Assembly: GCF_000429585.1 (NCBI RefSeq)
Contig: NZ_AUCD01000002.1
Location: 1 to 64,000 of the forward strand
Origin: Atopococcus tabaci DSM 17538
Lineage (GTDB): Bacteria > Bacillota > Bacilli > Lactobacillales > Carnobacteriaceae_A
Length of the DNA: 64,000 nt
Reading direction: 5' to 3'
Made by a program: the position numbers and the translations under genes. Shown piece after piece: positions 1 to 64,000 of the stretch. Below the pieces are notes generated by a model, which had not been told where the DNA came from, did not search any database, and saw only the letters and a program-made list of their open reading frames with translations. The stretch's first letter is position 1; each line of letters starts with the position of its first letter.

Positions 1-178
1 TGATGAGTGGTTTTGGGTGATAGGCAGGACGACCGTCCTGAGTCTCAAAAATTTTAAAGTAATGATCGTCTAATGAATCGACAAAGTTATAGATAGAAAA
101 AACAATATGGTTGGGATCAATACAAGTAGATAATTCTAATGGAAGTGAAGTTTGATTCATGTTATATTGTACGTACAT
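1..178 (-). CDS. IS1182-family transposase, N-terminal part
   Basis: The frame opens at an ATG at 178 and runs off the left edge. The visible 59 residues include NQTSLPLEL, DPNHIVFSIYNFVDSLDD and GRPAYHPK. These match the start of the DUF772 domain of IS1182-type DDE transposases, which cut and paste the element. A second ATG six codons in (160) is the other possible start; an SD-like AAAGGGGTG sits just upstream of the first ATG. The catalytic DDE part lies outside the window, so activity cannot be judged. Confidence 0.8.
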   Translation of the reverse strand, partial: MYVQYNMNQTSLPLELSTCIDPNHIVFSIYNFVDSLDDHYFKIFETQDGRPAYHPKPLI

Positions 179-235
179 AAAAAGCACCCCTTTAATGTTT
201 AGTGTCGTTACTAATATTATATCAGGGTGCTTTTT
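179..235 (-). promoter_or_regulatory. Transposase promoter and RBS-covering hairpin
   Basis: An 11-bp perfect inverted repeat (179-189 and 225-235, core AAAAGCACCC) lies directly upstream of the transposase ATG. Its proximal arm covers the GGGGTG ribosome binding site. A TATAAT box (216-221, reading left) lies between the arms, so a transcript from that promoter would start inside the loop and lack the distal arm. Read-through transcripts from outside would carry both arms and hide the RBS. This layout is inferred to protect against read-through expression. Confidence 0.45.
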
Positions 236-256
236 GTATGCCTAATTATATATAGC

Positions 257-300
257 AAAAACGACGAGAAAATTAGTTAATCTAATTTCTCGTCGTTTTT
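257..300. terminator. Strong bidirectional hairpin
   Basis: A stem of about 19 bp (AAAAACGACGAGAAA against TTTCTCGTCGTTTTT, loop near 277-280) is flanked by A and T runs on both sides. It can act as an intrinsic terminator in either direction and would insulate the transposase from outside transcription. Confidence 0.65.
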
Positions 301-348
301 ATTTAGTGGCTTTTGTCCCAGCCTCCTCATTGCTTAGTATATACAGCA

Positions 349-483
349 TTAAAGATTCAGCACACTCACTCGGAAAGCTGTATCGTCTCTCCCGGCCGCC
401 TCTATTTCATACAATGCCACCCGCTCCATCCCGTAAGGTGTGTCCGGATAGTGGCAGCACAGCCACAACTGGCCGTCTGACAT
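349..483 (-). pseudogene. C-terminal remnant of an unidentified protein
   Basis: A minus-strand frame encodes 44 residues including WLCCHYPDTPYG and MERVALYEIEAAG, ending at a TAA. It looks like real coding sequence, but an in-frame stop lies immediately upstream and no RBS is visible. The 5' part seems to have been lost where a plus-strand fragment now begins (about 452-483). I do not recognise the family. It sits in a scar next to the IS1182 end. Confidence 0.35.
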
Positions 484-820
484 ATCGTTTTACATCAATG
501 ATACGCATGTGGGGACATGGACGGTTCCAGGAAACTTCTCTGATGTCAGAGGGAAACTGACTCCTCAATGGTGGCCGCGGCAAAACAGTCAGTACGGGTT
601 GTTCCGCACCTTGAGAGTGACGCCGTATGAAACATTGGTAGACGGCGAACCCATTTCAGACATCAACTTAAGTCATATCAATTTTGACAAGACCCTCACC
701 AAAATCCGCTTTGAAGTGGACAAACACGCCGACCATGTCGGCGGGCTCACCATTTTCGGTAAGGAATTCGGCAACTACCCGCAAGATATTGAATACAAAT
801 TGTACTATTCGGATATGTAA
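452..820 (+). pseudogene. C-terminal fragment of an ArsR-type regulator-like protein
   Basis: An open frame without a proper start encodes NWPSDISFYIND, VGTWTVPGNF, a GKLTPQWW segment and GGLTIFGKEFGNYPQDI. This order resembles the C-terminal domain of a group of about 300-residue winged-helix regulators often annotated as ArsR family in Firmicutes. An in-frame stop at 449 and the absence of an N-terminal helix-turn-helix show that only the last third remains. It abuts an opposite-strand fragment, consistent with a deletion or rearrangement near the IS. The family assignment is from memory of the motif order. Confidence 0.5.
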
Positions 821-961
821 TTGAAGATGAGGCAGCCAGATGAGCGGCCAGAAAAGATCCAATTCATGAAGTGGCGTTGAAGTTTCGGCTTACTCCATCA
901 ATTGGACCCTTCAATTCATGATCTGGGGTATTTTTTTGGCTCTGCTCTATTGATTAGGCTA

Positions 962-1010
962 TTCTATTAATGGAGTGAGGGATAAATTTACGCTCACTTC
1001 ATTAATAGAA
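962..1010. repeat. 18-bp inverted repeat
   Basis: The arms at 962-979 (TTCTATTAATGGAGTGAG) and 993-1010 match at 17 of 18 positions, with a 13-base spacer. No U-tract follows, so it is a less typical terminator. It could be an operator or a mobile-element end. No gene starts nearby in an orientation that would clarify this. Confidence 0.4.
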
Positions 1011-1024
1011 ATCGACAGACGCAA

Positions 1025-1053
1025 AAGAGGTCGGGCATATCGCCCGACCTCTT
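1025..1053 (-). terminator. Terminator after the 2-hydroxyacid dehydrogenase gene
   Basis: A GC-rich stem (GAGGTCGGGC against GCCCGACCTC) is followed, reading left, by a short T run. It lies just past the stop codon at 1065. Confidence 0.75.
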
Positions 1054-1064
1054 ACTGTATTTCC

Positions 1065-2039
1065 TTATTCTTGCACAATATTTTGCGGGTTCCCCTCCAG
1101 GAACGCCAATGTATTGTCGAAGGCAATTTTCGCCCGTTCTACCATCGCTTCGTCCGTCAAATATGCCACGTGCGGAGTCAACACGGCATTTTTTGCCTGC
1201 AGAATCGGATAATCTGAAGGAATCGGCGGTTCCATATCGAACACATCCAGACCAGCGCCTGCAATTTTGCCTTCATTCAACAACTCTGCCAAGCCGTCGT
1301 TGTCAATAATCGGTCCGCGTGCGCAGTTGATCAACACGGCAGACTCTTTCATCAAACTCAGCTTCTCTTTCGACAAAAAGCCTTCCGTTTCTTCATTCAG
1401 CGGCAAGTGAACCGTCACAATGTCACTGGTTTTCAGCAATTCGTCCAACGACACGTACTCCAGTCCCAGTTCTTTCGCTTCTTCTTTCTCAGAATTATTG
1501 TAGCCGATCAAGTTGGCGCCAAAGGCTTTGAACAAACGAGCAGTCTGCATCCCGATATTTCCTGTCCCGATGATGCCGACCGTTTTGCCTTTAATTTCTC
1601 TTCCTTGAATCATGCCTGGGAAGTCTTCTTTCCGGATATCCGCATTGCCTTGTGAAATCGAGCGGTACACATCCAGTGTCAGTCCGATGACCAATTCAGC
1701 CACGGACTGATCGGAATACCCAGCTGCGTTGGCGATTTTCACGCCTTTTTCTTTCGCAGCTTCCCCGTCCACATGGTCAACTCCAGTGAATGCCACGTTG
1801 ATGAATTTCAACTGATCCGCCTGCTCGATGGCTTCTGCAGGGTATGGATTGTTGGCGATCATGACCACATCCGCATCTTTGCTGCGTTCAGCCAACTCCT
1901 TGGCATCGGTCGTTTTCTCCTCATAATAAACAAACTCATGCCCTCGTTCTTTAATTGGCTGGGCCAATTCTTCAATCAATTCATTCGGCACTCTAAGTGG
2001 TTCGAGCAATTTAATCAGCACACAATTCAACCCTTCCAT
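1065..2039 (-). CDS. D-isomer-specific 2-hydroxyacid dehydrogenase
   Basis: This cytosolic NAD(P)-dependent enzyme should interconvert a 2-ketoacid and a D-2-hydroxyacid. The 324 residues have the family's two-domain layout. The Rossmann motif GTGNIG is at residues 158-163. The catalytic Arg is R241 (CARGPIID), Glu is E270 (FDMEPP) and His is H290 (TPHVAYLT). The annotated ATG has a poor RBS. GGAAGGG lies about seven bases before a GTG at 2021, so the real start may be six codons later. The substrate cannot be assigned; D-lactate, glycerate or phosphoglycerate-like acids are all possible. It stands alone between the IS scar and the lac island and ends at a good terminator. Two distant paralogues lie at 11.3-14.2 kb. 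Confidence 0.85.
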   Translation of the reverse strand: MEGLNCVLIKLLEPLRVPNELIEELAQPIKERGHEFVYYEEKTTDAKELAERSKDADVVMIANNPYPAEAIEQADQLKFINVAFTGVDHVDGEAAKEKGVKIANAAGYSDQSVAELVIGLTLDVYRSISQGNADIRKEDFPGMIQGREIKGKTVGIIGTGNIGMQTARLFKAFGANLIGYNNSEKEEAKELGLEYVSLDELLKTSDIVTVHLPLNEETEGFLSKEKLSLMKESAVLINCARGPIIDNDGLAELLNEGKIAGAGLDVFDMEPPIPSDYPILQAKNAVLTPHVAYLTDEAMVERAKIAFDNTLAFLEGNPQNIVQE

Positions 2040-2180
2040 TTATAGTCTCACACTTATTGTAACAAAAAACGAAGCTGCGTGAGGCAACACTTTATTCAAA
2101 TGCTCTAAACCACAAAAAGACCACAGATTTAACCTCATCTTCACGTCACTAAAATTTTAAGCACAAGCCCTTTTTAGTCA

Positions 2181-3671
<1,491 letters not shown>

Positions 3672-3687
3672 CTACTCATTTAAAAGA

Positions 3688-3725
3688 AAGGCAACCTAAT
3701 GTCTTTCAACACCAAGTTGCCTTTT
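3688..3725 (-). terminator. Hairpin between lacG and the downstream GH1 gene
   Basis: AAAGGCAAC (3688-3696) pairs with GTTGCCTTT (3717-3725) across a 20-base loop, and reading left it is followed by CTTTT. It is a weak terminator or processing hairpin that could lower expression of the second GH1 gene. Confidence 0.5.
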
Positions 3726-3729
3726 CTCC

Positions 3730-6851
<3,122 letters not shown>

Positions 6852-6857
6852 TTAGTT

Positions 6858-7172
6858 TCATCCTTTCTTATAAAGATTGATTAAGTGCCCTACTATATCG
6901 CGCAATAATAAAGTAGTCATCAAGTGGTCCTGTCCGTGTACCATAATAAATCCTACTTCCACTTCTTCTCCTGCTGCTTCTTGTGCCAACATTTGTGTTT
7001 GTGCATTGTGAGCTTCTTTGATACTTTCGCCCGCCTCCTCTACTAATTGTTCCGCTTTATCGAATTCCCCTTTTTCAGCTGCACTTATTGCTTCTAATAA
7101 ACTTGATCGAGCATCCCCTGCGTGAGCAACAATTTCAAATCCTACCATATTCGCTTCTACTCTATTCATCAT
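6858..7172 (-). CDS. lacF: Lactose-specific PTS enzyme IIA
   Basis: LacF takes phosphate from HPr and passes it to the EIIB domain of LacE. The protein has 104 residues, typical of the all-helical lactose/cellobiose IIA family. The motif [10 protein letters not shown] gives the phosphorylated His (H79) and the metal-binding Asp (D82). AGGAGGAG precedes tandem ATG codons, so the start could be one codon later. It is first in the leftward lac operon, just downstream of the divergent promoter. Confidence 0.95.
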
Positions 7173-7241
7173 TTTGTCTCCTCCTATAAAACATATGAAA
7201 ATGTTTGTTTTTTTTACAAAATGTTTTATTTTGTTAATTAC

Positions 7242-7281
7242 AAGTTATCACTGCTTTAATAGCTTGTCAAGCGTTTTCATA
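7242..7281 (-). promoter_or_regulatory. lacFEG promoter with overlapping cre-like site
   Basis: Reading left, TTGACA (7265-7270), a 17-base spacer and TAACTT (7242-7247) form a plausible sigma-A promoter. A sequence close to the CcpA cre consensus, TGAAAACGCTTGACA, overlaps the -35 box, with one extra base relative to the consensus. Glucose repression by CcpA binding at the promoter is inferred. Confidence 0.65.
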
Positions 7282-7295
7282 ATTAAATATTTCTG

Positions 7296-7324
7296 TTGAC
7301 ATTGGTTTATACAGGTGATAAATT
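7296..7324 (+). promoter_or_regulatory. lacRABCD promoter
   Basis: TTGACA (7296-7301) and TAAATT (7319-7324) are separated by exactly 17 bases, upstream of lacR. It is back-to-back with the lacFEG promoter, so both operons can be controlled from one region. Confidence 0.65.
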
Positions 7325-7382
7325 GATGTAAAGAAACAATAACAAACATTCCCAAACATAAATCGAAAGGAGGTTATTTGAG

Positions 7383-8135
7383 ATTTTAAAAGAACAACGA
7401 CTCGAGACAATTCAAAAGCTCGTAAATACGCATGGAATTATCGGAGTAGCTGATTTAACGACTGAATTAGGCGTAACTGAAATGACTATTCGCCGAGATC
7501 TCAAAGAATTAGAAGAAGAAGGATTAATCCAGAGAATTCACGGGGGTGCCAAGCTTCCTAAAAACTTATCTAAAAAAGAACTTTCCCATTCTGAAAAACA
7601 AGAGATAAACACTTCTGAAAAAATATATATAGCTAAACAAATTGCTTCATTAATTGAATCAGATGACACGATATTTTTAGGTCCAGGTACAACTATTGAA
7701 ATGGTTTATGATTATCTTCAAGTAACTCCAATGCGAGTAGTGACAAATTCTATCCACGTTTTCAATAAGTTTAACCAAAGCAATATGTATGACTTAATTT
7801 TAATTGGCGGAAGTTACCGGGAACGTACGGGAGCTTTCGTAGGCAGCATCGCCAACCAAGCTTTGTCTAAATTACGAGTAAGAAAAGCTTTCATAGGCGT
7901 TAATGGAATTAATCATAATAATCTGTTTACTTCAAACGAAGAAGAAGGAACCACGCAAAGCATTATTATGGACAATGCTCAAGAGACTTACATTGTCGCT
8001 GATCACAGCAAAATTGCAAAAGAGGACTTTTTCAGCTTTTACGATTTAGATAAAACCACCGCAATCATCACCGATGAAAACCTCACAACAGTTCAAAAGC
8101 AAGTATTGGAACAATATACCAGGGTAATAAACTAA
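7383..8135 (+). CDS. lacR: Lactose repressor LacR (DeoR family)
   Basis: A DeoR-type repressor of about 250 residues that should respond to tagatose-6-phosphate. The N-terminal winged helix includes [23 protein letters not shown] and IHGGAK. The C-terminal DeoRC sensor domain includes [10 protein letters not shown] and a YIVADHSKI segment. The start is odd. AAAGGAGG (7367-7374) points at TTG 7378, but that TTG hits a stop after three codons. The conserved frame ([14 protein letters not shown]) begins at ATT 7383. Either translation uses the rare ATT codon or one base is missing after TTG AG. The first ATG in frame (7482) would remove half of the DNA-binding domain and is unlikely. Confidence 0.85.
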
Positions 8136-8160
8136 CATATATGAAATGGAGAGAGTTATC

Positions 8161-8595
8161 ATGATGGTATTTTTAGGATCAGATAAAGACGGGTTGGAAC
8201 TAAAAGAAACAATCAAGACGTACCTTGCAGAAGAAATGAGTGAAGTGGAAGTAACAGACACTACTCCTGAAGGAGCAGTAGACTTTATTGAATCAAGCTT
8301 AGCCGTTGCAAACGGCGTAAGAAAAAATGAAGGCGCTGTCGGGATTTTATTCGATAAAACAGGGGCAGGCTCCTTTATGGCTGTAACTAAGTTAAAAGGG
8401 ATTGTTGCCGCTGAAGTTTCAGATGAACACTCTGCAAAAATGACAAGAGATCATAATAATTCTTCCATTATTACTTTAGGATCAGGAATAGTAGGCGAAC
8501 AATTGGCCAAAAATATTGTCGCGGTTTTCCTCAACTCTGAGTATTCCGGCGGACGCCATCAAATTCGTGTGGATATGCTCGATGCTATGTGCTGA
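8161..8595 (+). CDS. lacA: Galactose-6-phosphate isomerase subunit LacA
   Basis: LacA forms a heteromultimer with LacB that converts galactose-6-phosphate to tagatose-6-phosphate. About 144 residues of the RpiB/LacAB fold are present, with [31 protein letters not shown] and the diagnostic end [16 protein letters not shown] chose ATG 8161 (or 8164) because GGAGAGAG lies just upstream. An upstream ATG at 8146 lacks an RBS. It begins 25 bases after lacR. Confidence 0.94.
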
Positions 8596-8651
8596 CTTTT
8601 TCATTCAATTCTATTAATAAAAAATCCAATTATACAAAAGGAGAATACGTG

Positions 8652-9170
8652 ATGATTATTGCACTAGGAAATGACCATATCGTAACAGACACTAAAATTG
8701 CCGTTTCAGATTACTTAAAGAAGCAGGGACATGAAGTTATTGATGTAGGTACGTATGACTTCACACGCACCCACTACCCTATCTATGGAAAAAAGGTAGG
8801 AGAAGCAGTCGCATCAGGAGAAGCAGATTTAGGGGTTGTCATCTGTGGCACAGGTGTAGGAATCTCCAACGGTGCAAATAAAGTAAACGGAGTTCGAGCT
8901 GCATTGGTACGGGACATTACTACCTCCCGTTATGCGAAAGAGAAATTAAATGCAAACGTAATCGGATTTGGTGGAAAAATCACTGGCGAACACCTCATTT
9001 TCGCTTGCATTGATAACTTTATTGAAGCTGAATATGAAAAGTCTCAAGAAAATGATGCTTTAATCGAAAAAATAGCACACCTTGAAAGCGATAACTTTAA
9101 TTTACAAGAAACAGATAAAAAGTTCGAAGAGTTTTTAGAGAAATGGGAAAACGGCGAATATCACGATTAA
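8652..9170 (+). CDS. lacB: Galactose-6-phosphate isomerase subunit LacB
   Basis: The partner of LacA, with 172 residues. It has the RpiB-like active-site stretch [19 protein letters not shown] with C65, and [13 protein letters not shown] upstream. AAAGGAG precedes GTG 8649 and ATG 8652; ATG is preferred on spacing. It lies 56 bases after lacA in the same operon. Confidence 0.95.
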
Positions 9171-9235
9171 CCCATTTACAATAACGTATCGATTACCGTA
9201 TGAAAAAGTTATTATTGAAAGGGTGGTGAACTAAA

Positions 9236-10168
9236 TTGATTCTAACAATTACAATGAATCCATCTGTTGACGTTTCCTACCCTCTCGATTCTTTTAAAAT
9301 TGATGATGTAAATAGAGTCGAGTCGGTAAACAAAACTGCAGGAGGAAAAGGTCTTAATGTCACACGTGTCATCTCTCAAATGGATGAGTCGGTTAAAGCT
9401 ACCGGAATCATTGGTGGCACTATCGGAGATAACATTTTGAAAAATTTAGATACTGAAGGAATCCAACATGATTTTCTAAAAATTGATAAAGAATCGCGAA
9501 ACTGCATCGCCATTCTACATGACGGTAAACAAACAGAAATTCTGGAATCGGGACCCGTTTTAGATGAATTTGAAGGAGTGTCTTTCAAAAAAAAATTGAT
9601 TCAGTTACTAGAAAACGTATCTCTAGTAACTATTTCGGGCAGTCTTCCAACGGGGCTGCCACACGATTACTATGCCTCCCTCCTCTCACTCTGTAAAAAG
9701 AAGAATGTAAAGGCTTTATTAGACACTAGTGGACATTACTTAAAAGAATCCCTTTTAACTGAGGATAAACCTCTACTGATTAAACCCAATGAAACAGAGC
9801 TCAGCGAATTATTGGGTAAATCTGTGACAACTACAAGCGAACTGAAAGAAGCTCTAAATCATAAAATGTTTGATGGCTTGGAGTGGATTGTGGTTTCTTT
9901 AGGAGCTGAAGGAGCTTTCGCTAAGAACAAGAACGCCTTTTATAAAGTTACAATACCCAAAATTGAAGTTGTAAATCCAGTCGGTTCTGGAGATGCTACA
10001 ATCGCCGGTTTTGCCATCGCTTTGCACCAAGGCCAATCACCTGAATCCGTCTTAAAGAGCGGTATGGCAACAGGTATGCTGAATACTATGGAAGCCAAAA
10101 CTGGGTCAGTTAATAAAGATTACTTTCAAAAGTATTATGACCAAGTCCACGTTCAAAAAATTGATTGA
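9236..10168 (+). CDS. lacC: Tagatose-6-phosphate kinase LacC
   Basis: LacC uses ATP to make tagatose-1,6-bisphosphate. The 310 residues follow the PfkB/LacC family: substrate motif AGGKGLNVTR (about 35-44) and the C-terminal anion-hole motif VGSGDATIAGFA with catalytic D253. The start is TTG at 9236, supported by AAAGGGTGGTGAA upstream; the next residues MTMNPSVD-like (ITMNPSVDVSY) are the normal N-terminus. It is fourth in the operon. Confidence 0.95.
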   Translation: MILTITMNPSVDVSYPLDSFKIDDVNRVESVNKTAGGKGLNVTRVISQMDESVKATGIIGGTIGDNILKNLDTEGIQHDFLKIDKESRNCIAILHDGKQTEILESGPVLDEFEGVSFKKKLIQLLENVSLVTISGSLPTGLPHDYYASLLSLCKKKNVKALLDTSGHYLKESLLTEDKPLLIKPNETELSELLGKSVTTTSELKEALNHKMFDGLEWIVVSLGAEGAFAKNKNAFYKVTIPKIEVVNPVGSGDATIAGFAIALHQGQSPESVLKSGMATGMLNTMEAKTGSVNKDYFQKYYDQVHVQKID

Positions 10169-10212
10169 TTATTTCACATTGCTTTTAACAACTCAAATAA
10201 GGAGCTAAAAAA

Positions 10213-11235
10213 ATGTTAACAATCAGCGCAGGAAAATATCAAGCATTGGAACGGCTATCAGACGAGAACGGTGTTATCTCTGCATTAGCAATCGATCAGC
10301 GCGGTTCTTTAAAGAAAATGATTGCGAACGCGAGCCCGAAAGAAATTGGTGATGAAGGAATTATTGAATTTAAAAAACTTATCTCTAAAGAATTGACTCC
10401 ATATGCCAGTTCTATCCTTTTGGATCCTGAATACGGCATTCCAGCTTCGGGAGAACGCGATAAAAATGCCGGGCTACTCCTTGCCTATGAAAAAACTGGG
10501 TATGACGCAACTGAGCCCGGGCGTTTACCTGATCTATTGGAAGAATGGTCCGTGAAACGCTTGAAAGAAGCCGGTGCAGACGCGGTGAAGTTTTTATTGT
10601 ATTACGATGTGGATGAAGCTGAGGAAATTAATGAATTCAAGCATGTTTACATGGAGCGTGTAGGTTCGGAATGCTTGGCAGAAGACATTCCATTTTTCTT
10701 GGAAATTTTAACATATGATGCTCGTATAGAGGATGTAAAAAGTAAAGAATACGCAAAAGTGAAACCTCGTAAAGTGATTGAAGCAATGAAAGAATTCTCT
10801 AAACCACAGTACAATGTAGACGTTTTGAAAGTGGAAGTTCCTGTCAACATGAATTATGTGGAAGGCTTTTCTAATGAAGAAGCGATTCATTCCCAAAAAG
10901 AAGCTCTTCAATATTACAAAGAACAAAGTGAGTCAACTCACTTGCCATTTATCTTTTTAAGTGCAGGAGTTTCAGCTCAGATGTTTCAAGATACATTGAA
11001 ATTTGCTCGAGATGCTGGCTCCACTTTCAATGGGGTACTTTGCGGGCGAGCAACCTGGAAAGATGGAGTTGAACCATATGCCTCTGAAGGTGAACAAGCT
11101 GGACGGGATTGGTTACAAACTCAAGGAAGAAAAAATATAGAAGAATTAAATAAAGTTATAAATGAAACCGCTATTTCTTGGCATCATAAGGTACAAGAAG
11201 TACCTCTTCAAAAACAAGTTGTTCAATCTCATTAG
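10213..11235 (+). CDS. lacD: Tagatose-1,6-bisphosphate aldolase LacD
   Basis: A class I (Schiff-base) aldolase that splits tagatose-1,6-bisphosphate to dihydroxyacetone phosphate and glyceraldehyde-3-phosphate. The 340 residues include [34 protein letters not shown] and [11 protein letters not shown], where K206 is the expected Schiff-base lysine. AAGGAGC precedes the ATG. It closes the lac operon and is followed by an 18-bp terminator. The last dozen residues look like a variable tail. Confidence 0.96.
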
Positions 11236-11242
11236 AAATGAT

Positions 11243-11283
11243 AAGAAAAGGACGAAACATGAAAAATGTTTCGTCCTTTTCTT
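11243..11283. terminator. Bidirectional terminator after lacD
   Basis: An 18-bp perfect stem (AAGAAAAGGACGAAACAT and its complement) with a five-base loop lies between convergent genes. A and T runs sit on both sides, so it can end both lacD and the leftward dehydrogenase transcript. It also marks the right end of the AT-rich lac island. Confidence 0.85.
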
Positions 11284-11300
11284 ATCTAAATCTATATTTT

Positions 11301-12266
11301 TTAGTACCCCACCTCATTCACCGGCTGCCCTCTCAAAAACGCCCGCGCGTTTTCCACGCTGATGTCAATCAAGCGCTGGCGGCTTTCTTTGGTGGCCCAG
11401 GCGATGTGCGGGGTGATGAAACAATTTTGGGCTTTTAAGAGCGGATTGTCGCTTTGGATAGACTCGGTGCTCACCACATCAAGTCCGGCGGCATATATTT
11501 TTCCTTCATTCAACGCTTCGGCAACATCGTGTTCGTTGATCAGCGGTCCTCTTCCCGTGTTCAACAAAATCACGCCGTCTTTCATTTGGCGGATAGCGTC
11601 CGCATTGATTATTTCTTTTGTCTTTTCCGTCAACGGCAGGTGCAAGGACAAGACATCGGCCTGCGCCAACAGTTCTTCTTTTGAAACGTAGTTTGCAATT
11701 TGTCTGCCGCTTTCGCTCTCGCTGCGGTTATACGCCAGTACATTCATACCAAAAGCCCGGGCGAGTTTTCCGACTGCCTGCCCGATTTTTCCGAATCCGA
11801 GGATGCCGATCGTTTTTCCGGACAGTTCCATTAGTGGATAATCGTAGAACGTCCAATCTTCGTGGTGTTCCCACTTTCCGTTGTGGACTTCCCGGCTGTG
11901 GTGCGCCACTTGATTGGTGATTTCAAGCAACAGCGCAAAGGTGTGTTGGGCGACAGAATCGGTGCTGTAGTCCGGGACGTTGCTGACGGTGATGCCGCGT
12001 TCGCGGGCGGCTTCAATATCCACGACATTGTATCCGGTCGCCAAAACCCCGATAAAACGGATGTTGGCACACGCCTCCAAAACGGTTTGTGTGATGGGAA
12101 CTTTATTGGTAAAGACAAGTTCCGCCTCTCCAATCCGCTCAATCGCTTCCGCTTCGTCTTCCAAGGAGGTTCGGTCATACAGCGTCACCTCGCCCAGTTC
12201 TTCCAATTCTTTCCAACTCAAGTCTCCCGGATTGGTGGTATAACCTTCCAACACAACAATGTTCAT
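11301..12266 (-). CDS. D-2-hydroxyacid dehydrogenase, glycerate/hydroxypyruvate type
   Basis: A 321-residue NAD(P)H-dependent dehydrogenase. The Rossmann motif GFGKIG is at 157-162, R239 is in NTGRGPLI, E268 in STES and H287 in TPHIAWA. The DVVSTE stretch and TPHIAWA are common in glycerate dehydrogenase/hydroxypyruvate reductase members. The ATG overlaps the ribokinase stop by four bases (ATGA), so the two are translationally coupled. It belongs to an operon with ribokinase and probably the third dehydrogenase upstream. Substrate is not proven. Confidence 0.85.
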   Translation of the reverse strand: MNIVVLEGYTTNPGDLSWKELEELGEVTLYDRTSLEDEAEAIERIGEAELVFTNKVPITQTVLEACANIRFIGVLATGYNVVDIEAARERGITVSNVPDYSTDSVAQHTFALLLEITNQVAHHSREVHNGKWEHHEDWTFYDYPLMELSGKTIGILGFGKIGQAVGKLARAFGMNVLAYNRSESESGRQIANYVSKEELLAQADVLSLHLPLTEKTKEIINADAIRQMKDGVILLNTGRGPLINEHDVAEALNEGKIYAAGLDVVSTESIQSDNPLLKAQNCFITPHIAWATKESRQRLIDISVENARAFLRGQPVNEVGY

Positions 12267-13207
12267 TTAACCGCCTCCTTTTCGCTGTCTAAAAATTGCA
12301 TGACTTCTTCCAATGTCGGCATCGCTTGAGCAGTGCCTTCTTTGGTGACGGCGCAGGCGCCAACGGCATTCGCAAACCGGATGGCGTCCTCCAACCCATA
12401 CTCGTTTGCCAGTGCATAAGCCAGACCGCCGTTGAACGCATCGCCTGCGCCGGTGGTGTCCACCGCGTGGACCGGAAAACCGTCGTACACCTTCCCTTTT
12501 TGTTCTGCATTATAGAGAAGGCAGCCTTTTTTCCCAAGTGTGATCAATACGTTGTCAGCGCCCAGTTGATGCAATGTTTGCGCTGCCGCTGTGGCACTTT
12601 CGACAGAATCAACCGGCATACCGGTCAACTGTGCGGCTTCTGTTTCATTGGGAGTTAAGTACGTGACTTTTTTCAACCAGTCATCCGGAATCGGTTGAAA
12701 CGGCGCCGGATTCAAGATGACCGGCACACCATGTTTTTCCGCCAATTGCAAGGTGGTGTCCACTGCATCCAGGTTGGTTTCCAGCTGAGTCAACACCACT
12801 GCCGATTCCGCCAATTTGGATTCTGCTTTTTCAATCTCTTCTTTATGGATGTTGGCGCATGCACTCGGCGTCACGACAATCATGTTTTCACTCTCGTCGT
12901 CAACCGTAATAAGGGCCGATCCGGTGGCCCGCTCCTTGTCGATGGCAATGTGGGTGGTGTCGATGCCTTCTGTTTGAAAATGGTCCAGCGCCAGTTTCCC
13001 GAAGGCATCATCCCCCAGCTTGGTGACCAAGGACACTTCCGACCCGAGACGGGCTGCAGCGGCTGCCTGATTGCTGCCTTTTCCTCCGGCACCGGTCCGG
13101 AACGATTTCCCTAACACAGTCTCTCCCGGCTGCGGCAGCCGATCCGCCCGCGCTGTCAGATCGGTCACATAACTTCCCATGATGAATACGCTATTTTTAT
13201 TTACCAA
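12263..13207 (-). CDS. rbsK: Ribokinase-like PfkB sugar kinase
   Basis: The protein should phosphorylate ribose, or a related sugar or sugar acid, with ATP. It has 314 residues with the N-terminal GAGGKGSNQAAAAARLG motif, NPAPFQPIP, LTPNETEA and the C-terminal DTTGAGDAFNGGLA with catalytic Asp D256. These are the ribokinase signatures. The start is a TTG at 13207, nine bases after AGGAGG. No rbsD or ribose transporter is adjacent. The coupling to two hydroxyacid dehydrogenases is unusual, so a sugar-acid substrate is possible. Confidence 0.85.
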   Translation of the reverse strand: MVNKNSVFIMGSYVTDLTARADRLPQPGETVLGKSFRTGAGGKGSNQAAAAARLGSEVSLVTKLGDDAFGKLALDHFQTEGIDTTHIAIDKERATGSALITVDDESENMIVVTPSACANIHKEEIEKAESKLAESAVVLTQLETNLDAVDTTLQLAEKHGVPVILNPAPFQPIPDDWLKKVTYLTPNETEAAQLTGMPVDSVESATAAAQTLHQLGADNVLITLGKKGCLLYNAEQKGKVYDGFPVHAVDTTGAGDAFNGGLAYALANEYGLEDAIRFANAVGACAVTKEGTAQAMPTLEEVMQFLDSEKEAVK

Positions 13208-13230
13208 CGAGCTTTTCCTCCTTTGCGCGT

Positions 13231-14193
13231 TCAGTATCCTTTTTTATAGTCCACCACATTGCGCGGCAGTTCCTTTCCTTCAACAAACGCTTTTAAGTTT
13301 TCCTCAAAAATTGGGAACAAACTAGCTTCGTAATCCTCCAGCACTCCGGAAAAGTGCGGGGTGATCAAGACATCTTCACGGTCCCATAGCGGATCGTCTT
13401 CCGGAAGCGGTTCTTCTTCAAACACGTCCAAAGCGGCGTGTGCCAGCTCTCCGTTATCCAACGCGTCGATCAAATCCGTTGTGCGGACCGTTCCGCCCCG
13501 TCCCACGTTGATGAAAATGGCGCTGTTTTTCATCTCTTTAAACAAGTCGCGGTTAAAAAAGTGTTCCGTCTGTTCGGTGAGCGGCAGGATGTTCACGACG
13601 ACATCGGCTTTTTTGAGATGCTGCGACAGGTCGTCCTGCGTAAACAGCTCATCCATGTAGTCAACTTCGCGTCCGCTGCGGTTGATGCCGATGGTCTTCA
13701 TGCCGAATGCTTTGGCAATCCGGCCGGTTTCTTTCCCAATGTGTCCGGTACCGACAATCATCATCGTCCGGTTCTTCAACTCCACCAAGCTTTCAACCGG
13801 GTCCCATTTCTTTTCTTGCTGTTTAAGTAATGCGTGACCGATGCCACGCGTGTGGTTCAAAAGCATCGCGAAGATGGATTCTGAAATCGCTGTGCTGTGG
13901 ATGCCACTCGCATTGGTCAGGGCTACTTCTCTTTCCTCCAATTGTTCCAAAGGCAGATAATCGACTCCGGCAGAAGCCGTCTGGACCCAATTCAAACGAG
14001 ATCCTTCTTTAAACGCCACTTGTTCTCCCAGTGCGCCCCACCCATACACCACTTCGATGGCTTCCAACGGAAAGTCGGAAACGAGTTCGTCTTCTTTTGT
14101 TTCCACCAATTCATAGTCCGGTGCTATTTTTTGAATGGTTTCTTTTTGTTCTTCGGTCAATTCATGTAGAGCCAAAATTCCTTTTTTTCCCAT
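13231..14193 (-). CDS. D-2-hydroxyacid dehydrogenase, GhrA-like
   Basis: A 320-residue dehydrogenase of the glyoxylate/hydroxypyruvate-reductase-like branch. It has GTGHIG at 148-153, R232 in VGRGG, E261 in FEEEPLP and H280 in TPHFSG. The NRSGR after the second strand hints at NADPH use. I chose ATG 14193 because AGGAG lies eight bases upstream; a GTG five codons earlier overlaps that RBS. It is 23 bases upstream of the ribokinase gene and is probably first in a three-gene operon of two reductases and a kinase. Confidence 0.85.
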   Translation of the reverse strand: MGKKGILALHELTEEQKETIQKIAPDYELVETKEDELVSDFPLEAIEVVYGWGALGEQVAFKEGSRLNWVQTASAGVDYLPLEQLEEREVALTNASGIHSTAISESIFAMLLNHTRGIGHALLKQQEKKWDPVESLVELKNRTMMIVGTGHIGKETGRIAKAFGMKTIGINRSGREVDYMDELFTQDDLSQHLKKADVVVNILPLTEQTEHFFNRDLFKEMKNSAIFINVGRGGTVRTTDLIDALDNGELAHAALDVFEEEPLPEDDPLWDREDVLITPHFSGVLEDYEASLFPIFEENLKAFVEGKELPRNVVDYKKGY

Positions 14194-14255
14194 ACCTTCA
14201 CTCCTCACAAGTTTTTCTCGTCCATTATCTCAAACATCTCTCCCGGGAGCAAAAA

Positions 14256-14487
14256 ACAAGAGAGCGGGACAAAATGCGTTTAGACCCGAACCTTCTAACG
14301 CATACCATATCCGTAAGCCGCTAAAGCGGCAACGGCTATGGCAACTGGAGCGAATAAGCGGATGAGGGGCGAAGCCCCTCGAGCATTATTCGTGAAGTGG
14401 ACGTCGGGTCTGCATTTTGGAGCGCATTTTCGCTAGCCTATTCGGAAACGCACAAGAGGCTGGGACTTTTGTCCCAGCCTCTTGTGA
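14256..14487. repeat. Multibranched structured repeat with IS1182-like ends
   Basis: No gene fits here. The left end is ACAAGAGAGCGGGACAAAA and the right end is an inverted copy closing in a perfect hairpin (14453-14484, core AAGAGGCTGGGAC). Inside, AAAATGC and AGACCCGA (14271-14289) pair with TCGGGTCTGCATTTT (14404-14418). That stem encloses two hairpins: CCATATCCGT against ACGGCTATGG with a GCCGCTAAAGCGGC tip, and CGAATAA against TTATTCG with an AGGGGCGAAGCCCCT tip. It could be a MITE-like element or a structured RNA. The right hairpin can also serve as the dps terminator. Confidence 0.6.
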
Positions 14488-14498
14488 ATGGGGTTGGT

Positions 14499-14969
14499 TT
14501 ATTTGATGTCATCCAGTGGGTTGTTCCCGATGAATGCCTGCAGCATCCACAGTGTTTTGTCGACGTCTTCTTTGATGTCGATTAACATGTCGTTGGAAAC
14601 GAAATCCCCTTTTTCATCCGTGAGTTCGATGCCTTCTTCAAGAGAGGCGCGCATCGTCTGGTAGTCTTTGATGACCGCTTTAACCATGTCGTCTTCCGAA
14701 AGATTTTTGTCTTCCACGCGTTCTTCGAGGATGGAATGCTCTTTGAATTCACCCAAGGTGGAATACGGTTCGCCTCCAATAGCAATCAAGCGCTCGGCGA
14801 CTTCATCCAAGTTTTCCGTCACTTCGTCATACAATTCTTCAAATTTTTCGTGCAGTGTGAAGAAATGCGGTCCTTTGATGTACCAGTGAAATTGATGGAG
14901 TCGAATGTAAAACAACCCCTGTGTAGCGACCAGCTTATTCAAAAAATCTTTTACTTCTGTGTCTGCCAT
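14499..14969 (-). CDS. dps: Dps family ferritin-like DNA-protection protein
   Basis: Dps makes a 12-subunit shell that oxidises and stores iron and limits peroxide damage. The 156 residues carry the signature HQFHWYIKGPHFFTLHEKFEELYDE with ferroxidase ligands near H28, H40, E44, D55 and E59. The ATG at 14969 has AAAGGAGG upstream; longer frames lack an RBS. The upstream region 15003-15165 contains TTATAATTAA, similar to one half of a PerR box, so peroxide control is possible but not shown. Confidence 0.93.
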   Translation of the reverse strand: MADTEVKDFLNKLVATQGLFYIRLHQFHWYIKGPHFFTLHEKFEELYDEVTENLDEVAERLIAIGGEPYSTLGEFKEHSILEERVEDKNLSEDDMVKAVIKDYQTMRASLEEGIELTDEKGDFVSNDMLIDIKEDVDKTLWMLQAFIGNNPLDDIK

Positions 14970-15165
14970 AAAACAATTCCTCCTTTGATTTTGTTTCCAC
15001 ACTTATGGTAACTCTGACACAAAAATTTTGCAAACAGTAAGCTCATTTAATTGAATTTGTTATCATTTTGCAATAGTTATAATTAACAGCCGCTCTATTT
15101 TTCTATTTTGTTCCTCCACGAAAGTCCGTTATACTGAAAAGGAAGAAGCACTGGAGGGAAATGAA

Positions 15166-15789
15166 ATGATCAATATCCGCAGAATCGAGACTGGATGGAT
15201 TCCAGAAAATTGTTATATCCTTTATAAAGGAACGAATGCGTTGGTGGTAGACCCTGGCGATGAAACAAGCAAAATCAAAGACCAGTTGGAAGAATTGGGT
15301 GTCCGACCGGTGGCGGTGTTGTTGACGCATACGCATTACGATCACATCGGAGCATTGGAAGATATTCGCACAGACTATGAAATTCCCGTTTATGTAAGCG
15401 AAGAAGAACAGGATTGGCTGGGCGATCCGGAATTGAATCTCTCTGCCCGTCATCCGCATCCAGTGGTGGCACGTCCGGCAGATGTGGAATTCAACTTGTT
15501 TGAAGAATACGACATCGAAGGTTTCCGTTTCACTGTTGTGCCCACACCGGGACATTCCCCAGGAGGGGTCAGTTTCGTCTTTTATGAGGACAACTTTGTC
15601 GTAACCGGCGACGCCTTGTTCAGAGGTACCGTAGGACGGTCCGACCTTCCCGGCAGTGATCCCGAGCAGCTCTTGCAAGGCATTGAAAAACATTTGTTGA
15701 CGTTGCCGGAGGATATGAAAGTACTCCCAGGACACGGCGGAGAAACGACCATCGGCCGCGAGAAACGGTTCAACCCCTTTTTTAATTAA
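15166..15789 (+). CDS. Metallo-beta-lactamase-fold hydrolase, glyoxalase II-like
   Basis: A 207-residue cytosolic MBL-fold hydrolase. The zinc motif is THTHYDH (H55, H57, D59, H60). The remaining ligands are H130 (PTPGHS), D149 (TGDALF) and H190 (LPGHGG). The order and length fit the YqgX-like hydroxyacylglutathione hydrolase-related group, whose natural thioester substrate is often unknown. GGAGGG precedes the ATG. TTGTTC and TATACT about 16 bases apart lie upstream at about 15109-15136. It probably starts a three-gene transcript with asparaginase and the VOC gene. Confidence 0.88.
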   Translation: MINIRRIETGWIPENCYILYKGTNALVVDPGDETSKIKDQLEELGVRPVAVLLTHTHYDHIGALEDIRTDYEIPVYVSEEEQDWLGDPELNLSARHPHPVVARPADVEFNLFEEYDIEGFRFTVVPTPGHSPGGVSFVFYEDNFVVTGDALFRGTVGRSDLPGSDPEQLLQGIEKHLLTLPEDMKVLPGHGGETTIGREKRFNPFFN

Positions 15790-15816
15790 CAGACGGATTT
15801 TTGTTGGAGGCATAAA

Positions 15817-16785
15817 ATGAAACGAATATTGTTGCTGCATACAGGCGGGACGATTTCCATGAGCACCGACCAAACTACGGGCGATGTCCGCCCGAGTTCG
15901 GAAAACCCGCTGCATCACTACCGGCACTTGTTTGGAGAAGCGGTGCACGTCAAAGCGGAAGATTTGTTCCAACTTCCTTCTCCGCACATCACCCTCAAGG
16001 AAATGACCGCGATGAAAGAACGGATCGAACGCGCCGTAGAGGCCGATGAAGCAGACGGCATCGTCTTGACCCACGGCACCGATACGTTGGAAGAAACGGC
16101 CTACTTTTTGGATTTGACACTGCATGCATCGATTCCCGTTGTGTTGACTGGTGCGATGCGTCCGGCAGACAGTATCGGCGCAGACGGGCTCTTAAATCTG
16201 CAGGCGGCGGTCTGGACGGCGATGTCCGAAGAAGCCGCGGACAAAGGCGTGTTGGTAGTGATGAATGAAGAGATCCACGCTGCCCGCCACGTCACCAAAA
16301 CCCATACAACCAATGTCGCCACCTTTCGTACACCGACATTTGGCCCGATTGGGATTTTAGCTAAAAACCACGTCCACTTCTTTCAAAAACTGGTGGAGCG
16401 GGAGCATTTTCCCGTCGATACCATCCGCCATACGGTTCCATTGTTGAAGGCATACGCCGGTATGGAAAGTCAGCTTCTTGAGGCGGTGTTTCAAATGAAA
16501 CCGGACGGGTTGGTGATTGAAGCGCTGGGTGCCGGGAATTTACCACCGGCGGTCTTGCCGTCATTGAAGAAATTCTTAGAAAACGACCTCCCTGTCGTCC
16601 TGGTCTCACGCGCATTCAATGGCATCGCACAGGACATTTACGATTATGAAGGCGGCGGCAGACAATTAAAACAAGCCGGCGTGATTTTTGCGCCCGGACT
16701 CAGCGGACCGAAAGCCCGCATCAAGCTGTTAATCCTGCTGGAACAAACGAAAGACCCGAAAGAAATGGCGAACTGTTTTGAATAA
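15817..16785 (+). CDS. ansA: L-asparaginase, type I
   Basis: The enzyme hydrolyses asparagine to aspartate and ammonia. The 322 residues lack a signal peptide, so it is cytosolic. Catalytic signatures are LLHTGGTIS (T9, T12) and THGTDTLEET (T88, D89), followed by VVLTGAMRPADSIGADG. TTGGAGG lies before the ATG, 27 bases after the MBL gene. Confidence 0.92.
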   Translation: MKRILLLHTGGTISMSTDQTTGDVRPSSENPLHHYRHLFGEAVHVKAEDLFQLPSPHITLKEMTAMKERIERAVEADEADGIVLTHGTDTLEETAYFLDLTLHASIPVVLTGAMRPADSIGADGLLNLQAAVWTAMSEEAADKGVLVVMNEEIHAARHVTKTHTTNVATFRTPTFGPIGILAKNHVHFFQKLVEREHFPVDTIRHTVPLLKAYAGMESQLLEAVFQMKPDGLVIEALGAGNLPPAVLPSLKKFLENDLPVVLVSRAFNGIAQDIYDYEGGGRQLKQAGVIFAPGLSGPKARIKLLILLEQTKDPKEMANCFE

Positions 16786-16799
16786 AAGGAGGATTTGGA

Positions 16800-17240
16800 A
16801 TGGTTGGAGTAGAAATGAATATGGTTGTAAAAGACAGTTTGAAAGCACTGGAGTTGTATGAAGAAATCTTTGAAACTGAACGGGTGGAAGTGACGAATTT
16901 CGCGCCCGGCACCAACGAAGCGATTTTCACGTTGCACGGCATGCGGATTCATATGCTGGATGAAAATCCCGATTACCAAATGGTCGCACCGAAGCCGGAG
17001 CATCCGGTGACGATGTGGTTTAATGTAATCGTACCTGACATTAAAGAAACGTATTCCAAAGCCATCCGCTTAGGCTGCAAGGAAATCGTGGGAATAACAG
17101 AAATTCCGGAAATGGGTGTATCGAACGCCATCTTCCTCGATCCTTTCGGTTACCAATGGCTCTTGCACCAAGTACACCGCGAAATCAGCTTTGAAGAACG
17201 CAACCGCATGTTTGAAGAACAATTCGGAACAGAAGAATGA
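16800..17240 (+). CDS. VOC (glyoxalase/bleomycin-resistance fold) protein
   Basis: A 146-residue protein with two beta-alpha-beta-beta-beta modules, most like PhnB/YjdN-type VOC proteins (MVVKDSLKALELYEEIF, HPVTMWFNVIVPD, AIFLDPFGYQW). It may bind a metal and a small molecule; its reaction is unknown. AAAGGAGG precedes the ATG 14 bases after ansA. It is last in the transcript and is followed by a strong terminator. Confidence 0.82.
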   Translation: MVGVEMNMVVKDSLKALELYEEIFETERVEVTNFAPGTNEAIFTLHGMRIHMLDENPDYQMVAPKPEHPVTMWFNVIVPDIKETYSKAIRLGCKEIVGITEIPEMGVSNAIFLDPFGYQWLLHQVHREISFEERNRMFEEQFGTEE

Positions 17241-17245
17241 ACACA

Positions 17246-17281
17246 AAAACAGTCTGCAGATCAAACTGCAGACTGTTTTTT
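17246..17281. terminator. Terminator after the VOC gene
   Basis: AAAAACAGTCTGCAG pairs perfectly with CTGCAGACTGTTTTT across a six-base loop. It separates convergent genes and can work in both directions. Confidence 0.85.
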
Positions 17282-17296
17282 TGGTGGCTTACATGT

Positions 17297-18256
17297 TTAG
17301 TTGAACAAACCAACCAAGGTTTGCCACAATTCTGAAAAGAACTGCGCAATCCGGTCAGTCAGGCCGCTTTCTTCCGCTGACTGCCAAGCCGCTCCCAGAC
17401 GGTCTTGCAAGTCGCCTGCCAAATTCTCCAGCTGGGCTTTCACCGCTTGGGAGTCGATGGCACTTGTTTGCTGGTAATTTTCAAACAAAATGACCAGCTG
17501 ATTCACTTGTTCTTGGGACACAATGTTTTGCAGACTGTTTTTCTCCAACGCCTCATTGATGATGCGTTCGATGTCTTCTCTGGTGGCCAGTTCGCCGACC
17601 TGCTCTTTTAATTCCGCCAGTTCGCGTTTGATATCCACCATCGCTTGATCCAGCTGTACGGATTGTTCTTCATCCAGCTCTTCCGAAATGTCGCTGGTCG
17701 TTTCCAATTCTTGCTGTGCGACTTCCATGCGTTCCTTCTCCAATGTTTCTCCATTTGCATCAAAGGCTTTGTACACACCTGTCAACGCGCTTTCGCCGGT
17801 CACCGGCCGGATGCTCCCAACCATGATGGTCGCGTCTTCCACTCCAGCTGTGATGGCCGCGTTCATGTACTGTTCTTCGGTGATTTTGGTGATGTTCTCA
17901 GGCGTTTCAACCATCACTTCCACGCCTTCTCCTTCGCCTTCACGCTGAACCAACACAGATGAAATCATGCTTGAGGTGCTGCCTGAACCGTATCCTAAGT
18001 ACGTTTGCAAGTCTTCGCCGGTCGCCGGCATCTCTTCCACATTTGCACGATCATCAATGCCGAACAAGTCCGCAGTTTCACTGATTTGCGCTTCTGAAAG
18101 TCCGCCGCCGTAAACAAACGTCGGCTTTCCCCAAGCCTCATCCACGACAGATGTGTTAATTTGTGCGTCAACGGATTCAGCCGTTCCGACTGCTGCCATC
18201 CCCAGCGTTGAAGCTGCAATGGTTGTTTTTACCATCTTACTAAACCATTTGTTCAT
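17297..18256 (-). CDS. Secreted DUF1002 protein, YpuA-like
   Basis: A 319-residue protein with a signal peptide (MNKWFSKMVKTTIAAS, cleavage after about VDA) and a DUF1002 domain related to Bacillus YpuA (SSVLVQ, AAITAGVEDATIMVGSIRPV, ALTGVYKAF). The C-terminal half is rich in charged helices and ends in a hydrophobic FFSELWQTLVGLF segment that may contact the membrane. The function of the family is not established. It is monocistronic, with its own promoter region at 18257-18432. Confidence 0.85.
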   Translation of the reverse strand: MNKWFSKMVKTTIAASTLGMAAVGTAESVDAQINTSVVDEAWGKPTFVYGGGLSEAQISETADLFGIDDRANVEEMPATGEDLQTYLGYGSGSTSSMISSVLVQREGEGEGVEVMVETPENITKITEEQYMNAAITAGVEDATIMVGSIRPVTGESALTGVYKAFDANGETLEKERMEVAQQELETTSDISEELDEEQSVQLDQAMVDIKRELAELKEQVGELATREDIERIINEALEKNSLQNIVSQEQVNQLVILFENYQQTSAIDSQAVKAQLENLAGDLQDRLGAAWQSAEESGLTDRIAQFFSELWQTLVGLFN

Positions 18257-18432
18257 TCGTCTAACTCCTCTTCAATCGGCTTTATCTTCCTTGTCAGTAT
18301 ACCATCTTCGGGCATTAGGATAGAATACGTCTTAAGACTGACATCGAGTTGTTAGACAAATGCAACAGTGTGTTCTCTATTTGTTTCATTCACTCTTAAT
18401 CGCTTCTATAGAAAAGAAAAACAACCAGCCGC

Positions 18433-19821
18433 TTAAAAGCGCAGGCTGGTTGCTGTGTCTAGTGGATAGGCGGTCGCTTGAACAGGACGCGTGCTCTTCC
18501 ATGTCAGTTCTGAGTTTTCTGTTTCGGTGAAATAGCGCAATGAGAACACTTCTCGGCCGCCGTTTATGAACAGCTCCAAAGATGAAGCTTCCAAGAAAAT
18601 TCGCATATCCGTAAGCGCCTCGTTCAAGGCCACGCTTCTTGTTTCACTTTCTTTGGTCAGCCAATTGGTCCGTTCCACCGTCACCCGCTGCTTCTCTTTA
18701 TTAAAGAAGAGGGTGACTTCTCCGCGGAGCGTCAATTCGAAATTGTCCGCTTCCTGCCATTCCAGCACCAGTTCGCTCTGCAGCGACGGTAGGGATGCTT
18801 TTCCTGATTGATCAAGAACTTCCGTGAGCGGGACCGCTTCTTTCCGCAGCTGTTTCAGTTCTTCCGCCGGGCGTTGAATCAACCGCTCATTCTCCCAGCT
18901 GATTTCACGCGGCAAAGATAGATGGTGGACCCACCCGTCTTGGATGGTCGGAACCGCTTGTTCCACTTCTGGTTCCATCGCACCCATCCAGCCGAATAAG
19001 AGGGTTCTACCTTGGTTGTCCACGAAGGACTGCGGCGCATAAAATTCAAACCCGCGGTCCAGTTCTTTGAACCCGTAAGCATCCGATTGGAAGGTCCCTT
19101 TCTTTGTGAAGGTGCCCGACAAGTAACCGGTTTGGAAAATATTCTGGTAAAAATCTCCTTCCGGTTCCAATCCTTGCGGGGAAAAGACAAACACATCCCG
19201 TTCGTCCAAGCGAAGCAAGTCCGGGCATTCCCACATATAGCCGAACGGCTCCGTACGTTCCATCAGTTCCCCTGCATACGTCCAGTCCAACAGATTGTCG
19301 GATCGATACAAGATGGCGGTCCCTTCCAGTGTCTCCGTTTGGGCTCCCAGCAGCATCCACCAAGTGTCGTCTTCTTTCCATACTTTCGGGTCACGGATGT
19401 GCGCGGTATACCCGGCAGGCTGTTCGAACAACGGTCCTTTTTTCTCAAAAGTTTCCCCGTCTTCCGATACCGCCAGACATTGGTAGCTTTCTCGCTCCCC
19501 GTTTTCACCGCGGACATTTCCTGTGTAAAACAAATACATGCGACCGTCTGCTTCCACCGCACTTCCGGAGTAACAGCCGTCTTTGTCAAACCAAGCCGTT
19601 GGTTCGAGAGCAGGCGGCAAATACCGCCAGCTCGTCAAATCCTCGGACACCGCATGTCCCCAGCTTTTGTTTTTGTGGGTGGTGCCTTTTTGATTCCACT
19701 GGAAAAACACATGGTACAATCCATTGAAATAAATCAAGCCGTTGGGATCATTCAACAATCCATGAGGCGGCCGGATATGATAAGTTACATCAACATTGTG
19801 TGTGTGCATTTGCCGTGTCAT
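18433..19821 (-). CDS. scrB: Sucrose-6-phosphate hydrolase, family GH32
   Basis: ScrB splits sucrose-6-phosphate into glucose-6-phosphate and fructose. The 462 residues show the GH32 hallmarks: nucleophile D25 in LLNDPNG, D144 in RDPK and acid/base E198 in WECPD. A C-terminal beta-sandwich follows (about 330-462). The gene lies 12 bases after scrA, with an RBS-like GGACGG near the start. Its partner permease and repressor confirm sucrose as the likely substrate. Confidence 0.93.
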   Translation of the reverse strand: MTRQMHTHNVDVTYHIRPPHGLLNDPNGLIYFNGLYHVFFQWNQKGTTHKNKSWGHAVSEDLTSWRYLPPALEPTAWFDKDGCYSGSAVEADGRMYLFYTGNVRGENGERESYQCLAVSEDGETFEKKGPLFEQPAGYTAHIRDPKVWKEDDTWWMLLGAQTETLEGTAILYRSDNLLDWTYAGELMERTEPFGYMWECPDLLRLDERDVFVFSPQGLEPEGDFYQNIFQTGYLSGTFTKKGTFQSDAYGFKELDRGFEFYAPQSFVDNQGRTLLFGWMGAMEPEVEQAVPTIQDGWVHHLSLPREISWENERLIQRPAEELKQLRKEAVPLTEVLDQSGKASLPSLQSELVLEWQEADNFELTLRGEVTLFFNKEKQRVTVERTNWLTKESETRSVALNEALTDMRIFLEASSLELFINGGREVFSLRYFTETENSELTWKSTRPVQATAYPLDTATSLRF

Positions 19822-19833
19822 ACGCCGTCCTTT

Positions 19834-21243
19834 CTATTCGGTTTCCAATTCTTTGCGCATCTTGTCTGAGTACCCGAAGAAATACGTCAAGGCGAAAGCT
19901 GTGCCGATAGAGATGACATGTGTGATGACGTACCAAATGATTTGTTGGTTCAAGTACAAGAGAGCGCCCGGGATTACCGTCACTGCCATCCCGGTGGCTT
20001 CCATATTAAGCAAGTCTGCCACAAATCCACCGGCAGCTCCACCGACCAGTCCGAAGAGGAACGGTTTGAAGTAACGTAGGTTCACCCCGAAGATAGCCGG
20101 CTCTGTGATGCCCAAGAAAGCGGAGAGCGCGGATGGAAAAGCCAGTGCTTTCAGTTTTTTCGAGTTGGTTTTCACTGCCACTGCAAGTGTCGCTCCACCT
20201 TGAGCCGCCACACTGTGAGTGATAATGGCGTTATACGGGTTCACCCCAGTGTTTGCCAACAATTGGATTTCCAAGAAGTTGAAAATGTGGTGGACACCGG
20301 TGATGACCAGCAGTTGGTTCAACCCACCGATTACCAATCCTGCGATTCCCAACGGCAGCCCCAACAACCAAATCACGACATCCAAGATGACTTCTTCAAG
20401 CGAGTGGAAAATCGGTCCAATGACGAACAAGGCCAGGATACTCATCACCAAAAGAGTCAAAAATGGCGTCAATAATAAATCCAACGTTTCTGGAACATAC
20501 TTGCGGATAAAGCGTTCAAATTTCGCTCCGACAAATCCGGCAATGAACGCTGGAAGCACGGTTCCTTGGTATCCGACCACCGGAATGATTCCGAACATGG
20601 TTAGTGGCGTAGCGTCTCCCGAGGCTACTGCATAAGCGTTTGGAAGTGCCGGGTTTACCAGCATCAATCCCAGTACAATCCCGATTACCGGTGAGCCTCC
20701 GAACACACGGAATGCCGACCAGGCCACCAATGCTGGTAAGAAAGCGAACGCCGTATCGGTCAGTACTTCTGTGTAAAGAAGGAAGTTGGCATTGATGCTT
20801 TCAGGCGTCAATCCAAATATAGCAAGAATTTCCGGCTGTGTCAGCAAGCCACGCAGTCCCATGAATAACCCGGTTGCGACCAGCACTGGAATGATTGGAA
20901 CGAATACATCCCCAAACGTGCGGATGGCACGTTGGAAAGCCGTTCCTTGCTTTTTGGCTTCTTCTTTCATTTCGCCCTTGGAACTTTCCTGCGCTCCGAG
21001 TCCGACCACTTCGCTGTAAATTTTGTTTACCGTTCCGGTTCCAAAAATGACTTGATACTGTCCAGAGTTGTAGAATGCGCCTTTGACTTTATCGATGTTC
21101 TCCACTTGCTCGTTATCAATTTTGTCTTTGTCATTCACCATGACTCTCAAACGGGTGGCGCAGTGTGCGACAGATTGGATATTCTCTCTGCCGCCGATTG
21201 CGTCGATCAACTGCGATGCAATTTCTTTGTTGTCAGCCATCAT
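19834..21243 (-). CDS. scrA: Sucrose-type PTS enzyme IIBC
   Basis: This membrane transporter phosphorylates sucrose during uptake. Residues 1-90 form the EIIB domain with the phosphorylated C28 (VAHCATRLRV). Residues 105-465 form the EIIC domain with about ten membrane segments and the GITEPAIFGV motif. No IIA domain is fused, so IIA must come from another gene, as is common for sucrose permeases. GGAGGG precedes tandem ATG codons. A ScrR-type operator lies upstream. Confidence 0.92.
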   Translation of the reverse strand: MMADNKEIASQLIDAIGGRENIQSVAHCATRLRVMVNDKDKIDNEQVENIDKVKGAFYNSGQYQVIFGTGTVNKIYSEVVGLGAQESSKGEMKEEAKKQGTAFQRAIRTFGDVFVPIIPVLVATGLFMGLRGLLTQPEILAIFGLTPESINANFLLYTEVLTDTAFAFLPALVAWSAFRVFGGSPVIGIVLGLMLVNPALPNAYAVASGDATPLTMFGIIPVVGYQGTVLPAFIAGFVGAKFERFIRKYVPETLDLLLTPFLTLLVMSILALFVIGPIFHSLEEVILDVVIWLLGLPLGIAGLVIGGLNQLLVITGVHHIFNFLEIQLLANTGVNPYNAIITHSVAAQGGATLAVAVKTNSKKLKALAFPSALSAFLGITEPAIFGVNLRYFKPFLFGLVGGAAGGFVADLLNMEATGMAVTVIPGALLYLNQQIIWYVITHVISIGTAFALTYFFGYSDKMRKELETE

Positions 21244-21275
21244 AATCCCTCCATAATGTATGTTGAGGTTCCATT

Positions 21276-21332
21276 TTTTGGAACCGGTTCTACCCTTGCT
21301 TTGAGTGTATATGAAAACGAATTAATTGTCCA
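21276..21332 (-). promoter_or_regulatory. scrAB promoter and ScrR operator
   Basis: A palindrome GAACCGGTTC (21281-21290, extended TGGAACCGGTTCTA) has the CG-centred symmetry of LacI-family sucrose operators. Upstream, reading left, TGGACA (21327-21332) and TACACT (21304-21309) are spaced by 17 bases. The operator lies just downstream of the likely transcription start, a position suited to repression. Confidence 0.65.
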
Positions 21333-21369
21333 GTGGTTGTCACACGAATGCAATCGTTTTAAAACAAAA

Positions 21370-21396
21370 AACTTCCTGCTCAATGGGCAGGAAGTT
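21370..21396 (-). terminator. Terminator after scrR
   Basis: AACTTCCTGC pairs with GCAGGAAGTT around a seven-base loop. Reading left it is followed by a T-rich tract, so it ends the scrR transcript before the scrAB promoter. Confidence 0.8.
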
Positions 21397-21411
21397 CGAG
21401 AGTGGCTTCAG

Positions 21412-22392
21412 CTATTTCATTGTTCTAGTCGATTCCCGCACAGAGAGTTCATTCTCCATCTCCGTATGTTCAGGGACCGGCTGTCCTTTAAGCAATTTAT
21501 CAATGTGGCTGACCGCCAGTTCTCCGAGTTGTTGAAACGGGTACACAACTGTGGTCAAAGAAGGGGACAAATAGGCGACTGTGTCGTATCCGCCAAATCC
21601 TGAAAGGGAGAATGATTCAGGAATGGAAAACCCGATTTCCTTCGCTGCCTTCAACACCGCCATCGCCATCATATCTGTGGCGCAGGCGACATAAGTGGCT
21701 TTCAACTTCGGCAACACTCGCAAGACATCTCGGTAGGCCTTTTCCATGGAAAAACTCGTTTCCACTACCTCTACCGACACCTTTTCTTGAGATACCGCAT
21801 CTAGAAATCCCTGCTTGCGGTCCATCCCAACGGATTTGTCTTCTTCCGGCACGCCGAAGTACAAGAAGGAGCGGTGTCCTGCTTTCAACGCATATTCTCC
21901 CATCGAATACCCAGCTTTGTAGTCAGCGTGGACGATGGTGTGAATGCCTTCCACTTCCTGCCCCAGCACCAATACCGGGATTTCAATGGATTCGATTGCC
22001 TTTTGGTGTTCAGTTGAAATTTCCCTCGCCATAAAAATGATGCCGGCAACTTTTTGTTTGGCGAGTGTATAAATGTTTTCAATTTCTCGTTGAGGCTTCA
22101 AATCGGCGTTCGTGATGATGAGCTGATAACCCATTTTTCTCGCCGCGTGGTCGATTCCAGTCAACACTTCGCTGGATGAAGAAGAGCTCAAACGCGGGAT
22201 GATGACGCCGATCATATTCGTGTTGTGAGCCTTTAAGCTGCGTGCGAATGTATTGGGTTCATACCCGGTTTCTTCGATGATTTGTTGGATTTTTCTTCGT
22301 GTTTTTTCACTGACCGATCCTCCATTCAAATAACGGGAGACTGTGCTTTTTGCCACACCGGCTTGTTTTGCGATATCTGCGATGGTGACCAT
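21412..22392 (-). CDS. scrR: LacI-family sucrose operon repressor
   Basis: A 326-residue LacI/GalR regulator. The N-terminal helix-turn-helix is VTIADIAKQAGVAKSTVSRYLNGG (2-25), followed by a hinge helix and a periplasmic-binding-like sensor domain. Its position just upstream of scrAB and the CG palindrome there make it the likely sucrose repressor. The RBS GGAGG lies inside the last codons of the upstream thioesterase gene (stop six bases before this ATG), so the two may be cotranscribed. Confidence 0.88.
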   Translation of the reverse strand: MVTIADIAKQAGVAKSTVSRYLNGGSVSEKTRRKIQQIIEETGYEPNTFARSLKAHNTNMIGVIIPRLSSSSSSEVLTGIDHAARKMGYQLIITNADLKPQREIENIYTLAKQKVAGIIFMAREISTEHQKAIESIEIPVLVLGQEVEGIHTIVHADYKAGYSMGEYALKAGHRSFLYFGVPEEDKSVGMDRKQGFLDAVSQEKVSVEVVETSFSMEKAYRDVLRVLPKLKATYVACATDMMAMAVLKAAKEIGFSIPESFSLSGFGGYDTVAYLSPSLTTVVYPFQQLGELAVSHIDKLLKGQPVPEHTEMENELSVRESTRTMK

Positions 22393-22398
22393 CGTCTT

Positions 22399-23151
22399 TT
22401 ATTCCTCCATTTTTTTCCAATAAAAATGCGCTGCACAGTGGGTGGTGCCTTCTCGTTGAATACGGTGGGAAGTAACGACTGTACCGTGTTCTTCTCTCAC
22501 ACTGCAGACACTGTCAATCATTTGGCCGTAGAGAACTTCTTTATCGAATTTAATGTTCGCATGGGTCATTTCATGAGTGGTTAAAAAGTCCTGTCCCAAT
22601 GCATCCAGAGACCAATCCACATACCTTGAATTGTTGACATGGCGGTTGCTGTCGATGTCAAAGAAACGCACCCGATACGGCGTGGTATGAGCGTGGTCGT
22701 CATCGACTGGCTCCGGTTTCGCAACACGCACCAACCGTTTCTCGAACGGCGCTTCATAAGGGGCGATTAGGTCTTCCGTGATTCGTGCCATCTTGCGTTT
22801 CTCCAAATCAATGGCGGCAAAGGTCGTTTGCACCTTCACCAAAGCTTCTCCTTTTTTATCATACACAGTGAAATGGCGGTATGTAAAAATTTTATTATAC
22901 TGTACGGCCTGGGTTTCCACTTCGACGGTCTCTCCCATGCGTGGCATGCGCTTGATGTCCATCGTGTATTGGAGGATAATCCAACCCAACCCTCGTTTCA
23001 TCATGTCTTCTTCTCCGCGTTCAAGCAGATGCGACTGCTCGCCGGACACTTCCATCAGGATGTTGAGGAGCATGGGGAGCGTCATTTTTTGCGTTTGGTC
23101 GCATTCGTAACTTCTGACTTGATGCGGGCGGCTATATTTTTTTCCTGACAT
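22399..23151 (-). CDS. Acyl-ACP thioesterase
   Basis: A 250-residue double hot-dog thioesterase that releases fatty acids from acyl carrier protein. The second hot-dog domain has FFDIDSNRHVNNSRYVDW, with the D-N-H-type catalytic stretch of FatA/FatB-like bacterial enzymes. The first domain has SGEQSHLLERGEEDMMKRGLGWI. Such genes are common in lactic acid bacteria. It ends six bases before scrR; that link is probably transcriptional rather than functional. Confidence 0.88.
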   Translation of the reverse strand: MSGKKYSRPHQVRSYECDQTQKMTLPMLLNILMEVSGEQSHLLERGEEDMMKRGLGWIILQYTMDIKRMPRMGETVEVETQAVQYNKIFTYRHFTVYDKKGEALVKVQTTFAAIDLEKRKMARITEDLIAPYEAPFEKRLVRVAKPEPVDDDHAHTTPYRVRFFDIDSNRHVNNSRYVDWSLDALGQDFLTTHEMTHANIKFDKEVLYGQMIDSVCSVREEHGTVVTSHRIQREGTTHCAAHFYWKKMEE

Positions 23152-23221
23152 ATGGTGCCTCCTTGCCTTCTTTTATTTAACGCAATTCCATTCTGAAAAG
23201 ATGGATGTGGGCTCTCAGTTT

Positions 23222-24037
23222 TCAGTGACCGTCATGAGGCAGTTTTTCCCCGCAATAAGGACAATACTCAAAGGTCTTTTGGGATGAAGAGCCGTCTTCT
23301 TCGTTTAAATGTTCCACGAATCCTGCTGAAATGATCCCAGTTGGAATTGCTACAATTCCCACACCCAAAAAGGTGATGATGACTCCTAATATCTTTCCGG
23401 CCAGCGTCAATGGGTAAATATCCCCGTACCCAACGGTGGTCAATGTGGAGGCCGCCCACCAGAATCCTGAAAACGCATTGGCAAACACGTCCGGTTGTGC
23501 GGCATGCTCCACGTTGTACATTAAGATGGACGCTCCTGTCATTAGAATGAGGAGAATGAAAACCGAAGACAGCAGCTGATTCCGGCGTCGGCTCAACACC
23601 TCTGTCACAATATTCATGGCATCAGAGTACTGGTTGACGCGGAACAAACGGAAAATGCGGGCAACACGGAACATGCGGAAAGCGACGACTCCTTCCGGAA
23701 AAATAAACGGCAGATAAAATGGAAAGAACGACAAAAAGTCGATGATGCCGCCAAGCGAAAAAACGTATTTCCTGATCGATTCAGACTCATCCAGTCCGGG
23801 GTACCGGTGCTCGGCTGTCCACAGCCTCAACCCATAGTCGACCGTAAAGACCAGAACCGTTGCTATTTCAATAAGAAATAGCACATCGTCCATCAAAGTA
23901 GAGATATCAAACGTTTCAAACAATGCGATGCCCAAATTCAGTAAAATTGCGGTGGCCACAAGAAGATCATAAGCACGGCTCGGACGGTCTTTCAATTGGC
24001 CGATTTGAATGATTTCATATACTCGATGCTTCTCCAT
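23222..24037 (-). CDS. Voltage-gated-type potassium channel with C-terminal zinc ribbon
   Basis: A 271-residue ion channel subunit. Four voltage-sensor helices end in an S4 with arginines every third residue (FRMFRVARIFRLFR, R121 to R130 and R133). The pore has the selectivity filter TLTTVGYGD (199-206). After S6 the tail ends with YCPYCGEKL, half of a rubredoxin-like zinc knuckle. A Kv-like tetramer is expected. Only one CxxC pair is visible, so a metal site would need pairing between subunits. It is monocistronic. Confidence 0.88.
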   Translation of the reverse strand: MEKHRVYEIIQIGQLKDRPSRAYDLLVATAILLNLGIALFETFDISTLMDDVLFLIEIATVLVFTVDYGLRLWTAEHRYPGLDESESIRKYVFSLGGIIDFLSFFPFYLPFIFPEGVVAFRMFRVARIFRLFRVNQYSDAMNIVTEVLSRRRNQLLSSVFILLILMTGASILMYNVEHAAQPDVFANAFSGFWWAASTLTTVGYGDIYPLTLAGKILGVIITFLGVGIVAIPTGIISAGFVEHLNEEDGSSSQKTFEYCPYCGEKLPHDGH

Positions 24038-24101
24038 CCCAGCAGCTCCTTTTTGTTTTTATCATACCAAAAAGAGACACTTTCTGCGCCAATAAGAATT
24101 T

Positions 24102-24317
24102 TTATTGCTTGTGGTCTGTCTCTGACACAATGTTTTTTACACGTCCCACTTGGTCGCCTTCTTCCAGCATCACTTTGATTCCATGAGGATGATTGGCGCT
24201 GTTTGTCAAAATTCGTTTGACATGGCCGCGGGTCAGTTTTCCAGTGCGTTGATCTTTTTTCAAAACAATGTCCACCAGTGCACCGACTTTAATGTTGGTT
24301 CGTTTTTTTCCGTCCAT
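24102..24317 (-). CDS. ywbE: YwbE family protein (DUF2196)
   Basis: A 71-residue basic protein with the YwbE pattern: VGALVDIVLKKDQRTGKLTRG, ILTNSANHPHGIKV and a GRVKNI end. The family is widespread in Firmicutes with unknown function; an SH3-like RNA or nucleic acid binding fold is often assumed. AGAGGTG lies before the ATG, overlapping the end of the upstream alkylation-repair gene, so the two share a transcript. Confidence 0.85.
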   Translation of the reverse strand: MDGKKRTNIKVGALVDIVLKKDQRTGKLTRGHVKRILTNSANHPHGIKVMLEEGDQVGRVKNIVSETDHKQ

Positions 24318-24321
24318 TTTT

Positions 24322-24984
24322 TCACCTCTTCTCCAAATATTTGCTTGCTTCCCGGATGCTCAGCGGAGGCATTCGATCGCGGTGACGATTCACAAAATCC
24401 CTCACCCAGTTCGGATCTGTCTTGCTGTAATCACGCAAACTCCAACCGATGGCTTTGTTGATGAAAACTCCGTGTCTTCCAAATTGGCTTCAATGATTTT
24501 TTCCAACAACTCCGTATCGGTCTGCTCTTTGCGGAGGCGCTGGTGGTCGATGGCAATCCGCCGCAGCCAGATACTGTCTGAGACACTCCATTCCACGAGT
24601 GTCTCGTTGACTTCCGGATAGTACAAGGCGATGTGCCCTATCGTTTTGTCGACGGAATCAATCGTGTCCCACCACGGTTTGGTCAGCGCCAGTTCTTTGA
24701 TGACTGGAATATCCTCGGGTGTCAGCGACTGTTTTTTCAAATGGAGGTAGTCCGTGCCGACATATTGGAATTCCCGTTCAGCCTTCTGCCAGCACTCCTT
24801 CAGAAACTCCCAATCAACCGTTTTTCTTTGCGTGCTTCCTTAAAAAACGGTGCACTTAATTTCCGGCGCGGACCGGCAGGAATACCCAAAAATTCAAACT
24901 GGTTTCTCATGTAAGCTTTCATTTGAACCGCTCGTTCAAGATCTTGGTGCGCTATGAACGTTTGGAACAACTCGTTTTTTTCAT
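24322..24984 (-). pseudogene. DNA alkylation repair enzyme (AlkD-like), frame broken three times
   Basis: Read together, three frames give a near-complete HEAT-repeat DNA glycosylase that removes alkylated bases. They supply FQTFIAHQDLERAVQMKAYMRNQFEFLGIPA, then SLTPEDIPVIKELALTKPWWDTID, then the INKAIGWSLRDYSKTDPNWV end. Each break is repaired by adding one base: in the A run after the ATG at 24984 (RBS GAGGGGG upstream), in an A run near 24832, and in a T run near 24470. Three losses in homopolymers make sequencing error a strong alternative. If real, the gene is dead. Confidence 0.75.
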
Positions 24985-25106
24985 GGTACGCCCCCTCTTC
25001 TATCATGCCGGTTTGCTTTCTTCATCATAAACGTCATCGTTGCCGGAAGCAACAGACACTCTTTTTCTTCTCAAAATTTCTGGGTGACCATTAGTGAGAA
25101 ATTCAT

Positions 25107-25216
25107 TTGTACTCTATGAAAATTTCTAGTAATATAGGTAAAGATAATTAACTCACCAAAACAAAACAGCTTCTGTTTTCTACGTATACGTAGAATAACC
25201 GGCTGTTTTGTTTGGT
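25107..25216 (+). promoter_or_regulatory. Promoter and leader hairpin of the AbgT gene
   Basis: TTGTAC (25107-25112) and TAATAT (25130-25135) are 17 bases apart. The leader holds an outer inverted repeat (ACCAAAACAAAACAGC at 25155-25170 against GCTGTTTTGTTTGGT at 25202-25216). Inside it is an 18-bp perfect palindrome (25178-25195, TTCTACGTATACGTAGAA). The structure lies between promoter and RBS and is followed by a TTTTTT run, so attenuation or protein binding is possible. Confidence 0.5.
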
Positions 25217-25246
25217 GTGAACTTTTTTGTCATTAGGAGGAGAAAC

Positions 25247-26779
25247 ATGGATAGTTCCAAAGGAAAGAACAAGGGATTCCTTGGGGGAATTGAACGTGTC
25301 GGAAACAAGTTGCCGCATCCTGTTATCATTTTTGTCATTTTGGCATTGGCGATCATTCTTATTTCTGAAATCGTCGCCCGCAGCGGATTTTCTGTTCAAT
25401 ATTTTGATGCAAATGTCGGAGAAGAAGTTACTGCCACAGCAAATTCTCTATTAAATGGAGACGGGTTGCTCTACATCTTCAACAGTGCAACATCCAACTT
25501 TACGGGGTTTGCACCGTTGGGTACCGTACTGGTCGCTATGCTCGGGGTCGGGGTAGCTGAGTGGTCTGGTTTAATCGGATCTGCTTTGAAAAAAATGATC
25601 ACAAAAGTTCCTGCACGTTTGTTGACGGCAGTGGTCGTTTTTGCCGGTATCATCTCAAACATTGCTTCTGATGCTGGTTACGTCGTTGTTATCCCGCTTG
25701 GTGCCATTGTATTTGCTGGTGCGGGACGTCACCCGATTGCCGGTTTGGCATCTGCTTTCGCAGGGGTTTCGGCTGGTTTTTCTGCGAACTTGGTTTTTGG
25801 ACCGACAGATGCATTGCTGTCAGGAATCACCAATGAGGCACTTGCAAGTGTTGGGATTCCTTACGAAGTGTCGGTTACAGGAAACTGGTACTTCATCATA
25901 GTGTCCACGTTCTTATTGGCACTTGTCGGAACCTTAGTCACTGAAAAAATTGTTGAACCCAACTTGGGTGAGTACACCGGGGCTTACAAGCCGACCGACG
26001 AACCTTTGACAGAGGAAGAAAACAAAGGGTTGAAACACGCTGGAATCGCCTTGCTTCTCTTCTTGGCATTGATGATGTTCTTAATGATTCCAGAAAGTGC
26101 ACCGCTGCGTGACTTGGATCCGGAAACCGGAGAAATGACGCTTCAAAGCTTTTTGAGCAGCGGATTGATTTTCTTTATTTTCCTTGTGTTTGCGATTCCG
26201 GGTTATTTCTATGGACGCGCAACCAACAAAATCCGCACGTCTCATGACTTTGTGGAAAGTATGACTGAATCCATGCGCTCTATGGGCGGTTACATTGTAT
26301 TGGCCTTCTTTGCAGCGCAGTTCATCAATTACTTCTCTTACACAAACTTGGGCTTGCTGCTGGCTTCTGCCGGTGCGGATTTCTTGGAAGCTATCGGATT
26401 TACAGGCATTCCTTTGATCATTGCGTTCATCTTGTTCACAAGTTTCATCAACTTGTTTATGGGATCCGCTTCTGCGAAATGGGCCATCATGGGACCGGTC
26501 TTTGTCCCAATGTTCTTCAACTTGGGGCTTTCACCTGAAATGACCCAAATGGCTTACCGTATCGCTGACTCTTCTTCCAACGTTATTTCACCGCTCATGA
26601 GTTATTTCGCCATGATTTTGGTGTTCATGAAACGGTACGAAAAAGACAGCGGCTTGGGCACATTGATTTCTACAATGCTCCCATACACCATTGCGTTCTT
26701 GATTTCTTGGACCGCTCTGTTGGTAATTTGGTACTTCTTCGGCTTGCCGTTGGGACCAGGAGCACCTGTCACTCTATAA
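25247..26779 (+). CDS. AbgT family transporter
   Basis: A 510-residue membrane protein of the AbgT family, known for p-aminobenzoyl-glutamate uptake and, in some members, antimetabolite export. The motifs HPVIIFVILALAIILIS near the N-terminus, SDAGYVVVIPLGA, GFSANLVFGPTDALLSGIT and the C-terminal YRIADSSSNVISPLM are characteristic. AGGAGGAG precedes ATG 25247; an earlier frame start at 25208 lacks an RBS and overlaps the leader hairpin. It is monocistronic with a terminator. An M20 aminoacylase 18 kb away could be a functional partner, but this is speculative. Confidence 0.9.
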   Translation: MDSSKGKNKGFLGGIERVGNKLPHPVIIFVILALAIILISEIVARSGFSVQYFDANVGEEVTATANSLLNGDGLLYIFNSATSNFTGFAPLGTVLVAMLGVGVAEWSGLIGSALKKMITKVPARLLTAVVVFAGIISNIASDAGYVVVIPLGAIVFAGAGRHPIAGLASAFAGVSAGFSANLVFGPTDALLSGITNEALASVGIPYEVSVTGNWYFIIVSTFLLALVGTLVTEKIVEPNLGEYTGAYKPTDEPLTEEENKGLKHAGIALLLFLALMMFLMIPESAPLRDLDPETGEMTLQSFLSSGLIFFIFLVFAIPGYFYGRATNKIRTSHDFVESMTESMRSMGGYIVLAFFAAQFINYFSYTNLGLLLASAGADFLEAIGFTGIPLIIAFILFTSFINLFMGSASAKWAIMGPVFVPMFFNLGLSPEMTQMAYRIADSSSNVISPLMSYFAMILVFMKRYEKDSGLGTLISTMLPYTIAFLISWTALLVIWYFFGLPLGPGAPVTL

Positions 26780-26792
26780 TTCAATCAAAAGC

Positions 26793-26830
26793 AAAAAGAC
26801 CGTTCAGCCGATGTGCCGAACGGTCTTTTT
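26793..26830. terminator. Terminator between the AbgT and ABC-F genes
   Basis: AAAAAGACCGTTC pairs with GAACGGTCTTTTT. It lies between convergent genes and can serve both. Confidence 0.85.
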
Positions 26831-26839
26831 CTGTTCTTA

Positions 26840-28414
26840 TCAATTCGATTGAAGCGCTTGTTTTTCTTTCAGGAGCCGTTGGAATTCTTTGTCGAGTTCT
26901 TCTGTGGGATTGAGGCTTAACCGGCTTAACACGTCTGCAATGGCTGTTTCCACCATCAACAACCGGTCTTCGGTTGTATCGCGTTCTTTTTTCTGATCAC
27001 GAGTTTGAAAGGCTTCATAGTCTCCGTCGAATAAAGTCAATTCTCCCTCTTTCAATGAAAGAATCCGTGTGGCAATTGCGGACACAAACCGTCTGTCATG
27101 AGACACAATCAAAACAGTCCCCTCATACTCTCTCAACAAGTCTTCCAAGGCTTCCAGAGCGTACACATCCAAATAATTGGTTGGTTCGTCCAGTACAAGC
27201 GTGTTGCTGTCGCTGACAAACAATTTGGCCAGCGACACCTTCACCCGTTCCCCGCCGCTCAATACCGATACGGACTTGTAGACATCTTCTTGGTAAAAAT
27301 GCAGACGCGCCAACACTGTCCGAATCAACGTTTCCGATTGATGCGAATCTTGGGATACGTTCTCCAAAATAGTCTTCTCAGGCTCCAACACACTCAAGTT
27401 CTGAGCAAAGTACCCGATTTTCATCGCGGGGGATCGGTATACCCCTGCTTCATCTGCTTCCAGGATCCGCTTCAACAACGTCGTCTTGCCGCTGCCGTTT
27501 GGTCCGATGATGCTGATTTTGTCACCGCCTTTGACAAAAAACGTCGCGGGTTTCCACAACCGCTTGTCTCCAATCTTGCCTTCCAACCCTTCCACCCGCA
27601 AGATGATTTTGTCCTTAAACGCCCGCTCATTCGGCAAGTCCATCTTCACCGGTGCATGGTCTTTTGGCTTTTTCACTTCTTCCAACTTTTCCAACCGCGT
27701 TTGGATGGCTTTGGCTCCTTGGTTCAATTTCTTCTGTTTTTTGGCGAAATACGGTTTAGATCCTGTGATGCGGGCTTCCGATGGCGAGACCTTTTTAGGT
27801 GCCTTCGTCGCTTTGGCGGCTTTTTGTTTTTTCTGTTCCAACGCGTTCGTCAACTGGCGTTCTTTGTGTTTGTATTTTTCGTATTCGGTCTGCTGGTGCT
27901 GGCGTTCCCGTTGTTTCTGCTCGATATATTGGGAATAATTTCCCGTGTAAACCGTGATATTGCCGCTTTCCAGTTCCCAGATGGTGTCACAAACAGCATC
28001 CAACAGCTGCCGGTCATGGGAGACCACAATCAACGCGCCATTGAATCGTTTCAGTTCTTTTTCCACCCACTCCACATGGCTTGTGTCCAGATTGGTCGTC
28101 GGTTCATCCGCCAACAGCAGCTTGGGTTGCGCCTCGATCGCTTCGGTGATATATTCCGCCGTGATCTCTCCCCCGCTTTTGACGGTGTCCGTCCGCTTCA
28201 GCTGTGGGAGCAAAGCGGAAGTGCCTTGGACCGATACGGTGCCTTCGTCCGGCATTTCCTCGCCATTCAATACGCGCAGAAGCGTCGTCTTGCCTTCTCC
28301 GTTTTTCCCGACCAGCCCGATCCGCTGCCCTTCTTGCACTTGCAGATGGGACATACGAAACAACTCGCGGCTGCCGATTGTCTTCTTTAGTTGGTTTATT
28401 TCCAATACAGTCAT
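26840..28414 (-). CDS. ABC-F ribosomal protection protein, Vga/Msr type
   Basis: A 524-residue soluble twin-ATPase without membrane segments. Domain 1 has Walker A GKNGEGKT (36-43), the TKSGGE-like signature VKSGGE and Walker B LLLADEP. Domain 2 has Walker A GPNGSGKT (304-311), LSGGERV (385-391) and LVLDEPTNYLD. The long charged interdomain linker includes KPYFAKKQKKL. Motif by motif it follows Vga(A), which displaces lincosamides, pleuromutilins and streptogramin A from the ribosome. Resistance here is inferred, not shown. ATG 28414 has AAGGAG upstream and shares one base with the stop of a 40-codon leader ORF. The longer frame upstream is leader, not protein. Confidence 0.88.
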   Translation of the reverse strand: MTVLEINQLKKTIGSRELFRMSHLQVQEGQRIGLVGKNGEGKTTLLRVLNGEEMPDEGTVSVQGTSALLPQLKRTDTVKSGGEITAEYITEAIEAQPKLLLADEPTTNLDTSHVEWVEKELKRFNGALIVVSHDRQLLDAVCDTIWELESGNITVYTGNYSQYIEQKQRERQHQQTEYEKYKHKERQLTNALEQKKQKAAKATKAPKKVSPSEARITGSKPYFAKKQKKLNQGAKAIQTRLEKLEEVKKPKDHAPVKMDLPNERAFKDKIILRVEGLEGKIGDKRLWKPATFFVKGGDKISIIGPNGSGKTTLLKRILEADEAGVYRSPAMKIGYFAQNLSVLEPEKTILENVSQDSHQSETLIRTVLARLHFYQEDVYKSVSVLSGGERVKVSLAKLFVSDSNTLVLDEPTNYLDVYALEALEDLLREYEGTVLIVSHDRRFVSAIATRILSLKEGELTLFDGDYEAFQTRDQKKERDTTEDRLLMVETAIADVLSRLSLNPTEELDKEFQRLLKEKQALQSN

Positions 28415-28536
28415 TACAATGGTCTCCTTCCATATACAGGAGCACAAAAAAAGCTCCCAGACATGGGAGCTTTCGCATGGCAAAGAAGCCTTGTGACAGG
28501 CAAACCGACTTTGCGCAAACATTGCTCCCATTTCAT
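28414..28536 (-). CDS. Leader ORF 2 (40 residues) overlapping the ABC-F start
   Basis: This frame starts at ATG 28536 and ends TAA at 28414-28416, sharing one base with the ABC-F ATG (TAATG). It begins MKWEQCLRKVGLP and spans the terminator hairpin, so a ribosome translating it would open that hairpin and arrive at the ABC-F RBS. No clear RBS precedes it. Its start overlaps the stop of leader ORF 1 (TGATG). Coding status is inferred from geometry only. Confidence 0.4.
   Translation of the reverse strand: MKWEQCLRKVGLPVTRLLCHAKAPMSGSFFCAPVYGRRPL
28450..28530 (-). promoter_or_regulatory. Transcription attenuator in the ABC-F leader
   Basis: Reading left, GCTCCCA (28464-28470) and TGGGAGC (28453-28459) form a tight stem followed by TTTTTTT, a textbook intrinsic terminator upstream of the ABC-F start. 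A second TGGGAGC (28524-28530) upstream can pair with the same GCTCCCA and would prevent the terminator. The two pairings are mutually exclusive. This matches the ribosome-mediated attenuation known for ABC-F genes such as vmlR and vgaA. Confidence 0.7.
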
Positions 28537-28595
28537 CAAACGTCACGCAGACACAACGAAACAAGCCTCTTACAGGCAGGTATTTCGGTCTGCAT
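28536..28595 (-). CDS. Leader ORF 1 (19 residues)
   Basis: A short frame from ATG 28595 encodes MQTEIPACKRLVSLCLRDV and ends in a TGA that overlaps the ATG of leader ORF 2 by one base. No strong RBS is visible. It could be a drug-sensing leader peptide of the kind found before ABC-F and erm genes, but there is no comparative evidence. Confidence 0.3.
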   Translation of the reverse strand: MQTEIPACKRLVSLCLRDV

Positions 28596-28707
28596 TGTTT
28601 TTTGGAAATAGGTTTAGTTGCGCATCGTCTTTTGGCTTACCCTCACTTTATTTGAATGGTCATTTCTCTTACAGATTACTGCAAGGAAATTTATTTGTCA
28701 AACTAGA

Positions 28708-29166
28708 TTACTCCGCCAGGGCCAATGCGGCCGCCGGTTCACGTTTCATCCACACATGCGCGATGCCGGAACGAATCTCCGGTTCGGCCACTTCACGAAA
28801 GCCGTAAGACGCGTACAATTTTTTGATGTAGACTTCTGCGTTCATTTCGATTACATGTTCCGGATACGTTTCATCGATATAATTTAATGCAGTGTCAAGC
28901 AGTTCGCGGGACAATCCTTTTCCCCGGTATTCTTCACGGACAAGGATTCTTCCGATATGGATGGCCCCTTCTTCGGTTTCAAAAATACGGGCATTGGCAA
29001 CAACTTTTCCGTCTACAACCTTGAAAATGTGCGTACTGATCAAGTCATTTTCATCGGCGTCCAAAAAAGGCGATTGTTGTTCGACGATAAACACTTTCAT
29101 TCGTTCCATATACAGACTGTGCAATTCTCTTGTTGTCAATTCGTCAAATTTTTTAAAGTGCCACAT
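28708..29166 (-). CDS. GNAT N-acetyltransferase, ElaA-like
   Basis: A 152-residue GNAT enzyme. The N-terminal half has YMERMKVFIVEQQSPFLDADEND, the ElaA-type VVEQ-P-D pattern. The acetyl-CoA motif is GRILVREEYRGKGLSREL (about 72-89). The acceptor substrate is unknown. GGAGG precedes the ATG. It stands alone between the ABC-F leader and a divergent membrane-protein gene. Confidence 0.85.
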   Translation of the reverse strand: MWHFKKFDELTTRELHSLYMERMKVFIVEQQSPFLDADENDLISTHIFKVVDGKVVANARIFETEEGAIHIGRILVREEYRGKGLSRELLDTALNYIDETYPEHVIEMNAEVYIKKLYASYGFREVAEPEIRSGIAHVWMKREPAAALALAE

Positions 29167-29266
29167 AGTGGGGCCTCCTTCTATTTTTAAGTTTATTCAA
29201 CTGCCTGCGTCTCTGCGGTGTGCTACACTTAAGTTGTTTCCAATTCTCCACAAAGGAGTGAGGTTC

Positions 29267-29590
29267 ATGCCAAGCAAATGGGCACGCCGCGGTTTGTTAT
29301 TGTTTGCGGCCATCGTTGGTCTTCTTCTTGGTCTGCTGCGCCCGGCCTTGACACAAGGTCTGTTGTCTCCCATCGGCATTGTCGCCGGATTGGGTTATTT
29401 CCTTTTGTCCCGCACCATGACTCAAGAAGACGCGGAGTCTAAATCCAATGAACGGTTCAATCGTTGGTTTCTTCTTATTCAAATGCTTCTTTACTTTATC
29501 ATCGGCAGCGCCATCGGTTCCATGATTCCCTACTTGTCGGCGCTGCGCGAACAACAACAAAGCTTGTTGTTTATTCGAATCCTAAAATGA
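29267..29590 (+). CDS. Small membrane protein of unknown function
   Basis: I do not recognise this 107-residue protein. It has a short basic N-terminus, two adjacent hydrophobic segments (about 8-25 and 32-48), a charged middle (TMTQEDAESKSNERFNRW) and a third hydrophobic segment (about 67-88). AAAGGAGTGAGG upstream supports ATG 29267. Its 3' end overlaps that of the convergent DMT transporter gene by 20 bases. Confidence 0.6.
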   Translation: MPSKWARRGLLLFAAIVGLLLGLLRPALTQGLLSPIGIVAGLGYFLLSRTMTQEDAESKSNERFNRWFLLIQMLLYFIIGSAIGSMIPYLSALREQQQSLLFIRILK

Positions 29591-30464
29591 ATATCCCTAC
29601 CATAATCATCGCAATGACACCGTATTGTTTGGCAGAGAGTTTCTCTTTCAAGAAAATGCGGGACAATACGACGGACACCATGCTGTAAGAGGAAATCAAC
29701 GGAGCTACGACCACCGCGTTGGAGGCCATCGCATACACGTAAAAAAACTGTCCGAGCGTTTCAAAAACAGCGGCCGCCGCATTGTCTGCCTGCCCTCTCA
29801 AAGTCAGTTTCTCTTTACGGATAAAACGAACATACACGTAAGCCAGAATGGCACAAATGAAAAATGTCAATTCATAGGACACATTTGCCTGTTGTTCGGT
29901 CATCTGTGTATTGAGCATGTACCCGTCCAGGAATGTACCGAGCGCATCGATGACGGCATACAAAATTGGCAGAACCAGAGCCAATGCGCCGATACGGTAT
30001 TTCCGCTCGACTTTTTCTTTGTTGAGCATCCGTTCTTCCAACGCCAATTGCCGTTCGAACACACCGAGCAGGATGATGCCGATTGAAATCAGCACCACTG
30101 CGAAAAATTGAACCGGCGTCATTGTCTGCCCCAAAATCAAAAACGTCAACAAGGCGGAAACCGCTCCGGAAGAGTTTTGAATTGGAGACGAAATGGACAG
30201 TTCAATATACCGCAGTCCCGCGTAGCCAACGGTCATAGACAAGATGTACATCGCGGATACCGGCAAATAGCGGATGATATTGATGGGGTGATACGGCTCA
30301 CTGGAAGTCGCCAGCACGTAAAATGCGTGCAGTCCCATGGCCAACCCCACCATAATGACCGTCTTCCAATGACTGGTCGGGTCTCCGGGCTGGTTGCCTT
30401 TTTTATAAAACAAATCGGCTGTTCCCCACGCCAACACACTAATTAATGCAAATGTAAACCACAT
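29571..30464 (-). CDS. EamA/DMT family transporter
   Basis: A 297-residue inner-membrane protein with about ten transmembrane helices in two EamA repeats. The first opens MWFTFALISVLAWGTADLFYKKG; the second includes ETLGQFFYVYAMASNAVVVAPLISSY. The substrate is unknown (metabolite or drug export). AAAAGGAGC lies before ATG 30464; a longer upstream frame lacks an RBS. Confidence 0.85.
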   Translation of the reverse strand: MWFTFALISVLAWGTADLFYKKGNQPGDPTSHWKTVIMVGLAMGLHAFYVLATSSEPYHPINIIRYLPVSAMYILSMTVGYAGLRYIELSISSPIQNSSGAVSALLTFLILGQTMTPVQFFAVVLISIGIILLGVFERQLALEERMLNKEKVERKYRIGALALVLPILYAVIDALGTFLDGYMLNTQMTEQQANVSYELTFFICAILAYVYVRFIRKEKLTLRGQADNAAAAVFETLGQFFYVYAMASNAVVVAPLISSYSMVSVVLSRIFLKEKLSAKQYGVIAMIMVGIFILGFE

Positions 30465-30738
30465 ACTCAAGCTCCTTTTTACAACATGTTTTTTCTCCTT
30501 GATGGCAGAAAAAATTCCCTTTCTGCGCATCGACGAGTTTCGAACTTGCAAAAAAGGAATTTAACTCTTTTTACTTTATATCTTTTTCATGAAATTTACA
30601 ACATTTTTTTCATGAACATTTCTTGTCAAAAACGCACTATTTGCCACTCTTTTGAGCGTTTATTTATCCGCTCTTTTTATCTGCAAAAAAATTGTGGTAT
30701 CATACGCTATAAGATATGTATCAGGCAGGAGGAAAATC

Positions 30739-31920
30739 ATGAACTATGGAAGTTACCGTAGCACCTGGGCAGAAGTCAACCTGGATCATATAAAAGAAAA
30801 CACACGTTTATTCAAAAAACGGATTGGAACGGACACGAAACTGATGGCTGTCATCAAAGCCGACGGGTACGGGCATGGTGCCGTTCAAGTGGGACGAGCC
30901 TCCGTGGAAGCGGGAGCCGATTACTTAGCCGTTGCTGTTTTGGATGAAGCATTGGAGCTTCGCCGCTCCGGCATCACCGCTCCCATTCTGCAATTGAGTC
31001 CGATTGAACAAGATGCGGTCGAAGCCGCCGTCAACAATCACATTACACTTACAGTATTCACTAAAAACATCGCACAAGCGGTCATCGACGCTGCGGAACG
31101 GTTGAACCAAAAAGCATTCGTACACTTAAAAGTCGATACCGGCATGTCACGCGTCGGAGTTCAGTCAAAAGAAGAGGCTTGGGAAGTGGCAGAACTCCTT
31201 CGTTCCTCCGATTCGGTCGAGCTGGAAGGAGTGTATACCCACTTTGCTGATGCAGAGAACGTGGAAGAACCGGCGTTCACCCATCACCAATACCAATCCT
31301 TTTTGGATGTTATTGAGCACTTGGAAACACAAGGAGTCACCATCCCCATCCGGCACTGCAGCAACACGGCCGCCACATTGGTCTTTCCGGAAATGAAGCT
31401 GGATATGGTCCGTGTGGGCATGGGCATTTTGGGTCTGGCGCCGGATCAAAAATTTGAAGGCCTTCTGCCGTTGAAACAGGCACTCAAGGTCAAGAGCGTT
31501 GTGGCACATGTCAAAACCATTCCAGCCGGCCAGTCAGTCGGCTACGGCCGTACGTACATTCCCGATAGCGAGCGGGTCATCGCCACGGTTCCAATCGGAT
31601 ATGCAGACGGCATGCCGCGCATTTTATCCAATGAGACCATCCTTACCATCAACGGAGTCCCTGTGCGTATCGCGGGACGGGTGTGCATGGACCAAACCAT
31701 GTTCGATGTCACGGATGTGCCGAATGTCAAAGAAGGCGACGAGTTGATTTACATCGGGGACCACACTAAAGGCGAACCTTCTCCTTATGAAATTGGCGCC
31801 CTCGCCCACACCACCCATTACGAAATTTACTGCGCACTGGGCAAACGGGTTCCACGTGTCTATGTGGAAAATGGGCAAATCGATTCAAAGAAAAACAGTG
31901 TTTTATCTGAAGTATATTAA
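30739..31920 (+). CDS. alr: Alanine racemase
   Basis: Alr makes D-alanine for peptidoglycan and teichoic acid modification. The 393 residues have the PLP lysine K40 in VIKADGYGHGA, the catalytic Tyr Y269 in SVGYGRTY, KVDTGMSRVG and GRVCMDQTM. AGGAGG precedes ATG 30739. The 274-base upstream gap holds AT-rich DNA with a TATCAT box near 30695 and no other gene. A terminator follows. Confidence 0.96.
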   Translation: MNYGSYRSTWAEVNLDHIKENTRLFKKRIGTDTKLMAVIKADGYGHGAVQVGRASVEAGADYLAVAVLDEALELRRSGITAPILQLSPIEQDAVEAAVNNHITLTVFTKNIAQAVIDAAERLNQKAFVHLKVDTGMSRVGVQSKEEAWEVAELLRSSDSVELEGVYTHFADAENVEEPAFTHHQYQSFLDVIEHLETQGVTIPIRHCSNTAATLVFPEMKLDMVRVGMGILGLAPDQKFEGLLPLKQALKVKSVVAHVKTIPAGQSVGYGRTYIPDSERVIATVPIGYADGMPRILSNETILTINGVPVRIAGRVCMDQTMFDVTDVPNVKEGDELIYIGDHTKGEPSPYEIGALAHTTHYEIYCALGKRVPRVYVENGQIDSKKNSVLSEVY

Positions 31921-31923
31921 AAA

Positions 31924-31957
31924 AGCAACCCGGTCAGAAACGGCCGGGCTGCTTTTT
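31924..31957. terminator. Terminator after alr
   Basis: AGCAACCCGGTC and GGCCGGGCTGCT pair with a small mismatch and run into TTTTTT. Confidence 0.8.
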
Positions 31958-31981
31958 TGATTTCATAGTATTTTGCAAACG

Positions 31982-32221
31982 TCAACCATCTTCGTTTACA
32001 GGGTTTTCGTCTCCACCTCCAGGATTGGTTCCCGGCATGTTCACGCTGGTGTCTTCATCCATCGGCATGTCACTTGTGTCATCCATCATTGGATCTTCTT
32101 CCGGTTGCTCGACAGTTGGCTCATCAGCAGGCGGAGTTTCTGTGTTGTCTCCACAGGCAGCTAGAAACATCACTGAGGTCAGAGAAAGAATTCCTACTTT
32201 CAACCATTTGGCTTTCCGCAT
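31982..32221 (-). CDS. Small acidic lipoprotein
   Basis: A 79-residue protein with a lipoprotein signal (KWLKVGILSLTSVMFLAAC, lipid-modified Cys at 23). The mature part is very acidic and low-complexity, rich in Asp, Glu, Pro and Met (EEDPMMDDTSDMPMDED). No domain is recognised. The signal region resembles that of the neighbouring PepSY lipoprotein. Confidence 0.75.
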   Translation of the reverse strand: MRKAKWLKVGILSLTSVMFLAACGDNTETPPADEPTVEQPEEDPMMDDTSDMPMDEDTSVNMPGTNPGGGDENPVNEDG

Positions 32222-32380
32222 CCCAACTCTCCTCCTCTCGTACCTATTATCCTAAGTAAACACTACCAAAAATCGTTATCCAACAGAACTCATAGCACTT
32301 CGCTTCGATACATTCTGAGAAAAAAACTTATCTTTATTTTATCGTTAAATGTCGTCAAAAAGATAAGTTCGTTTCATCAA

Positions 32381-32410
32381 AAAAACCGCCTCCAAGAGAG
32401 GCGGTTTTTT
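32381..32410 (-). terminator. Terminator after the PepSY lipoprotein gene
   Basis: AAAAACCGCCTC pairs with GAGGCGGTTTTT across five bases, just past the stop at 32423. The 32222-32380 stretch also holds an inverted repeat AACTTATCTTT and AAAGATAAGTT (about 32326-32369). Confidence 0.8.
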
Positions 32411-32422
32411 TCTGCTTTGTTC

Positions 32423-33079
32423 TTATTGGTTGATGATTTCACCGGTTTGAGCATTCACCCGAATGTCATCGTCATCAAATGCCCCATCCGTTCCTTCCAT
32501 ATCTATTTCATAAATGGTTGTGCCGTTCTCCACATCCAGCTCCCACTCTTCCACATGGCCGGATCCGGCTTCTTCCACCGCGGTGGACATCGCTTCTTCC
32601 GGCATGATAATGCCTTCCAAGTTCAAGATGTCATCATTGTCATCGTCGTTTTCACTTTCCTGTTCACGGTTCAACACTTCACCGCTTTGGGCGTCAATTT
32701 CCATGCTGTATTCGTTTGTGTCGTCGAACCCTTCAAAGTCATACGTGTAACGTCCATCTTCTTCGTCAAAGTAAATCGACTCGATGTTGGGATTGTTGAA
32801 TTCTTCATTAAATGTTTGAATGGCGTCATCCAAACTTGTATCAAACGTCATAGTGTCGATGCCTTGCTGAGTAGTGTTTGGCTGATTATTTCCAACTGTT
32901 CCGCCTTCTTGAGACGTGTCTTGAGTGGTGTCTTCGGTTTCTGGAGCAGTTGTGTCTTGAGTCGTTGTGTCAGCCGGTTGTTCAGCAGGCGGTGTCTGCT
33001 CCGTTCCGCCTCCACATGCCGCCAACAACAACGAAGACGCCGTTGCTATGCCGAGTTTAACCCATTTCATCTCTTTCAT
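32423..33079 (-). CDS. PepSY-domain lipoprotein
   Basis: A 218-residue exported lipoprotein. The signal ends with a LLLAACGGG lipobox. A Thr/Gln/Glu-rich linker (about 25-75) leads to two PepSY-like repeats, each ending in a characteristic beta strand (EIDAQSGEVLN and RVNAQTGEIIN). PepSY proteins are thought to inhibit peptidases or bind peptides at the cell surface; the target here is unknown. Confidence 0.85.
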   Translation of the reverse strand: MKEMKWVKLGIATASSLLLAACGGGTEQTPPAEQPADTTTQDTTAPETEDTTQDTSQEGGTVGNNQPNTTQQGIDTMTFDTSLDDAIQTFNEEFNNPNIESIYFDEEDGRYTYDFEGFDDTNEYSMEIDAQSGEVLNREQESENDDDNDDILNLEGIIMPEEAMSTAVEEAGSGHVEEWELDVENGTTIYEIDMEGTDGAFDDDDIRVNAQTGEIINQ

Positions 33080-33200
33080 TCATAAAACCTCCATATAAAA
33101 TAGGATTCATTGGTTTACATACGAAGGATAACAAAACTGGCTTCTCTTCGGAAACGTTTTGCTTTTACAGGATAAATTCGCCCCGATTCCCCAATATTTT

Positions 33201-33345
33201 TTCTCACTGACAAAGAAGTATATTTTAATCATTCTTTGTCAGTGAGAATCCCTTTCTTCGACAAAGAATTCCTTTTTTCCGTTTTCTCTGTCGGAGACAG
33301 CGCCTCTTTTTCACAAAGAATTTTTCTTTCCCATTCATTTGTGGA
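33201..33345. repeat. Cluster of ACAAAGAA/TTCTTTGT dyads, locus A
   Basis: A perfect 17-bp inverted repeat (TTCTCACTGACAAAGAA at 33201-33217, its inverse at 33232-33248) is followed by further copies of the core: CGACAAAGAATTCC (about 33259), CTCTGTCGGAGA (about 33286) and CACAAAGAATT (about 33311). Spacers are T-rich and vary. The same core recurs at 50325-50480 in another gene-free spacer. Confidence 0.65.
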
Positions 33346-33358
33346 AGATTCCATAAAA

Positions 33359-33389
33359 ACACACGGACAAGCGACGCCTGTCCGTGTGT
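33359..33389 (-). terminator. Terminator after the LysM-3D gene
   Basis: ACACACGGACA pairs with TGTCCGTGTGT around AGCGACGCC-type loop sequence. Reading left it is followed by a T run. Confidence 0.75.
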
Positions 33390-33401
33390 TGATTGAATGG
33401 A

Positions 33402-34229
33402 TTATTCAATGATTTGGATTTCCATTGTTTTTCTTCCAAATGCGGTTGCTTGGTTCAAATCAGTGATGTGGACGTCGATACGGTTGCCTTTGATGGCACT
33501 TCCTGTGTCGCCCGCAACAAATGTACCGTATCCTGGAATGTACACTTTAGATCCAAGTGGGATGACATTCGGGTCAACCGCGATGACATTTGGATTCTCA
33601 CGCAAGTTGATTCCGCTGTACGTGATGTCTCCAAGACTTGGTTGGTTTGTGGAGTATGCAGTGGCTTCCACGACCATTGTTTTACCAGATTGAGCAGAGG
33701 TGTTTTCTGCTTGTGTATTTTCAGAAGTTTCTGCTGCCGGTGCTTTTGTTTCTGCAACTTCAGCCGGCGCCTCTTCTTTTTCAACCGGTTTTTCTGCTTT
33801 GTCTTTTTTCAATGATTCTTTGACTTCTTTTGGTGTTTCTACTTCAACCACTTCATCTTGGCTGACGTCGTAGCTGACGACTTCGTTGTTTTTCTCAACG
33901 GTCACGACAGATTGGTCAGCGGATAAGTGAATGCTGTTGCCTGCGAAAATCAGATCTGCATTGTTGATGTCGTTGATTTTCATCAATTTGTTTACTGAAA
34001 TACCGGATGCGGATGCAACGCCGGAAAGTGTGTCTCCCCATTGGAAAGTGTATTTCGAACCGTCTGCACCTTGATCATCAATTTCCGCTTGAATTTGAGT
34101 GACTGTACGTGGAGACCAGTTTGCTGCGGAGTATTCTTGTGCAGAAGCTTCCGTTGGGTTTGCCATTGCTACAAATCCTGCCATTGCCAATGTTGCACCT
34201 GCAGTAAACAATTGTTTTTTGATATTCAT
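33402..34229 (-). CDS. Secreted LysM and 3D-domain cell-wall protein
   Basis: A 275-residue exported protein. It has a signal peptide (cleavage near ASA), one LysM peptidoglycan-binding domain (about 58-105, YTFQWGDTLSGVASASG), an EAP-rich linker (about 130-185) and a C-terminal 3D domain (about 187-275). The three conserved Asp regions of 3D are visible: VIAVDPNVIPLG, AGDTGSAIKG and NRIDVHI. The 3D fold is shared with MltA-type and resuscitation-factor-like enzymes, so a peptidoglycan-lytic role is likely. GGAGC lies before the ATG. Confidence 0.9.
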   Translation of the reverse strand: MNIKKQLFTAGATLAMAGFVAMANPTEASAQEYSAANWSPRTVTQIQAEIDDQGADGSKYTFQWGDTLSGVASASGISVNKLMKINDINNADLIFAGNSIHLSADQSVVTVEKNNEVVSYDVSQDEVVEVETPKEVKESLKKDKAEKPVEKEEAPAEVAETKAPAAETSENTQAENTSAQSGKTMVVEATAYSTNQPSLGDITYSGINLRENPNVIAVDPNVIPLGSKVYIPGYGTFVAGDTGSAIKGNRIDVHITDLNQATAFGRKTMEIQIIE

Positions 34230-34562
34230 GAAAATGTGTGCTCCTTTTTTGTATATATAATGTTGTGCATGTCTATACGACTGAGTGAGTGACGTCTACC
34301 TGCTACATTCTTGTCTTTCTTTCGATTACGATTGTTATCATACCACGGGCATTTTAATAAAAAAGGCTTTTCAACGTTTTGTTATCTCTCCTTATTCGTT
34401 TTGTATTTTTCGGAGACTTATTTTACAGAACCACTACAGGATGACTTTTTCTGACACAAACGACACATTCATGACACGCGTTATTTTTCATTGCAACCAT
34501 GTCCTCTGCGTTTTTGATTGAAATACCTTATGGTAAAACTAAAGATGGAAAGGAGTTATGCT
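34230..34562. other. Gene-free divergent spacer
   Basis: The 333 bases between the LysM-3D gene and the broken oxidoreductase gene hold their promoters. Reading left, TATGAT near 34338 is a candidate -10 for the LysM-3D gene, giving a leader of about 100 bases. No known riboswitch pattern and no further gene were seen. Confidence 0.5.
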
Positions 34563-35832
34563 ATGAAATATGACGCAATATTTATCGGATACGGACAAGG
34601 TGCGCATTCCTTGTCCTTGAAATTGGCGGGCGAAGGCTGGAAAGTGGCCATGGTGGAAAAAGACGCAAACAATTACGGTGGCTCCTGCATCAACATCGGC
34701 TGCATCCCCACCAAAGTGCTGGAACACGACGCCCAAGAAGGCCGCATTTATGCCGACGCAGTGGAACGGCGCAACTAAGTGGTTGAAAAGAAACGCCGGG
34801 CTGATGAAAAACATATGGTGGAAAACGAACACATCACTCTTTACACAGGACCGGCTTCCTTTGTGGACAACCATCGGATAACCGTCGAAACAAGTGAGGA
34901 AACGGTGGAGTTGACTGCTGATCACATCTTCATCAGTACAGGTTCTGAACCTGTATTTCCACCGATTGATGGGCTGAAAGACGCACGAAACGTGCATACC
35001 AGCATCACTTTGCAGAAGCAAAAACAACTACCGGCCACCCTCGGCATCATCGGCGGCGGAAACATCGGTCTGGAATTTGCTTCCATTTATGCAACATACG
35101 GTTCAAAAGTGACTGTGTTTGAATCGGGTGAGGCATTTGTGGAAAAAGAGGAACCGGAAGTGGCAGAAGAAGTCAAAAAAGCGTTGGAAGAAAAAAGCAT
35201 CTCCATTTTTGTCGGCACAAACGGAGAAACAGTCATTGCAGAAACGGACAGCGGCAACCAGTATTCATTCGATGCTCTCTTGGTGGTCACCGGACGCAAA
35301 CCGCACACTTCCAGCCTGAAGTTAATGGCGGCATCAAGGTCGACGATCATCTGCGAACGACGGTTAATGGGATTTATGCCCTCGGCGATGTCAAAGGCCA
35401 GGAACAATTTACCTATATTACAAAAAAAGACGCTGAGATTGTTTACAACGATGTCACAGGAAATGGCGAGAAAACATTGGCGCAGCGGAAAAACGTGCCT
35501 TATGCCATCTTCGTTGACCCTTCCTTTGCGCGGGTCGGTTTAACAGAAGCTGAAGCCAAAGAAGAAGGATACAATGTCACCGTCAATACAGCCGCAGTCG
35601 CCAAGACCGTACGTTCCGGTGTCATCAACGACGACCGCGGTCTGTATAAAGCGGTGATTGACAACGACACCAAAGAAATACTGGGTGTCACGCTGTTTGG
35701 TGACCAGGGACACGAGTTGGTCAACACGGTAAAATTGGCGATGGACCATCACTTGCCTTACACGGCCTTGCGGGATCAAATGATGACACATCCTGTGATG
35801 TCCGAAATTTTCATACACTTTTTGATATGTAA
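34563..35832 (+). pseudogene. Pyridine nucleotide-disulfide oxidoreductase, disrupted
   Basis: The frames together give a class I FAD/NAD(P) oxidoreductase. They contain the FAD motif IFIGYGQGAHSLS, the redox-active disulfide GGSCINIGCIPTK, the NAD motif GIIGGGNIGLEFA, YALGDVKG and the dimerisation domain with NVPYAIFVDPSFARVGLTEAEA. An in-frame TAA (34776-34778) sits where ERRNEVV would be expected (GAA to TAA). A one-base loss lies near 35318 and another near 35815, after which LFDM and a stop would follow. A stop plus two shifts makes this the best candidate here for true decay. Start: AAAGGAG before ATG 34563. Confidence 0.85.
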
Positions 35833-35852
35833 AAACCGTTTCTATATAAACC

Positions 35853-35893
35853 AAAAAACGCACGCCGGTTCAATGACCGGGCGTGCGTTTTTT
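35853..35893 (+). terminator. Terminator after the broken oxidoreductase gene
   Basis: AAAACGCACGCC pairs with GGCGTGCGTTTT-like sequence around a CAATGA loop. It is suitable for both convergent genes. Confidence 0.8.
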
Positions 35894-35899
35894 GGTTTG

Positions 35900-37720
35900 C
35901 TATTTGATTCCCACTTTGATGACGATTTCTCCATCGTATTTTTCCGGAGTATCGGAATAGTGGTTTAATTGAAGCAGGTGGATTTCCAACACCGCTTCTT
36001 CTGTTTCTTCTCTGAATGTCGCTTCTTCCATAGTGATGTCATTGTTAATGGATGCGCCTGCCAACACTTCTTCGAATGCTCGCTGAAGGTCCAGCTCCAA
36101 CAATACATCCGTATCGTTGTTTCTGACCAGTAACACCCCACGTCCGTCCCTTTCTTCCGTGCTGAGTGTATACCGTTCCCCATCTTTTGCAAACTCACTC
36201 GGCGGAGTCAATACGTTCCGTGGTTCATCATTGAAGTAGTAGCGCATGACTTGGTCAAACTCTTCCACGTTGAAAAACATTTGGTCTGTGACTCCAAACA
36301 CCGATGCGCGTCTGTAGTCTGGGATGTCGTCCACATCATCGGCAGCGTGAGACACCGGTTCAAATCCAAATAAATTCACGAAATCAAAGTTGCTTCCGCT
36401 GCTGGCTTCGATGCCCTCCACTCGGTCCAATTCATTCATTCGATTCAAGTATTGGTAGGAACGTGTAATCGTCTCTTTGTCTTCATCCGAAACCGCTGCT
36501 TCATCCGCCGCTGTGATTTGGCCGTTTTGCAGCATGTTATTCCGCTCCAGAGCGTTTTCCAACTGGTGGACGTAATAACTCCGGCTTACGGTGAACGCAT
36601 CGACCGGCGGCGTGATGGACATTAAGAGAAAGACCAACAGCAAACCACCAATCCACGTGTTTCTTTTGGAGAAAAAGCGGATGAAAATGATACCTGAAAT
36701 AATGGTGAAAATGCCTGTCATAAGGACAAAATACCTACCGTGGGTCAATCCGATTTCCCGCATCCGCAAGAAAGAAGCAATCGTTTGAAAGAAAACCAAC
36801 GGCACCAGCACTTTCGGGTACCAACGGATGAACATGTTCGCAAATGCATTGTCTAATGTGCTGGCCAGCAAGTACACTAGAATCCCTATCGTGGTGTATG
36901 CGACAAGCATCGGCTCCAATAAATTGTCTGTCCAAAAATCTCCGGTAATATTCAACAATAAATACGCAATTAAAATAACGGTGAACACAGCAATCAACGG
37001 GATGACAATGTATGAAATCAACCATTCCAGGCTTCGCGGCGGCGTGATGGCTTTTTCCATTTCCGCATACTCCGTCTCTTGTTCTTCCCGCGGCCGGCTT
37101 TCCAACCATTTTCCCGGGTATACCGGCGTCCAGATCAAGAACAACAACGGACCGATAAAGGAATAGATAGGGTTTTGGAAATGGAGGTACGTGTTGAGCG
37201 GAAGCTCAAACAGCAGCGTATCAACAGCTCCCAACAACAACGAAATACCAATTATCAAGACCAACGTGAATAAAAAGGCCAAAAACCCCGCCCGGAGCGC
37301 CGCCAACAATGAGTGATGGAATCCTGTCCGGCTGCGAATGGAAGGAACCCAAACAAATGTGATCCATAAAGCAAAGAAAATCAACGACGTCCGGATGATG
37401 TCCGGCAATTCCTCCAGACCGCCTGCTGCAACCAAAAAGTAATACAAGATGGAGAAGAGCACGGCACCTCCGTAGAGCAGCCACCGCTTCTGCGCGGCAG
37501 AATAAAACCGCTCATAGATGATTTGCGCAACCACCGCCGCCAACGCGCCGACGTAACAAGTGGTGATGAACCGGCCGATATCCGCATCCCGAAAAGACTC
37601 TCCGATAGCGATAGCATTTAACCCTGTCCCCGCTATAAAGTAAAGGAACGCCAGCGGAAAACGCATCACTGTCGGGCCGATGTTTTGAAACAATTCCCGT
37701 GCACGGTTTGTTATTTTCAT
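35900..37720 (-). CDS. DUF4153 multi-pass membrane protein
   Basis: A 606-residue protein. The N-terminal two-thirds (to about residue 400) carries about eleven hydrophobic helices with the DUF4153 motif region (FVWVPSIRSRTGFHHS, PIYSFIGPLLFLIWTPVYPG). The C-terminal third is soluble, probably outside the cell, and has YYVHQLENALERN and a beta-rich end. Function is unknown. It starts 22 bases after the NAD(P)HX epimerase gene, with AAAGGTG as RBS, so they form an operon. Confidence 0.85.
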   Translation of the reverse strand: MKITNRARELFQNIGPTVMRFPLAFLYFIAGTGLNAIAIGESFRDADIGRFITTCYVGALAAVVAQIIYERFYSAAQKRWLLYGGAVLFSILYYFLVAAGGLEELPDIIRTSLIFFALWITFVWVPSIRSRTGFHHSLLAALRAGFLAFLFTLVLIIGISLLLGAVDTLLFELPLNTYLHFQNPIYSFIGPLLFLIWTPVYPGKWLESRPREEQETEYAEMEKAITPPRSLEWLISYIVIPLIAVFTVILIAYLLLNITGDFWTDNLLEPMLVAYTTIGILVYLLASTLDNAFANMFIRWYPKVLVPLVFFQTIASFLRMREIGLTHGRYFVLMTGIFTIISGIIFIRFFSKRNTWIGGLLLVFLLMSITPPVDAFTVSRSYYVHQLENALERNNMLQNGQITAADEAAVSDEDKETITRSYQYLNRMNELDRVEGIEASSGSNFDFVNLFGFEPVSHAADDVDDIPDYRRASVFGVTDQMFFNVEEFDQVMRYYFNDEPRNVLTPPSEFAKDGERYTLSTEERDGRGVLLVRNNDTDVLLELDLQRAFEEVLAGASINNDITMEEATFREETEEAVLEIHLLQLNHYSDTPEKYDGEIVIKVGIK

Positions 37721-37742
37721 TTTGTCACCTTTTTCTCTGAAT

Positions 37743-38402
37743 TTATTGATGTGTCACTCTTTCCAGTACAAATGCCGGGTAACCGATATCTGCGATGACC
37801 ACTTTTCCCGACACCCTTTTCCCGGCTTCCGTTTCCATTCCCGTTTTTTTCCAACCGAATGTCACCGTATGGTCTGCCTGTACCGCTGCCCCCATCACCT
37901 CCCCGGTATTTCCCGATAGACCGGATGCGATATCCACCGAAAACACTTCCGCTTTCTCCCGGTTGATTTGGTCGATTAGTCTTTTGTACGACCCCTTCAC
38001 TTCCCGATTCAATCCGATGCCAAACAGCGCATCCACCAGAACCGTATACTGCGTCCACTCAACGTTCAACGCATCCATAAAGACGTTCACACCTATATTT
38101 CGGGCGATGGCCAGCTGTTGCTTGGTCTCTTTTGAAGCGGTTTGTTCGTCTCCCACCAATAAAATATCCACCGGGCGTTCCTTCAAAAAGAGCATTCTTC
38201 CTACAGCTATGCCATCCGCTCCGTTATTCCCGGTTCCGCATACTGCCAATATGCGTGCGGAGGCAGAAGTGTTTTCCAGGACATACTCACTCGCTGCCAA
38301 TGCCGCCCGTTCCATCAACACCATGGAAGGGATTCCTACTTCCTCAATTGTGTACTGGTCGATCACTTTCATTTGTTCGCCGGTCACAAGTCGTTGAGAC
38401 AT
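37743..38402 (-). CDS. nnrE: NAD(P)H-hydrate epimerase
   Basis: The enzyme converts R-NAD(P)HX to the S form for repair by a separate dehydratase. The 219 residues match the YjeF N-terminal domain: ERAALAASEYVL, CGTGNNGADGIAVGR and VDALFGIGLNREVKG. The C-terminal ADP/ATP-dependent dehydratase found in fused proteins is absent, so NnrD must be encoded elsewhere. It is cotranscribed with the DUF4153 gene; no link in function is evident. Confidence 0.9.
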   Translation of the reverse strand: MSQRLVTGEQMKVIDQYTIEEVGIPSMVLMERAALAASEYVLENTSASARILAVCGTGNNGADGIAVGRMLFLKERPVDILLVGDEQTASKETKQQLAIARNIGVNVFMDALNVEWTQYTVLVDALFGIGLNREVKGSYKRLIDQINREKAEVFSVDIASGLSGNTGEVMGAAVQADHTVTFGWKKTGMETEAGKRVSGKVVIADIGYPAFVLERVTHQ

Positions 38403-38591
38403 CTTTCTTCCTCCTCCTGTATCTTTATGCTCAGTATACCGTTTACATCAAAAAATATCAGCTTGGTTTATTGTAAATTTTGCATAAATCATTCGTATCG
38501 AATTGGATAAATTCATTGTTTTCCCTACCTTTTAGAGGCGGATCCGCATTATAATAAAGGAAAGAACAAATTTTTAACAGAGATATATTAC

Positions 38592-38632
38592 TTTACCTGC
38601 CGTAGTAATCTTGCTATACTTTAATTACTACG
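38592..38632 (+). promoter_or_regulatory. padR promoter with dyad operator
   Basis: TTTACC (38592-38597) and TATACT (38615-38620) are 17 bases apart. The -10 box sits between the arms of a perfect inverted repeat CGTAGTAAT (38601-38609) and ATTACTACG (38624-38632). PadR proteins often bind such dyads and repress themselves, so this is a likely autoregulatory operator. Confidence 0.65.
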
Positions 38633-38657
38633 ACAGATGAAGTAATGAGGTGGCTGT

Positions 38658-39008
38658 ATGATTTCAGGCGATGTGATGCGAGGGTTCAACGATCTGCTTA
38701 TTTTATCTCTCTTGTCCAAGGAAGACTCGTATGGGTATCGTATTTCACAGTCAATCAAAGACGCTTCCGGCGGCTTATACGTCATGAAAGAGACAACGCT
38801 GTACTCAGCGTTCAATCGATTGGAAAAAAATGGGTTGATCGCTTCCTATGCCAGTTCAGAAACTTTTGGTAAACCACGGACGTATTACCGAATTACAGCT
38901 GACGGGCTGGATGTTTATATGAAGAAATTGGTTGAGTGGGAACAAGTGAAACACATCATTGATCGGTTTACCAAAGAGGAGGAGAAACAGAATGGACACC
39001 ATTCGTGA
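38658..39008 (+). CDS. PadR family transcriptional regulator
   Basis: A 116-residue winged-helix repressor. The PadR domain includes LLILSLLSKEDSYGYRISQSI, the wing-region KETTLYSAFNRLEKNGLI and RTYYRITADG, followed by a short dimerisation helix. GAGGTGG precedes the ATG. Its 3' end overlaps the start of the HAAS membrane protein gene by 17 bases, so they are coupled. Confidence 0.9.
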   Translation: MISGDVMRGFNDLLILSLLSKEDSYGYRISQSIKDASGGLYVMKETTLYSAFNRLEKNGLIASYASSETFGKPRTYYRITADGLDVYMKKLVEWEQVKHIIDRFTKEEEKQNGHHS

Positions 39009-39972
39009 ATATGTTGAATCGGTATTTGCCCAGCTTCCCCGCACAAGTGACATGGAAAGATTGAAAGAAGAAATTCTCGCCAATATGGAAGAAAAATACA
39101 CAGAATTGACCGCCCAAGGAGTGCCGGAAAATGAAGCAATCGGGACTGTATTGACGGAATTTGGCAACATCGATGAAATCATTGACGAGTATGGTTACGA
39201 AAAAGACGTCGTTTATGACGAAGATACCTTGCTTCTGACAGACGAAGAAGCGGACGCGTTTTTGTCTCACCGTCTCCGGTTCGCGGCCGGCATCGCCAGT
39301 GGAGTGTTTCTCAGCATCATGGCTCCGGCAACGATGCTGCTGTTTCAACAGATGTCCGAGACCTTCCCTATCATCCGGGAATGGCCGGAAACGATGAGGC
39401 AAATTTTATCGATTGTCCCTTTGCTTGTCTTGATTGCAATTGGCGTGGCCTTGTTTATTTTAGTGGGCTTCAAGGAAGAACAGTTCGATCTGGACAAAAA
39501 AATTATTCAATTGGAACCTCCTACCCGGGTGCGTGTGACGAAAGAGTTCGACCGCTTCAAATCAAAATTCGCCAAAGCCATTACCACAGGCGTCGTCCTC
39601 TGTATTTTAGCCCCCATCACCCTGCTCTTGTCAATCGCCTTTTTGGGCCGAAACAACTTGCTCTCGGTGGTGTTCCTGTTGAGCTTTATCGCTCTTGGCG
39701 TTTTCTTGTTTATCTTCTACGGCATCCTCTATTCCACCTATCAAAAGCTGCTGGGGATCGGGGAATACGCACCGGAAAAAATCCGTGCGGAAAAGTTATC
39801 CGATGTCATCGCCAGTATCGTGTTCCCTCTGGCAACCGTGTTTTACCTTATCGCCGGCTTTGTTTTTGATGCATGGGGTACCGCCTGGATTGTGTTTCCG
39901 ATTGTCGGCATTCTCTTCGGCATCTTCAACGGCGCCTACCAAAGTTATTTGACATTGAAAAACAGAAAATAA
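38992..39972 (+). CDS. HAAS-domain membrane protein partner of PadR
   Basis: A 326-residue protein. The N-terminal HAAS-like domain (about 1-65, YVESVFAQLPRTSDMERLKEEILANMEEKY and GVPENEAI) is followed by about six hydrophobic helices in pairs. Such proteins commonly sit next to PadR regulators and are thought to sense or signal at the membrane. GAGGAG precedes ATG 38992, inside the padR coding region. A hairpin (39976-40006) follows the stop. Confidence 0.85.
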   Translation: MDTIREYVESVFAQLPRTSDMERLKEEILANMEEKYTELTAQGVPENEAIGTVLTEFGNIDEIIDEYGYEKDVVYDEDTLLLTDEEADAFLSHRLRFAAGIASGVFLSIMAPATMLLFQQMSETFPIIREWPETMRQILSIVPLLVLIAIGVALFILVGFKEEQFDLDKKIIQLEPPTRVRVTKEFDRFKSKFAKAITTGVVLCILAPITLLLSIAFLGRNNLLSVVFLLSFIALGVFLFIFYGILYSTYQKLLGIGEYAPEKIRAEKLSDVIASIVFPLATVFYLIAGFVFDAWGTAWIVFPIVGILFGIFNGAYQSYLTLKNRK

Positions 39973-40047
39973 ATGTGAAGCCGTTTGTCGCAGGACAAGC
40001 GGCTTTTACTGTGTATAGATGCGAACGCCCTTCTGTTTCCCCTTTTA

Positions 40048-40123
40048 GATTGATAAACGCGGTTTATCGATTTAACTTCCTCTTTTTTCTTACTTTTCCC
40101 ATTGATAAACACTGTTTATCAAT
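40048..40123. repeat. Two TGATAAAC palindromes in the spacer
   Basis: ATTGATAAAC-GCG-GTTTATCGAT (40049-40071) and ATTGATAAACACTGTTTATCAAT (40101-40123) are near-identical palindromes about 52 bases apart with a T-rich spacer. They resemble in layout, but not in sequence, the ACAAAGAA clusters. They could be operators or short dispersed repeats. Confidence 0.5.
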
Positions 40124-40164
40124 CTCTATGCCTCTCCATTTCAACGATTCAGATTCATAAATGG

Positions 40165-40203
40165 AAAAAGGCATCCGCTCTCAACAAAGCGGATGCCTTC
40201 TTT
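40165..40203 (-). terminator. Terminator after pepF (first copy)
   Basis: AAGGCATCCGCT pairs with AGCGGATGCCTT around an eight-base loop. Reading left, a short T run follows. Confidence 0.75.
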
Positions 40204-42006
40204 TTATATTTGTTCAGTCAATGCGATGATGCGGTCTACGGTTTCGTCCAAGTAGTGGATGGTGTCATCCAATGGTTTGGATGTGGTGATGTCCACTCCC
40301 GCAACTGCAGCGGCTTCGACCGGTTCTTTTTGGTCGCCGAGTTTCAGGAATTCCAACCAATTTTCGACCATCGGCTGGCCTTCTTCTTTCAGTTTCAAAA
40401 ATGCCTGGGTGGCAATCGTCAATCCGGCTGAATACGTGTACGGATACAAGCCCATGTAATAATGCGGTTGGCGCATCCAAGTGAGCTCGGCTCCTGGATT
40501 GATTTCCACGTCTTCTCCCCAAAACTGTTCCAACACACCCCGTTTAAGTTCACTTAATTTCGCGGCATCGAACCCTTTGCCTGCATCCACCAAGCGGTAC
40601 ACTTCGCGCTGGTACGCTGCTTCGAGCAGGTGGGTCACGAAGTTGTGGAAATAGGTATTGGAAATCATCTTCGTCAATGCGAATCGTTCTTGGCGCGGAT
40701 CGTCGCTCTTGCGCTGCAAGTAGTCCGTCAACAGCAATTCATTGAACGTGGAGGGCGCTTCGATCAAATACAAGGACGGGTTGGACCCCAAAATCGAGTT
40801 GTTCTCGTTGGTCAAAATACCCTGTCCGGCGTGGCCGAGTTCATGAATCAAGGTATATACATCAGACAACTGATTGGTCCAGGACATCAAGATGTACGGA
40901 TGCGTGTCATAAGTGGTCGAGCAGAATCCGCCGGTTGATTTTCCAACGTTTTGCACGAAATCCACCCAGCGTTCCGGATAAGCTTTCATGATGCGGTCGG
41001 TGTAGTCGTCTCCCAAGCTGCTTACCGCATCCGCCACGATGTCTTTGGATTCTTCAATGGTCACCGGCATGGAATAGTCGGTGTCCAAGTCGATTTTCAA
41101 ATCGGCGTACGTGATTTTGTCCAAGCTGTGCACTTCTTTCAAGTGAGCGGCGTATTTGCGCATCACCGGCGCCAAGTCGGACATGATGATGTCGATCTGC
41201 CGGTTATAAAGTTCTTGGTCCACTTCCTGCCCGTACAACAAGTAATCGATGACAGAGTCGAAACCGCGCATTGTGGCCATCGTTTTCTCGTATTGGATTT
41301 GAGTGTAATACGTTGTCGCGACCACGTTTTGGTATTGACGGAGTACAGCGGAAAATTTGTCGAAAGCTGCGCGGCGGATGTCTGCATCCGGGTGGAACGC
41401 GTAATAGTCTTCATACAACACAAAGCTCAATGGATAATCTTTTCCGTCCACTGTGAAGGTACCAAAGTCCATGTCCGCCAATTTTGCCTGGTCGTAAATG
41501 GATTCTGGTGCAGAAAGAACCGGGCTCAATTGTGCCAATGCTTTTTCCACCGCCGGGTCCAAGCGGATATCTTTGTTCTTCTTGATGTGGCGGATATATG
41601 GAGCCAGTCTTGGTTCACTTTGAGCCGCTTCATCCAATGTGTTTGTGTCCACTGACATCAATTCGGTATCGAAAAAAGACAGTTGGGTGGCCAATTCAGC
41701 CGATACGTTTTGCATGTACCGGGACAATTCTATGTAATCGGAATTGGTCAAGTCCGTGCTTGCCGGCAAATAGGCGTATTGGTTGGTCCGTTGGAAAACG
41801 GTCATGATGGATTCAAATTCGGTCAATGCTCCCAAAACGATGGACGTGGATGACAAGTTTCCTTCGTATTTCTTGGAAAATTGCTCGACATCTTGTTTCA
41901 ATTGGTCGACCGCCTGTTGGAACTCTTCGCGTGTCTGATACAACGCGCTTAAATCCCATGTCAGCTGTTCTTGCACTTCTGAACGTTTTTTTAGTTCTTC
42001 TTGCAT
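40204..42006 (-). CDS. pepF: Oligoendopeptidase F (copy 1)
   Basis: A cytosolic M3 zinc peptidase that cuts peptides of roughly 7-17 residues. The 600 residues include the zinc motif HELGH (388-392) with the downstream EAPSTFNELLL glutamate region, and the PepF-typical N-terminal helical domain. ATG 42006 has GAGGAG upstream; the longer open frame to 42261 is not supported by an RBS. A close paralogue lies at 55199-57007, with most motifs shared. Confidence 0.94.
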   Translation of the reverse strand: MQEELKKRSEVQEQLTWDLSALYQTREEFQQAVDQLKQDVEQFSKKYEGNLSSTSIVLGALTEFESIMTVFQRTNQYAYLPASTDLTNSDYIELSRYMQNVSAELATQLSFFDTELMSVDTNTLDEAAQSEPRLAPYIRHIKKNKDIRLDPAVEKALAQLSPVLSAPESIYDQAKLADMDFGTFTVDGKDYPLSFVLYEDYYAFHPDADIRRAAFDKFSAVLRQYQNVVATTYYTQIQYEKTMATMRGFDSVIDYLLYGQEVDQELYNRQIDIIMSDLAPVMRKYAAHLKEVHSLDKITYADLKIDLDTDYSMPVTIEESKDIVADAVSSLGDDYTDRIMKAYPERWVDFVQNVGKSTGGFCSTTYDTHPYILMSWTNQLSDVYTLIHELGHAGQGILTNENNSILGSNPSLYLIEAPSTFNELLLTDYLQRKSDDPRQERFALTKMISNTYFHNFVTHLLEAAYQREVYRLVDAGKGFDAAKLSELKRGVLEQFWGEDVEINPGAELTWMRQPHYYMGLYPYTYSAGLTIATQAFLKLKEEGQPMVENWLEFLKLGDQKEPVEAAAVAGVDITTSKPLDDTIHYLDETVDRIIALTEQI

Positions 42007-42148
42007 CCTGGTAATCGCTCCTCTTTTTCTTCGTATTTTTTCATCTGTTTCTAATGACCAGTATAGCACTTTCCGTCGAAAAACGAACCGGTTTCTTGCA
42101 TAAAAAAATCCATCGATCCGTGAAGCAGGCGAATCAATGGATGAAATC

Positions 42149-43546
42149 TTAATTTTTGTCGTAAATGCGTTGGGGTTCCCGTGATTTCTTTTGGGTTTCT
42201 TCCGGCATTGGTTCAATGATTTTGTAATAGAGAGACCGAATGAAATACGCACACAGCACAACTGAAGTCAGTTCTGACGCGGGATACGCCCACCACACCA
42301 TCGACACGTTCCCTGTCAGCGAGAAGAGATATGCCAACGGAACCAGCACAATCAGCTGTCGTATCAGCGATACCATCAGACTGGTCATGCCTTTTCCAAA
42401 TGCCTGGAAAGCGGCTGTCATGACGATGCTGAAGCCGGCAAACACATACCCCAGGCTGATGATGCGCACTGCCGGAACTCCAATCGCCAACATGTCTCCC
42501 GATGCATTGAACAACTTGAGCAACGACTCCGGAAACAATTGGAAAATCAGGAGCCCCGCTGTCATGATCCCTGTGGCATAAATCGAGCAGACACGAAGGA
42601 TTTGAATCAAACGGTTTTTGTTCTGCGCCCCATAATTGTACGCCACAACAGGAATCATGCCGTTATTCAATCCGAAAATCGGCATAAACACAAAACTTTG
42701 CAAGCGGGTGTATGCTCCGTAGACCGCCGTCGCGCTGGCAGAAAATTGAAGCAAGATGTTGTTTAATGCAAATGTGGTCACCGACATCACAGAACTCATG
42801 ACCATGGACGGAATCCCGACAGAGTAAATGCCTTTAACGGTTTCCCATTTGGGACGGAATTTGCGGAAACGAAGCGTGACTTCTGTATTCTTTTTGCGAT
42901 TGAAATAAAACGCCAGCGACGCTGCGGAAATCTGGGCGATAACAGTGGCTATGGCCGCCCCTCTGACACCCAGCTGGGGCATCCCGAACAAGCCAAAAAT
43001 CAAAATGGGGTCCAGGACAATATTGAACAGTGCGCCGGCTCCCTGCGTGATCATGGTATAAAATGTTCGCCCGGTAGCCTGCAGCATCCGTTCAAACGTG
43101 AACTGGAAAAACTTTCCCATCGAAAAACACATGACAATGGTCAGATACTCTATCCCATGCCGCAGGATTTCCGGGTCGTTGGTTTGTGATTCAAAAAAGG
43201 GTACCACAACCGTCAATCCGAAAACCAAAAAAACCAAGTAATGAATCAGCGATAAAAACACGCCGTGGATGGCGGCATCATTGGCATCTGCAAACCTCTT
43301 TTCGCCAAGCCGTCTGGACAGTAGAGCGTTCATCCCTACACCAGAGCCCACTTGCACGGCAATCATCAAATGTTGAATGGGAAACGCCAAGGTCACCGCC
43401 GTCAGCGCTTTTTCGCTGATTTGCGCCACAAAAATGCTGTCGATAATATTGTACAATGATTGAACCAACATAGAAATCATCAAAGGGAAAGACACAGTGA
43501 GAATCAATCGATTGACCGGCATGGTTCCCATCTTATTTTCCTGCAT
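42149..43546 (-). CDS. MATE family efflux transporter (copy 1)
   Basis: A 465-residue cation-coupled multidrug exporter with twelve predicted membrane helices in two MatE halves. The start MGTMPVNRLILTVSFPLMISMLVQSLYNIIDS and the FGLNNGMIPVVAYNYGA repeat are typical of the MepA/NorM-like subgroup. GGGTGGGGGG lies before the ATG. It lies downstream of the ridA-patB-M20 operon and is closely related to the MATE gene at 46724-48109, so the two flank that operon. Confidence 0.9.
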   Translation of the reverse strand: MQENKMGTMPVNRLILTVSFPLMISMLVQSLYNIIDSIFVAQISEKALTAVTLAFPIQHLMIAVQVGSGVGMNALLSRRLGEKRFADANDAAIHGVFLSLIHYLVFLVFGLTVVVPFFESQTNDPEILRHGIEYLTIVMCFSMGKFFQFTFERMLQATGRTFYTMITQGAGALFNIVLDPILIFGLFGMPQLGVRGAAIATVIAQISAASLAFYFNRKKNTEVTLRFRKFRPKWETVKGIYSVGIPSMVMSSVMSVTTFALNNILLQFSASATAVYGAYTRLQSFVFMPIFGLNNGMIPVVAYNYGAQNKNRLIQILRVCSIYATGIMTAGLLIFQLFPESLLKLFNASGDMLAIGVPAVRIISLGYVFAGFSIVMTAAFQAFGKGMTSLMVSLIRQLIVLVPLAYLFSLTGNVSMVWWAYPASELTSVVLCAYFIRSLYYKIIEPMPEETQKKSREPQRIYDKN

Positions 43547-43650
43547 AATCCCCCCACCCCTTCTTTCCTCCCATTATCGTGATTTTCCTCGCAACGGTCA
43601 ATTGGAAGGGATTTATCCAAAGAAATATTTTTCTGCCCGCACACAAAAAG

Positions 43651-43672
43651 CTCCCCGTGCATTCACGGGGAG
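43651..43672 (-). terminator. Terminator after the M20 gene
   Basis: CTCCCCGTG pairs with CACGGGGAG, followed reading left by a CTTTTTG tract. It ends the ridA-patB-M20 transcript. Confidence 0.85.
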
Positions 43673-43678
43673 AGAAAG

Positions 43679-44893
43679 TTAATTTGTTTCATTCAAGAAG
43701 TCGACCGCAAACTTCGCAGCTGCGATCACACCGTAAATCAATGCCGCATCGTCCACGTCGAAGTATTCGTTGTGGTGTTCTGCGCCGCTTCCGTAAGTCT
43801 CGTTACCGACACCCACAAACGAGAAGCAGATGGGCGCAAGTTTAGCGTAGGCCGAGAAAGATTCCGAAGCAAACCATTGCACGCCTTCCACCAAGGATCC
43901 CGGCAGCGCCTCCTGGATACTGTTTTGAGCGATTTCCGCCAAGCGGTTGTCATTGATGACCGGCTGCGCCAACGGTTTAAAGTTTTCCCCAAATGTGACG
44001 GTGCATCCGTGGGCTTTGGCAGTGTGTTCCGCCACCGACTTGACGATTTCCATCGACTTTTCCCCTTCAGGAACATCGAAGTACCGCAAAGACCCTTCAA
44101 TATCCACTTTGTCAGGAATCACATTCCACGTGGAACCGGCTTGGAATTTAGTCAGTCCCAACGTGACCGTTTTGGTGACATCCACTTGGTTGGCCCACGC
44201 GTTGGTCAGGCCGTTCAATATTTGAGTGGCCGCAAAAATCGGGTTGACGGACAAATCGGGACGCGAGCCGTGGCCGCCTTTTCCATGCACCGAAAAATCT
44301 ACACGTGTCGACCCCGCCATACGCGGTCCGGCGTCCACACAAATTTTCCCCGTTTCCATAAACGAAGCCAAGTGGTTGCCGTAGACGGCATCCAACCCTT
44401 TATCCCTCAAGTGGTCCACCATCGCATCGATGCCCGAATTGATTTCTTCGCCTTCTTCGAAAATGAAGTAGATTTTTCCGCTGAGTTGGTCCTTCAAGTC
44501 CGACAAGATTTTTATGGTGGTCAATACAATCGACATATGGCCGTCGTGACCACAGGCATGCATCACACCTGGGTTTTGGGAAATGTAGGCTCTTTTTTTG
44601 GACAGATTGCGCGGCTGCTCCTCAATCGGCAATGCGTCGATGTCCGTCCGGATTCCCAAAGTTTTTCCGGGTTTCCCGGTATCCAATAAGGCCGTGAATC
44701 CGGTGCTTCCCGGCACTTCTTCAATTTCCAAGCCCAGTTTGGCTGTTTCATTTTTTAAGTACTTGGATGTTTCCACCTCTTCGCCGCTGAGTTCCGGCCG
44801 TTCGTGTAAATAGCCGCGGCGTTCGATGGTCTCTTGTTCCAATGCGTTTGCTTTTTCCACAATCTGTTCAGTGAGTTGTGCGGTGGTGATCAT
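43679..44893 (-). CDS. M20 family metallo-amidohydrolase (aminoacylase-like)
   Basis: A 404-residue dinuclear metal hydrolase that removes acyl groups from amino acids or opens related amides. The metal motif HACGHDGHM (C114, H116) and the catalytic FEEGEE (145-150) are visible, as is the dimerisation lid with GKGGHGSRP. It belongs to the AbgB/IAA-amino acid hydrolase/N-acyl-L-amino acid amidohydrolase branch. AAGGAGG precedes the ATG, 90 bases after patB. With PatB and RidA it suggests deacylation of N-acyl cysteine conjugates; this is inferred from context. Confidence 0.88.
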   Translation of the reverse strand: MITTAQLTEQIVEKANALEQETIERRGYLHERPELSGEEVETSKYLKNETAKLGLEIEEVPGSTGFTALLDTGKPGKTLGIRTDIDALPIEEQPRNLSKKRAYISQNPGVMHACGHDGHMSIVLTTIKILSDLKDQLSGKIYFIFEEGEEINSGIDAMVDHLRDKGLDAVYGNHLASFMETGKICVDAGPRMAGSTRVDFSVHGKGGHGSRPDLSVNPIFAATQILNGLTNAWANQVDVTKTVTLGLTKFQAGSTWNVIPDKVDIEGSLRYFDVPEGEKSMEIVKSVAEHTAKAHGCTVTFGENFKPLAQPVINDNRLAEIAQNSIQEALPGSLVEGVQWFASESFSAYAKLAPICFSFVGVGNETYGSGAEHHNEYFDVDDAALIYGVIAAAKFAVDFLNETN

Positions 44894-44983
44894 CCTGTTT
44901 CCTCCTTGAAATGGCTTGCTTTAGAAAGGTTCTTCCAGTATAACACAGTTTATTTCTTCCGAGAAAAACCGGCGGATGATTTC

Positions 44984-46174
44984 CTAGCGAGCCTCCCGTT
45001 TCTTCAACGCAGCCACGAGGCGTTCAAGCGCTTCTTCCAAGGCATCTGTCGGAAGAGCGATATTAATGCGTTCATACCCGCTGCCTTCTTTTCCGAAAAT
45101 GTAGCCTTCATCGGTGAAAAACTCTGCTTCCATGTGGAGGAATTCTTCTAATTCCTCGTCCGTCATACCCAATTCTCTGAAATCCAACCACTGCACATAC
45201 GTTCCTTCAATTTTTGGCGCTTTGATTTTCGGGTATTCTTTCTTGAAAAATTCGTGGACCAATCGTTGGTTCCGGTCGAGCACGACCAGCAATTCATCCA
45301 GCCAGGCTTCTGATTTGGTGTAGGCCAATTCACAGCCTTTATACCCCAGCGCCCCAATCATGTCGTTGCGCACTTCCTGCAGGGATTGGACAAACGTTTC
45401 CCGCAGACCTTCATCTTGAATAAAAATGTTGGAGGTTGCCAATCCGGCCAGGTTAAAGGTTTTGGACGGTGCCGTGCAGGTGATTAACCGCTTGGACAAC
45501 TCTTCGTTTACCGTTGCCAGAACGGTGTGCTCGTATCCCGGCATGATCAAGTCGTACCACACTTCATCGGACACGACATACAAGCCATGTTTCACGCAAA
45601 TTTCTGCCAGCTTTTCCAATTCTTCTTCGGTCCACACTCTGCCGACCGGATTATGCGGGCTGCAGAAAATCAACAGTTTGTTTTCAGGTTCTGCCGCTGC
45701 CTGTTCGAACGCTTCAAAGTCAATGGTGTAATAGCCGTTGTCATTGAGCAGTGGCACGTTGACTTCTTCCCGCTTGTTGTCAGAGATGGCTTGACCAAAC
45801 GGATAGTAGACCGGACGGAAAACGATGACACCGTCTCCCGGTTTCGTCAATGAGCGGATGACGCTGTAGATAGCGGTCACCACTCCGGGCGTGTGGACGA
45901 GCCAATCTTTTTCGACCTGCCAGCCGTGCCGCTTCTCCTGCCATTCCACCACCGCATCCAAAAAAGAGGCATATGGGATGGTGTAGCCCAGGACAGCCTC
46001 GTCCAAGTAAGCCTTCAACCCTTCCATGACTTCCGGAGGATTCTTAAACTCCATATCGGCCACCGACAACGGAATGACGTCATCCGAAACATCCGGATTC
46101 CATCCATACATCTGTTCCCACTTAGCCGCCCCGGTGTTTTTGCGGTTGACACGTGTTTCAAAGTCGTAATTCAC
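44984..46174 (-). CDS. patB: PatB/MalY-type cystathionine beta-lyase (C-S lyase)
   Basis: A fold-type I PLP enzyme of 396 residues that splits C-S bonds of cysteine conjugates to a thiol, pyruvate and ammonia. The PLP lysine is K238 in TAPSKTFNLAGL. IPLSVADMEFKNPPEV, the FCSPHNPVGRVW cofactor stretch and SDEVWYDLI are also present. The start is a GTG at 46174 with AGGAGG upstream. It lies 24 bases after ridA. RidA-type proteins remove the 2-aminoacrylate this reaction releases. Confidence 0.9.
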   Translation of the reverse strand: MNYDFETRVNRKNTGAAKWEQMYGWNPDVSDDVIPLSVADMEFKNPPEVMEGLKAYLDEAVLGYTIPYASFLDAVVEWQEKRHGWQVEKDWLVHTPGVVTAIYSVIRSLTKPGDGVIVFRPVYYPFGQAISDNKREEVNVPLLNDNGYYTIDFEAFEQAAAEPENKLLIFCSPHNPVGRVWTEEELEKLAEICVKHGLYVVSDEVWYDLIMPGYEHTVLATVNEELSKRLITCTAPSKTFNLAGLATSNIFIQDEGLRETFVQSLQEVRNDMIGALGYKGCELAYTKSEAWLDELLVVLDRNQRLVHEFFKKEYPKIKAPKIEGTYVQWLDFRELGMTDEELEEFLHMEAEFFTDEGYIFGKEGSGYERINIALPTDALEEALERLVAALKKREAR

Positions 46175-46198
46175 ACTGTTTCCTCCTGTTCGGTTGGT

Positions 46199-46585
46199 TT
46201 ATTCAACGGCGACGGCTTCGATTTCCACCAATGCTCCTGCCGGCAGAGCTGCCACCTGGTATGCCGCGCGTGCGGGATACGGTTCGGCAAAAAAGGTGCT
46301 GTACACCTCGTTCATTCCTGCAAAATCATTTATGTCATTCAACAAAACCGTTGTTTTCACCACGTTTGACAAGTCCATTCCCGCTTCCTTCAAAATAAAC
46401 TCGAGGTTTTTCAAGGATTGGGTGGTTTGTTCCCGGATGGTCTCCCCGGTGATCTTTCCTGCTTGTGCGTCAATCGGCAGCTGCCCCGAAACATAAACGG
46501 TGCGCCCCGCTTTGACGGCCTGTGAATACGGGCCGATAGCCGCGGGCGCTTTTTCAGCGCGGATTTCTTTTTTGTCAGTCATCAT
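46199..46585 (-). CDS. ridA: RidA family enamine/imine deaminase
   Basis: A 128-residue trimeric enzyme that hydrolyses reactive 2-aminoacrylate and related imines. Conserved features include [21 protein letters not shown], the YPARAAYQV arginine and [18 protein letters not shown] precedes tandem ATG codons at 46585; a longer upstream frame lacks an RBS. It is first in the operon with patB and the M20 gene. Confidence 0.93.
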
Positions 46586-46682
46586 GTAACATCCTTTCTT
46601 TTGTTTTTCCTTTTCAGTATAGCGTATTCCCACAAGTTTTTCTTCCTTCACCCGGCACCCCTTCTGTTTGAGGCATCAAAAA

Positions 46683-46715
46683 ATCCGTCTGGCCTGACGG
46701 GCAGGCAAGACGGAT
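46683..46715 (-). terminator. Terminator after the second MATE gene
   Basis: ATCCGTCTTGCCTG pairs with a CAGGCCAGACGGAT arm with one mismatch, followed reading left by TTTTTT. Confidence 0.8.
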
Positions 46716-46723
46716 AAGAAAAT

Positions 46724-48109
46724 TTATTTTTTGATCGTGACAGGCATTTCCACATTCAACTCCTCAGGAAGCTGGCTGATGACGCGTTTATGGAGCATCC
46801 GGATGAAGTACACACAGAGTGCGGTTGCGACCAGTTCGGCTGCCGGATACGACCACCAAACCGCCTGGATGTTCCCGGTGAGTGAGAAGAGATACGCCAG
46901 AGGAACCAACACCACCAATTGACGGGTGACGGACACCGACAAACTCAACATCCCTTTTCCAAAAGCCTGGTAGATCGTGCTCGCCAGGATGTTGAAGCCG
47001 GCCAGGACAAAACAGAGGCTGATGGTTCGGATGGCCGGAACGCCGATGGCCATCATCTCAGACGACGCGTTGAACAAGGACAACAGCTGAACCGGGAACA
47101 CTTGGAAAATCACCAATCCCATCAGCATGACTCCCATCGCGTATATGATGGACAACTTCATTGCTTCCAGTATCCGCTGTTTCTTTTTGGCACCGTAATT
47201 GTACGAAAGAATCGGAATGATCCCGTTCGTCAATCCGAAAACCGGCATAAACACGAAACTTTGCAGTTTGTAATAGACACCGAATACCGCTGTCGCCGTC
47301 GAACTGAATTGGATGAGAATCATGTTCAGGGAGAACGTCGTCACCGATGAAATGGACGTCATCACAATGGACGGGACCCCTACGGAATAGATTTCCCGGA
47401 TGATGGACTTTTGCGGGCGGAATCCGCGGAAATCCATCTGTAGGTCGGGGTTCTTTTTCGCATTGAGGTACATCGCCAGACCGGCAGCCACACCTTGTCC
47501 GATGACCGTAGCCCAGGCGGCACCGGCCACCCCCATCCGCGGCAGCCCAAACCATCCGAAAATCAAAATCGGGTCGAGGACAATATTGATGACCGCGCCC
47601 AATCCTTGCGTCCACATTGAGTAAATTGTGCGTCCGGTCGACTGCAGCAGCCGTTCATACGTCACTTGGAAAAATTGACCGAGAGAAAAAGCCATGACAA
47701 TGGACAAATAGCTGATGCCGCTGCGGACAATTTCCGGGTCACTGGTTTGAGCCAGAAAGAATGGACGAACAATTGTCAAGGACAATACGAGGAACAATAT
47801 GTAGTGGACAACCGCCAGAAACACTCCATTGAGCGCTGTTTTATTGGCTTCAACAAATTTCTTTTCACCGAGATTACGGGAAAGCAGTGCATTCATCCCC
47901 ACTCCTGTACCGACCATGACGGCAATCATCAAATTCTGAATCGGAAAGGCAAGTGAAACAGCCGTCAGCGCTTCTTCACCCAGCTGGGCCACAAACATAC
48001 TGTCCACAATGTTATATAAAGACTGAATCACCATCGAAATCATCATCGGCAACGACATAGATAGGATGAGTTTGTTTATCGGGAGTGTTCCCATTTTGTT
48101 TTCGGTCAT
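46724..48109 (-). CDS. MATE family efflux transporter (copy 2)
   Basis: A 461-residue exporter paralogous to the MATE at 42149-43546. The N-terminal MGTLPINKLILSMSLPMMISMVIQSLYNIVDS and FGLTNGIIPILSYNYGA align residue by residue with copy 1. ATG 48109 has GGAAGGAG upstream; the longer open frame begins inside the promoter and is not used. A strong promoter and an early terminator lie upstream, so expression may depend on antitermination. Confidence 0.9.
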   Translation of the reverse strand: MTENKMGTLPINKLILSMSLPMMISMVIQSLYNIVDSMFVAQLGEEALTAVSLAFPIQNLMIAVMVGTGVGMNALLSRNLGEKKFVEANKTALNGVFLAVVHYILFLVLSLTIVRPFFLAQTSDPEIVRSGISYLSIVMAFSLGQFFQVTYERLLQSTGRTIYSMWTQGLGAVINIVLDPILIFGWFGLPRMGVAGAAWATVIGQGVAAGLAMYLNAKKNPDLQMDFRGFRPQKSIIREIYSVGVPSIVMTSISSVTTFSLNMILIQFSSTATAVFGVYYKLQSFVFMPVFGLTNGIIPILSYNYGAKKKQRILEAMKLSIIYAMGVMLMGLVIFQVFPVQLLSLFNASSEMMAIGVPAIRTISLCFVLAGFNILASTIYQAFGKGMLSLSVSVTRQLVVLVPLAYLFSLTGNIQAVWWSYPAAELVATALCVYFIRMLHKRVISQLPEELNVEMPVTIKK

Positions 48110-48148
48110 CGCTTTCCCGTCTCCTTCCATTCTTTTCATTTTAGATAC

Positions 48149-48226
48149 AAAAAAAGCACCGCAAGCGGTGTGTAACGGTTTACAACGCGTCCAGAATATT
48201 ATAATCTTCTTTCCCCTGCCAGTCAA
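48149..48226 (-). promoter_or_regulatory. MATE copy 2 promoter and early terminator
   Basis: TTGACT (48221-48226), a 17-base spacer and TATAAT (48198-48203) form a near-perfect promoter. About 30 bases after the expected start, CACCGC pairs with GCGGTG (48157-48170) and a TTTTTTT run follows (48149-48155). This intrinsic terminator lies before the RBS and ATG, so most transcripts would stop unless it is relieved. Confidence 0.7.
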
Positions 48227-48246
48227 TCAGATTTTACAGCAAAAAA

Positions 48247-48288
48247 CGCTCATACTCTCTTTTGAGGTGTCTGAGAGAGTATGAGCGG
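48247..48288 (-). terminator. Terminator after the cupin gene
   Basis: CGCTCATACTCTCT pairs perfectly with AGAGAGTATGAGCG around a 13-base loop, then TTTTTT. It separates the cupin gene from the MATE promoter. Confidence 0.85.
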
Positions 48289-48296
48289 CGGTCGAT

Positions 48297-48734
48297 TCAT
48301 TCTTTATCTGTGTCTTTCGGCAGCGGCTCTTCCAAAGCTTCTGCTTTTGTTTTATGAATCGTACCCGGATCATATTCTGGTCCTGAATAAATGGTGTACA
48401 GGTCCAAAGGGGTATCTCCGGTATTGATGATATTATGCCATGTGTTCATCGGAATAAAAATGGCTGTGTCTTTCATCAAGGTCCGTTCAAAACTGATTTC
48501 GTCTTTTTCCGCTCCCATCCGGCACAATCCCATACCTTCTTCAATCAAAATAAACTGATCCGCCTGCCGGTGCACTTCCAGCCCCGCTTCTTCATGTGGA
48601 GCGATGGACATCGCGATCAACTGCATGTTCTCTCCGGTCCAAATGGTGGTCCGGTAATGTTTGTTTTTTTCGATCATCGCGTTCAAATCAACAACATATG
48701 GCTTCTTGTCGTATGTGTTATTTTCTTTCGCCAT
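48297..48734 (-). CDS. Cupin-domain protein
   Basis: A 145-residue single-domain cupin. Motif 1 is LEVHRQADQFILIEEG and motif 2 is FIPMNTWHNIINTG, giving His-Gln-Glu-His-like metal ligands. Similar small proteins are annotated as mannose-6-phosphate isomerase-like, but the reaction is unknown. AAAGGAGGAG precedes the ATG. It is monocistronic. Confidence 0.82.
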   Translation of the reverse strand: MAKENNTYDKKPYVVDLNAMIEKNKHYRTTIWTGENMQLIAMSIAPHEEAGLEVHRQADQFILIEEGMGLCRMGAEKDEISFERTLMKDTAIFIPMNTWHNIINTGDTPLDLYTIYSGPEYDPGTIHKTKAEALEEPLPKDTDKE

Positions 48735-48914
48735 GCGGTTCTCCTCCTTTGTCTGTCCGCTTTCTCCCGTTGCAGTGGACTGTTCCGATAACTCCTACGT
48801 CTTCATTATACAAGAAAGCGGATTCAAAACCAATTATCTACGAGTGCTTTTTGTTAGGTTCCTCTTCTTTTTTTGTATAAGATGAGAACAAAGTTGCATT
48901 GGAGGTAGACATAA

Positions 48915-49459
48915 ATGTTGACGAATTTTTCTAACAGAGACGCGCGCTTTGCCAAGATTTATCATTGGATTGGCATTGCGTTTGTGTGTATCGTTTCTGT
49001 TCCATTACATTTTCTGTATGAATGGTCGGGCGAACTCCCGGCTGCTGGCTTGTTCGCTCCCATCAATGAAAGTATCTGGGAGCACTTGAAACTTGTCTTT
49101 TGGCCGTTGCTGTTGTGGTGGGGAATCGGGTATGTTCTTTTCAAAAACAGCAAAAATCTCTCCCGCTACAAATGGTTTACGGCAGCTGCGGTATCTGATT
49201 TTTGAGCATGGCCGTCATCGTCGCCTGGTACTATACATGGACAGGCGGGTTTCATATCGAGTCCCCGGTCATTGACATCGGCTCATTATTCATTGCGGTA
49301 CCGATCGGTCAGTTGGTGGCCATCCATGTTTACCGGGTTGTGGAACCACGAATGATCTATTTGATTTTAGCCGGCGCGTTCTTCGTGGTATTTGCCGGTA
49401 TGTTTTTCCTGTTCACATTTTTCGCTCCTGATTTCCCGATTTTTATCCCTCCAACTTAA
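48915..49459 (+). pseudogene. DUF6512 membrane protein with one frameshift
   Basis: Two adjacent frames together give a membrane protein of about 180 residues. The first has HWIGIAFVCIVSVPLHFLYEW and PINESIWEHLKLVFWP, the DUF6512 hallmark; the second continues MAVIVAWYYTWTGGFH and ends PTFI-like (FPIFIPPT). The break lies near 49195-49200 before a TTTTTG run and is repaired by one extra base. GGAGGT precedes the ATG. Either a dead gene or a sequencing slip. Confidence 0.75.
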
Positions 49460-49580
49460 GGAGAGGGACCGGTTTTCACAGAATGGTTATAGAAATTTTA
49501 ACGTTTCTTTGATATACTCGCCTCTGGATTGTTAATTTGTTACAAACAGCATTTATTTTTTGACAAGTGAGGCTTCCCAT

Positions 49581-50258
49581 ATGAAAAAACTATTTAGTTA
49601 TTTGATTACCATTGTGGTGTCCATCGTTGCGGGTTTTTGGTTGGCAGAGACCCAGATTTTAGCGGGAACTTGGGCCGGCGATGCCCTTGTCTCGATTACA
49701 CAAGCCATACCGGCCCCTGAATCGTGGCGTTCAAACTCCAACGGAACAGAAATCTACAATGCGGACGACATTTCTTCCATGTACACGCTCGACGTGATGG
49801 ACGAATCTCAAACCGCGGAAGACTCTTCTTCCGATCAGTCGGGAGAAGTGGATTATGAGTTGGTGGAACAACGGATTTTTGAGTTGTTAAATGAACTGCG
49901 CGTGGAACAAGGTCTTCCCGAATTGACGTACAATGAACAACTGAAAAAAGCCGCCGATCAACGCGCGCGGGAAACAGAAGAATTGTTTTCCCATACCCGC
50001 CCGGACGGCAGTGAAGCCTTTACCGTTTTGAAAGAACCGGAATACGAGTACACGTACCGTCTGGCAGGAGAAAACTTGGGGATGGCGACGTATGCGTTGG
50101 ACGAAGAACAGATGGCGGAGTTGTTGTTCAACGGTTGGGTTGAAAGCGAAGGCCACTACAAAAACATGGTTCACGAAGGATTTGAAGAAGTGGGCATCGG
50201 CGTGCATTACGATGGTGAAATGTTGTATGCCACCCAATTGTTCGGCACTCCTTTATAA
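49581..50258 (+). CDS. CAP/SCP-domain exported protein
   Basis: A 225-residue protein. An N-terminal hydrophobic segment (about 2-24) acts as signal or anchor. An acidic Ser-rich linker follows (about 55-92), then a CAP domain (about 95-225) with FELLNELRVEQGLPELTY, LFSHTRPDGS, RLAGENLGM and GWVESEGHYKNM. The His and Glu residues of the CAP cavity are present. Bacillus CAP proteins such as YkwD and YlbC are of uncertain function. ATG 49581 lies after GTGAGG. Confidence 0.87.
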   Translation: MKKLFSYLITIVVSIVAGFWLAETQILAGTWAGDALVSITQAIPAPESWRSNSNGTEIYNADDISSMYTLDVMDESQTAEDSSSDQSGEVDYELVEQRIFELLNELRVEQGLPELTYNEQLKKAADQRARETEELFSHTRPDGSEAFTVLKEPEYEYTYRLAGENLGMATYALDEEQMAELLFNGWVESEGHYKNMVHEGFEEVGIGVHYDGEMLYATQLFGTPL

Positions 50259-50260
50259 AG

Positions 50261-50297
50261 AAAAAAGGCACTGGAATGAAATCCAGCTGCCTTTTTT
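50261..50297 (+). terminator. Terminator after the CAP-domain gene
   Basis: AAAAAAGGCACTGGA pairs with TCCAGCTGCCTTTTTT with one bulge. Confidence 0.75.
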
Positions 50298-50324
50298 GAC
50301 ATCTTCGGATAAAAAGATGCGCTC

Positions 50325-50480
50325 TGCCACAAAGAATCGCTTTTTCAATTTTCTTTGTCGGTGATCCCGCTTCTCTTTGACAAAGAAAACTTTTTTGTTG
50401 CTTCTTTGTCAAAGAGGAGCTTTCTCCCCAACAAAGATATCCGGACCCTCCCATTCTTTGTCAATGAGAAGCTCCTTTCA
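50325..50480. repeat. Cluster of ACAAAGAA/TTCTTTGT dyads, locus B
   Basis: At least six copies of the core alternate in orientation: CCACAAAGAAT (about 50330), TTCTTTGTCGGTGA (about 50361), TTTGACAAAGAA (about 50377), TTCTTTGTCAAAGAG (about 50403), AACAAAGAT (about 50430) and TTCTTTGTCAATGAG (about 50454). Spacers are 12-25 bases. Long frames across the area are by-products of the repeats. The same core with the same GTCAGTGAG-type extension is found at 33201-33345. Confidence 0.65.
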
Positions 50481-50483
50481 AAT

Positions 50484-50517
50484 AAAAAGCGGCGCCTCGA
50501 AGCGAGGCACCGCTTTT
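50484..50517 (-). terminator. Terminator after the interrupted MFS gene
   Basis: AAAAGCGGCGCCTC pairs with GAGGCACCGCTTTT with one mismatch. Confidence 0.8.
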
Positions 50518-50747
50518 CTTTATTTTGTAGAATAAGCTGTTTTGTTTGGCATGTATTTTTGTGCATTTTTGTTGGCGAACACCCAAGAAAATCCCAACAA
50601 GAGAGACGCCACGGTCAACACCATCCAAGAGACAGTGTAGGTTCCTGTGAGGTCAGCGATGGAAGCCGCCACCAGCGATCCCAACGTCATGCCCAATTGC
50701 AGACCGCCTTGAATGTATCCGTACGCTTTCGGATAATTTTCTGTGGA

Positions 50748-50892
50748 ATGAACTACACACCGAATGAATTCGGTGGTTTCTAGGAACAACATTGCGACAG
50801 GACGTTATCCATCCCAAAAGGGCGGGTAACCGCCAGGTCGTCTTACGTGTCTATGTTACTAAGGCTCGTCCCAAGCCAATTGTTTTGTAGGA
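50748..50892 (-). ncRNA. Predicted omega (re)RNA scaffold region of TnpB
   Basis: In IS605-type elements the RNA that guides TnpB comes from the 3' part of tnpB and the right end, with the guide taken from flanking DNA. Here that scaffold would span the tnpB stop to the right-end hairpin. The guide would be the MFS sequence starting TCCACAGAAAATTATC (from 50747 leftward). The boundary and the expression are inferred. Confidence 0.45.
50758..50775. repeat. Right-end hairpin of the IS605 element
   Basis: CACCGAATGAATTCGGTG is an 18-base perfect palindrome ten bases inside the right boundary, the normal place for the TnpA-recognised right-end hairpin. Confidence 0.75.
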
Positions 50893-52026
50893 CTAACCCA
50901 CTTGAATTAATGCTTTATTTAGAATATTTCGCCCTGCATTAATATCACGGTCATGCTTTGTTTTACAGTTCGGACAAACCCATTGGCGAACACTTAGGTC
51001 ATTTTTAGGACCGGTGCGTTTTTGACAGTTCGAGCAGTCCTGACTCGTGTATTTCGGGTCTACCTTGACAAACGTTTTTCCATACCAATCGGATTTGTAT
51101 TCAAACATCGTTCGAAGTTCATACCAAGACTGATTGGCTATCGCATGGTTGTTTAACTTACTGTTCTTTTTATTAAGCATTCCTTTGATGCGTAAATCTT
51201 CAACCGCGATGAAATCATACTCTATGACGATTTTCTTTGTCGCTTTATGGAGATAATCTTGTCGACAGTTGCGTATCTTTTCGTGGTATTTAGCAACCAT
51301 TCGTTTAGATTTTTGGTAGTTCTTCGCTTCTTCTAATGGAGTCCCTTTTTCTTTCGCCAAACGCAGACGTCTAGATGCTTTTCGTTGCCATTGTTTTAAC
51401 TTTCTTTCATATTTCTTGTAAGTACGCGTTTCGACACGAGTTCCGTCTGAACCAATCATTAAGTCCGATTGCCCCATATCTAGTCCTATTTGCTTACCTA
51501 TCTTATCTAATACTTGGCTTTCGCTTTCAACTAAGACAGATGCTTTGTAATAACCAGAAGGGGTACGGGTGATTGTTACTTGCTTTATTTTATCGAACGA
51601 AACATTATCGGACCATCGAGCTTTCATCCAACCAATCTTCGGAAGTTTGATGGCGTTCTTTTTCAACTCGATATTCTTATTGTTTTTGACTGTAAAAGAT
51701 GGTGTTGCCTTTTTCTTCGATTTGAAACGTGGATGTCTGCGTGCTTTTTTGAAAAACTCAACAAAAGAACCATGAAGCGTTTCGCATACGAACTGTAGAC
51801 TGGTCGATTCGCTTTTTTTAAGAAACTCATATTCTTTTTTCATTGTTGGGAGAAGTGAACTTAAGTCATATTTTCCCAAAGCCGGCAGATTCGGATTGTT
51901 CTGGTAGCGTGTGTTCCACATGTTCAACATTTGGTTCCAGACAAAACGGGCATTGCCGATATTTTGTTCGAGGAATTGAATCTGTTCCTGATTCGGATAT
52001 ATCTTTATTTTAATTCCTTTTAACAT
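50893..52026 (-). CDS. tnpB: TnpB RNA-guided endonuclease
   Basis: TnpB is the compact Cas12 ancestor that cuts DNA matching its guide RNA and favours retention of the element. The 377 residues have an OrfB N-terminal domain (MLKGIKIKIYPNQEQ, NARFVWNQML) and a split RuvC nuclease. The catalytic residues are D183 (IGLDMGQ), E276 (AVEDL) and D361 (HDRDINAG). The zinc finger is C331, C334, C351 and C354. All key residues are present, so it should be active. It points away from tnpA. Confidence 0.93.
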   Translation of the reverse strand: MLKGIKIKIYPNQEQIQFLEQNIGNARFVWNQMLNMWNTRYQNNPNLPALGKYDLSSLLPTMKKEYEFLKKSESTSLQFVCETLHGSFVEFFKKARRHPRFKSKKKATPSFTVKNNKNIELKKNAIKLPKIGWMKARWSDNVSFDKIKQVTITRTPSGYYKASVLVESESQVLDKIGKQIGLDMGQSDLMIGSDGTRVETRTYKKYERKLKQWQRKASRRLRLAKEKGTPLEEAKNYQKSKRMVAKYHEKIRNCRQDYLHKATKKIVIEYDFIAVEDLRIKGMLNKKNSKLNNHAIANQSWYELRTMFEYKSDWYGKTFVKVDPKYTSQDCSNCQKRTGPKNDLSVRQWVCPNCKTKHDRDINAGRNILNKALIQVG

Positions 52027-52122
52027 TGTCTTTTCACCTCCCTTGTCTAGTTATATATTAACATACATGGTTTGATTAAACAAACAAACAATGCTAGTAT
52101 ATAAGTAATAGGAGGTACTTAT

Positions 52123-52560
52123 ATGGTGGTTAAAACACAGACAAATGTTTATGAAACGCATTATCATTTTGTGTTTGTAACGAAATACAGAAAAGAAATT
52201 TTTACAACCGATGAAAAAAGACAACACATGATTTCAATCATGAAAGAAATATCAAAAAATCATGATTTTGAAATTGAACAAATAGAAGTGGTCGAGGACC
52301 ATGTACATTTAATGGTTACATTCAAGCCGAAATATTCAATCACAGAAATTGTAAAAAAACTAAAGGGTAGTTCTGCTAGGAAGTGGTTTTTGGATTATCC
52401 GGAAACAAAAAAAGAGTTATGGGGAGGTCATTTATGGACAAACTCTTATTACGCTGGAACTCTTGGGAACGTGTCAAAGAATCATGTTAAAAAATATATT
52501 GAAAATCAATTAACGGAATATAACGATGGGCGTCCGAGACGTGATTCATCCTACGATTGA
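52123..52560 (+). CDS. tnpA: TnpA Y1 HUH transposase
   Basis: A single-strand transposase of the IS200/IS605 family that cuts at the hairpin ends and joins via a tyrosine. The 145 residues include the HUH motif EDHVHLMV (H60, H62) and the nucleophile Y125 in KKYIENQL. LWTNSYYAGTLGNVS is also family-typical. AGGAGGT precedes the ATG. The coding region runs into the left-end hairpin. It appears intact. Confidence 0.93.
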   Translation: MVVKTQTNVYETHYHFVFVTKYRKEIFTTDEKRQHMISIMKEISKNHDFEIEQIEVVEDHVHLMVTFKPKYSITEIVKKLKGSSARKWFLDYPETKKELWGGHLWTNSYYAGTLGNVSKNHVKKYIENQLTEYNDGRPRRDSSYD

Positions 52561-52586
52561 AATCGTAGGTTTTCTCACTGACGCCC
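52528..52586. repeat. Left-end nested hairpin of the IS605 element
   Basis: CCTACGATTGAAATCGTAGG (52550-52569) is a perfect hairpin. It is enclosed by GGGCGTC (52528-52534) and GACGCCC (52580-52586). Such structures are recognised by TnpA as single-stranded ends. The cut would fall after TTTAT just outside. Confidence 0.75.
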
Positions 52587-53796
52587 TTTATAAATGGACG
52601 AAGTGATAAGCGGCGGCAGGACGGTGCCGACTGCGTTGCCCAATCCAAAGAAGAGAGCCATGACGAACGCAAACATCACATTTCCGGCAAACAACATGGA
52701 AATGTAGGCCAACGCCAACAAAACGGCACAATAAATGGTACTGACAATGACTCCGAAACGGTCTGTCAATTGCCGAGAATAACCTTTCCCGCAATACCGA
52801 TAGCCGAATAGAGAGACACGATGGTCACCGCGGTTCCTGCACCGTGCACATTTTGAAGCACCGGCGGAAACTGACCGAATCCACCATTGTTCATGATACC
52901 CGCAAACACTCCACCGACAATCAACAAGATGAAGAACGGCTTGGTCATTGTTTCGCTTACAGACATTGGAACGCCTTGCGTTTGTTCTTGGTTTTCTCCG
53001 CTCTTTTGGGCGCCTGCGGGAAGGTCGGATGCCTCTTCCACACCGTATGGTTTTAACCCAATGTCTTCTGGACGCGGTTTAAACACGAACATGACCACGA
53101 ACAATCCGACCGCCAACATGACTGTCCCGTAAACCAAATACGTTTGGCGCCAGCCGATGGACTCAATCAACCCGGTCAACAGTGGGCTCAAGATGGCTCC
53201 GCCAAATCCTAAACCGGTCAGCGCAAGACTCATCGCCAACCCTCGTTTTTTGACAAACCAGTTGTTGATCAAAATCCCTGTTGGAATGATGATGCAAGCG
53301 GTGTTTCCTATACCAATCAACAATGACAAGAAATAAATCACCCAGATGTTTGGAGCCAGTCCATACCCTGCATACCCCAAAGCGTAGAGAAGGACACCGA
53401 TGACAAAGGTGCGTTTGAAGTTGCCGTATGCCAGTTTTTGCGAAATGAACGGCGACAAGAAGATGCCTACTCCCAATACGATGGAATTCGTAAGAGCAAA
53501 TTGGCTGTTGCTGATGCCAAACTCCGCTGTCACGGAGGATTGGAAGATGTTGGCCACCGCTACCGCAGCCGGCCCCGTTGTTCCCAAGACAATGATGGCC
53601 CCTAAAACAATCCACCAATCATAAAATATTTTTTTCTTTTCCATAAAAAACTCCTTTTGGCGTCGTTTAGAAACCGATTTAGTTATTCCTGTTTTCCTGT
53701 CTTTGCGCTGCTTCCTATACTCTATACAGACTTCTTTACAGGAAAAGAAGCTGTCAGTCTTGTCAGACAAACAGCCTCTTTCCAACGTGCACTCGT

Positions 53797-55055
53797 CTAT
53801 GCGATGTAAGCCCGCGCGTTGCGGTAAGAACCTCCCCATGCGAATGCGACCACAACGCGGCAATGGCTATCCACGATACATTGTAAGACCCCGTCAAATC
53901 CGCAATCCCTGCTGCAAACAGTGATCCCACGGTCATCCCCAGCTGGACGCCGCTTGGAACGTATCCGTAAACTTTTGGATACTGTTCTGCAGAATACACC
54001 GATGACGTCATCAACGGCGGCAATACCGTTCCGATGGCGTTCCCCAATCCAAACAAAACTGCGGACACAAATGCCACCGCAAGATTTCCGGCAAACATCA
54101 TCAAGACATACGATAAAGCCAACAGGATGCAGGAATAGAGGATACTGACAATAATGCCGAAGCGGTCATTGAGATTCCCCAGGATCAATTTTCCAACAAT
54201 CCCGACAGCAGAATAAACAGAAATGATCATTGCTGCCACGGTTGCGCCGTGCAACTCGGTCAACACAGGTGGAAATTGGCCTAATCCACCATTATTGGTG
54301 ATTCCCACCAAGACAGACCCTGCGACCAGCAGTACGAAGAAAGGTTTCTTCATTGACTCAGAGACAGACATACGAACCGCTTGGACTTGCTGCATTTCGC
54401 CTTCATCGTCTTCATTGCGTTCACGAGCTTGGCCAAGGTCATCCGTTGCTGTCCCGTATGCTTTCAATTGCATGTCTTCAGGGTTCACTTTATATACAAA
54501 CAATACAATCGGCAGGACAACCGCCAACATGATGAGCCCATAGACCACATACGTCATACGCCAACCGACATTTTCGATGAGGGTTGTCACTAATTGGCTG
54601 AAGACCACTCCGCCGATACCCAATCCGGTGAGGGCTAAACTCAATGCCAGTCCACGTTTTTTAACGAACCATTTGTTGATCAACATAGTGGTCGGGATGA
54701 AAGTGGTGCTCATGTATCCATATCCAACCAACAAAGATAGAAGATAAAATACATAAATATTTGATGTGAAGGCATACCCGATATACGCCAGGGCATAAAC
54801 CAACACACTGATTGCATAAATGCGGTTAAAGTTGCCTGTGGCAAACTTCTGTGAAATAAATGGAGACAAAAAAATCCCCACACCTAAAACGAGGGAATGG
54901 CTGATGGCAAACTGACTGTTGCTGATGCCAAATTCTGCCGTTACAGGAGCTTGATAAAGATTTGCCACTGCTACAGAAGCCGAACCCATCACAGCCAAAA
55001 TAATCGCTGCGCCTGCCACAATCCACCAACTGTAAAAAACTTTTCCTTTACCTAA
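53797..55055 (-). pseudogene. MFS transporter, tandem paralogue, frame broken near the 3' end
   Basis: A paralogue of the interrupted MFS gene with the same twelve-helix layout (NNGGLGQFPPVL, MTSSVYSAEQYPKVYGY). After WIAIAAL the frame drifts; adding one base near 53850 gives VAFAWGGSYRNARAYIA and a stop at 53797. Without it the frame reads on to 53763. The start is also unclear. The conserved KVFYSWWIVAGAA begins before the first GTG, an RBS-like AAAGGGG lies at 55063-55069, and no ATG, GTG or TTG is in frame. It may be inactive or mis-sequenced. Confidence 0.65.
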
Positions 55056-55130
55056 TTTCTCTTCCCCTTTCGAATATTAACCTTCAAGTTATGGCATATG
55101 AAAAACGCTTTCGTCAACACTATTTTCAGA

Positions 55131-55172
55131 AAAAACCTATAGCCGCACGGATACACGTGCAACTATAGGTTC
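55131..55172 (-). terminator. Terminator after pepF (second copy)
   Basis: CCTATAGTTGCACG pairs with CGTGCGGCTATAGG with two mismatches and is followed, reading left, by TTTTTTC. Confidence 0.75.
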
Positions 55173-55198
55173 TTCAGCGTCTTTTTATTTCAATAGGT

Positions 55199-57007
55199 TC
55201 AGGAAATTTGGGCGCTCAACTCAATAATTTTATCAACGGATTTATCCAAATAATGGATAGTGTCAGACAACGGTTTATCTGTCGTAATATCCACACCGGC
55301 CACTTTTGCAGCTTCGACAGGAATCAATTCGCCTCCCAGTGCAAGGAACTCATGCCAGTTGTCCACCATGGACGGCCCTTCTTCTTTCATTTTCAAGAAT
55401 GCCTGTGTGGCGATGGTTAATCCTGCTGAATACGTGTATGGATATAAACCCATGTAGTAGTGGATTTGACGCATCCATGTGAGCTCGGCTCCAGGATTGA
55501 TTTCCACTGCGTCTCCCCAAAACTGTTCCAGGACGCTGCGTTTGATCTCACTCAATTTGGCGGCATCAAATCCTTTCCCGGCATCCACCAGTTTGTAGAC
55601 CTCCCGCTGATAGGCCGCTTCCAACAAGTGGGTCACGAAGTTGTGGAAATACGTTTTGGAAATCATTTTGCTCAACACCGACCGCTCCATGCGTGGATCT
55701 TCGGTATGTTTCTTCAAGTAATCCGTCAACAGCAATTCGTGGAAAGTCGATGGCGCTTCGATCAAATACAACGATGGACGGGATGCAAGAAGCGAGCGAT
55801 TGGCGTTGGACAATAACCCTTGCCCTGCATGCCCCAATTCGTGCAGCAAGGTGTATGCGTCCGACAGTTGATTGGTCCATGAAACCAAGATATACGGGTG
55901 TTTCTCGTATGTCGTGGAGCAAAATGCACCTGAGCGTTTGCCTTTGTTTTGCGGGAAATCAATCCAGCGCTCGGGATAGGCACGCAAAATCATGTCGACA
56001 TATTCCTGTCCCAACGGCTGCAAGGTTTCTTTGACCAAGTCTTTTGATTCTTCAATGGTGATGGTCGGAGAATACTCCGGGTCCAGGTCGATTTTCAAAT
56101 CAGCATACGTCATTTTGTCCAAGCCGTTGAGTTCTTTGACGTGGGTGATGAACTTGCGCATCACCGGCGCAAAGTCGTTCATCAACGTGTCAATCTGCCG
56201 GTCATACAGCTCACGGTCCACTTCTTGATCCATCAATAGATAATCAAACACGGAATCAAACCCGCGCATTGTGGCCATTGTTTTTTCTTTTTGGACTTGC
56301 GTGTAGTAAGCGGACGCCACCACATTCTGGTATTTTTCCAACACTTGCGAGAACTGGTCGAAGGCCGCCCGACGCACTTCAGTGTCCGGATGGTACATAT
56401 AAACCTCTTCGTACAATACAAAACTCAACGGGTATTCTTTTCCGTTGGCTGTGAACGTGCCAAAATCCATGTCATTGGACCGGGCCTGCTCAAATATTTG
56501 CTGCGGCGCACCGAAGACCGGACTTAATTGGGCAAGAGCTTTTTCCACTTCCGGTTCCAATTGTACAGCTTTTTGTTTCTTGACACGGCGGATAAACGCA
56601 GCGTATTCCGGTGCCTGTTGAGCCACTTCATCCAGCACCGCTTCTTCGTTTGCCGTTAATTGGGAATCAAAGAAACTGAGTTTGGCACTGACGCCTGCCA
56701 GCACATTCCGTATGTAACGCGCCCGTTCCATCGCTTCCCCATCGGTGATGTCCGTGTTTGTCGGCAGGGTAGCGTATTGACCGATCCACGTTGCCAATTT
56801 CCGGATTTGTTCATAGTCTTTGATCGCTTCAATCATGCTGGCCGCATCTTTGATGTTGCCGTCATATTGTTGAGTGAAGGTGTCTGCTTTGGCCTGCAGC
56901 TCTTGGACTGTTTCTTCAAACTCTCTTTTGTTCTCAAACAACGCAGTCAAATCCCACGTGAGCGCTTCTGTGACTTCTGATCGGTGTTTCATCGCTTGTG
57001 CTTCCAT
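55199..57007 (-). CDS. pepF: Oligoendopeptidase F (copy 2)
   Basis: A 602-residue M3 zinc peptidase closely related to copy 1 at 40204-42006. The zinc motif HELGH is at 389-393 and EAPSTFHELLL follows. Large blocks, such as the region around FLKMKEEG and MRQIHYYMGLYPYTYSAGLTIATQ, are nearly identical to copy 1. The ATG follows GAAGGAAATGAG. Two cytosolic PepF copies suggest duplicated peptide-use capacity rather than a new function. Confidence 0.94.
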   Translation of the reverse strand: MEAQAMKHRSEVTEALTWDLTALFENKREFEETVQELQAKADTFTQQYDGNIKDAASMIEAIKDYEQIRKLATWIGQYATLPTNTDITDGEAMERARYIRNVLAGVSAKLSFFDSQLTANEEAVLDEVAQQAPEYAAFIRRVKKQKAVQLEPEVEKALAQLSPVFGAPQQIFEQARSNDMDFGTFTANGKEYPLSFVLYEEVYMYHPDTEVRRAAFDQFSQVLEKYQNVVASAYYTQVQKEKTMATMRGFDSVFDYLLMDQEVDRELYDRQIDTLMNDFAPVMRKFITHVKELNGLDKMTYADLKIDLDPEYSPTITIEESKDLVKETLQPLGQEYVDMILRAYPERWIDFPQNKGKRSGAFCSTTYEKHPYILVSWTNQLSDAYTLLHELGHAGQGLLSNANRSLLASRPSLYLIEAPSTFHELLLTDYLKKHTEDPRMERSVLSKMISKTYFHNFVTHLLEAAYQREVYKLVDAGKGFDAAKLSEIKRSVLEQFWGDAVEINPGAELTWMRQIHYYMGLYPYTYSAGLTIATQAFLKMKEEGPSMVDNWHEFLALGGELIPVEAAKVAGVDITTDKPLSDTIHYLDKSVDKIIELSAQIS

Positions 57008-57153
57008 CTCATTTCCTTCTTTCTCCTGGTTTATTCATCAGTTTCTAATAATTTATTCACCAGTATAACACAATAGAGAGTACCTGAAGCAAAAAACTCT
57101 GAATTTTTGATGACTTTCACTAAAAAGCGGCTGGCCAATCTACCCACAAAAAA

Positions 57154-57179
57154 GAAACGTTCCGTATACGAAACGTTTC
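57154..57179 (-). terminator. Terminator after the LLM oxidoreductase gene
   Basis: GAAACGTTTCG pairs with a CGGAACGTTTC arm around a TATA centre, then TTTTTTG reading left. Confidence 0.8.
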
Positions 57180-57188
57180 CGATGTGTT

Positions 57189-58196
57189 TCAATCCAGTTC
57201 CATTTCATCCGCCAGTAGTCGGATGGCTTGTTTGCGTTTTTCAATGGAATAAACATTGGGCACTATCAAGAGTTCGTCCGCATTGTACCGAGCTTGCAGT
57301 TCTTCCAACTGCTGTTTGACGGAGGCGGCGTCTCCGATCAGCACTTTTTTTCGATTCTCGCGGATCAGTTCTTTTTCTTCATCTGAATAGTCCACTTGAC
57401 AGGCTTTTTCCGGTGCAGGCATGTAGTATGCGGCCCGTTTGCGGCTGCCGGAAGACAAATACCACAAGTCGAATGCTTGTGCCATTTCTTCCGCTTCTTC
57501 TTCCGTTTCGCCGACAACCACAAAAACCGCAACAATGACATGCGGCTTGTCGCTTAACTTACTCGGCTGGAACTGCTCGCGGTAGGACCGGGCTGCTTCC
57601 ACACCGGTGTTTTCGTCTGGACGGATAAAATGTGCATACACAAGTCCCGCGCCCACTTCTGCGGCCATCCCTGTGTTCCGCTGGCTTGCCGCCAATAAGT
57701 ACATTTCAGGAGTGGTTTCGATGATCGGGGCAGCCCGCTTGCTTTTGTATTTGTGCCCTTTCGGCAGGGTATCGGACAAAAACCCCGCCAAATCTTTGAA
57801 TTGCTGCTGATAATCCGGTTTTTCTGTTTTCCCTTCATTTAATGCCTGGTAAACCAACTTGTCGCCGCCGGGGGAATTTCCGATTCCGGCATCGATCCTC
57901 CCGGGATACAAAGCTTCCATCATTTTGAACCATTCCGCTACTTTGTAGGCCGAATAGTTCGGCAGCATCACGCCGCCGGAACCGATACGGATGCGTTCCG
58001 TGCGGCCCGCCAAATGGGTCATCAAAATTTCCGGTGCGCTGACGGCCAATACCGGCACGTTATGGTGCTCGGCTACCCAAAAGCGGTGATATCCCAGCCG
58101 ATCCGCCAATTGTGCCAATTCGGTTGTGGCCCAAAAGGCATCGTGTGCCGTCATGCCTTCGTCTTTCGCCGCATAATCCAAAATACTTACTTTCAC
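57189..58196 (-). CDS. LLM class flavin-dependent oxidoreductase
   Basis: A 335-residue luciferase-like monooxygenase. The TIM-barrel signature includes ADRLGYHRFWVAEHHNVP, RIRIGSGGVMLPNYSAYKVAEWF and GRIDAGIGNSPGGD, typical of the YtmO/YwcH group of FMN/FMNH2-dependent enzymes. The substrate is unknown; some relatives act on organosulfur compounds. It starts 24 bases after alsD ends, so the two may share a transcript. Confidence 0.88.
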   Translation of the reverse strand: MKVSILDYAAKDEGMTAHDAFWATTELAQLADRLGYHRFWVAEHHNVPVLAVSAPEILMTHLAGRTERIRIGSGGVMLPNYSAYKVAEWFKMMEALYPGRIDAGIGNSPGGDKLVYQALNEGKTEKPDYQQQFKDLAGFLSDTLPKGHKYKSKRAAPIIETTPEMYLLAASQRNTGMAAEVGAGLVYAHFIRPDENTGVEAARSYREQFQPSKLSDKPHVIVAVFVVVGETEEEAEEMAQAFDLWYLSSGSRKRAAYYMPAPEKACQVDYSDEEKELIRENRKKVLIGDAASVKQQLEELQARYNADELLIVPNVYSIEKRKQAIRLLADEMELD

Positions 58197-58220
58197 TCTT
58201 CCATCGTCCCCTTTCTGCCT

Positions 58221-58931
58221 TTAATTCTCTGCTTCCTCAATTTTCTCATTCAGGTACTCACTTTCTATTTCTGCGTACAAAAATGCGTCGTTTTCAACCG
58301 GGAAATGCTGTTCCACTGTTTCAATTGTCTGCCACTCGGCCGTCCCGTCTTCCAATATAAAATCCAAAACATGGCCGCCGAAATCCACCCCTCGACTCAA
58401 AAAATGCCAATGGAATCCAGGTGCCGCCATTCCACTGAAAAGTTCCGGGGCATAAAACCCGATCAATGTGCCTTCCACCGGCCCACGGGTGAATTCCGTC
58501 TGGCTCTGTGTCACTTCCACCAACTTGGGGTAAGGCGGTTCTTGTTTGGCGACCGAACGGCACTGTACCTTGGCAAATGTTCCAGAAATGCGGACCGCTT
58601 GGAAGGTGTTCAAACTGGAAAAGCGGTCTTGCAGCCGCTTCGTCAGGCGCTCCATCGAAGTTTCCTCGGTGATTTCCACCGTGTTTTCCGTTTCAAAAAA
58701 AGTGACTGCTGCATACGGGGTACGTTCCTTTCCATCAAGCTGCTGCACAGCCCCGTTCACTCCGACTTGATACGCCCGTCCTTTCAAGACAATCAGTTCA
58801 CCGTCAAGTCCGTGAACCGTTCCAATTCCGGTATCCCCTTGTTTCAGAAGGTCTTCTATGGTCATGGTTCCTTCAAAGCACCCTGCCATCAGTGCTCCCA
58901 GCGTGCTGTGTTGATACAATCTGCACGTCAT
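58221..58931 (-). CDS. alsD: Acetolactate decarboxylase
   Basis: The enzyme converts 2-acetolactate to acetoin. The 236 residues match AlsD/BudA: LYQHSTLGALMAGCFEG, GTVHGLDGELIVL, and the zinc-binding HWHFLSRGVDFGGH (H174, H176, H187). No alsS acetolactate synthase or alsR lies nearby. GGAGGAG precedes the ATG. It points to mixed-acid/acetoin metabolism. Confidence 0.93.
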   Translation of the reverse strand: MTCRLYQHSTLGALMAGCFEGTMTIEDLLKQGDTGIGTVHGLDGELIVLKGRAYQVGVNGAVQQLDGKERTPYAAVTFFETENTVEITEETSMERLTKRLQDRFSSLNTFQAVRISGTFAKVQCRSVAKQEPPYPKLVEVTQSQTEFTRGPVEGTLIGFYAPELFSGMAAPGFHWHFLSRGVDFGGHVLDFILEDGTAEWQTIETVEQHFPVENDAFLYAEIESEYLNEKIEEAEN

Positions 58932-59063
58932 TTCCGTACCTCTCCTCCCTTGAGATAGTTCGCTTTCTACTTACTTTTTCTCAGCATACCATTTATTCGA
59001 GCTGCCGGCCATGTTCAAACCTATGGCTGTTGATTCTGTCACTCTTATTTGTTGACACAAAAA

Positions 59064-59087
59064 AGCCCCCTTCACTTTAAGGGGACT
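59064..59087 (-). terminator. Terminator after the DUF438 gene
   Basis: AGTCCCCTT and AAGGGGGCT pair around AAAGTG, then TTTTTTG reading left. Confidence 0.8.
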
Positions 59088-59091
59088 TTCT

Positions 59092-60321
59092 TTACTCACT
59101 GATGGTTTTGTTTTCACCTTCCAGCTCCATGATTGGACCGATGTCTTGGACATACTCTAATGTGCCCAGATAGGTTCCTTTATCATCCCGTACCGCTTTG
59201 TAGGTTACCATCAAGAACTTGCCTTTAGCACGGAACCACAGGGTTTCAGCATCCTTGGTGCCGGTTTTGAAAGCATTCAGGAGCGCCATGACTTTATCCA
59301 CACTTTTCGGCGGGTGGCAATTTTGCACTTGTCGGCCGAGCGCATTTTTTGTGCGGGGGAAAATTTTCTTCTGGCTGTTGTTATTGAAATAAACGAAGGT
59401 GTCGTTCGCGTCGATGAAAGATATTTCCAGCGGCAGCAAATTCATGATTTTCTCGAGTTCCGTAAACGTCAAATGACCGGTTCCAAAGTTGAGCTTGGCG
59501 TCAGATGGGACACTGGCCCCGGTTTCTTCAAACACTTTCCGCTCCGGTACCCATTTCGCTTCCGGCTTGACGATGCAGTAGCCCATCTCTTCAGATTCCT
59601 CGGCGATGGCAATCCAGTCGTCTTCATTAAATGCATCGGTCACCATGGGAATTAGAATTTCTTCTTCTTTCACGATCATTTCTTCCAACTCATACTTCAA
59701 TTCCGCAAATGCATCCAGCAGTTTATCCATCTCGTCTTCTTCCACAAGTTGTTTGAATTCTTTGAACAGCATTCGGATGTTGTCGTCCACTCCCCACATC
59801 ACTTTGGGAGGGGCCAGGATGCCGTACCGTTCCATAATGGGAAACATGGAATTTTCTTTCCGCTCGTAATGGATGTCAAATTGCCATAAGATAGCCAACT
59901 GCTTCAACAAGCCGGATTTCAAATCAGCTTCCGGCTCTTCCATGTAGGCTGCCAGCACCCGTTCGATGCGTTCCAACGCACTTTCAATGGCCAAATTTTC
60001 CTGTTTCAATACTTGAACAGGATGGCCCTGCTTTTCCATCTCTTTTGAGATGTTCTCTGGTTTTTCGACCGCTCCAGTGAACAACGAGGCGTGAATGTTG
60101 CACAGGCGCATGATTTCTTCCGCTTCGATGCCTTCCTGCGCCATCAACCGGCGTTCCATCACCGCAATCTCAAAGGCACTGACATTGGAAAAATGCTCGG
60201 CGAATTCTTTTTTTATGACGTCTTGGTCTTCTCCTTCGTGTAGCCGGAGAATCAGTTCTTTCAGCTTTTCCTGACGCTTTTCTGTTTCAATCGTACGCTG
60301 ACTTTTCTGTTGCTGAGCCAT
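59092..60321 (-). CDS. DUF438 / hemerythrin-like / PAS sensor protein
   Basis: A 409-residue cytosolic protein. The N-terminal DUF438 region (about 15-90) contains LILRLHEGEDQDVIKKEFAEHFSNVS. A hemerythrin-like four-helix stretch follows (about 95-240: HPVQVLKQENLAIE, DIHYERKENSMFPIME, EEEILIPMV). The C-terminal PAS-like domain (about 285-400) has LPLEISFIDANDTFVYFN and GRQVQNCHPPKSV. Known relatives sit with DUF1858 proteins and are thought to sense nitric oxide, oxygen or iron state; the ligand here is unproven. It starts four bases after the DUF1858 gene. Confidence 0.87.
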   Translation of the reverse strand: MAQQQKSQRTIETEKRQEKLKELILRLHEGEDQDVIKKEFAEHFSNVSAFEIAVMERRLMAQEGIEAEEIMRLCNIHASLFTGAVEKPENISKEMEKQGHPVQVLKQENLAIESALERIERVLAAYMEEPEADLKSGLLKQLAILWQFDIHYERKENSMFPIMERYGILAPPKVMWGVDDNIRMLFKEFKQLVEEDEMDKLLDAFAELKYELEEMIVKEEEILIPMVTDAFNEDDWIAIAEESEEMGYCIVKPEAKWVPERKVFEETGASVPSDAKLNFGTGHLTFTELEKIMNLLPLEISFIDANDTFVYFNNNSQKKIFPRTKNALGRQVQNCHPPKSVDKVMALLNAFKTGTKDAETLWFRAKGKFLMVTYKAVRDDKGTYLGTLEYVQDIGPIMELEGENKTISE

Positions 60322-60325
60322 CTTT

Positions 60326-60550
60326 TTACTCCTTCACTTCAAAACCGTGCTGCGTCAAAGATTGGACCAAGTCTTCTTGGCTGAGGCCGACTTGCCGGGC
60401 ACCTTTATTAAGCGGCATCATACGGCCGACTGTTTGCAGCATCCTATCATCCTGAAGTGGAGTAAAGCCTAAATCCACCAAAACCGGTTTGAGTTCCGGG
60501 TATTCTTGGATCAATTGGAAGACCGTGTTGTTCAAATTGATTTCTTTCAC
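60326..60550 (-). CDS. DUF1858 small protein
   Basis: A 74-residue protein of the DUF1858 fold, with INLNNTVFQLIQEYPEL and LVDLGFTPLQDDRMLQTVGRMMPLNKGA. It shares ancestry with the N-terminal domain of ScdA/RIC iron-sulfur repair proteins. The pair DUF1858-DUF438 looks like a split, partner version of a RIC-like system. Function is inferred from the family and from the four-base spacing to the next gene. Confidence 0.85.
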   Translation of the reverse strand: MKEINLNNTVFQLIQEYPELKPVLVDLGFTPLQDDRMLQTVGRMMPLNKGARQVGLSQEDLVQSLTQHGFEVKE

Positions 60551-60743
60551 ATCCGCACCTCTTCACTTTTTCCGTCTTTTTTCTTATTAGGTTCATCATA
60601 ATCGACAGCTGTTCAAAATTCAACAAACTTTTCCTTATTACTGATAAAAAAGTATATTGAAACTACTCCCTCTTATATTTTCGGCATTTATCCTCAGTTT
60701 ATGTTTGAACATTTTTTAACAATCTATTTTCTGAGCACAAAAA

Positions 60744-60770
60744 ATGCAGGCCACTGGTTGTGACCTGCAT
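60744..60770 (-). terminator. Terminator after the SDR region
   Basis: ATGCAGG and CCTGCAT pair around a 13-base loop, then TTTTTTG reading left. Confidence 0.7.
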
Positions 60771-60787
60771 CCAATCTTATTAAGTGG

Positions 60788-60895
60788 TTACATACTGTGT
60801 TTTTCCGCCATTTTAAGCGCCATTTTAGGGTGTTTCACCGCAACTGTTTTTTTCGGGTGCTTCATCATCATGACGTTCCTGCGGTGTTTAAGCAT
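60788..60895 (-). CDS. Possible 35-residue basic peptide
   Basis: A short frame just after the SDR stop encodes a strongly basic, Met/His/Lys-rich peptide (MLKHRRNVMMMKHPKK and further KHPKMALKMAEKH). It ends before a terminator, as a last operon gene would. No clear RBS is visible, so it may be untranslated. No family is recognised. Confidence 0.3.
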   Translation of the reverse strand: MLKHRRNVMMMKHPKKTVAVKHPKMALKMAEKHSM

Positions 60896-60908
60896 CGCTT
60901 TTTTCCGC

Positions 60909-61987
60909 TTACGTTTTTTTGTTCGGATCTTCAAATATTGCCATTCCAATCCACAACAATAAAAATCCGACTCCAAATGCAATGGCACATGTTGTTAAAA
61001 GAGGATGTTTTTTCATTTTAACCATCCAACTCCCTTTTCGGGTCCATCCCTTGTTTGTGCCTCTCTCCCGCAGTTCTTCACCTTTCCCTTGCAAGGTGCT
61101 CATATCAGGAGACTCGGCTTCACGGTAAGCATCGTAATTAGTGGGGTAAACAGAATGTTCCATGTACCGTTCCGTGACGCGGGGCATCAAAGTTCCCATC
61201 AAGGAAAGCATCTTCGCCTGCCCACCGACATAAATGTCTCGTTGCGGTTTTTCGGCAGCGTACAAGATGGCTTCCGCTACACTTTCCGGCGGGGACATCA
61301 TGGCATCGTGTGTAGGGGCTTTGTCAATGTAACTGGCGGCGTGGTCCGTATAGGGTGTGTCCACGCGGGCGGGATGGATTTGCGGGACAACAACCGGAAG
61401 CTGGTCTTTCTCCACTTCCATCCGCAAAGCATCCGTGAAACTGTGGGCGGCAAATTTGGATGACGAATACGTTCCTTGAAGAGGAAATGCGCGGTTGCCG
61501 GCGACACTGCCTACATTAATCAGCGCGCCAGGACTGTCTTTTTCTTTGAAATGACGAACTGCGGCCAACGACCCGTAAACGACACCTCGATAATTAATGT
61601 CAAACAATTTTCGGGCGACCTCAATAGGAATATCCGTCACATGGCCGTATACCGCTGCTGCGGCGTTATTGATCCACGTATCAAAACCACCAAATGCGTC
61701 GATTGCTTTTTGGGCCAAACGATTGACGTCTTCTTCTTTGGAGACATCTGCTTTGACATACACCACTTGAGCTCCTTGAGATGACAGTTCTTCCGCCAAT
61801 GTACGCAATGCGTCTTCATCCCGACCGGAAATCACAATTTGGCGCCTGTCTTGGCCGCCATACGCGCAGTGACCAAACCGATGCCGCTGGTTGAACCGGT
61901 AAGGACGATGACTTGTTCATCCAACTTCTTCAAAGGCAGCTTCAAACTGTTCAAGGGTTTCTTGTCTTTGACTGTCCGCCGAGCCAT
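60909..61987 (-). pseudogene. Short-chain dehydrogenase with C-terminal membrane segment, one frameshift
   Basis: The frame from ATG 61987 gives LDEQVIVLTGSTSGIGLVTARMAAKTGAKL. A one-base loss near 61841 then breaks it, and the next frame carries ISGRDEDALRTLAEEL, the catalytic GTYSSSKFAAH (Tyr-x3-Lys) and RVDTPYTDHAASY. The product would be an NAD(P)-dependent SDR of about 355 residues ending in a hydrophobic helix (TTCAIAFGVGFLLLWIGMAIF). Adding one G at the break restores KLVISGRDE. Either a recent mutation or a read error. Confidence 0.8.
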
Positions 61988-62103
61988 ACTGATCCTCCTT
62001 TTTTAGTTGTGTCGCAACGGTTGTTCCGCTTTCATTTTACTGGGTATTACCTTTCCTTCACAACCCAAAGGGCTCTCTTTTGTATTTTTTTAACTTGGCA
62101 GTT

Positions 62104-62769
62104 TCACACATCCAACCGTTTAATCAGCTGGTTTTGAATTTCTCTGCCATGACGAAGCAGCACGTACACCAGCATCGCACAACTCATGCTAATGGAAATC
62201 AGTGACGGCAAGGCATTTTCTGCCCAACCTATCCCCAAAAAGATGGCCGGCACAAATCCCATCAAAGTCGCCAGCAACAAATACAACACATAATCGCCTA
62301 CGCTCAAGCGTACCACTTTCAAAGCGATAAACATGGCCGCCAGCGAGGCACTGCAGATGATGGGAATCGCGTAAGAAACCGACCAGTCCATCTGTCCTTG
62401 CGAATGATCCAAGTACAACATCAACAAAGACAAAGAAACGAGCAAGTAGACAATCCCCTTGGCAATGTTGCGTTTTTTTCGCAAAATCACCAGCATCACC
62501 AGCCACATGCTCATGATGCCGAAGAGAACCAGACGCCAGATGCCGGCTTGGGCCAAGAAAAAAAAGTCGACTACGAAATATACTGCGAGAATAAGCAAGG
62601 AAATAAGCATCAGCCACCTCGTGACCCGCTGTTTGTTGAAACGCAGCGGCACTTCTGGATAAGGGTCACGGCTCCCCTCTTTTTCTTGTCTGTTGAGCGC
62701 TGCGCGGCAGAGTGGGCATGTCTCCCACTTCCCTTTCACTTGCACCCGGCAAACAGAACATTGCTTCAT
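62104..62769 (-). CDS. DUF6320 zinc-ribbon membrane protein
   Basis: A 221-residue protein. A CxxC-x(10)-CxxC-type zinc ribbon at the N-terminus (CSVC and CPLC) is followed by about seven hydrophobic helices. It matches the DUF6320 arrangement. Its ATG overlaps the stop of the upstream acyltransferase gene by four bases (ATGA), a strong sign of functional coupling. The function is not known; relatives lie next to condensation-like acyltransferases. Confidence 0.8.
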   Translation of the reverse strand: MKQCSVCRVQVKGKWETCPLCRAALNRQEKEGSRDPYPEVPLRFNKQRVTRWLMLISLLILAVYFVVDFFFLAQAGIWRLVLFGIMSMWLVMLVILRKKRNIAKGIVYLLVSLSLLMLYLDHSQGQMDWSVSYAIPIICSASLAAMFIALKVVRLSVGDYVLYLLLATLMGFVPAIFLGIGWAENALPSLISISMSCAMLVYVLLRHGREIQNQLIKRLDV

Positions 62770-64000
62770 CGTTTTCCCTCCAGTTCTTCTTCGGTTACTT
62801 TGTTGGCAGCAACCGTGACCGAAACGCCTCGTTCAGTCAGCATACGCACGAAACGTTGTTGAATCGCTGTTTCTACAAACGGGGACGTAAAGGTGACCGT
62901 CAAATGTTCCCCATGACTGATCATGCAAAACTGCGGCCGGACCGCAGCTGTTTGAAAATAAACCTGCTCAACGTATCCATCCACCGGCTGCGGCAGTTCC
63001 ACCCGCCCTAAATTGGACATCGCCAACGACGTGTTGCGGTTGTTGAAATAATTGATTACCTTCAACAGCACATCTTTCAACGGCCGGATGACAATCCGCG
63101 CCAACGGGTTCAATTCGTATGAAATCAATCGGTTCAACCGTGTTTCCAAGCTGTCTGGACTGATTTGCCGCTGAAGCTGGTCCTGAAAGGTCTGGCAGAC
63201 ATGTGATAAAGTATCCTTTTTTTCGCCGTAAGTGTAAGCCAAATGGGTGGTGCTGAAAAAGTTGCGTGACGTACGGGACGGGAAGAATTGTCGTAAGTTG
63301 ACTGGAACCGAAACGGTGATGGTACGCGGCGTTGCAGAAGGCGGAGCTGTCTGCTGGGTCGCTTCCACAAACAGTGCGGTCAAATAAATGGTTAAGGAAA
63401 CCTTCTCTTTGCGGGATAACGCCAGTACTTCTTTCACCGGCATCTCCAGTTCAATGGCATGCATGCGGTTGTCCGGTGTTTTTTCCCCGCGGACGCGGTA
63501 CACATTTTTCTTCCGTCCCACCGGAACCGGACTGTACGTACTTTTGAACCAATGGGCCGCTTTTTTCCCTACTTTCGTGACGGTCTGAAGCGACGACTGC
63601 GCGGCTTCAGCGAAGTTCAACTGTCGGGTCTTGCGGAAATAATGGGCAAAACTGTCTTCCATCTGTTTCTGCAGGCGTTCAGAATCCAATGAATCCACGT
63701 TTCCATAAACCTCAGGGTAACGGAGCGAAAGGTATTCCGTTAATAAATCCTGGAAAAAGCCCATCGCGCCCGTTCCGTCTGATAATGCATGAAACACTTC
63801 CAGATGTATCCGGTCTGCATGATACAACACTCGAAACAGCAGCTCCCGGCGATCGTAGTGATAAATTTGCGCACACGGAGGGGCTGTTTCCAGCTGGACT
63901 TTCGGTTTCAATTCACTTTGTTCCAAGTAATACCAGAAGATGCCCCGGCGCAGCACACTGTGGTACAACACGTATTGTTCAAACGTCTTGTCCAGCGCTT
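62766..64000 (-). CDS. Condensation/alcohol acetyltransferase-like protein, 5' end missing
   Basis: The frame runs past the right edge; at least 410 residues are visible. The HxxxD-type motif HALSDGTGAMGFF fits the acyl-CoA-dependent acyltransferase/condensation superfamily. LEMPVKEVLALSRKEKVSLTIYLTALF and SVPVNLRQFFPS are further family features. The acyl donor and acceptor are unknown. It is translationally coupled to the DUF6320 gene, an arrangement seen elsewhere in Firmicutes. Confidence 0.75.
   Translation of the reverse strand, partial: ALDKTFEQYVLYHSVLRRGIFWYYLEQSELKPKVQLETAPPCAQIYHYDRRELLFRVLYHADRIHLEVFHALSDGTGAMGFFQDLLTEYLSLRYPEVYGNVDSLDSERLQKQMEDSFAHYFRKTRQLNFAEAAQSSLQTVTKVGKKAAHWFKSTYSPVPVGRKKNVYRVRGEKTPDNRMHAIELEMPVKEVLALSRKEKVSLTIYLTALFVEATQQTAPPSATPRTITVSVPVNLRQFFPSRTSRNFFSTTHLAYTYGEKKDTLSHVCQTFQDQLQRQISPDSLETRLNRLISYELNPLARIVIRPLKDVLLKVINYFNNRNTSLAMSNLGRVELPQPVDGYVEQVYFQTAAVRPQFCMISHGEHLTVTFTSPFVETAIQQRFVRMLTERGVSVTVAANKVTEEELEGKR

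Follow-up and report, generated by a model that had tools for sequence, protein, structure and literature searches.

The window, which is the whole stretch of 64,000 nucleotides that was analysed, carries on its minus strand a gene for an ABC-F ribosome protection protein of 524 amino acids (26840..28414). The protein scores 752.1 bits against the NF000170 profile, for which the cutoff is 725, and this places it in the Vga family. The solved structures nearest to it are 7nhl_0, a lincosamide-streptogramin A resistance protein, and 7nhn_0, which is Lmo0919. The gene starts at 28414 and has a strong SD of its own, with an anti-SD duplex of -8.1 kcal/mol. It is preceded on the minus strand by a leader of approximately 250 nt, from about 28666 to 28415, which is flanked by the ABC-F gene and by a gene for a GNAT-family acetyltransferase (28708-29166) on the far side of the leader from ABC-F. 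The leader is far more stable on folding than shuffled sequence (z = -5.96).

Promoter, uORF and pairing segments of the leader

The promoter (28673..28701, minus strand) consists of TTGACA (28701-28696), a spacer of 17 nt and TAATCT (28678-28673). It was spotted by eye and then confirmed through its conserved position, since a TTGACA box is found 65-76 nt 5' of the uORF in 20 of the 21 leaders compared (L019 is the exception). The spacing between this box and the -10 is 16-18 nt in the leaders compared. A simple promoter scanner gave no site on the minus strand because the -10 of the window matches at three of six positions.

A tripeptide uORF, ATG CGC AAC TAA (ATGCGCAACTAA, 28614..28625, minus strand), encodes Met-Arg-Asn and is the proposed antibiotic sensor of the leader. 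Its SD, GAGGG (28640..28644, minus strand), is located 14 nt 5' of the ATG and forms an anti-SD duplex of -6.5 to -7.6 kcal/mol. This spacing is long yet conserved, and a GGAG, GAGG or AAGGG core is found at similar spacing before the uORF in the other leaders listed. The uORF motif occurs once in the genome of the window, at this locus.

Downstream of the uORF there are four pairing segments on the minus strand. Segment A (CCTATTTC, 28605..28612) begins 1 nt past the uORF stop and is the 5' arm of an anti-antiterminator in which it pairs with segment B (GAAATGGGAGC, 28524..28534). Segment B can also pair with segment C (GCTCCCA, 28464..28470) to form the antiterminator, and segment C is common to the antiterminator and the terminator. 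Segment D (28446..28459) is the 3' arm of the terminator and is made up of TGGGAGC (28459-28453) and a tract of seven T (28452-28446). The intrinsic terminator stem, GAAAGCTCCCA-TGTC-TGGGAGCTTTT (28474-28449), has 11 pairs. In the minimum-free-energy fold the uORF and its SD are contained in SL-1, a large anti-antiterminator hairpin (28493..28646, minus strand) with an outer stem formed by GTGAGGGTAAGCC (28646-28634) and GGTTTGCCTGTCAC (28506-28493). The first-pass annotation had given the terminator arms as GCTCCCA (28470-28464) and TGGGAGC followed by seven T, and the sequence is as it claimed. It had also held that an upstream TGGGAGC, at 28530-28524, is able to take the first arm of the terminator, and this pairing proves to be conserved with compensatory changes. 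The promoter, the tripeptide uORF and the A arm (28612-28605) all lie upstream of the interval that it covered and were missed.

A further hairpin, CTCCT-GTATATGGA-AGGAG (28424..28442, minus strand), is predicted by folding to cover the ABC-F SD and resembles SL-4 of the vmlR leader. It is present in the predicted fold of the window, but in several relatives, L012 among them, no such hairpin is clearly evident. On the minus strand, D (GGGAGC, 28453-28459) and B are each complementary to GCTCCT in the SD-covering arm (28424-28442), and thus either of them could free the ABC-F SD in readthrough RNA.

The leader in related genomes

The uORF and the switch are found well beyond the window. Of 49 Vga-type leaders drawn from across Bacilli, 47 have Met-x-x-TAA followed by the A segment, whereas the rate in shuffled sequence is 2% per leader; the two that lack the uORF motif are L060 and L107. 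In the family of the window nearly every Vga-type leader has the uORF, usually as ATGCGYAACTAA followed by YCYYATTT. When 396 genomes of the order were searched for the uORF-plus-A pattern, the matches were this locus (once), the Vga leaders of the family and six sites elsewhere, and a reversed control pattern gave three matches in the same search. On inspection, the six matches from beyond the family (L061, L077-L081) all proved to be something other than Vga-type leaders.

The helices A-B, B-C and C-D are mutually exclusive and each shows compensatory changes. Among 21 leaders, 12 cells are changed on both sides of a pair in A-B (shuffle mean 2.4), 20 in B-C (6.2) and 18 in C-D (8.2), and none of 1000 shuffles reaches any of these counts, which indicate strength and are not probabilities because the shuffles ignore relatedness and the helix registers were picked by score. 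Selection of the registers by score also favours the paired percentages, and for L010, L011 and L022 the affected registers were set by hand ahead of the pair counts. The full helix set is found in approximately 22 further class-level leaders, for example with CCTGTT pairing with AACAGG in L087 and L101; for L093, L106, L109 and L110 the B-C and C-D set came out incomplete in the automated search.

At the level of sequence, the uORF together with segment A is the strongest conserved part of the leader. This has a bearing on whether the leader could be a riboswitch that binds a drug or metabolite directly, or a member of another Rfam class, and not a ribosome sensor. SL-1 is large and stable and a terminator/antiterminator switch is present, as would be expected of such an RNA. 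However, the best conserved sequence is a uORF and its adjoining segment, and no Rfam family reaches its gathering score in the leader, so that a reading of this kind is considered extremely improbable. The best Rfam match, RF01859 Phe_leader, reaches 26.4 bits where the gathering score is 55, and much of it lies on the terminator hairpin. As no Rfam family reaches gathering score, an alignment of these leaders could seed one.

The identity of the tripeptide is biased by lineage. MRN predominates in the family of the window and MKY in the remaining Bacilli that were sampled (L082-L110), and rarer forms include MKL, MIY, MDC, MIF and others. One genome has two Vga-type genes whose leaders differ, with MRN in L010 and MDN in L026 (G015:C95). 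In another (L013/L062, G002:C18) an intact MRN leader and terminator are located approximately 530 nt upstream of ABC-F in place of the usual approximately 260 nt, and about 270 nt of extra sequence separates the terminator from the ABC-F gene.

The genome of the window has a second ABC-F gene, on contig C78, which scores 677 bits for the Msr family and is just under the cutoff of 680. Its leader contains an ORF, MYSMRLRFVTLNR* (L003:1252-1293, plus strand), with a strong SD-like AAGGAGGA, and the peptide resembles the ErmD leader. The RLR motif is the signature of macrolide-sensing leader peptides, for example that of hflXr (PMC6310831). Thus a macrolide-type attenuator and a lincosamide-type one seem to be present together in this genome.

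Overlapping frames upstream of ABC-F

Two frames, ORF1 (28536..28595, minus strand; 19 codons and TGA) and ORF2 (28414..28536, minus strand; 40 codons and TAA), run end to end into the ABC-F gene. The one-base overlaps that the first-pass annotation described are both exact, TGATG between the two ORFs and TAATG at 28414. It had put these tandem leader ORFs forward as a distinct design, in which ORF2 spans the terminator and translation could run on into the main gene. In the corresponding model, ribosomes translate ORF1 and then ORF2, their passage across ORF2 keeps the terminator open, and translation is coupled into ABC-F at TAATG. The frames and their overlaps are real, and since ORF2 spans segments B, C and D its translation would disturb the terminator. 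However, neither frame has a convincing SD. The anti-SD duplex of ORF1 is +2.9 kcal/mol, which amounts to no SD, and that of ORF2, at -2.4 kcal/mol, does not surpass random sequence, for which the median is -3.0. ORF1 also lies within the strongly folded stem of SL-1, and the strong SD of the ABC-F gene means that translational coupling from ORF2 is not needed.

Comparison with relatives argues against this design as well. The chain of ORF1 and ORF2 was not found in the 48 other leaders, including those of the closest relatives, L010 and L011, which have about 60% protein identity, and ORF2 has no Pfam match. The alignment of the leader in relatives, which had been suggested as a check, thus has two outcomes: both pairings of TGGGAGC are kept and covary, but ORF1 and ORF2 are not conserved. 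With the TAATG junction taken as given, 3.9% of dinucleotide shuffles contain an ATG ORF of 40 codons or more, and 1.9% contain a chain of 20 or more plus 5 or more codons. The overlapping frames look like a coincidence, and one such is not surprising. With B, C and D inside ORF2, RNA structure constrains a large part of that frame. ORF1 and ORF2 are probably not genes, and control of ABC-F by their end-to-end translation is very unlikely.

ORFs that end near the ABC-F start are in mild excess, being found in 6 of 49 leaders where 1.5 are expected from a mononucleotide shuffle. One is that of the window, and another, in L096, is a TAATG-abutting ORF of 47 codons with an unrelated peptide and a different start position. 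The remaining four stop 4 nt before the ABC-F start, and three of these have their ATG within the conserved TATGCCTCCTATTCTG that surrounds segment C. Outside the window none of these ORFs resembles ORF2, and they were rejected as its counterparts.

A mixed arrangement can also be considered, in which sensing falls mainly to the tripeptide uORF, and ORF2 has been added in this lineage, its low-level translation coupling readthrough to ABC-F. The exact TAATG junction fits this arrangement, and a low level of initiation at 28536 on readthrough RNA would be compatible with the data. The same failings of SD and conservation apply, however, and L010 and L011 are without such an ORF, so we give a role of this kind to ORF2 very little credence.

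Among described systems, the closest parallel to the overlapping leader ORFs is are5sc, a Streptomyces ABC-F leader that has two conserved overlapping uORFs, only one of which was found to be translated by toeprint (PMC12421871). The overlapping ORFs are conserved in are5sc but not in the window. Since an ABC-F leader with overlapping uORFs is already on record, the idea of tandem leaders would not be wholly new either.

The proposed switch and known systems

The leader is best read as a transcription attenuator that works through the ribosome, like those of rli53/lmo0919, vmlR and vga(A), with the Met-Arg-Asn uORF as its sensor, and we put the probability of this reading at roughly 90%. Its basis is the anatomy, the conservation and the covariation of the leader. 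The first-pass annotation had recognised an attenuator of the vmlR/vga(A) kind, and this agrees with the covariation of terminator and antiterminator and with the score of the gene above the Vga family cutoff.

From this reading we infer that ribosomes stall, that the response is specific to certain drugs and that the gene is induced in this species, as follows. Without drug, ribosomes would finish translation of the uORF at once, A would pair with B within SL-1, C would be free for D and transcription would end in the T tract. In the presence of a lincosamide, a pleuromutilin or a streptogramin A, the initiating ribosome would be trapped at the uORF start. The footprint of the stalled ribosome, approximately 16 nt 3' of the AUG, would extend into A, and the SL-1 stem would also be covered. 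With A masked, B could capture C, the terminator would fail and RNA polymerase would transcribe the Vga-type ABC-F gene. A second level of control, at translation, probably comes from the hairpin that covers the ABC-F SD; such a layer has been published for vmlR.

Folding calculations are consistent with this switch. In the free leader the probabilities of A-B and of C-D are both about 1.0. When a ribosome is masked on the uORF AUG, B-C is the minimum-free-energy state with the RNA 3' end just past C and is still so when the terminator stem is complete. At equilibrium, in ribosome-masked RNA that extends through the terminator, the probability of B-C is about 0.2-0.3, and the switch must therefore depend on formation of B-C before D is synthesised. 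This suggests that the switch would be kinetic, that is, co-transcriptional.

The assignment places the control of this ABC-F gene in a known class that has been worked out experimentally, and the uORF/A/B/C/D switch accompanies Vga-type ABC-F genes across much of Bacilli. The lineage-biased tripeptides are a natural data set on the tuning of drug sensing by the codons that follow the start; for vmlR it is known to matter which tripeptide is encoded (PMC9226507).

Of the known systems, cplR from Clostridioides difficile has a short MR[I/M] uORF that is sequestered in a 5' hairpin ahead of a terminator (PMC10201436). The window has these elements in the same order, but in cplR the terminator hairpin itself sequesters the SD and the protein is clostridial and more distant. 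For rli53/lmo0919 (vgaL) from Listeria monocytogenes, the passages of PMC8079631 that describe Dar 2016 report a uORF of three amino acids that overlaps the anti-antiterminator/antiterminator. The lmo0919 leader is similar to that of the window in its uORF, its switch, its terminator and its Vga-like ABC-F gene, and ATGAAATTCTAATCCTGT in the lmo0919 record has the same form. The lmo0919 tripeptide is Met-Lys-Phe (MKF) instead of Met-Arg-Asn, and the protein is about 41% identical.

In Bacillus subtilis vmlR, a uORF (MIN) in SL-1 is followed by an antiterminator, a terminator and an SD-sequestering SL-4, and translation of the uORF is required (PMC9226507). By this published description the leader of the window is alike in its tripeptide uORF in SL-1, its antiterminator and its terminator, and folding predicts a hairpin in the place of SL-4. 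The vmlR uORF differs in encoding Met-Ile-Asn, and the NusG pause hairpin SL-2 is a vmlR feature. The uORF variants MDN, MDK and MRK have been tested, and of these MRK induced less strongly in the vmlR setting of B. subtilis (PMC9226507); Arg as the second codon is thus a point against Met-Arg-Asn as sensor.

A further likeness is seen in vga(A) and vga(C). Unlike the window's gene, these are found on staphylococcal plasmids and differ in codons 2 and 3 of the uORF, which is ATGATTAACTAATCCTATTTT (MIN) at -228 in vga(A) and ATGAAATACTAATCCTATTG (MKY) at -233 in vga(C). Their proteins are 52% and 59% identical, respectively, to that of the window. Both share the A segment of the window, and their B segment is AGGATAGGAT / AGAATAGGAT.
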